A DNA stretch of 32,003 nucleotides from assembly GCA_018970045.1 (NCBI GenBank), contig JAGWXC010000005.1:1-32003 (forward strand), given 5' to 3'. Below are positions 1 through 32,003 of the stretch, one piece after another. The notes beneath the pieces are model-generated. The model was not told the origin of the DNA, made no database searches, and saw only the letters and a list, made by a program, of their open reading frames with translations. The number at the start of each line of letters is the position of its first letter. The first letter of the stretch is position 1. A program made the translations under genes and the position numbers. The stretch comes from Planctomycetota bacterium. GTDB taxonomy: Bacteria; Planctomycetota; Phycisphaerae; Phycisphaerales; SM1A02.

Positions 1-2201
1 AGGCGGTTCTCGACCGGGGTGCCGGTGAGCGCCACGCGGTGGTCAGCCTCGAGCGACCTGATCGCTGCGGTCTGCTTGGTCGGCGGGTTCTTGATGTGCT
101 GGGCTTCGTCGAGCACCACGCGGCGCCACGGGATGCGCTGCATGAGTTCCTTGTCGCGCACCACGATCGCGTAGGTCGTGATGACCACATCGACGTTGCG
201 TGCAGCCTGCTCGAACCGCTCGCCCATCGGGCGCTCGAGCCCGTGCTGCACATGCATGCGCAGGTTGGGTGCGAACCGCGAGAGTTCGCGCTGCCAGTTG
301 CCCAGCACGCTCATCGGGGCGACCAGCAGCGTGGGACCGACCGGCGCGGGAGCCGCGACCTGGCGCTCGTGCAGAAGCAGCGCAATGAGCTGGATCGTCT
401 TGCCAAGGCCCATGTCATCCGCGAGCACCGCGCCGAGCCGGTACTTGTCGAGGAACGCGAGCCAGCTCACGCCAGCCAATTGGTACGGGCGCAGCGAGCC
501 TTGGAACCCCGCAGGCTGCTCGAGCATCTGCAGCGATTCGGCTCCGGCCTTGGCGCCGAAGATCTCGGCGACCCAGCCGGTGGCGTCCATGCCCAGGATG
601 GGCATGCCGACGGGGCCGTCGATGCCGTGCGCCATGCGCAGCGCATCCACGAGCGTCATGCTGCCGCCGGGGTGCTCGCGCAGGAACTGCACGGCGCCCT
701 GGAAATCCTCGGGCCGGATCTCGACCCATTGACCGTTCACGCGCACGAGCGGCGAGCCTTGCTTGGCCAGCGCCTCGAACGCTTCGAGCGAGATCGGTGC
801 ATCGCCCACGGCGATCTGCCACCGATAGTCAACCAGCGACTGCAGGCCCAGCGCACCGCTGCTCGCGCCCGCGCCGCTGCTGCCTGATGGATCGGTCTCG
901 CCGCTGTTGATCATCAGTCGAGCACCGAGCCGGCTCGCAGGCTGGCCCCACCACTCCGGCACGATCACGTCGAAGCCCGCTTCGAGCAGGACTGGCCGGA
1001 TCTCGGCGAGCAGTGCGTAGGCTTGCTTCGTCGTCAGGTCCATGCCGCACGGGTCGCTCTCCTCGAGCGATTCCTCGAGCGCGGTCCAGATGCGGCTGGC
1101 GCGCGAGAGTTCCGCGAGCAGCAGCGCGCCCATCTCCTCGGCACGCGCGGCGTTCTTCGCCTGCTTGCTGCCGCTGGCCTTGGCCCAGATCTGCTCGGCA
1201 TCGACCGTGGTCGCGCCCGAAGGATCGGCCAGGTGGAACGAGCAGTGCCACAGCGCATCGGCCGCTGGTTCCTCGCCCGCCGGCGGCTCATGCAGCTCGA
1301 AGCGAAGCCGCCACGCCGAGCTCTCGTTGATGTCCTCAAGATTGCCGATCCAGCCGCGCACGAGCTTCAAGAGGCTCTGGTCGACGGTCTTGGGCTGCAC
1401 GACCGAATCGCCGCGATCGAGCAGGCCGGCGAGCCACGCCACGTGCGGGTCGGCAGCCACGTCGGCCCCTTCGATCGCATCAATGTAGGTCTCGGCCGAG
1501 AGGGCCTCGCGCACCTGCGCATCGACCATGCGGCCAAGGCAATCCTCGAGCATCGCCCACGCGCCGGCGCCGCCGGTGGCGTAGCCCTCATCGCCCACGG
1601 CACGCGCGCTTGCCGGCACGCTCGAGAGCAGGCGCTCGAGGCGGGTGTTCCATTCGCCGTCATGCATCCACGGCTGCCACGCGGCGTGCAGCGCGCCCGT
1701 GCGCTCCTGCCGAAGCGACGGCACCACGCGCTGGTCCGCGATCAGGTCGACCGCGAGCCGGCCGACGGCGTGCCACCAGCGGGTCTCGTGGCCAAGCTCG
1801 ATCGAGTGGTGGGAAGCGTCGTCTTGATGCAGCGCGAGCAGCACGCCGAGCGCATCGCGCGGAGCGATCTCGATCGAGGGCACGCGGGCGGTCGCGAGCT
1901 GCAGATCCTCGTCGCCGTCGATCGACGTGCCCAGGAGCGCTGCCATGCGGCTCGATGGCAGGGGCCAGGCGCCGCCGGCGAGTTGGCGGTGGGGCAGGAG
2001 CAGGGCGAGCTCGGTCGGCTTCGCGTGGGTGCCGGTGTGCAGGATCCCCGCCTCGCGAACGGCGTTTTCGAGCTCGGCATGGCTGGCGATGAAGGGGTGC
2101 ATCCCCGCATAGGCGGCCAGCGGTTTCTGTCGGGCGCGGCCGAGGTCTTCCGCCCAGAGGTGAAGGGCGTGGCCAGACCAGTTGCAATGGAGGACAAGCA
2201 T
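1..2201 (-). CDS. SNF2/HepA-family DEAD/DEAH-box helicase, C-terminus cut off by window edge
   Basis: Manual minus-strand translation from ATG at 2201 (MLVLHCNWSGHALHLWAEDLGRARQKPLAAYAG...) is open to the window edge. It contains LRPYQLAGVSWLAFLDKYRLGAVLADDMGLGKTIQLIALLL (Walker A), VVLDEAQHIKNP (DEAQ box) and VALTGTPVENR (motif III). It is absent from the ORF track because it has no stop inside the window. Confidence 0.92.
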   Translation of the reverse strand, partial: MLVLHCNWSGHALHLWAEDLGRARQKPLAAYAGMHPFIASHAELENAVREAGILHTGTHAKPTELALLLPHRQLAGGAWPLPSSRMAALLGTSIDGDEDLQLATARVPSIEIAPRDALGVLLALHQDDASHHSIELGHETRWWHAVGRLAVDLIADQRVVPSLRQERTGALHAAWQPWMHDGEWNTRLERLLSSVPASARAVGDEGYATGGAGAWAMLEDCLGRMVDAQVREALSAETYIDAIEGADVAADPHVAWLAGLLDRGDSVVQPKTVDQSLLKLVRGWIGNLEDINESSAWRLRFELHEPPAGEEPAADALWHCSFHLADPSGATTVDAEQIWAKASGSKQAKNAARAEEMGALLLAELSRASRIWTALEESLEESDPCGMDLTTKQAYALLAEIRPVLLEAGFDVIVPEWWGQPASRLGARLMINSGETDPSGSSGAGASSGALGLQSLVDYRWQIAVGDAPISLEAFEALAKQGSPLVRVNGQWVEIRPEDFQGAVQFLREHPGGSMTLVDALRMAHGIDGPVGMPILGMDATGWVAEIFGAKAGAESLQMLEQPAGFQGSLRPYQLAGVSWLAFLDKYRLGAVLADDMGLGKTIQLIALLLHERQVAAPAPVGPTLLVAPMSVLGNWQRELSRFAPNLRMHVQHGLERPMGERFEQAARNVDVVITTYAIVVRDKELMQRIPWRRVVLDEAQHIKNPPTKQTAAIRSLEADHRVALTGTPVENR

Positions 2202-2219
2202 CGTGGGGAGTGATCCGAG

Positions 2220-2292
2220 TGATCGCGCTGGGGATCGAACCCAGGACCTAGTGATTAAAAGTCACTTGCTCTACCGGCTGAGCTACGCGATC
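2220..2292 (-). tRNA. tRNA-Lys (anticodon TTT)
   Basis: Reverse complement GATCGCGTAGCTCAGCCGGTAGAGCAAGTGACTTTTAATCACTAGGTCCTGGGTTCGATCCCCAGCGCGATCA. Acceptor GATCGCG/CGCGATC, D-arm GCTC/GAGC, anticodon arm AGTGA-CTTTTAA-TCACT, T-arm CTGGG-TTCGATC-CCCAG. CCA is not encoded. Confidence 0.95.
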
Positions 2293-2518
2293 CGAAGGGG
2301 GAACGATCGTAGCCGGGAAGGACGTGCAGGACGGCAAGGAGTCTGCAAAGGGGCGCTTTATCGACCAGATTCCCGGTTGGCATGAAGTTCCGGGGGCGTC
2401 TGGTGCGCATATTCGCGCAAGTGTGCCCGGGGCATTGACTCGGGCAAGGCAAAATAACACATTTGCGGTGCATAAGGCGGGTTCTTTGAACCTTGGCGAC
2501 TCGCCGTCCGATCAATGG

Positions 2519-2537
2519 GTGACCGATTCTCGGTCAC
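2519..2537 (+). promoter_or_regulatory. Perfect 8-bp inverted repeat (GTGACCGA-TTC-TCGGTCAC) just upstream of the Xer recombinase start
   Basis: Read directly from sequence; ends 16 nt before the ATG at 2554 and next to a possible SD (AGGTAA). Confidence 0.4.
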
Positions 2538-2553
2538 GACCAGGTAACGCACC

Positions 2554-3531
2554 ATGCACGACAGCAACCCACTCATCGGCCAGTTCCTGACCTACCTCAT
2601 CGACGAGCGGCACTTCAGCCCGTACACGAGTCGGTGCTATGGCCTCGACCTGCGTCAGTTCGCCGAGTACCTGACCGCCGAGCACTCGATCCCGGCGAAC
2701 CAGGCTGCCGAAGAGGCCAGCCTGAAGACCCGCAACCCGTCGGCGAAGAAGACCGTCACCGACTGGCTGCTCCTGGGTGATGTCGAGGTGATCCGCGCCT
2801 ACCTCACCAAGATGGCCGAGCAGAATTACTCGCCGGCCACGACCGCCCGCAAGATCGCCACGCTGCGCAGCTTCCACAAGTGGATGGAGAAGCGCGGCTA
2901 CATCGGCTCGAACCCCATGACCCTGATTCGCACCCCCAAGCAGCCCCGCCGGCTGCCGAAGGCGATCAGCGTCGACCAGATCGAGAAGCTCCTGGCCGCC
3001 CCGAGCGACGGCGAGGTCCTGGGTGCGCGCGACCGCGCGATCCTCGAGACCCTGTACTCGACCGGCATCCGAGTGAGCGAAGTCGTCGGCATCAACCGTG
3101 CCGATGTCGACATCGAGCGCCAGCAGATCATCATCCGCGGCAAGGGCCGCCGGGAGCGCGTGGTGCCGCTGGGCGTGCACGCGCTGGGATCGATCGGCAA
3201 GTACCTCACGATGATCGAGTCCGAGCGTGGGCCGCTCGCCCCGACCAGCCCGCTCTTCGTGAACAAGCACGGCACCCGCCTGTCGAGCCGCTCGGTGCGC
3301 CGCAAGGTCGCCAAGTACCTCGAGCAGGCCGGCCTGGATCCTGACATCAGCCCGCACACCATCCGCCACTCGTTCGCCACGCACCTGCTCGACAACGGTG
3401 CGGACCTGCGCGCGGTGCAGGAACTCCTGGGCCACCAGAGCCTGAGCTCCACGCAGATCTACACCCACCTCACCACGCAGAAGATGCGCGACGCGTACGA
3501 CCGTGCGCATCCTCGCGCCGAGGCGGGCTGA
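2554..3531 (+). CDS. Tyrosine recombinase, XerC/XerD family
   Basis: 325 aa. N-terminal SAM-like domain (FLTYLIDERHFSPYTSRCYGLDLRQFAEYL); catalytic motifs STGIRVSEVVGI (R), HTIRHSFATHLLDNGADLRAVQELLGH (HxxR...H) and STQIYTHLT (Y). Confidence 0.95.
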   Translation: MHDSNPLIGQFLTYLIDERHFSPYTSRCYGLDLRQFAEYLTAEHSIPANQAAEEASLKTRNPSAKKTVTDWLLLGDVEVIRAYLTKMAEQNYSPATTARKIATLRSFHKWMEKRGYIGSNPMTLIRTPKQPRRLPKAISVDQIEKLLAAPSDGEVLGARDRAILETLYSTGIRVSEVVGINRADVDIERQQIIIRGKGRRERVVPLGVHALGSIGKYLTMIESERGPLAPTSPLFVNKHGTRLSSRSVRRKVAKYLEQAGLDPDISPHTIRHSFATHLLDNGADLRAVQELLGHQSLSSTQIYTHLTTQKMRDAYDRAHPRAEAG

Positions 3532-3537
3532 TCCGGC

Positions 3538-4437
3538 ATGGCTGCGGCGGCGCGCACCCCACGAGCGCGCCGGCGCACGACCGGTGATGGCACGCATGCG
3601 GGCCGTGATTCCACGCTAGCCGACGCACGTGCAGGCACGATCACGCGATCGGGCACGCGCCGTGCCGCGCGCTCAGCGACCGGGCGTGCCAAGGCTGCGC
3701 TCGTCCAGATCCATCACGGCGATTGCCTCGATGTGCTGCCGCGGCTCGAACCGCGGCAGTTTCATTTTTGCTGCATCGATCCGCCGTTCAACACCGGGTC
3801 AGCCAAGCGCAGTTCGCGCAGCGGCGAACAGCTTGGGTACCGCGATTCATTTGGTGGGCTTGATGCGTACATCGCGTGGCTGCGGCCACGGTTGCTCGCG
3901 ATCCACCGCGTGCTGCGTGATGATGGCACCGTGCTCGTGCACTGCGATTGGCGGGCGAGCCATCGGATCCGCGTGCTCCTCGACGAGGTCTTCGGCGAGC
4001 GCAGGTTCCTGAATCATCTGGTGTGGCAGTACGGGCTCGGGGGGTCGAGCCCGCGCATGTTCGCGCGCAAGCACGATGACCTCCTCTGGTATGCGAAGGG
4101 AAGTTCGTGGTGGTTCAACGCGCCACGCGTGCCCGCGACGAGCCAGCGACTGAAGGGTCAGACGAAGAAGGCGACCGACGTGCTCGAGGTGCCTTCGATC
4201 AACAACATGGCGAAGGAACGCGTGGGCTGGCCGACGCAAAAGCCGCTCGCGCTGCTGGAGCTGCTCGTGGGTGCGTGCTGCCCGCCTGGTGGCGCCGTGC
4301 TTGATTGCTTCTGCGGTAGCGGCACCACGCTGGTCGCCGCTGCCCGGCTGGGCCGCAGCGCCGTGGGCGTAGATGCCGATGCCCGCGCGGTGGAGCTGGC
4401 GCGGGGGCGGGTGGAGGCTGTGTGCCTGGCGGATTGA
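3538..4437 (+). CDS. Site-specific DNA methyltransferase (N4-cytosine/N6-adenine type, beta-class motif order)
   Basis: Motif IV CCIDPPFNTG precedes motif I VLDCFCGSGTTLVAAARLGRSAVGVD; WPTQKPLALLELLV also present. First ~55 aa are low-complexity and basic, so the true start may be downstream. Confidence 0.88.
   Translation: MAAAARTPRARRRTTGDGTHAGRDSTLADARAGTITRSGTRRAARSATGRAKAALVQIHHGDCLDVLPRLEPRQFHFCCIDPPFNTGSAKRSSRSGEQLGYRDSFGGLDAYIAWLRPRLLAIHRVLRDDGTVLVHCDWRASHRIRVLLDEVFGERRFLNHLVWQYGLGGSSPRMFARKHDDLLWYAKGSSWWFNAPRVPATSQRLKGQTKKATDVLEVPSINNMAKERVGWPTQKPLALLELLVGACCPPGGAVLDCFCGSGTTLVAAARLGRSAVGVDADARAVELARGRVEAVCLAD
3736..3769 (+). terminator. Terminator-like hairpin inside the methyltransferase CDS
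   Basis: CTGCCGCGG-CTCGAA-CCGCGGCAG (perfect 9-bp stem, 6-nt loop) followed by TTTCATTTTT. Confidence 0.35.
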
Positions 4438-4467
4438 GTGGCACGGGAGCCGAGCCTGCCGCCCCAA

Positions 4468-4875
4468 TCACTCGCTCGAGCGCGCACGCGCAGTGATCGA
4501 AATCACCAGGCTCGCAAAGGCAGCGTGGAAGCTCGGTAGTTCACCCAGCAGCGCCTGAGCCATGGAGGCGCGGTACAGGTGCACGGCATCATTGCGCTGG
4601 CGAAGGATGCGCTCGAAAGCGGCTTCATCGGTGATGAGGCCGGCTTGAAGGCCGTGGCGAAACGCAGCGCGAGGAGTCGGGGCGACGACGCCGGCGCGGG
4701 CAGCATCGAGCTTGAGCAGTTTCCACGAGACCTCGAACGCGAGATTGAAATGCAGCAGTGCTGAATCGGCTGCAAACTCCTGATCAGTGCGCTGCAGCGC
4801 GAGTTCAAGCCGATCGACCACTCGCGCGAGGTCGGCGAGCAGGAGATCGAACCGCTCGGGATCGGTCTGGCTCAT
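4468..4875 (-). CDS. HEPN-domain nucleotidyltransferase substrate-binding protein, HI0074-like (putative toxin)
   Basis: LLHFNLAFEVSWKLLKLDAARAG...TPRAAFRHGLQAGLI...RQRNDAVHLY. Contains the HEPN R-X4-H-X-Y signature (RNDAVHLY). Confidence 0.85.
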   Translation of the reverse strand: MSQTDPERFDLLLADLARVVDRLELALQRTDQEFAADSALLHFNLAFEVSWKLLKLDAARAGVVAPTPRAAFRHGLQAGLITDEAAFERILRQRNDAVHLYRASMAQALLGELPSFHAAFASLVISITARARSSE

Positions 4876-5189
4876 GACAGGTGGATGACGTGGCGCGACG
4901 CGATGCGGACGAAGTCCGGATCGGCGCGGTCGAAATCAACAAGATCGACCTGACGGATCGTGGGCAAGGCATCGATCGCGATACGCAGGTCGCGCTCTGC
5001 GCCTGCATCGGTGCCGGGCAGCCTGCGGAACCCCACATCAAGATCGGAGGCCTGATGCTGCGAACCGCTGGCGAAGGAGCCGAACACGAACACGCTCAGG
5101 CCACGCGCGGTGAACTGCTCGGCGACGGCAAGAAGCGCCTGCCAGACGGCAGGGTGCAACCGATCGGGGCAGGTCGGTGCGTGCGGCAT
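4872..5189 (-). CDS. MNT-type minimal nucleotidyltransferase (putative antitoxin of MNT/HEPN pair)
   Basis: 105 aa. VFVFGSFASGSQHQASDLDVGF = GS-X10-DxD; overlaps the HEPN ORF by 4 nt (ATGA). Confidence 0.88.
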   Translation of the reverse strand: MPHAPTCPDRLHPAVWQALLAVAEQFTARGLSVFVFGSFASGSQHQASDLDVGFRRLPGTDAGAERDLRIAIDALPTIRQVDLVDFDRADPDFVRIASRHVIHLS

Positions 5190-5261
5190 CCGATCATCGT
5201 AAACCCGTCGAAGCTGATTCGATGAGAACCGGCGAAAGTTCGGTGACCTGCCCCGGCCCAG

Positions 5262-6341
5262 TCAGCCCGGGCAGGGTCCCCATTGCGCCAGCAGCACGCC
5301 AAGGTCCGCCTGGCCGATGGATCCGTCGCCATCGAGATCGAAACGATCGAACGCCGGATCCATCGAGCCCCACGCTGCGAGCAGCAGCCCGAGGTCCGCG
5401 CTGTTCACGAGTCCATCGTCCGTCACGTCAGCGACGCAGAGCGAAGGCGGCGAGTACTCCTGCGTGGCTGGGATCCACTGCCGACCGCTCGGCGTTGGAC
5501 CGATGCCGCCAGCAAGGACGTACACATCGCGTGCCTCGTCGTGCGCCCAATTCACGTATCCGCGCGGCGGACCGCCCACGCCGCACTGCACCCAAGAGTC
5601 TCCTTCAAGCACCCATGTACTGCCGTACTCCACCTCGCCGCAGCAGGTGGTTCCACCGTGGAGCACGGTTCGGCCGCGACGGGCGTCGTACAGCATGTTG
5701 AACACGTAGCGGGCCGGACCCGTCGATGGGAGCTGGGTCCATGTTGCACCGTTCCACGTCCACGTGTCGTTGCGGTTGAAGAAGTAGTAGCCACCATGGA
5801 GGACGGATTGGCCACGCGCCTTGTCGTACACCATCCGGTGGGCGTATCGGGGGCCGATCGGTCCGTTGCCGAACGACTGCCAGGTGTTGGTCCCCGGGTT
5901 CCATTCCCAGGTGTCGGCCAGGAGCGAACTGCCATTGAATCCACCATGCACGACCAGGCGATCACGCGTGGTGTCGAAGGCGATGGCGGGATAGTCGCGG
6001 CCGCCAATCACGTTGTCGCTCATGAGCGTGAGCGTTGCGGTGGGGCAGTGGTACGACCAGAGTTTGTCGTCATAGCCCCATGGACCAAAGATGTACATCG
6101 TCTGGCGAGCCGGGTCGTAGCACATGGACTGCGCTGCACCTCCGGGAAATGCCGATCGAATGGACCATGACGTGCCGTCATACTCCCAGATGGCCTCGTC
6201 TGCCGCGGTGACGATGCGACGTCGAACCGGGTCATAGCCGATCGCCACGCTGCCGTGGCCTTCAGGGGTGGCTTGGGTCCAGGTCCCATCACAGGGTGAC
6301 TGGGCGAGGACTGCGGCAACGATGAGTTGAGTGGTCAGCAT
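5262..6341 (-). CDS. Secreted kelch-repeat protein with C-terminal dockerin/EF-hand-like repeats
   Basis: Signal peptide MLTTQLIVAAVLAQS; repeated (V/L)HGG...W.W.. units; C-terminal DVTDDGLVNSADLGLLLAAWG and DLDGDGSIGQADLGVLLAQWGPCPG. Confidence 0.85.
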   Translation of the reverse strand: MLTTQLIVAAVLAQSPCDGTWTQATPEGHGSVAIGYDPVRRRIVTAADEAIWEYDGTSWSIRSAFPGGAAQSMCYDPARQTMYIFGPWGYDDKLWSYHCPTATLTLMSDNVIGGRDYPAIAFDTTRDRLVVHGGFNGSSLLADTWEWNPGTNTWQSFGNGPIGPRYAHRMVYDKARGQSVLHGGYYFFNRNDTWTWNGATWTQLPSTGPARYVFNMLYDARRGRTVLHGGTTCCGEVEYGSTWVLEGDSWVQCGVGGPPRGYVNWAHDEARDVYVLAGGIGPTPSGRQWIPATQEYSPPSLCVADVTDDGLVNSADLGLLLAAWGSMDPAFDRFDLDGDGSIGQADLGVLLAQWGPCPG

Positions 6342-6801
6342 GGTGGTCTCCGGAATGAGCGCTGTGCGTCATTCAAGCGTACGGCGTCGCTTGCAAGGGC
6401 AAGTCGCCAGCCGCCGCACTGCATTCGGATCCGGTGCGTAAACGGAACATCAGACGTCGGAATGACTTGAGATCCGGCCATTCCGTGCGCGGGTACCGAC
6501 GATGCGTTGGATGAGGACCGGTACGTTGTCGATCTGGTTGCCGGCGGCATCGGCGAGTCCATCCTCGACAGTCTGGTCCCGAGCCGGGAACGCTCAGCAG
6601 CACCGTGCATCGCGCGTGATGAGCGCTGACATGAATGCCACTGGGCGAGCGATTCAACTCAGCTTCATCCGCGTTGACCAATGCGCGTTGCCTTTCTGAG
6701 CCAGTAAGGCAATGCAATGAGGTATCTGCATGATCTTTGACCAATTCAGGGATTGCAGCACCACTGCGCCAATTCCGGAGTAGCGTGTCCGTGTATAGGA
6801 T

Positions 6802-6821
6802 CACGCGCAGCGTTGCGCGTG
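6802..6821 (+). other. Perfect hairpin (CACGCGCA-GCGT-TGCGCGTG)
   Basis: 8-bp perfect stem with 4-nt loop, intergenic. Confidence 0.45.
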
Positions 6822-6842
6822 CGAATCGGGTGCATTGGAGCT

Positions 6843-6879
6843 CAGTCGGAGCGCTCTTGGCGTTCCGACTGTTTGTTTT
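6843..6879 (+). terminator. Rho-independent terminator-like hairpin upstream of the PEP-CTERM-like gene
   Basis: CAGTCGGAGCGC-TCTTG-GCGTTCCGACTG (12-bp stem with one G-U) followed by TTTGTTTT. Confidence 0.7.
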
Positions 6880-6948
6880 CCCCCCTGCGAAGGTCCGAAG
6901 GCGGCCTGCACATGTGTTCGCGTTGAAACCTTTCTCGAAAGGCCTGTC

Positions 6949-7593
6949 ATGTCTCATGCCATCATCACGTCCGTCCTCGCCCTGCCCGTTGCGGGGTGCT
7001 TCCTCGGTGCCGTCGCCCATCACGCCTCTGCAAGCGTGGTGGCCATCGAGGGAAACACGGCCCTCAGCACCGAGGGGCTCGCCAACTTCGCGGGTTCGTT
7101 GGAGTACCAGTTTCTGGGCGGCAGCCAAGGCCAGCTCACGGTCACGCTGACCAACACCACCGATGTGTCCATCGGGGGCTACCTGACGGCATTCATGTTC
7201 CGCACGCCAGAGTTCTTCGGTGCGTTCACGTCGTCCATGGTGTCGTCGTCCTACGGAGCCATGACGGACATCCCGGCCGGTTCCAACGGCTCGCCATTCC
7301 CGGGAACCTGGCTGGGCGGTGCTGGATTGGGGGCGACGTGGCTGGGTGGCGGCAGCCCCAACAGTGGCGTTGCCGTAGGCGCGACCGGCCAGTGGGTCTT
7401 CTCCATCACCGGGGCGATGGCATCGGGACTGGATGCCGCGGACTTCGTCGATGGTGACGCCTACGCCTTCATCGTTCGCTTCCGCGGACTTGCAGACGGT
7501 GGGTCCGACAAGGTGCCGGCTTCGACGCCCGCGCCTGGAGCCATGGCCCTCGCAGCCGCCGGACTGGCGTGCGGCCGTCGCCGTCGTGATTGA
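6949..7593 (+). CDS. Secreted protein with PEP-CTERM-like C-terminal sorting tail
   Basis: Start chosen at 6949 (SD-like AAAGG upstream; the longer ORF from 6835 would span the hairpin). Signal peptide MSHAIITSVLALPVAGCFLGAVAHHASA; C-terminus STPAPGAMALAAAGLACGRRRRD (PxPG + hydrophobic stretch + Arg cluster). Confidence 0.72.
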   Translation: MSHAIITSVLALPVAGCFLGAVAHHASASVVAIEGNTALSTEGLANFAGSLEYQFLGGSQGQLTVTLTNTTDVSIGGYLTAFMFRTPEFFGAFTSSMVSSSYGAMTDIPAGSNGSPFPGTWLGGAGLGATWLGGGSPNSGVAVGATGQWVFSITGAMASGLDAADFVDGDAYAFIVRFRGLADGGSDKVPASTPAPGAMALAAAGLACGRRRRD

Positions 7594-7747
7594 GCGGTGT
7601 TGACTGAGCCCGCCGGGGCCGGGTGCTTGCCCGGTTCTGGCGAGGCCAGCGCCTTGATGTGTGCCTTGGGCCCTTCGCGCAGCTCGCCATGTTGGCGGGC
7701 CAGGTGTGGCGTGGGGCTGTCGGTCCAACATGCAAAGGAAAGCGACC

Positions 7748-8428
7748 ATGAACGACGACCAAACGCTCGAGTCTCTTCTGCAACCTCAGGCCGTGGTGGA
7801 TCTTGGTGTTCCTCGATCCAGTGCACTGGAACGCACCAGTGGAGCGATGGGCTCCGACACCAGCATTGCCGTGCTGGAATCCAATCCCGACCTCAGCACG
7901 GAACACCTGTGCTCGTTCACGGGCATGATCAGTTGCACGCACATCGCCCTCGATGCCGTGCAGGTGCTGATTTCCCTGACCAACACCTCGGATCCTGATG
8001 GCCGGGGTTTCCTCACGGCCTTCATGTTCCGGATGCCGCGGGAACTGGGCGGCTTCACGGTCACGCTGTTGCGATCCAGCCTGCCCGGCATGTCCCGGAT
8101 CGTGCCGGGCGCCAGTGCATCGCCCTTCCTCGGGTCGTGGCAGGGGGGTGTCGGCACCGGCGGCGAGTGGCAGGGTGGCGGTACCCCGATGGCCGGCTTC
8201 GCACCGGGTGAAACGGGCGCATGGGCGTTCCTCGTTTCCGGTGCTGGCGCGGCGGCGTTGACGGCTGAACGACTCATGTCCGGAGGCGCCATGCCGGATC
8301 CTTTCGCGTTCGTGGTCCGCTTCAGGGGACTCGGCGCGGGCGATTCCGACAAGGTTCCCGCGTTGATGCCGTTGGCGCAGGTCGTGCGCCGTGATGCCAT
8401 TGAGGAAGCGGTCGAGCGCATGCGTTGA
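7748..8428 (+). CDS. Paralog of the preceding protein lacking signal peptide and C-terminal anchor
   Basis: Start at 7748 with SD-like AAAGGA. Colinear matches to upstream gene: LTNTSD..GRGFLTAFMFR vs LTNTTD..IGGYLTAFMFR; ASASPFLGSWQGG..TGGEWQGGG vs SNGSPFPGTWLGG..LGATWLGGG; FAFVVRFRGL..GDSDKVPA vs YAFIVRFRGL..GGSDKVPA. Confidence 0.72.
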   Translation: MNDDQTLESLLQPQAVVDLGVPRSSALERTSGAMGSDTSIAVLESNPDLSTEHLCSFTGMISCTHIALDAVQVLISLTNTSDPDGRGFLTAFMFRMPRELGGFTVTLLRSSLPGMSRIVPGASASPFLGSWQGGVGTGGEWQGGGTPMAGFAPGETGAWAFLVSGAGAAALTAERLMSGGAMPDPFAFVVRFRGLGAGDSDKVPALMPLAQVVRRDAIEEAVERMR

Positions 8429-8445
8429 ACAAGCCCCCGGATCGG

Positions 8446-8475
8446 CGGGTCGCCCGACGGCGGGCGGCCCGTTTT
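8446..8475 (+). terminator. Rho-independent terminator-like hairpin between convergent genes
   Basis: CGGGTCGCCCG-ACGG-CGGGCGGCCCG (11-bp stem, one T-G) followed by TTTT; T-run overlaps the purK stop. Confidence 0.6.
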
Positions 8476-9515
8476 CACCCTACCACGGTGATGTGTCCGA
8501 GCTTGCGGCCGGCGCGCGGGGCCTTGCCGTACAGGTGCAGGTGCGCGTTGGGCCGCTCCAGCACGGTGGCCGTGGTCGGCAGCGTGCCGACGATGTTCGT
8601 CATCACGCAGGGTGCTCGCAGCGCCGTCGAGCCCAGCGGCAGCCCGGCGATCGCACGCAGGTGGTTCTCGAACTGGCTCGTCTGGGCGCCTTCGATCGTC
8701 CAGTGGCCGGAGTTGTGCACGCGCGGCGCCATCTCGTTGGCGATCAGCGTGTCGCCCCGTGCGAAGAACTCGATCGTGAGCACGCCGATGTGATCGAGCC
8801 GCTCCATCACGGCATGCGCCTGCTCGCGCGCGATGGCCGTGAGCCGATCGCCCTCGGGCGTGGGCACGACCGTTTGGTGCAAGATGCCGCCGACGTGCTC
8901 GTTCTGGCAGAGCTCATAGAAGGCGACCTGCGGCTTGCCGCCCACGCGCGTGCGCACGCCGATGATGCTGACCTCGCGCTCGAACTCGACGAACGCCTCG
9001 TAGATGCAGGGCACCTTGCCCAGCGCGATCCAGGCCGCTTCGAGCGAGTCGCCCGCTCGGATCACGCGCTGGCCCTTGCCGTCGTAGCCCAGGCGCCGCG
9101 TCTTGAGCACGCCGACGGGGCCGACCGCTTCAAGCGCGCGAGGCAGGTCCGCGCTCGATCCAACCGCGTGGAATGCCTGCACGCCGAGGCCGCAGTCCTT
9201 GAAGAAGTGCTTCTCCTGGATCCGGTCCTGCGCAATCTGCAGGCTCTTCGCACCCGGATGCACGCCGAGTGACTGCTGCAGGAACTCAACGGTCGCCGTC
9301 GGCACGTTTTCGAACTCGTAGGTGGCGACCGCGAGGTTCTGTGCAAAGCGCACCAGGCCTTCCGGATCGTCGTACGGCGTCCCGATCACTTCGCCGAGCG
9401 CCGCGGCGGGGCAGCTCATGCTGGGTTCGAGGAAGCGAAAGCGCATGCCCAGCGGGATGCCGGCAAGCGCGAGCATGCGGCCAAGCTGGCCGCCACCGAC
9501 GATGCCGACCTTCAT
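8475..9515 (-). CDS. purK: 5-(carboxyamino)imidazole ribonucleotide synthase PurK
   Basis: [23 protein letters not shown]...[15 protein letters not shown]...[14 protein letters not shown]...[12 protein letters not shown]...[20 protein letters not shown]-grasp PurK signatures. Internal ATG at 9515 preferred over the longer ORF start. Confidence 0.95.
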
Positions 9516-10171
9516 CGACGGCCCTTCCCGCGGCGTGCGCCCTTGGCCGTGCGGGCTGCACGATCGCTTGAACGCGGCGTGCGCGAGCGGCGCGTGGAGC
9601 CGGTCGCCGCCGCACCCGAGCCGCGCCACTCGATCAACGGTTGCGCGAGGGCCAGGTCGATCGTGGGCGCGACGTGCCCGGCACGCGGTACAGGATGAGC
9701 GAGGACCGAGGCGGTCTGCTGCTCACGGTAGCGCTCGAGCCGGGTGCGCACGGAGGTTTCGGTGTGGGCGAGAATCGCCGCAGCCAGCATGCCGGCGTTG
9801 GTCGCACCGGCCTTGCCGATGGCGAGCGTGCCGACCGGGATGCCTGCGGGCATCTGCGCGATCGAGAGCAGGGAGTCGAGTCCGCGCAGGGCTTTGCTCT
9901 CGACCGGGACCCCGAGCACAGGCAGGTGGGTCTTGCTCGCGCACATGCCCGGCAGATGCGCCGCACCGCCCGCGCCGGCGATGATCACGCGCAGGCCGCG
10001 CCCGTGGGCGGCAGCTGCGTATTCAAACAGCAGGTCCGGCGTGCGATGCGCGCTGACCACGCGGCACTCATGCGGCACATCGAGCAGGGCGAGCATCGCG
10101 CTGGCGTGCTGCATCGTCTCCCAGTCACTCTGCGATCCCATGATCACGCCAACGAGCGGTGCCTGTGCCAT
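9512..10171 (-). CDS. purE: N5-carboxyaminoimidazole ribonucleotide mutase PurE with basic C-terminal extension
   Basis: [21 protein letters not shown]...[15 protein letters not shown]...[14 protein letters not shown]...[51 protein letters not shown]. Overlaps purK start by ATGA (9512-9515). Confidence 0.95.
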
Positions 10172-10256
10172 GCCCGCAGGGTAGCGCGGCGCGCATCCTT
10201 GTTCGGCGCTGCAATCGAAGCATGAACCGATGGTGGCTAGCATCCGGGCGTCGGAC

Positions 10257-11891
10257 ATGCAGACGAGCACGCACCAAGCACCTGCAGGCCATGACATCCA
10301 TGTCGTGGTGATCGACGACCAGCCCATGGTCGTCGAGTTCGTGCGGCGCGTGCTCGCCGACGACCAGCGCATCAAGGTCCACGGGTTCACGGATTGCGCC
10401 GTCGCGCTGACGGAGCTGCGCGGTCCCCTTGCCGAGGTCGAGCTGGACCTGGTGATCGTCGACTTGATGATGCCGGGGATCACGGGCTTCGATGCGATCG
10501 CGGCAGTCCGGCAGCTGCCGCAGGGCGGGACCATCCCGATCGTGGCCCTCACGGCGAGCGATGATCCGGTCGTCCGCCGGCAGGCCATGGACCTGGGTGC
10601 GCGTGAGGTCATCGTGAAGATGCCCCAACCCCATGAGCTGCGCGACATCCTGCTCCGGCACATCGATGCCGGGATCACGCTGCACGCCTCGAAGCGCGAG
10701 CCCGATGACGGGGTGGTCCGTCTGGGGGCGCTCGAGCAGTCGGCCAACGAGCTGGCGCAGCTCAACGACCCAGACACCGTGCTCATGCGGGTGCTTTCGG
10801 ATGCGCGCCAGTTCACCCATTGCGAGGCAGGCGGCGTCTTCGTGCGCGAGGGCAACCAGCTGCGCATGGTCTACGCGCAGAACGACGTGCTCGGCAGCAA
10901 CGAGCGGTTCGTGCGGTCGATCGTGCTGCCGCTCGACACCTCAAGCATTGCGGGCTACGTGGCGGTCACTGGCAAGATCCTGCATGTGCCCGATGTGTAT
11001 GACCTCCCGTCCAGCGCCCCGTACCGGTTCAACCGCTCGGTCGATGAGCGCACCGGCTACCGCACGAGGAGCATCCTCGGCGTGCCGCTGCTGGGCGAGA
11101 GCGGGCGCTGCATCGGCGTGTTCCAGCTGATCAACCCGCACCGAGCCGACGGTGCCAGCACGATCGGCTTCGAGCCCGGCGACATCGGCGTGGCAGCGCG
11201 ATTCGCCGCCACGGTCTCGATGAGCGTGCAGCGCGCGCAGCTCACGAAGAGCCTCATCGACCGAACGATCGCCATGGCGCGCCTGCGTGACCCGAGCGAG
11301 ACCGGGCCGCATGTCCAGCGCGTGTCGCGCATCTCGCGCATCATCCTCGAGGCGTGGGGCGCACGGCGCGGCCGCAGCGGCTCGGAGTGGGAACGCGACG
11401 TGGATCGCTTCGCGCTGGCTGCCACGCTGCACGACGTGGGCAAGGTCGGCGTACCCGATGCGGTCCTCAAGAAGCCGGGCAAGCTCGATCCGGAGGAACG
11501 CGCCGTGATGGAGCGGCACACGACGATCGGTGCCGACCTCTTCGGCGATGATCGCGAGTTCGATCTGGTCGCCAAGCGGATCGCGCTGCACCATCACCAG
11601 CGCTGGGATGGCCAGGGCTACCCGCCGGTGCTGCAGGTGGACGGGTCCGAGCGTCCGCTGCGCGGCGATGCGATCCCGCTCGAAGCGCGCATCGTGGGCA
11701 TTGCCGACGTGTACGACGCGCTGAGCGCGCGGCGCTGCTACAAGGAGCCGTGGCCCGAGGATCGCGTGATCGACCTGATCACCGGCGAGCGCTCAGGCCA
11801 GTTCGACCCGGAGATCGTGGATCTCTTCATGGAGAACCTGCCGACCTTCCGGGCGATCCTGCAGGCGCATGAGGAAGAGGGCCTGCACTGA
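10257..11891 (+). CDS. Response regulator receiver - GAF - HD-GYP protein
   Basis: [16 protein letters not shown]...[18 protein letters not shown]...VALTASDD...[11 protein letters not shown]-like middle. [29 protein letters not shown]...HTTIGADLF...[16 protein letters not shown]...[12 protein letters not shown]. Confidence 0.9.
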
Positions 11892-11898
11892 GCGGGTG

Positions 11899-13239
11899 CT
11901 ACGCGCGGGGCAGGGTCCAGCCCGGCTGCGCCGCGTCGCCCAGCAGCCGGTCCGCCGCGGGATCGCCGTCGATCCGCATCGAGCCCGGGACGTACTGGAT
12001 CGCGCGGCCTGCGCGATGCGCGACCGTGCCCAGCAGCACCAGTTCCGTCAGGCGCGTGGCGTAGGGGATGCCGCACAGCGGTGCGGTGGGTTGGCCATCG
12101 CGAATCGCCTGCAACCACTCGCGATGATGGCCGATGCTCGGCGCGATCGTGGGTGCAGGCGGTTGCCATGCTTGCGCACGCGCGCCGGGCCAGAGCAGCA
12201 TCTCGCCGTAGTTGGCGAAGAGCGCGCCCTCGGTGCCCTGGAAGCAGACGCTGAAGCGGCCGTGGTAGTCGACGCGGTCCTTCGCGCCGATCTCCTGCAC
12301 GAAGGGCGACACGCGGCCGCCATCGAACCATCGCAGCACGAGCGGATCATCGCCGGCACGACCGGGTGCGAACGCCCACGACGCCTCGAGCCAGGCGGGC
12401 GCACCGATCGCATCGGGTGGCGGACCCTCGGCGCGGACCTCGATCGATCGCGCGCCTGCACGATCGAGGCCAAGCGCCCAGAAGGGCAGGTCCATGATGT
12501 GACAACCCATGTCACCCAGCGTGCCCGAGCCGTAGGACCAGTAGCGCCGCCAGTTCGCGGGGTGCACGCCATCGATGTATGCGCGGCGTTCAATCGGGCC
12601 TTGCCACAGTTCCCAATCGAGCCCGGCTGGCGGCACGGCGCCCGGCGTCAGGCGGCCGTCGCCCCAACTCTTCTGCTGCCAGCCATCGACCGCTGTCACG
12701 CGGCCGATCGCGCCCGCGCGGATCGCCTCGACGACGCGGCGATAGTTCTCGCCGGCGTGGATCTGCGTGCCCATCTGCGTGGCCACAGGCTGGCGCTCCC
12801 AGAGCGTGCGCAGCACGCCGAGTTCGCGCACCGTACGGGTGAGCGGCTTCTCGCAGTACACGGGCAGGCCGGCCTGCAGCGCGAGCGCGGTGGCGAGTGC
12901 ATGCGTGTGGTCAGGCGTGGACACGACCACGCCGTCGAGGTCGAGCTCACGCTCCATGGCGAGGAGCTCGCGGAAGTCGCGGAACGTGCGTGCTTCCGGG
13001 AACTCACTCGAGGCCCGGGCGAGGTACCCGGCATCGACGTCGCAGAGCGCCACGATGCGTTCGTGCCGGACCTCCTGGATGTTGTCCCATGCGCGATTCG
13101 CCGTACCGATGCAGGCCAGTCGCAGCGGCTCACCCTTGGTCCGCCGAGCGCGGCGAGGCGTGAGCGTGCAGCCCGGGAGCAGGGGCACGAGCGATCCGAT
13201 CGCGGCAACGGTGATGAATCCTCGGCGCGTCGTCTGCAT
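11899..13239 (-). CDS. Gfo/Idh/MocA-family oxidoreductase with Tat-like/lipoprotein N-terminus
   Basis: MQTTRRGFITVAAIGSLVPLLPGCTLT (RRGFI twin-arginine, LPGC lipobox), LRLACIGTANRAW, VVVSTPDHTHALATALALQAGLPVYCEKPLTRTVRE, GCHIMDLPFWAL. Confidence 0.9.
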   Translation of the reverse strand: MQTTRRGFITVAAIGSLVPLLPGCTLTPRRARRTKGEPLRLACIGTANRAWDNIQEVRHERIVALCDVDAGYLARASSEFPEARTFRDFRELLAMERELDLDGVVVSTPDHTHALATALALQAGLPVYCEKPLTRTVRELGVLRTLWERQPVATQMGTQIHAGENYRRVVEAIRAGAIGRVTAVDGWQQKSWGDGRLTPGAVPPAGLDWELWQGPIERRAYIDGVHPANWRRYWSYGSGTLGDMGCHIMDLPFWALGLDRAGARSIEVRAEGPPPDAIGAPAWLEASWAFAPGRAGDDPLVLRWFDGGRVSPFVQEIGAKDRVDYHGRFSVCFQGTEGALFANYGEMLLWPGARAQAWQPPAPTIAPSIGHHREWLQAIRDGQPTAPLCGIPYATRLTELVLLGTVAHRAGRAIQYVPGSMRIDGDPAADRLLGDAAQPGWTLPRA

Positions 13240-13301
13240 GGACTGCCTCCTGTGCCCGGTACCGTACCTGCATGCTGGATCTTGCCTGCACAATCGTCGT
13301 C

Positions 13302-14327
13302 ATGACGTCCGTGGATGATCGTGTCGCCGCGCCATCGGTCCCCGGCAGCACGCTGGTCGATCGCGTGGTCGCGGCGCCGGGTCCGATCCCTGCTGACGTG
13401 CGTGAGCGCTTCGGGCTCAAGCCGTTCTACGAACAGTGCATCGTGTGGGAAGGACTGCCGTTCGTGGCCAGCGGCAAGGTCGATCCGCGTGCGCTGCAGG
13501 AAGCCGTCTGGCTCGCGCGGCGCATGCTGCGCAGCCGCCCCGAGATCGCGCGGGCGATGGGTGCCAACGCCGTGCGTGTGGCGATCATGGATGTGGGCGA
13601 GGTCACCACCGACGTGCCCGAGCACAGCGACCTCGAGCCCAAGGGCTACTGGGACATGCGTGCGCGTGGGCTCGGTGCCACGCCGCATCGGCCCGCCGTG
13701 AGTGCCGGCGAGGAGAACCTGCTCACGTACCCCGGTGATCCCTACGCCACCGAGAGCATCTTCATCCATGAGTTCGCGCACGCGATCCATGAGATGGGCC
13801 TGTCGACGGTCGATCCAACGTTCGATCGCCGGCTCGAGGCGGCCTACGACGCGGCCATGAAGAAGGGCCTGTGGCAAGGCGCCTATGCACGCGAGAATCG
13901 CATGGAATACTGGGCCGAGGCCACGCAGTCGTTCTTCGACACCAACCGTGAGAACGACCACCAGCACAATCACGTCGACACGGTGGCGGAGCTGAAGGAG
14001 CACGACCCTGCGGTGTGGGAGCTCTGCATGGAGGTCTACGGCCAGCCATGGGCGTACACACGCGCCGATGCGCGCGCGGGCCAGGAGCATCTGGCCGGGT
14101 GGGATCCTGCGGCGAGTCCGACGTTCGTGTGGGCGGATGCCGTGCGCGAAGCGTGGCGCCAGTGGGAGTTGCTCGAGCAGGCACGCAAGGCCGGTCGAGC
14201 AGGGCGTGGCCGAGGCGACGGCGCGAGTGCGGCACCGGAAGGATCATCGGACGGTGACAACTCGCAAGGCGCCGATCCAAGCACCGATCCGGGCGACGGC
14301 GGCACGGCAGGCGCCAAGCCTGAATGA
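13302..14327 (+). CDS. Putative zinc metallopeptidase (zincin) of uncertain family
   Basis: ATESIFIHEFAHAIHEMGLS (HExxH) followed downstream by RMEYWAEATQSFFDT; Gly/Asp-rich disordered C-terminus. Confidence 0.65.
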   Translation: MTSVDDRVAAPSVPGSTLVDRVVAAPGPIPADVRERFGLKPFYEQCIVWEGLPFVASGKVDPRALQEAVWLARRMLRSRPEIARAMGANAVRVAIMDVGEVTTDVPEHSDLEPKGYWDMRARGLGATPHRPAVSAGEENLLTYPGDPYATESIFIHEFAHAIHEMGLSTVDPTFDRRLEAAYDAAMKKGLWQGAYARENRMEYWAEATQSFFDTNRENDHQHNHVDTVAELKEHDPAVWELCMEVYGQPWAYTRADARAGQEHLAGWDPAASPTFVWADAVREAWRQWELLEQARKAGRAGRGRGDGASAAPEGSSDGDNSQGADPSTDPGDGGTAGAKPE

Positions 14328-14331
14328 GGTG

Positions 14332-14919
14332 CTAGCGCGTGCGAGGCCGCTGGTATTCGTCGAGGTGCTGGATCGACTGACGCGCGCACCGCGCCAGCAT
14401 CGACTCCATGGCGACCGGTCGGTAGCGATGGCAGTCCACGCCGACATCGGCGGATCGACTTTGGCTCGGCAGGCCGCCATGCAGGTGGCCGTGCAGGTGC
14501 AGCGAACCGTTCCATCGGCCCTGCCAGGCGAGCATCGGATAGTGGCAGAGCACGATGCGGTGCTCGCCGCGCTCCCATCCCTTCCAGCTGGTGATGTCAT
14601 GCACGGAGTCGAACAAGCGCTCGAAGCCCGGCAGTCGCGGATCGTGGTTGCCGCGCACCAGATGAACGGTGGAGCAGCGGATCCGTTCACGGCACTCGCG
14701 CGCGAGCTTCACGGCCTTGCGCGGCTGCTTCTTCCAGGCGAGTCCGGCCACGAAGTCGCCGAGGTGCCAGAGCTCGTCGCCCTTGCCCACGGTCGCGTTG
14801 ATCCAGTCGATGAGCGTGTCGTTCATCTCTTCCACGCTGCCGAACTCGCGCTTGTACAGCGCGAGGGCTTCCTCGTGCCAGAAGTGCGTGTCGCTGGTCA
14901 CCCAGATCGTCTTGGCCAT
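14332..14919 (-). CDS. Calcineurin-like metallophosphoesterase
   Basis: IWVTSDTHFWHEEAL, LWHLGDFV, HLVRGNHDPRLPG, IVLCHYPMLAW, LHLHGHLHGG. Confidence 0.92.
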   Translation of the reverse strand: MAKTIWVTSDTHFWHEEALALYKREFGSVEEMNDTLIDWINATVGKGDELWHLGDFVAGLAWKKQPRKAVKLARECRERIRCSTVHLVRGNHDPRLPGFERLFDSVHDITSWKGWERGEHRIVLCHYPMLAWQGRWNGSLHLHGHLHGGLPSQSRSADVGVDCHRYRPVAMESMLARCARQSIQHLDEYQRPRTR

Positions 14920-14975
14920 GGGTGCAGGCTAGCGCCGGGGCATGGGCCGCCGGCTTCACATGATGAAGCCCACTG

Positions 14976-17525
14976 GTGTTCAATGCACCCATGCAGCTGA
15001 TGTCGACTGTTCCATCGATCCCTGTGCTCCGAGGATTGCTCTTGGTCGTGGGCACCAGCGGTGTGGTGGCGTGCTCGGGGGCACCGGTGGGTTCGGCTGT
15101 CGTGCTCGATGGCTCCAACCCGGCCGCCGCGTCGCCGGAACAGGATGGCCGACTGGCCACGCGCATCACGCATGGACCGATCCTCGGGGAACTCGATGGC
15201 CGTGGCATGCAGGTCTGGGTGCGTCTTGACGGCGAGCCCGGTGAGCATGTTGCGCTCGAGGTCCTTGATGCGCAGGGCACGACAATCGAGCAGCGACTCC
15301 CCACCACCGTTGCCGAGCGTCGGACCCCGCGCACGCTGGTGTGGTCGGTTCGGGATCTCGCACCGGGGACCAAGCATCGATATCGCGTCACTGGCGTGAT
15401 GAGCGGCACATCACGCGACGCCGATGGCTTCGACGGCACGATCCGCATGCTGGCGGCCGATGCGTCGTCGGCCACGCTGGCGATCGGAAGCTGCGCCGAC
15501 GAGAAGGAGGGGACGCAGAAGCTCCTGCGCACGATCGCTGCGCTGCATCCGGATGCAGTGGCCTTCATCGGCGATACCCCGTACATCGATACGACCGATC
15601 TGGCGCGGCAGCGCAAGCGCTACGGCGAGTTCTTCTCGCAGCCGGGCATGGCGGAGTGGCTGTCGTCCACGCCGCTCGCGTCGGTCTGGGATGACCATGA
15701 CTTCGGCCTCAACGACACCGATGGACGGCTCAAGGGCAAGGAGCGCAGCCTGAAGGCGTTTCGCGAGTGGCATGCGAATGCAGCGTTCGGCACCGGGACT
15801 GAAGGTGTGTACCACCGATTCCGGCTCGGACCGATGGAGGTCTTCATGCTCGACACGCGGTGGTTTGCGCGGACGGCGCGTTGTGGCTCGTTCGATGCCG
15901 CGGATCCCGTGATCGATGGATCGGCGGATGCAGCGGCCTCTGGCGGATGGACGCTCCTGGGCCGCGAGCAGTGGGGCTGGTTGCGCGATGGCCTTGCCGC
16001 ATCGACCGCTCCGATCAAGGTGATCGTGAGCAGCATGGTGTTCAACAGCTCGGTCCGGCCGCTCAAGACCGACTACTGGGGCATGTACCCAGAGGAGTAC
16101 GCGCGGTTGATGCGCCTAGTGCGGGATGTCCCCGGCGGCGTGGTCCTCGTGAGCGGCGATGTGCATACGAGCCGCCTGCTCCTGCACCCGACCACGGCGA
16201 CCGCCGGTCGTGATCTGTGGGAGATCGTGTCGAGCCCGATGCATGCTGGCGTGCATGACTCGAGCCTGTGGTCGCGCAGCGACTGGGTGAAGGAGCACTT
16301 CCCCCATCCGAACATGATGGCGTTGCTTACGGCGCAATTCGATGCAGGCTCAGCCGCGCTCAGCGTGAAGTTCGTCGACAAGGACGGCGCGGTCTTCCTC
16401 GATCGGGAGCTTGTGCGTGTGCCATGGGCTGGGGCAGTGGTCCCGATGTCGCACCCTTCAGCGGATCCACCGGCGTCGGCCCCTCGATCGCCCCAACGAC
16501 CCTCGTCAGCCCCGGCTTCGCCGGCGCCGGTGTCCGTGCAGCCTGATCCCCGCGCCGCGCTCGCCGCTGCCACGAGCGATCGCAGCGTGCTCCATCGCCT
16601 GCGCCGAACCCTCGAGCCGTGGCTCATGGATGGCGAGCAGCCTGCTCCGACGGCGGGATCCCTGGCTGGGTCACGAGCTCCGACGGTCCCCACGATCGAC
16701 GTGCTTCATTCGCTGGTCGGCGGCACCGAGGCATCGCGTGCAAGGCTGTCGCTGCATCCCGTCGATGCCGAGCCTGCGCTGGTGACGGCGTATGCCTCGC
16801 CGCGCTTGCGCGAATCGGCCAACGGCCATGCGCGCACGGCGTTCTTCGCGCGGCCGACGTGGCTGCCGGCGGGTGGCCAGGGTCCGACGCGGGCACAGTG
16901 GCTCGCTGCAGCGGCGAAGGATCCGGCGGCGCATCCCTCGATTGCGCACGGTCCTGATGAGTTCAGCGTGTACCTCGCAGCCGTCAATGGCAGTGTGCAA
17001 CTCGAGCGTGCCGACGGATCGATGCGCTGCCTCGTGCATGACGGCACCAATGAGCGGGAGTACTCCAGCCTGGCGAAGTTGCTCGTGGCGGATGGTGCGC
17101 TCGATCCGCGAGCGGCAACGCTGGATGGCCTGCGTGAGCTCTGGCAGCGTGCTCCGGACATCGTGCGGGCAGCCTGCGATCGCAATGAGCGATTCGTCTG
17201 GTGGCGCGAGGTTCCGTGCGAGCGCTGGCCTCAATCACCCTTCGGACTCACGTTGATGGCTGGCCACGCGGTTGCGGTCGATGCGCGCGTGATGCCGATC
17301 GGGAGCCTGCTGCTGCTGGTGCCGGAACCGGAACAGCCGGGTTTACCAGCCGACCTTGCTGCGCCGCGCATCGTCTACGCCGCCGATTGCGGTGGCGCGA
17401 TCACGGGTGCAGGTCGGGTGGATCTGTATCTGGGTGCAGGCGATGAGGCGCTGGCCACCGCCGGCCGCGTGCAAGCCCGGATGCGCGTGTTCCGCATTGC
17501 TGCGGATGGACTGCGGCAGCCGTGA
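14976..17525 (+). CDS. PhoD-like alkaline phosphatase fused to C-terminal MltA/3D-domain lytic transglycosylase-like region (lipoprotein)
   Basis: Lipobox-like LLLVVGTSGVVACSG. PhoD motifs IGSCADEK, AFIGDTPYID, WDDHDFGLND, FMLDTRWF, VLVSGDVHTSRLLLHP. Pro/Ser-rich linker (~16450-16560). C-terminus LVTAYASPRLRES, EYSSLAKLLVADGAL, NERFVWWREVP, GLTLMAGHAVAVDARVMPIGSLLLL, YAADCGGAITGAGRVDLYLGAGDEALATAGRV resembles MltA. Start could also be the ATG at 14991. Confidence 0.8.
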   Translation: MFNAPMQLMSTVPSIPVLRGLLLVVGTSGVVACSGAPVGSAVVLDGSNPAAASPEQDGRLATRITHGPILGELDGRGMQVWVRLDGEPGEHVALEVLDAQGTTIEQRLPTTVAERRTPRTLVWSVRDLAPGTKHRYRVTGVMSGTSRDADGFDGTIRMLAADASSATLAIGSCADEKEGTQKLLRTIAALHPDAVAFIGDTPYIDTTDLARQRKRYGEFFSQPGMAEWLSSTPLASVWDDHDFGLNDTDGRLKGKERSLKAFREWHANAAFGTGTEGVYHRFRLGPMEVFMLDTRWFARTARCGSFDAADPVIDGSADAAASGGWTLLGREQWGWLRDGLAASTAPIKVIVSSMVFNSSVRPLKTDYWGMYPEEYARLMRLVRDVPGGVVLVSGDVHTSRLLLHPTTATAGRDLWEIVSSPMHAGVHDSSLWSRSDWVKEHFPHPNMMALLTAQFDAGSAALSVKFVDKDGAVFLDRELVRVPWAGAVVPMSHPSADPPASAPRSPQRPSSAPASPAPVSVQPDPRAALAAATSDRSVLHRLRRTLEPWLMDGEQPAPTAGSLAGSRAPTVPTIDVLHSLVGGTEASRARLSLHPVDAEPALVTAYASPRLRESANGHARTAFFARPTWLPAGGQGPTRAQWLAAAAKDPAAHPSIAHGPDEFSVYLAAVNGSVQLERADGSMRCLVHDGTNEREYSSLAKLLVADGALDPRAATLDGLRELWQRAPDIVRAACDRNERFVWWREVPCERWPQSPFGLTLMAGHAVAVDARVMPIGSLLLLVPEPEQPGLPADLAAPRIVYAADCGGAITGAGRVDLYLGAGDEALATAGRVQARMRVFRIAADGLRQP

Positions 17526-17545
17526 GCGCCGGTTCGCACCGGCGC
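17526..17545 (+). other. Perfect hairpin directly after the PhoD-MltA stop (GCGCCGGT-TCGC-ACCGGCGC)
   Basis: 8-bp stem with 4-nt loop immediately following TGA; followed by C-run, not T-run, so not a canonical intrinsic terminator. Confidence 0.45.
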
Positions 17546-17607
17546 CCCCCGGAAGGCTGCCACGAAGAGCCAAGCGGACGCCCCGACGACCGAGGGCAAG
17601 GAAATCT

Positions 17608-17871
17608 TCAGTCCGGTCGATCAGGAGTGACCGATCTGGTGGCTTCGTCAGCGATCAGCAGGCTGAGCACCTCGTAGCCGGCGCGGCGGTCCTGGCCGAG
17701 CCACTGGTCGATCGCCCCGTGCCAGCCATCGCGCGGTGTGCCCCGCAGGGCCACGAAGCACTGCTGCACACGGGCCCAGGTCGCGGCGGGCACCCCGCCG
17801 AAGTCGCGCCAAGCCGGGGCGCCGAGCTCAGGGTCGAAGAACGGTTGGGGAGCCGGGCGGTGTGGAGTCAT
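17608..17871 (-). CDS. Small hypothetical protein (87 aa) overlapping the sigma factor stop
   Basis: Start codon overlaps the upstream sigma-factor stop by ATGA (17868-17871), suggesting translational coupling. Confidence 0.6.
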   Translation of the reverse strand: MTPHRPAPQPFFDPELGAPAWRDFGGVPAATWARVQQCFVALRGTPRDGWHGAIDQWLGQDRRAGYEVLSLLIADEATRSVTPDRPD

Positions 17872-18527
17872 GGTGCCACCTTTGGATCGCTGGGAACAAG
17901 GTCAGGCCACTGCGCCGAGAGCTCGCGGTGGAGCCAGGCACGAGCGAACATCCAGTCGTTGACGACCGTGCGCCGCGAGACGCCGAGGCACGTGGCGGCT
18001 TCATCGAGTTCAAGGCCACCGACGAAGCGCAGCCAGGCCACACTCGCTGCACGCGGTGCGAGGGCATCGAGCCGATCGAGCGCCTCGATGATGGAGGCGC
18101 CAAGATCGGGAGAGGCCGTGCGTTCGAAACCAAGTTGCACGAGATCGAGCTGGATGCCACCGCCGCTGGCGGTGATGCCCGTGCGCCGCTCGAGCTGTGC
18201 GCGGCGGCCGGCATCGATGATGACCTGACCCATCATGCGGACGAGCGACCCGAACAGGTGCGCGCGGTTCTCGAACGCCACGTCGCCGGCCTTCAGGTAG
18301 AGCTCGTGCACGAGCACCGTGGTGTCGATCGGGCGGTTCGCGCCCTCGGAGCGCAAGCGATGCCGTGCCATGCGATGGACTTCGGCATAGATCTGGTCCC
18401 ACAGTTCACGCAGCGCCGACAGATCCCCTCGCTGGCGGCGCTGGAGCAGGCCATCGATGATCTGGTGCCGCTCCGAAGGGCTGCGAAAGGTTGGATCGGC
18501 AGGAGGGATCGGTTCGTCGGGAGCCAT
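17868..18527 (-). CDS. ECF-like RNA polymerase sigma factor
   Basis: LLQRRQRGDLSALRELWDQIYAEVHRMARHRLR...TVLVHELYLKAGDVAFENRAHLFGSLVRMMGQVIIDAGRR (region 2) and LDALAPRAASVAWLRFVGGLELDEAATCLGVSRRTVVNDWMFARAWL (region 4). Confidence 0.9.
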   Translation of the reverse strand: MAPDEPIPPADPTFRSPSERHQIIDGLLQRRQRGDLSALRELWDQIYAEVHRMARHRLRSEGANRPIDTTVLVHELYLKAGDVAFENRAHLFGSLVRMMGQVIIDAGRRAQLERRTGITASGGGIQLDLVQLGFERTASPDLGASIIEALDRLDALAPRAASVAWLRFVGGLELDEAATCLGVSRRTVVNDWMFARAWLHRELSAQWPDLVPSDPKVAP

Positions 18528-18590
18528 GGGGTCTGACCGTATCAAGCGCATCATCGGCGATTGAGGGCAGAGAATTACACTGTTCGGCCC

Positions 18591-21521
18591 ATGGACCGCG
18601 AATCGAACGATCCCTCCGGGCTGATCGACGTCCATGCCTGCTTCGAACTGCTCTGCGAGGGGCGCCAGACCGAGGCCCGCGCGCGATTTGCGCCGGCCAT
18701 CGTCAACGAAGCGCGCGCGCTGCTGGGGTTGAACGATGCCATGCAGTCGCTCGAGGCCGCAGGGAGCACGTCACGCGATGGGCTTGGCGCCGGCACGCAG
18801 CTGGGCGAGTTCACCATCCTGCGGCCGCTTGGTGAGGGTGGCCTGGGCCGTGTCTTCGAGGCCATCGAGCAGAGTGTTGGTCGACATGTGGCCCTGAAGG
18901 TCATGCCGGCCATCTGGCGCGCCGATGATCGCCCGCTGCGCCCGGCCGAGGCACGGCTGCTCGCGCAGCTTGAGCACCCCGGCATCGCGCGCCTGTATCG
19001 AACCGACGTGACCACCATCGATGGGCGCCGCTGGTTCTGGATTGCCATGGAGCTCGTCCGCGACGCGCGAACGCTTACCGAATGGGCAAGGGCCGGCACA
19101 CGCACGATCGAGGAGCGCTTGGCGGCCATGGCGACGGTGGCCGAAGCCGTGCAGCATGCGCACGGTCGTGGCGTGATCCACCGGGATCTCAAGCCCGACA
19201 ACGTGCTGGTCGATGCGAACGATCGTCCTGTCGTGATCGACTTCGGGATCGCAGGCCTGTCGGAGCAATCGCCAGCCGTCACGAACGTGCTCCTTGGCTC
19301 GCGCCTTGAGGGCACGATGCGCTACGTCGCGCCTGAGGCGCTCGATCCATCACGGCTGCCCGATGTGCGATGTGACCTCTTCGCGCTCGGCGCAATGCTG
19401 TACGAACTGATCGCCGATGAGCCGCTTCGACGGCTGTCCGGCGCAAGCATCGCGCAGCAGCTGCAGGTGGCGAGCCAAGCGGTGGTCGTGCAGTTGCCGC
19501 GCCTGTCGGGCCTGCGGCGCACTGAGCTCGAGCGCATCGTTCGCCGTGCCACGGCGCATGATCCCGCCGATCGGTACCAGACCGCTGCGCAGTTCGCCGA
19601 TGACCTGCGGCGTCACGTGCGTGGTGAGCCGGTCCTCGTGGCCGAGCAGGGGCAACTCGAGCGGCTGCGGCGCACCATATGGCGCAACCGCGTGCCGGTA
19701 TCGGTCGGGATCGGTGTCGTTGGATCGCTGCTCGCGCTCTCGATCCTCGCAGTGGATCAGGCGTCGAAGGCCCGGCATGAGGCGCGTCTGGCACGCTTGG
19801 CCGTGGCATCGCGTGCCATCCTCGATGCCGATCGCCTGGTGATCGAACAGTGCCTGGCATCACTGCAGGACGAGCCGCCGACGCTTGAGCGTGACACGTT
19901 GCAGCGCATGCTTCGGGTCGGGCAGGATGGCTTGGTCCCCATTCCATGCCTCGACTGGATCGTGGTGGATGGCATCGGCGTTGGCATGTTCGAGCGTGCG
20001 GCATCACCCACGTCACCGACCGCTGTCGTGCAGTGGATCGATGGCCAGTTCGGGTGGACGCTCGATCTGCAATCGGCTGAAGTTGGTGGCTTGGCCCTGT
20101 CCGATGATCGCTCTCGAGTTTTGGTGTGCACGCAGCAAGGCGATGTCGGTTGGCGGGAGCTTGCATCAGGCGTGGGGGTAGAGCTGTCGCTGTCATCGGG
20201 CAACGCCGCGTGCAACCAAGGTGAAGTGGCACAGACGCGTTCCGGTCACATGGTCTGTGCAGGAGAAGGGCTGTACGTGTACGAGCCCGGCGCCGAAGCG
20301 CCCTCGTGGTCGGTCCAGCTCGGCATCGGTCTGGTGCGTGATGTTGCGCCATGTCCGACTGATCCTCATGTCGCACTGCTCGGCGCGGAGGGCGGTTCGA
20401 TCCTGGTGAATGTCGCAGCACGAACGATCACGCGCCTTGGCGAGCCAGGCGAACGTGCCGTGTCCGTGGGATGGTCCGATGACGGGCGCATGGCGTTGGT
20501 CGGTGGCCGCGCGCTCTCGGCCTTCGATCCCCGCACCGGCGCAAGGCTGTGGAGAGCACTCGGTCATCAGTCGCTGATCTGGGGTGTCACAGGGCTCGAT
20601 GCCCAACGCTGCGCAACGGCATCATCCGACGGTTCGGTCCGGCTCTGGTCCGTGCTGGATGGCGCGGCGCTCGGAGCCATCCCGTTGTCATCGGACCGAC
20701 TGTGGAGTCTCTCGACCGACGGAGCGTCCCTGCATTCCGGCGGATCACGTGGCGCCTATACCGTGTCCTCGGATCAGATCAAGCGTTGGTTCGGCACTGC
20801 TGGCGGAAGTCTCGCGTTCGACGCGCAATCTGGCATCGGTTGGGTCGACGCGGCCGACGTGGACCGGATCCAAGTCGCGCACGCCGATCGCGCGCCTCGA
20901 CTTCTTGCGATCGAGGGCGTTGGCATCGTGCAACGTGCCGCCATGGCCAAGGACGGCAGCGTGATCGCAGTGGCAGGTGATGCCGGCGCCGTGACGTTGG
21001 TGTCATCCGAAGGGCGCGTGCTCTGGACGGATGTGAAGCACGCATCGCCCGATGACCAACATGAGCCTCAGGGGTTTCGATCGCTCGACATCGCAGGTCC
21101 GGACGGTCGAGTGCTTCTGGGAGCGCGTCAACGCGGGGCGGTCTGTCTGGATCCAGCCGATGGCCACGAGCGCTGGGTGACTCGCCTGCCCAGCGAGTGT
21201 GAGAGTGCAGCCTGGGCGCCCGATGGTCGTCATGCGTACATGGTCACGCGCGAGGGCCAGCTGGCGATGCTCGATGGACGCGATGGTTCGGTGCTGCAGA
21301 TCGTGCAGCCGTTCAAGCAGGGTGCCGGGTCGATCACGGTCTCGGATGACGGGCTTCGCATCATCGCAGGCAGTGCCGAGGGCGCCATCGTGATCTTCGA
21401 TGCGGGGACCTTGGAGGAGCTGATCCGGATACCGGTGACGCAGCGCCTCATCGAACATGTGTGGATCGACGAGCTGGGCATCCACGCGGTCGATACGTCC
21501 GGCCTGCACCTGGTGCGCTGA
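18591..21521 (+). CDS. Membrane Ser/Thr protein kinase with C-terminal WD40/PQQ-like beta-propeller
   Basis: LGEFTILRPLGEGGLGRVFEA, HVALKVM, GVIHRDLKPDNVLVD, VVIDFGIAG, GTMRYVAPE; TM segment VPVSVGIGVVGSLLALSILAV; C-terminal repeats such as RCATASSDGSVRLWSVLDGAALG. Confidence 0.95.
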   Translation: MDRESNDPSGLIDVHACFELLCEGRQTEARARFAPAIVNEARALLGLNDAMQSLEAAGSTSRDGLGAGTQLGEFTILRPLGEGGLGRVFEAIEQSVGRHVALKVMPAIWRADDRPLRPAEARLLAQLEHPGIARLYRTDVTTIDGRRWFWIAMELVRDARTLTEWARAGTRTIEERLAAMATVAEAVQHAHGRGVIHRDLKPDNVLVDANDRPVVIDFGIAGLSEQSPAVTNVLLGSRLEGTMRYVAPEALDPSRLPDVRCDLFALGAMLYELIADEPLRRLSGASIAQQLQVASQAVVVQLPRLSGLRRTELERIVRRATAHDPADRYQTAAQFADDLRRHVRGEPVLVAEQGQLERLRRTIWRNRVPVSVGIGVVGSLLALSILAVDQASKARHEARLARLAVASRAILDADRLVIEQCLASLQDEPPTLERDTLQRMLRVGQDGLVPIPCLDWIVVDGIGVGMFERAASPTSPTAVVQWIDGQFGWTLDLQSAEVGGLALSDDRSRVLVCTQQGDVGWRELASGVGVELSLSSGNAACNQGEVAQTRSGHMVCAGEGLYVYEPGAEAPSWSVQLGIGLVRDVAPCPTDPHVALLGAEGGSILVNVAARTITRLGEPGERAVSVGWSDDGRMALVGGRALSAFDPRTGARLWRALGHQSLIWGVTGLDAQRCATASSDGSVRLWSVLDGAALGAIPLSSDRLWSLSTDGASLHSGGSRGAYTVSSDQIKRWFGTAGGSLAFDAQSGIGWVDAADVDRIQVAHADRAPRLLAIEGVGIVQRAAMAKDGSVIAVAGDAGAVTLVSSEGRVLWTDVKHASPDDQHEPQGFRSLDIAGPDGRVLLGARQRGAVCLDPADGHERWVTRLPSECESAAWAPDGRHAYMVTREGQLAMLDGRDGSVLQIVQPFKQGAGSITVSDDGLRIIAGSAEGAIVIFDAGTLEELIRIPVTQRLIEHVWIDELGIHAVDTSGLHLVR

Positions 21522-21606
21522 CGTCGAGCTCCACGATCGAATCTGGCATCGCAAGAACTTCCATCGGCCGCTTGCCCGCGCGCCGGGTCCGGGCTCTACT
21601 TGCACC

Positions 21607-24396
21607 ATGCTCCCCACGGCCCTCACGCTGCTCGTCACGGCTGCCGGCGGAGCAGGGGATCGCGCCCTCGACTTCAACCGCGATGTGCGGCCGATCCTGG
21701 CGGCACGTTGCTTCAACTGTCATGGGCCCGATGCCGAGAGCCGCAAGGCTGGGCTCCGGCTGGATGATCCCCACGACGCCAAGGCCATGCGCGACGGGCA
21801 CGCTGCGATCGTCGCTGGCGACCCCGCGGCGAGCGAGGTCTGGCGACGGCTGCTGAGCGACGATCCCGATGAGCGCATGCCGCCCAAGGGCACCCCGCTC
21901 ACCGCCGCCGAGCGGGACACGATCAAGGCATGGATCGAGCAGGGTGCTGGGTACGCGGCGCACTGGTCATGGGAGCCGGTGAAGCAACCGAGCGTGCCGA
22001 GCGTACGAGCTGCATCGTGGCCGCGCAGCGACGTGGATCGTTTCGTGCTCTCAGGACTGGAGCGCGCCGGTCTCGCACCTGCGCCACGCGCCAACCACGA
22101 CACGTTGGTGCGTCGATGGTCCTTCGCGCTGACGGGCCTGCCCCCGATGGCGATCGATGGACTCGACCAGGCCTCGAGCCCCGAGGCTGCCGTCGATCTG
22201 CTGCTCGCCTCGCCGCATTTCGGCGAGCGCTTTGGCCGGCACTGGCTCGACCTCGTCCGCTACGCCGAGACCTACGGCCATGAGTTCGATTACCCGATCC
22301 CGCACGCATGGCGCTACCGCGATTACGTGATCCGTGCGTTCAACGCGAACGTTCCCTATGACCGCTTCGTGCTCGAGCATCTGGCCGGCGATGCACTCGA
22401 TGAACCTCGCCTTGATCCGGCGTGGAACGCCGATGTGAGCGCGGTGGGCACGGGTTTCTGGCTGCTGGCGCAGGGCACGCACGCGCCGGTTGATGTTGCT
22501 GCCGATGAAGCCGAGCGCATTTCGAATCAGGTCGATGTGATGACCCGCACGTTCCTGGGCAGCACCGTGGCGTGCGCGCGCTGCCACGACCACAAGTTCG
22601 ACCCGATCGCGCAACGCGACTACTACGCGCTCAGCGGTTCGCTCAAGAGCAGCGCCCGCACCCCGGCGTGGCTCGACGACGGTCGCATGCAGGCGGAACG
22701 CGCAGCCCGTGTGGCAGCTCGGCGTGCATGCGAAGCGCAGACGGCTGTGGCGCCCGACCAGGGATCCGATGCCGATGGCCGTGCAGCGTCACCGGCGAAG
22801 CCCGCCGCCCCGACAGCACCTTCCGCACCCGACGCACCCGCCGATGCACTCCGCGTGCTCGCCACGTTCGAGCAGCCCGTGCCCGAGGGGTGGACTGTGG
22901 GCGGGGCTGCCTTCGCGTGCCTCGACACGGAGCGGCCCAGCATCGGCCAGCGCGGCAAGGCGGTCGTGTCGCTCGAGCGCGCCATCGCCACGAGCGATGC
23001 GGGTGGCCACGCGCTGAAGGGTTGGCTGCGCAGTCCATCCTTCACGATCGATGGCCCGTACCTGGCGCATGCGGTGCGAGGCGCCGGCGTGCGCATCCGT
23101 TGCGTGATCGACGGCTACTTCCTCGATGACCACAATGCCCTGCTCTTCGAAGGCATGACGCAGGCGCCGGATACTGGCGGCGCGTGGGCGGCCGTGGTGC
23201 ATGACCTGCGCCGATTCCAAGGGCGGCGCGCGCACGTCGAGTACGTCGACGATGGCAGCGGCGCGATCGATGTGGCGTGGCTGGCGTTCGTACCTGCGGC
23301 GCAACTCGCGGCGATGCCCGCGTCGGTGCCCGCCGACCCGTCCCTGGCCGCGGCGCTGGCGACGATCGATGCGCGTCCGCTGCCTGATGCGATCGAAGCG
23401 CTCGTGCTCGCCGAGGCGGGCGCGTGGGACGACAGCGTGCACGTGCGTGGCAGTGTGAAGCGGCTTGGTGATCCGGTCGCACGTGGTGCCATGGGTGCAC
23501 TTGCACGCGGCATGCCCGCGCCGGGTGCCGTGGGCTCCGGTCGGCTCCAGCTCGCACGCACGCTCGTCGATGGATCGCATCCGCTCGTGGCGCGCGTGAT
23601 GGTCAACCGCATCTGGCAGCATGTCATGGGTCGGGGTCTTGTGCCCACGCCCGATGACTTCGGTGCACTCGGTGCAGCGCCGTCGCATCCTGAACTGCTG
23701 GATTGGCTGGCGGCTGACTTCATGCGGGACTGGGACCTCAAGCGGCTCGTGCGGCAGATCGCGCTGAGTGCAACGTTTTCGCAGTCCGGCGTCGCTGGCG
23801 AACGGGCCGAAGCGATCGATCCGACGAACGCGCTCCTGCACCGCGCGTACGTCCGCCGGCTCGATGCCGAGAGCGTGCGTGATGCCATGCTGGCGCTGGC
23901 CGGCGGGCTCGATCGATCGATGGGCGGCCCCGGAGTGCCCACGCACCTGACCGAGTTCATGACCGGACGTGGGCGACCGGGCCAGTCAGGTCCGCTCGAT
24001 GGCCACGGCCGGCGCAGCGTGTACCTGGAAGTGCGCCGCAACTTCGCTGACTCGTTCCTGACCACGTTCGACCTGCCGGTTCCCACGACGACGGTCGGCC
24101 GCCGTCACGAGAGCAATGTCCCGGCGCAGGCCCTGGCGATGATGAACGCGCCGCTCGTGCACGAGCTGGCGATGCGCTGGGGCGAGCGCGCGGGAGCGTC
24201 GAGCGATGGTTCAACCGAGTCGATCGCACGGGTCGCCGCGGGCATGCTGCACGATGCATGGGGGCGCGAGCCAGCGGCCGCGGAGGTCGATCGGTGCGTG
24301 GCGTTCGTGCAGGCGGAGGGAGGATCGATCCCCGCTGCGTGGTCGGCGCTCGCGCACGTGATCCTGAACACCAAGCAGTTCCTCTTCATCGACTGA
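21607..24396 (+). CDS. Planctomycete cytochrome c (PSCyt1)-DUF1549-DUF1553 protein
   Basis: [22 protein letters not shown] (CxxCH), [89 protein letters not shown]. Confidence 0.92.
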
Positions 24397-24399
24397 GCC

Positions 24400-25809
24400 A
24401 TGAGCCACCACTGCCGATCCTTCGCACCCCGCGCCGTCACGCGCCGCGACATGCTTCGGCAGTGCATGAGCGGCTTCGGCATGGTGGCGGCTGCCGGCAT
24501 GATGGGTCCGCAGGCGATGGCTGCGCTGCTGGATGGATCAGCGTCGCCCCGGACCACTCGGCCTCGCGCTCGCAACGTGATCTTCCTCTACATGGACGGC
24601 GGTCCGAGCAGCATGGACACGTTCGATCCCAAGCCTCGGCTGGCCAAGGAAAACGGACAGCCCTTCGGCATGGCGATGGAGCCCACGCAGTTCAACAACA
24701 ACGGCAACACGCTCGGCAGCCCATGGGCGTTCCGGCCGGGCGGCTCATGCGGTACGCCGGTGAGCGATCTCTTCCCGCATGTGCGTGCCATGGCCGACGA
24801 GTTGCTCGTGATCCGCAGCATGACGAGCCAGTTCAGCGAGCACACCAACGCGAACTACTTCCTGCATACCGGTGCCGGGCTTGCCGGCCGACCGAGCATG
24901 GGCGCGTGGGCGAGCTACGGCCTCGGCAGTGAGAGCTCCGACTTGCCGGGCTTCGTCGTGCTCAATGGGGGGCTCGTGCCACCGGGCGGTCTTGAGTGCT
25001 TCGGCAACGGTTTCCTGCCGGCCACGCACCAAGGCAGCGTGGTGCTCCCGCGCGGCGACGGCCTGGCCAACGTGCGCCCGCGCGAGGGAGCCGATGCGCA
25101 GCGGCGCAAGCAGGCGCTGGTCGCCGAGCTGGATGGCAGCGCGCCATCGTGCGGTGCCGTCGAGGCCGCGATCGCCAACTGGGAACTCGCGTTCCGCATG
25201 CAGTGGGCGGTGCCTGAACTCATGGACGTCGCCCGCGAGAGCAAGGCCATGCAGTCGATGTACGGCATGGACCACGCCTACGAGCCCACGCGGATCTTCG
25301 CGGCGCAGTGCCTGCTCGCGCGCCGCCTCGTCGAGCGCGGCGTGCGATTCGTCGAACTGACCATCCCGTACACCGCCAACAACGACCGCTGGGACCAGCA
25401 CGACAACCTCGTCGGTGGCCACGAGGACAACGCGCGGACCGTCGACCAGCCGATCGCCGCGCTGCTCAAGGACCTTCGGCAGCGTGGCCTGCTCGACGAG
25501 ACTCTCGTGGTTTGGGCAGGCGAGTTCGGCCGCACGCCGTTCGCGCAGGGCACCGCGGGGCGCGACCACAACCCGTTCGGCTTCAGCATCTGGATGGCCG
25601 GCGGTGGGGTGCGTGGCGGCAGCGTGTACGGCGCCACCGACGAGTACGGCTACAAGGCCATCGATGGTCGCGTGGACATCCACGACCTGCACGCGACGAT
25701 GCTCCACCTGCTGGGCATCGACCATGAGCGCCTGACGTACATGTTCGGCGGCCGCGACATGCGGCTGACGGACGTGCACGGCCGCGTGATCACCGACTGG
25801 ATCGCGTGA
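24400..25809 (+). CDS. DUF1501 protein with twin-arginine-like N-terminus
   Basis: VTRRDMLRQCMSGFGMVAAAGMMG, VIFLYMDGGPSSMDTFDPKP, TLVVWAGEFGRTPFAQGTAGRDHNPFGFSIWMAGGGVRGG. Follows the DUF1549/1553 gene by 3 bp. Confidence 0.92.
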   Translation: MSHHCRSFAPRAVTRRDMLRQCMSGFGMVAAAGMMGPQAMAALLDGSASPRTTRPRARNVIFLYMDGGPSSMDTFDPKPRLAKENGQPFGMAMEPTQFNNNGNTLGSPWAFRPGGSCGTPVSDLFPHVRAMADELLVIRSMTSQFSEHTNANYFLHTGAGLAGRPSMGAWASYGLGSESSDLPGFVVLNGGLVPPGGLECFGNGFLPATHQGSVVLPRGDGLANVRPREGADAQRRKQALVAELDGSAPSCGAVEAAIANWELAFRMQWAVPELMDVARESKAMQSMYGMDHAYEPTRIFAAQCLLARRLVERGVRFVELTIPYTANNDRWDQHDNLVGGHEDNARTVDQPIAALLKDLRQRGLLDETLVVWAGEFGRTPFAQGTAGRDHNPFGFSIWMAGGGVRGGSVYGATDEYGYKAIDGRVDIHDLHATMLHLLGIDHERLTYMFGGRDMRLTDVHGRVITDWIA

Positions 25810-25837
25810 GGCCTGCCGAGTGCAGGACCGAGCGTCG

Positions 25838-25879
25838 ATCCGCCTGCGGGGGATCTGGCGGATTCATGTGAGATTCCGC
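25838..25879. promoter_or_regulatory. Cluster of alternating ATCCGC/GCGGAT half-sites upstream of the toxin-antitoxin pair (candidate operator)
   Basis: ATCCGCC (25838-25844), GGCGGAT (25857-25863) and ATTCCGC (25873-25879) form overlapping inverted repeats. Confidence 0.3.
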
Positions 25880-25967
25880 AGCGAGGAAGTTCGCCGATTC
25901 CCGGAAGTTCAGCGTGCCGACCGTATGGTCATGGCTCGACGTCGGGCTTGCCCGAAGGGGGGGCACT

Positions 25968-26240
25968 ATGTATCGTATTCAAGACACCAGCGGTCCCGTG
26001 CGGGTGGTCCGCACGGCGTGGTTTGCGTCATGGCTGCGCAGGCTCCGGGATCCGCGCGCCGCGGCAGCGATCATCGTCCGCATACGGAGGCTCGAAATGG
26101 GTCTTTCGGGAGACTGGAAATCGGTGGGTGGCCCATTGAGGGAACTGCGTCTTGACATCGGACCGGGCTACCGCGTGTATCTCGCCACGATCGACCACTC
26201 CACGGTGGTCCTGCTCGGCGGCGGAAGCAAGTCGACCTAG
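25968..26240 (+). CDS. RelE/HigB-like (phage Gp49-like) toxin, apparently truncated by an in-frame amber codon
   Basis: WFASWLRRLRDPRAAAAIIVRIRRLEMGLSGDWKSVGGPLRELRLDIGPGYRVYLATIDHSTVVLLGGGSKST*. After TAG the same frame reads ARDIARARTTLRYLT* and stops at 26288. Confidence 0.82.
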   Translation: MYRIQDTSGPVRVVRTAWFASWLRRLRDPRAAAAIIVRIRRLEMGLSGDWKSVGGPLRELRLDIGPGYRVYLATIDHSTVVLLGGGSKST

Positions 26241-26284
26241 GCTCGCGACATCGCACGCGCACGGACTACGCTGAGGTACCTCAC

Positions 26285-26644
26285 ATGACCAGGAAACCGA
26301 AACGGTCCGCGGCAGGCAGGCAGCCTCGTCGCCGTCGGGTTGGCCTCAAGCCCTTTGACGCGGCTGAATTCCTGAACGATGAGCGCTTGGTGCTGGCCTA
26401 CCTCCGTGAGGCCCTGTCCACCGGCGATGCCCGGGTGCTGGTGGCTGCGCTCGGCGATGTCGCGCGGGCCCGGGGGATGTCGGGCCTGTCACGATCGACT
26501 GGCTTGGGTCGTGAGAATCTCTACAGGGCGCTTTCGGCCCAGACCAACCCGCGCATCGACACGGTGTTCCGCGTGGCATCGGCCCTTGGCATGCAGTTCG
26601 ACCTGCGCTGGTCGACCAGCCGCGCGCGCAAGGCTGCGGGTTGA
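26285..26644 (+). CDS. HTH-type addiction-module antidote protein (HigA-like)
   Basis: LKPFDAAEFLNDERLVLAYLREALSTGDARVLVAALGDVARARGMSGLSRSTGLGRENLYRALSAQTNPRIDTVFRVASALGMQF: typical of antidotes paired with this toxin family. Confidence 0.88.
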   Translation: MTRKPKRSAAGRQPRRRRVGLKPFDAAEFLNDERLVLAYLREALSTGDARVLVAALGDVARARGMSGLSRSTGLGRENLYRALSAQTNPRIDTVFRVASALGMQFDLRWSTSRARKAAG

Positions 26645-26730
26645 GCGCCATTGCGGCGTGCCAAGGCTTGGCCGGCAACGTGGACCGGCCTGCGCGGGCT
26701 GGCAGACTCCTTGCGGCAACCCGCCGCCGA

Positions 26731-27024
26731 TCACGCGTCGGGTTCGATCGAGACTGTCAGCGACTTGGACTGCAGCTGGCCCTGGATGAGTTCGGCGTGC
26801 TCGCGGTGCGTCACGCACACCACGGCCGCGCCGGAGCGATCGACCTCGGTGGTCTTGACCAGCGCCATGGTGACTTCCATGCGCAGGATGTCCATGAAGC
26901 TGCGGATGACGTGCTCGTAGGTGTTCACGTCGTCGTTGTGGACCAAGACCTTCCACTGCGGCAGCGGACGGGGCTTGGTTGGATTGGGCTTGCGGGTCGG
27001 GGTGCTCTCGATGGTGGTGCTCAT
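26731..27024 (-). CDS. clpS: ATP-dependent Clp protease adaptor ClpS
   Basis: PLPQWKVLVHNDDVNTYEHVIRSFMDILRMEVTMALVKTTEVDRSGAAVVCVTHREHAELIQGQLQSKSLTVSIEPDA. Confidence 0.93.
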   Translation of the reverse strand: MSTTIESTPTRKPNPTKPRPLPQWKVLVHNDDVNTYEHVIRSFMDILRMEVTMALVKTTEVDRSGAAVVCVTHREHAELIQGQLQSKSLTVSIEPDA

Positions 27025-27186
27025 GATTGGACCTCCGGTGAATGGCCCGAGCGTACGGGCGCACCCGCGTGTTTCAATGGGAATTCAAGGGATTTCCCCA
27101 AGCTGCGAGCGGCAGCGGGACCCGCGGCGCATCCTGTGCGGCATGCACGCCGCCCGCGGCCTCAACCTCCGGCCTCGCCCGCGGCC

Positions 27187-28449
27187 TCAGCCTGCGGATT
27201 GCGGCCCCTGCGGGCCCCATTCGAGTTCCAGGCGCTCCTTGCCGGCCATGAACGAGTCGAGCCAGACCCCGATGGCCGCGTGGCGCCAGTCGCCGTCCTC
27301 GAAGAGGCGTGCGGCGGGATCCTTCTGTCGTGCGAGGTACCAGCGGCTGAGCTGCTGGCGGGTGAGCACCATCGTGGGTGCCAGGTGCATGCCGATGCAG
27401 CGCATGTTGAGGATCGACCAGAGCGCATCGATCTTCATGCGGTCATCAGCGTTCTCGTCAGGCGGGGTCCAGATCCGGTCGCGGTCGATCGGCAGTTCTT
27501 TCGCGCGCGCGATGCAATCGATGATCGCCTGGCCGGATTCCTGCACGACCGGTCGCGGCAGGCCGCGGATGTCATCGAGCTCGCGCACGGTCTCGGGCTT
27601 GGCGCGCGCCACGTCAAGCAGGGGAGCGTCGGCCAGCAGCGTGCGCGGCGGCACGTCCTTCGCGCGCGCGAGTTCATACCGCAGCACCACGAGTTCGCGA
27701 AGGATCGTCATCACGCGCGGTCGCAGGTTCATGCCGCGGCACGCACGGCGGACCTGGCTCTCGGGATCGAAGGACTCGCTGGCCTTGATCTCGAGTTCAC
27801 ACTCGTGCCGGGCCCAGTCGACCCGGCCCAGTTCGGCGAGGCGTTCGTTCATGCGCTGCCACACGAGCGGCAGGTAGCGCACGTCGTCGGCGGCGTAGCT
27901 GATCTGGCTCGCGGTCAGCGGGCGCGCATCCCAGTCCGTGAAGGTGTGACCCTTCGAGAGCCGATGCCCGGTGAGCGACTCCACCGTGTTCGCCAGGCTT
28001 GCCGGCCAAGGCATGCCCATGAGCGCCGCCCCGACCTGCGTATCGACCACGTTGCGTGCGAGCATGCCGGCAGCACGCTGCGCGGCGTTCACGTCCTGGC
28101 CGCCGGCGTGCACGAGCGTGACCAGGCGCTCGTCGCAGACCGCAGACCAGATCCCCGAAAGATCGGGCGTCTGCGTGGGATCGATGATCGCCACGCGCTC
28201 GGCGGTGGCGACCTGGACCAGGCAGATGCGCGGATGAAACGTCTCCTCACCGATGAACTCGGTGTCGTAGGCAAAGGTCCCGGCCGATCGGAGGTGATCC
28301 ACCAGGTCGCCGAGTTCCGCCTGCGTCTGCACGACCGGCGCGTGCCCCTGCGGCACCATCGGGTGCTCCATGACCCGGATCTTCGAGGGCGCCTCGTCGG
28401 CGTGGGCCTCGGCGTGGTGGATGGAGCGCTTTCTGCGGCGGAAGTTCAC
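27187..28449 (-). CDS. rnd: Ribonuclease D (DEDD 3'-5' exonuclease with HRDC-like region)
   Basis: FAYDTEFIGEETFHPRICLVQVAT (DxE), VTLVHAGGQDVNAAQR, VVDTQVGAALMG, ISYAADDVRYLPLVW (YxxxD). Confidence 0.9.
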   Translation of the reverse strand: MNFRRRKRSIHHAEAHADEAPSKIRVMEHPMVPQGHAPVVQTQAELGDLVDHLRSAGTFAYDTEFIGEETFHPRICLVQVATAERVAIIDPTQTPDLSGIWSAVCDERLVTLVHAGGQDVNAAQRAAGMLARNVVDTQVGAALMGMPWPASLANTVESLTGHRLSKGHTFTDWDARPLTASQISYAADDVRYLPLVWQRMNERLAELGRVDWARHECELEIKASESFDPESQVRRACRGMNLRPRVMTILRELVVLRYELARAKDVPPRTLLADAPLLDVARAKPETVRELDDIRGLPRPVVQESGQAIIDCIARAKELPIDRDRIWTPPDENADDRMKIDALWSILNMRCIGMHLAPTMVLTRQQLSRWYLARQKDPAARLFEDGDWRHAAIGVWLDSFMAGKERLELEWGPQGPQSAG

Positions 28450-28572
28450 GAAGGATGGAATGTACGGGGGTCGGGAGCTTGCGGCTAGAACATAGTCCTA
28501 TAAAAGCAAAGTCGCAGCCCGTTGCATTCGTGACTCCGTGACGTCCTTCACGATTCCTAGACTTTGCGACCC

Positions 28573-29940
28573 ATGGCCTCGGCCGACACCATGACGCTGC
28601 ACGTGCGACGCCTTCCCGGCGTCGTCCCGATCGCGCGGGCGGTGCAGGACCTCGCAGCGGCCATCGAGGCCCTCGGCGCCCGGTCACGTGACGCGCTGGA
28701 CCGCATCGAGGTCGAGATCGAACCACTCGACATCATGGCGTGGGTCGCCAGCCAGCAACCCGGCCAGCGGACCATGTTCCGCAACCGAGAGGGCAGCCTG
28801 GAGATGGCCAGCCTCGGCTGCCTGTTTGCGGCACCTTCCCTCGACGATGCGCGGGTCCAGCGACTGCTTGAGCAGGAGCCGCCGATCTTCCCGCGGATGC
28901 ATGAGCCGGCCTCGCCGTTCCTCGTCACGACGTGTGCGTTCGATGCAAGCGCGCCGATTGCCGGCGCGTGGTCCGCCTTCGGTGCCATGCGCGTGTCGCT
29001 GCCCTTGGTCGAGGTGCGACGCATGCGCACCGTGACCACGCTTGCGGTGCATGTCAACGGCGATGCATCGCGATCGCTCGAAGCCTTGCGCGCGGTCCGG
29101 CAGCCCACGTCCGTGCAGCGCGTGGCGCTGCGGCTCGAATCCGACAGCGATCCATCGCACTGGGCCCGCATGGTGGATGAGGCGCTGGACGCCATCACGG
29201 CGCGAACGCTCGACAAGGTCGTCGTGGCCCGCACGCGTCGCTACCGGGCGGTGAGCCCGATCGATCCCATGGCGCTCCTGATGTCGCTGCGATCGGCTGC
29301 CCATGACGTGTTCCACGTTGCGGTCGAGGCAGCACCCGGCTCGAGCTTTGTCTCGATCACGCCCGAGCGGCTCTTCAAGCGCAAGGGCCGGGTGGTGCAC
29401 ACCGAGGCGATTGCCGGCACCTGCCCGCGCGGTCCGGATCTTGCCGCCGATGCGTGGCTCGCGAGTCGCTTGCTGGCCAGCACGAAGAACCGTCTGGAGC
29501 ACGATCTGGTCCTCGACCGCATCAAGGCCGTGCTCGCCCCATGGTGTGATCGGCTCGATGCCGAGCCCACGCCGGGGATCGTGCGCCTTGCGCACGTGCA
29601 GCACCTGATGACTGGCGTCAGTGCAAGGCTCGCGGATGACGTGCGTGACGGTGCGCTGCTTGCTGCGATGCATCCCACGCCGGCCGTCTGCGGCACGCCG
29701 ACCGAAGCTGCGCGCGCGTTCATCGCGGCGCATGAGGCTGACCAACGCGGCCTCTACGCCGGGGCGGTCGGGCTCGTGAGCGCGAGCCGTAGCGACTTCG
29801 CCGTGGGGATCCGCAGCGCACTCGTGCACGGCGACCAGGCCGTGGCGTTCGGCGGCGCGGGTATCGTGCAGGGCAGCGAGGCCGATGCCGAATGGCTCGA
29901 GACGGCCCGCAAGATGGAGTCCTTCGACGCCGTCTCCTGA
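28573..29940 (+). CDS. menF: Isochorismate synthase MenF
   Basis: TLDKVVVARTRRYRA, SSFVSITPERLFKRKGRVVHTEAIAGTCPRG, LEHDLVLDRIKAVL, LMTGVSARLAD, LAAMHPTPAVCGTPTEAARAFI, YAGAVGLVSASRSDFAVGIRSALV. ORF could start at 28564. Confidence 0.93.
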   Translation: MASADTMTLHVRRLPGVVPIARAVQDLAAAIEALGARSRDALDRIEVEIEPLDIMAWVASQQPGQRTMFRNREGSLEMASLGCLFAAPSLDDARVQRLLEQEPPIFPRMHEPASPFLVTTCAFDASAPIAGAWSAFGAMRVSLPLVEVRRMRTVTTLAVHVNGDASRSLEALRAVRQPTSVQRVALRLESDSDPSHWARMVDEALDAITARTLDKVVVARTRRYRAVSPIDPMALLMSLRSAAHDVFHVAVEAAPGSSFVSITPERLFKRKGRVVHTEAIAGTCPRGPDLAADAWLASRLLASTKNRLEHDLVLDRIKAVLAPWCDRLDAEPTPGIVRLAHVQHLMTGVSARLADDVRDGALLAAMHPTPAVCGTPTEAARAFIAAHEADQRGLYAGAVGLVSASRSDFAVGIRSALVHGDQAVAFGGAGIVQGSEADAEWLETARKMESFDAVS

Positions 29941-29952
29941 GCCCGCACGCGC

Positions 29953-31719
29953 ATGATGACCTTCGACGATGCCCCCAACGTGAATGCCCTCTGGGCACGG
30001 CTGGTCATGGCCGAGTTCGTGCGCGCGGGCGCGCGACATGTCGTCGTCTGCCCAGGTTCACGTAGCACGCCGCTGGCCCTGGCCGCGCACGCGAGCGATC
30101 TCGAGGTCGTGGTGGCGCTCGATGAACGCGGCGCTGCGTTCCATGCACTCGGCATCGCGAAGGCGACCGGCTGCGCAGCACCCGTGATCACCACGAGCGG
30201 CACGGCGGTCGCCAACCTCCTTCCTGCCGCGGTCGAGGCGTGGGCGAGCGGGATCCCGATGCTCCTGCTCACCGCCGATCGGCCGCCGGAACTCCTTGCA
30301 TGCGGCGCGAACCAGGCGATCCCGCAGCGCGACGTGCTCGGCGGGTTCGCGCGATGGAGCGTCGATCTGGGTTGCCCGACGGACGCCGTCGATGCGCGCG
30401 TGGTGCTTTCGACCGCGGCCGAAGCGTGGAACCGCGCGCACACCGTGCCATGCGGCGCCGTGCAGATGAACTGCCCGTTCCGCGAACCGCTTGGCCTGCA
30501 GGATGCACCGTGGAACCGCGCGACGCTGGAGTCGATCCGCGCCTGGATCGGTTCCAAGGCGCCGTGGCGCGCCGAGGCCTGCTTCGGCGGCGGGCCGGGC
30601 CTGCTCGCGGCGCTGCGTGCGGTCACGCGCGGGAGTTCACGCGGCGTGATCGTGGCCGGTGCGCTGCGTGATGAGGCCGAGCGTGATGCGGTGCTCATCC
30701 TGGCCGCGCGGCTTGGGTGGCCGGTGGTCGCCGACATCACCAGCGGCCTGCGCGGCGTGCCGACGGCGCTCGCGCGCGTGATCGCGCATGGTGATCTCGT
30801 GCTGCGCAGCGAGGCGGCGCAGCGTGCGCTCGTGCCCGATGGGGTCCTTCGCGTGGGCGGAGCGATCACCAGCAAGGCCGTGGCGCAGTGGATCGATGCC
30901 TCGCGGGTGCGGCCGGTGCTCGTGGGTCGTCATGCACAGCGGCAGGATCCATCGCACACCGCTGCGTTCTCCCTCGACGTGGACCTGGCCGCGTTGGCGC
31001 GAGACCTCGTGAACAGCCAGCCCGAAGCGCTGCCGGCGGTACCGAGCGCGCTCACCGACTCGTTCGTGCAGGCCGATCTGGCCGCGGCGGCGGCGATCGA
31101 GGCGTGGATGGAGTCGACCGATGATCTCAGCGAGCCTTGGATCGCCTGGTGGCTCGCGCAGCACACGCCGGCTGGCGTGCTCCTGGCCGGCAACAGCATG
31201 CCGGTGCGCGATCTGGACATGCATGCTCCGGTTCGCCGCGACCTGGTGGTGCTCGGTCAGCGGGGCGCCAGCGGCATCGATGGCCTGATCGCCACCGCCA
31301 GCGGCATCGCGCGCAGCGGTGCGCCGACCACGGCACTCATCGGCGACGTGAGTGCGCTGCATGACCTGTCGAGCCTCGAACTTCTGCGGCGCACGCCAGG
31401 CCGCTGCACGCTGGCGATCGTGAACAACGATGGTGGGGGCATCTTCCACTTCTTGCCGGTCGCACAGCAGCCCGTGCCGTTCGAAACGCTCTTCGGCACG
31501 CCGCATGGCTGCACCTTCGAGGGTGCGGCCTCGATGTTCGGGCTGCCGTATGCGCGGGCGACCACGCGCGGCGACGCGGTGCAGGCCTTGCAACGAGCAT
31601 GGTCGCAGCCCGTGCCGGCGATCGTCGAGCTCATCACGCCGCGGTCGGAGAACCTTGCACGTCACCGCGCGTTGCAGGCATGCGTGGCCAAGGCGATCGA
31701 TGACGCGCTCGCAGGATGA
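29953..31719 (+). CDS. menD: 2-succinyl-5-enolpyruvyl-6-hydroxy-3-cyclohexene-1-carboxylate synthase MenD
   Basis: ARHVVVCPGSRSTPLALAA, VVVALDERGAAFHALGIAKATG, VITTSGTAVANLLPAAVEA, LLLTADRPPELLACGANQAI, LGQRGASGIDGLIATASGIA, CTLAIVNNDGGGIFHFLP. Confidence 0.97.
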   Translation: MMTFDDAPNVNALWARLVMAEFVRAGARHVVVCPGSRSTPLALAAHASDLEVVVALDERGAAFHALGIAKATGCAAPVITTSGTAVANLLPAAVEAWASGIPMLLLTADRPPELLACGANQAIPQRDVLGGFARWSVDLGCPTDAVDARVVLSTAAEAWNRAHTVPCGAVQMNCPFREPLGLQDAPWNRATLESIRAWIGSKAPWRAEACFGGGPGLLAALRAVTRGSSRGVIVAGALRDEAERDAVLILAARLGWPVVADITSGLRGVPTALARVIAHGDLVLRSEAAQRALVPDGVLRVGGAITSKAVAQWIDASRVRPVLVGRHAQRQDPSHTAAFSLDVDLAALARDLVNSQPEALPAVPSALTDSFVQADLAAAAAIEAWMESTDDLSEPWIAWWLAQHTPAGVLLAGNSMPVRDLDMHAPVRRDLVVLGQRGASGIDGLIATASGIARSGAPTTALIGDVSALHDLSSLELLRRTPGRCTLAIVNNDGGGIFHFLPVAQQPVPFETLFGTPHGCTFEGAASMFGLPYARATTRGDAVQALQRAWSQPVPAIVELITPRSENLARHRALQACVAKAIDDALAG

Positions 31720-31764
31720 TGCGTTCATGGGCGTCTTGAACCATCTCGGTGACACGGTTGCGTC

Positions 31765-32003
31765 ATGAGCCGGTCGCATCACCATGATTTCGGCGCCCTC
31801 GCTGGACCACCCATCGACCCACGCGAGCCATCCATCCTTCCATGGTTCGAGCTTCGCCCGGCACCGGCTGATGCGCCGTGCATCGTGGCCCTGCATGGTT
31901 CGTTCGGCGAGCCGCGCGACTGGAAGCTCGTCGCGGCGCGGGTGGGTGCGCGGGCATCGTTCCATGCGGTCGCGCTCGCACCGTTGGCGCAAGGCCGGGT
32001 GCT
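31765..32003 (+). CDS. Alpha/beta-hydrolase, probable MenH-like, truncated by window edge
   Basis: Manual translation MSRSHHHDFGALAGPPIDPREPSILPWFELRPAPADAPCIVALHGSFGEPRDWKLVAARVGARASFHAVALAPLAQGRV: LHGxxG oxyanion-type motif, directly after menD. Confidence 0.6.
   Translation, partial: MSRSHHHDFGALAGPPIDPREPSILPWFELRPAPADAPCIVALHGSFGEPRDWKLVAARVGARASFHAVALAPLAQGRV

Follow-up and report, generated by a model that had tools for sequence, protein, structure and literature searches.

A single-polypeptide fusion of a PhoD-like phosphatase and an MltA-type lytic transglycosylase in three genera of one planctomycete family

The stretch of DNA analysed here (32,003 nucleotides of a planctomycete genome, referred to as the window) contains a long open frame that an earlier note, made from the letters alone, read as a PhoD-like phosphatase joined to an MltA-type lytic transglycosylase, raising the questions as to whether the two halves are truly made as one polypeptide, whether each retains the residues of an active enzyme, and what a protein of this composition would do in the cell envelope. 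The combination of domains is new to our searches, although each half is a well-known enzyme on its own, and it occurs in a little-known freshwater group within a phylum whose wall biology is, to our knowledge, poorly known.

Anatomy of the fused gene and its product

The coordinates of the fused gene and its parts are listed in Table 1. The frame is uninterrupted along the full 849 residues counted from GTG, with no stop codon inside, exactly as first described. Comparison within the genus makes it more likely that translation starts at ATG 14991 than at the listed GTG 14976, because the corresponding Met is kept in all six members of the window's genus (g1) that have a readable 5′ end and the GTG codon is not. 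As in bacterial lipoproteins, a lipobox (VVAC) precedes the first mature Cys, and its counterparts across the same six members read LAAC, LTAC, LVAC and LSAC, in addition to VVAC; all lipobox and signal peptide calls were made by inspection by eye. The fused proteins of two related genera (g33 and g35, described below) have a hydrophobic N-terminus without a lipobox Cys, and lipidation would therefore be a trait of the window's genus rather than of the fusion; the lipobox-like N-terminus originally noted thus holds for the former and fails for the other two genera.

The N-terminal half matches the Pfam PhoD family (PF09423) over residues 168-431 (E = 5.9e-29, 101.7 bits against a curated cut-off of 27). 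Sequence searches of the PDB with this half recover the solved Bacillus subtilis PhoD structure 2yeq (E = 2e-8) as well as 9uya, and a profile built from its relatives matches 2yeq with an E-value of 3.5e-37; in the structural alignment the two are about 18% identical. Mutation has identified C180, D207, D265, D266, N271, N272 and D436 of B. subtilis PhoD as required residues (PMC4223295), and alignment to 2yeq places C173, D200, Y203, D239 and D240 of the window protein at C180, D207, the Tyr ligand, D265 and D266 respectively, and N246, D247, D395 and H397 at N271, N272, D436 and the His ligand. The one change, from Asn to Asp at N272, is a substitution reported within the PhoD family (PMC4223295). 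The complete predicted Fe/Ca ligand set (Cys, Asp, Tyr, Asp-Asp, Asn-Asn/Asp, Asp, His) is therefore present, which together with the PF09423 match bears out the claim that the PhoD-type motifs are complete within the first ~480 residues. The C-terminal helix that caps the active site of B. subtilis PhoD is missing from most family members (PMC4223295), and in the AlphaFold model of the window protein there is no confident helix right after residue 483. The window protein thus resembles B. subtilis PhoD in the fold of its N-terminal half, the Cys-type Fe ligand set, the Tyr ligand, the Ca ligands and export, but differs in lacking the capping helix, in the Asn to Asp change at one Ca ligand, and in carrying a fused transglycosylase.

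MltA enzymes constitute lytic transglycosylase family 2, characterized by the domains PF03562 and PF06725. Both are found in the C-terminal half, with the MltA-specific domain spanning residues 638-744 (E = 6.1e-14, 52.8 bits against a cut-off of 24.3) and the 3D domain residues 765-839 (E = 2.7e-14, 53.6 bits against 23.8), so that all three families anticipated for the two halves score above their Pfam cut-offs. The MltA/3D identity of the segment proposed to have an MltA layout is thereby upheld; its length is about 310 residues (534-843) and not the ~270 first estimated. By sequence, this half matches the solved lytic transglycosylase 6qk4 in the PDB (E = 5e-22), with 7esj, 2pnw, 3czb and 2g5d also recovered, and the profile built from relatives matches 6qk4 with an E-value of 1.3e-67 and E. 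coli MltA (2ae0) with one of 3.5e-55.

The catalytic Asp, predicted to be retained, is D816 (codon 17421-17423), which we equate with D308 of E. coli MltA because Ala occupies that column of the alignment in 2pjj, the E. coli D308A mutant. All three 3D-domain aspartates (D769, D804 and D816) are kept, as is T604, which corresponds to Thr99; the roles of these aspartates, and of the Thr in orienting the catalytic Asp, have been described previously (PMC4499186). Among the residues of MltA that contact the substrate (Tyr121, Gln182, Ser184 and Tyr200 in precursor numbering; PMC8562663), the two Tyr and the Ser are kept as Y606, Y696 and S673, and Gln182 is replaced by Asn671, a position that is also Asn in the ordinary MltA encoded by the same genome. 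Compared with E. coli MltA and Burkholderia LtgG (6qk4), the window protein has the same fold in its C-terminal half, the same three aspartates, orienting Thr and substrate-contacting Tyr residues and, in the window's genus, the same lipoprotein N-terminus, but its MltA half sits C-terminal to a second enzyme in the same chain, has a shorter N-terminal region, and carries the Gln to Asn change.

An AlphaFold model built on a 101-row alignment is highly confident for residues ~61-483 (with pLDDT values of ~94 across most of the PhoD half) and 590-845, with low confidence for residues 491-570, pLDDT values of 30-45 in the linker, and a pTM of 0.60. A Foldseek search with the model returns 2yeq as the top match (E = 1.2e-23), followed by MltA structures (E = 4e-20 to 2e-15), and structure prediction thus supports both halves of the proposed architecture. 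The model is that of two confidently predicted domains on a flexible linker, with nothing to suggest that the two active sites would be held in a fixed mutual arrangement.

Table 1. Positions of the fused gene and its predicted parts in the window
Feature	Position	Strand	Remarks
PhoD-MltA fusion, whole open frame	14976..17525	+	849 aa from GTG 14976; 844 aa from conserved ATG 14991
Lipoprotein-type signal peptide	14991..15074	+	Lipobox V-V-A-C; Cys33 codon 15072-15074
PhoD-like phosphatase half, residues 61-483	15156..16424	+	N-terminal beta-sandwich and metallophosphatase core; Pfam, profile, AlphaFold, Foldseek
Predicted Fe/Ca ligands	15492..16166	+	Invariant among fused proteins; aligned to B. 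subtilis PhoD 2yeq
Predicted ligand codons (first base)	C173 15492, D200 15573, Y203 15582, D239 15690, D240 15693, N246 15711, D247 15714, D395 16158, H397 16164	+	
Pro/Ser/Ala-rich linker, residues 484-533	16425..16574	+	Predicted disordered; variable in length; faster evolving
MltA half, residues 534-843	16575..17504	+	Low-confidence N-terminal helices, barrel/insert, 3D region
MltA-specific insert domain PF03562, residues 638-744	16887..17207	+	Pfam
3D domain PF06725, residues 765-839	17268..17492	+	Pfam; aspartates D769, D804, D816

Distribution, ancestry and surroundings of the fusion

Eight full-length orthologues, each in a single frame and diverging down to ~40% identity, are present in three genera of one planctomycete family. 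Four of these are in the window's genus (G000, G116, G120 and G122), in which the fused frame of three further genomes is interrupted by contig ends (G117, G118 and G121); three are in g33 (G097, G098 and G099) and one is in g35 (G125). Every fused protein tested contains all three Pfam domains. Scans of 392 genomes of the phylum, 298 of the class and 400 of the order revealed no further fused frame, the next-best matches there being to the PhoD half alone or the MltA half alone, and none was seen among 78 relatives drawn from 84,980 species via peptide patterns; because these scans score few candidates per genome or depend on seed peptides, a rare distant fusion could be missed. The survey across Planctomycetota called for at the outset therefore finds the architecture in g1, g33 and g35 only, and the fusion is confined to these three genera of one family and is not a general planctomycete trait. 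The named matches among viral models searched with Foldseek are phosphatases only, none of them described as a fusion, and we found no description of a PhoD-MltA fusion in the open-access literature (subscription papers being outside the scope of the search), in agreement with the earlier note.

An artefactual origin, in which neighbouring genes were joined by misassembly or by chance in-frame extension in a G+C-rich genome, has to be considered since related genomes do have long chance open frames in front of ordinary MltA genes. However, the identical join is present in eight separately assembled full-length genes from three genera, the linker shrinks to about a dozen residues in one full-length orthologue, and no second signal peptide is present at the PhoD/MltA junction of any of them. 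Because eight orthologues share the join, it is neither an assembly error nor a chance in-frame joining; we regard the probability of an artefact as negligible, and the single-polypeptide fusion as genuine. Related G+C-rich genomes contain very long frames ahead of ordinary MltA lipoprotein genes (L185-L189) that could pass for fusions, and candidates suggested by long frames in G002, G041, G142, G169 and G178 were rejected, the extra N-terminal sequence in each preceding an ordinary lipoprotein start.

In a tree of PhoD sequences the fused proteins form one clade (100/99), which also contains the stand-alone PhoD of G124. The fused rows also cluster in the MltA tree, though weakly (82/28) and with long branches, apart from the branch of the ordinary MltA of the same genome. 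The G124 protein (contig L015, 1447-2742, +) is a lipoprotein with a VTGC lipobox, nested within the fused clade; it is the nearest non-fused relative of the window protein's phosphatase half but has no MltA half, its frame closing at a stop codon with opposite-strand genes downstream. In G124 the MltA half was either lost or never joined, loss being the simplest reading, and the simplest history overall is one fusion with at least one later loss of the MltA half, the alternative being two fusions. Because G124 keeps only the PhoD half, covalent linkage has been dispensable at least once. Adjacent separate PhoD and MltA genes in sister genera were considered as ancestors of the fusion and rejected, as they lie on different contigs where checked.

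Both halves evolve under purifying selection, with dN/dS values within the genus (Nei-Gojobori) ranging from 0.09 to 0.16 in the PhoD half and from 0.12 to 0.30 in the MltA half. The linker and signal region are looser than either half, with a higher dN in the linker, although the linker samples are short. These values bear on the possibility that the MltA half is a non-cutting peptidoglycan anchor for the phosphatase. The substitution of Asn671 for one substrate-binding residue and the availability of another, ordinary MltA for wall cutting would fit such a role, but catalytic residues should decay in a domain that serves only as an anchor, whereas all three 3D aspartates, the catalytic one included, and the orienting Thr persist even between fused proteins of only ~40% identity, and the half remains under selection; we consider an anchoring role decidedly unlikely.

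Strong synteny around the fused gene is limited to the genus; the fused genes of g33 and g35 lie close to homologues of genes located ~10 kb downstream in the window. The neighbours examined include no phosphate-regulon or wall-synthesis gene, and nothing related to the wall or to phosphate is conserved in all three genera. Immediately upstream of the fused gene, positions 14954-14990 contain CTTCACATGATGAAG, with a 5-bp inverted repeat, followed by TGGTGTTCAATGCACCC; this stretch is mostly recognisable in the genus members compared and may be an operator or promoter common to the fused gene and a divergent phosphoesterase gene. The latter (14332-14919, −) is head to head with the fused gene and encodes a small calcineurin-like phosphoesterase (PF00149, E = 1.3e-8) with >90% identity in two other genomes of the genus. 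Beyond it, at 13272-14327 (+), is a gene for a 351-aa protein without a Pfam match, 83-88% identical in two other genus genomes and containing the HExxH-type motif HEFAHAIHE, which looks like a zinc peptidase site. Downstream, an ECF sigma factor gene (PF07638; 17868-18635, −) overlaps head to head a gene (18561-21521, +) for a large protein resembling a Ser/Thr kinase and rich in repeats towards its C-terminus, and this pair is kept in the genus. A further neighbour within the genus is a Gfo/Idh oxidoreductase.

Possible roles at the cell wall

We favour, with a confidence of about 0.7, the reading that the fusion is a bifunctional enzyme of the envelope, in which the release of phosphate is combined with the turnover of peptidoglycan, and from the sequences and models it very probably has both of the predicted activities. 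The computational basis consists of two folds, kept catalytic residues, a fusion conserved in three genera, and purifying selection. The protein would be exported, as a lipoprotein in the window's genus and without a lipobox in the two related genera, and would comprise a PhoD-family phosphomono/diesterase of the Fe/Ca type connected through a flexible linker to an MltA-type lytic transglycosylase that retains catalytic competence. The MltA half would cut peptidoglycan strands with formation of 1,6-anhydroMurNAc, and the PhoD half would free phosphate from organic phosphate esters beside the sacculus. Counting against this reading are the lack of phosphate or wall genes among the neighbours, the missing MltA half in G124, the absence of a fixed arrangement of the halves in the AlphaFold model (pTM 0.60), and the Gln182 to Asn671 change.

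Family searches of the window's genome provide the background against which these activities would operate. The fused protein is its one PhoD, and neither PhoA nor PhoX is found in ten genomes with the fused gene, so that among PhoA-, PhoX- and PhoD-type phosphatases the window's genome yields only the fused PhoD half. It is for this reason that phosphate acquisition at the cell wall, linked to turnover of that wall, seems the most likely role, although we put it forward tentatively. There are two 3D/MltA proteins, the second of which is an ordinary MltA lipoprotein, and the fusion is therefore an additional enzyme. A penicillin-binding-protein transpeptidase is also encoded, making peptidoglycan synthesis plausible.

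LCP ligases attach phosphodiester-linked polymers to MurNAc. No LCP ligase (PF03816) is found in 14 genomes of the family, with seven control genomes positive, and no TagB/F (PF04464) in the window's genome, again with positive controls. These absences argue against a home-made teichoic-acid-like substrate, and a wall polymer of this type belonging to the cell itself was rejected. The two-activity envelope enzyme originally proposed thus stands with respect to an exported fusion, two intact predicted active sites and purifying selection on both halves, whereas its proposed action on phosphorylated wall polymers is unsupported or at best inferred.

The same absences weigh on a second reading, in which the PhoD half frees C-6 of MurNAc in the cell's own peptidoglycan from a phosphate group or a phosphodiester-linked polymer before the MltA half cuts. 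Lytic transglycosylases can act only where the C-6 hydroxyl of MurNAc is free, and it has been proposed that O-acetylesterases (Ape) clear acetyl groups from C-6 ahead of the transglycosylase (PMC1199599); for B. subtilis PhoD, a phosphodiesterase, wall teichoic acid has been put forward as a substrate (PMC4223295), and physically coupling the two steps would explain the fusion. However, with LCP and TagB/F missing there is no known route to the substituent and no known phosphoryl source, and we therefore consider this quite improbable. Less probable again is the stricter form in which the MltA half cuts only after the PhoD half has stripped an undescribed phosphoryl or phosphodiester group from MurNAc C-6; if true, these bacteria would have a novel phosphorylated peptidoglycan whose synthesis does not involve LCP ligases.

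The absence of an LCP system, taken together with the proposed activity of B. subtilis PhoD on teichoic acid, would be compatible with a substrate of foreign origin, such that the protein, released or surface-bound, degrades teichoic-acid-bearing Gram-positive debris for its phosphate and opens the glycan. Records of close relatives carry lake and pond sample names, and the g33 and g35 proteins, lacking a lipobox, could be released. Lipoprotein anchoring in the window's genus suggests cell association, however, and Pfam finds no extra wall-binding domain; scavenging of foreign walls is thus unlikely.

Under the favoured reading of a bifunctional envelope enzyme, a stable enzyme fusion across three genera would physically link phosphate release to peptidoglycan cleavage. 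This makes a question about these bacteria directly testable, namely whether their wall contains phosphate, or whether their only recognised alkaline phosphatase is merely held at the wall, with natural comparisons provided by the species without the MltA half and by relatives in which the two enzymes are encoded by separate genes.
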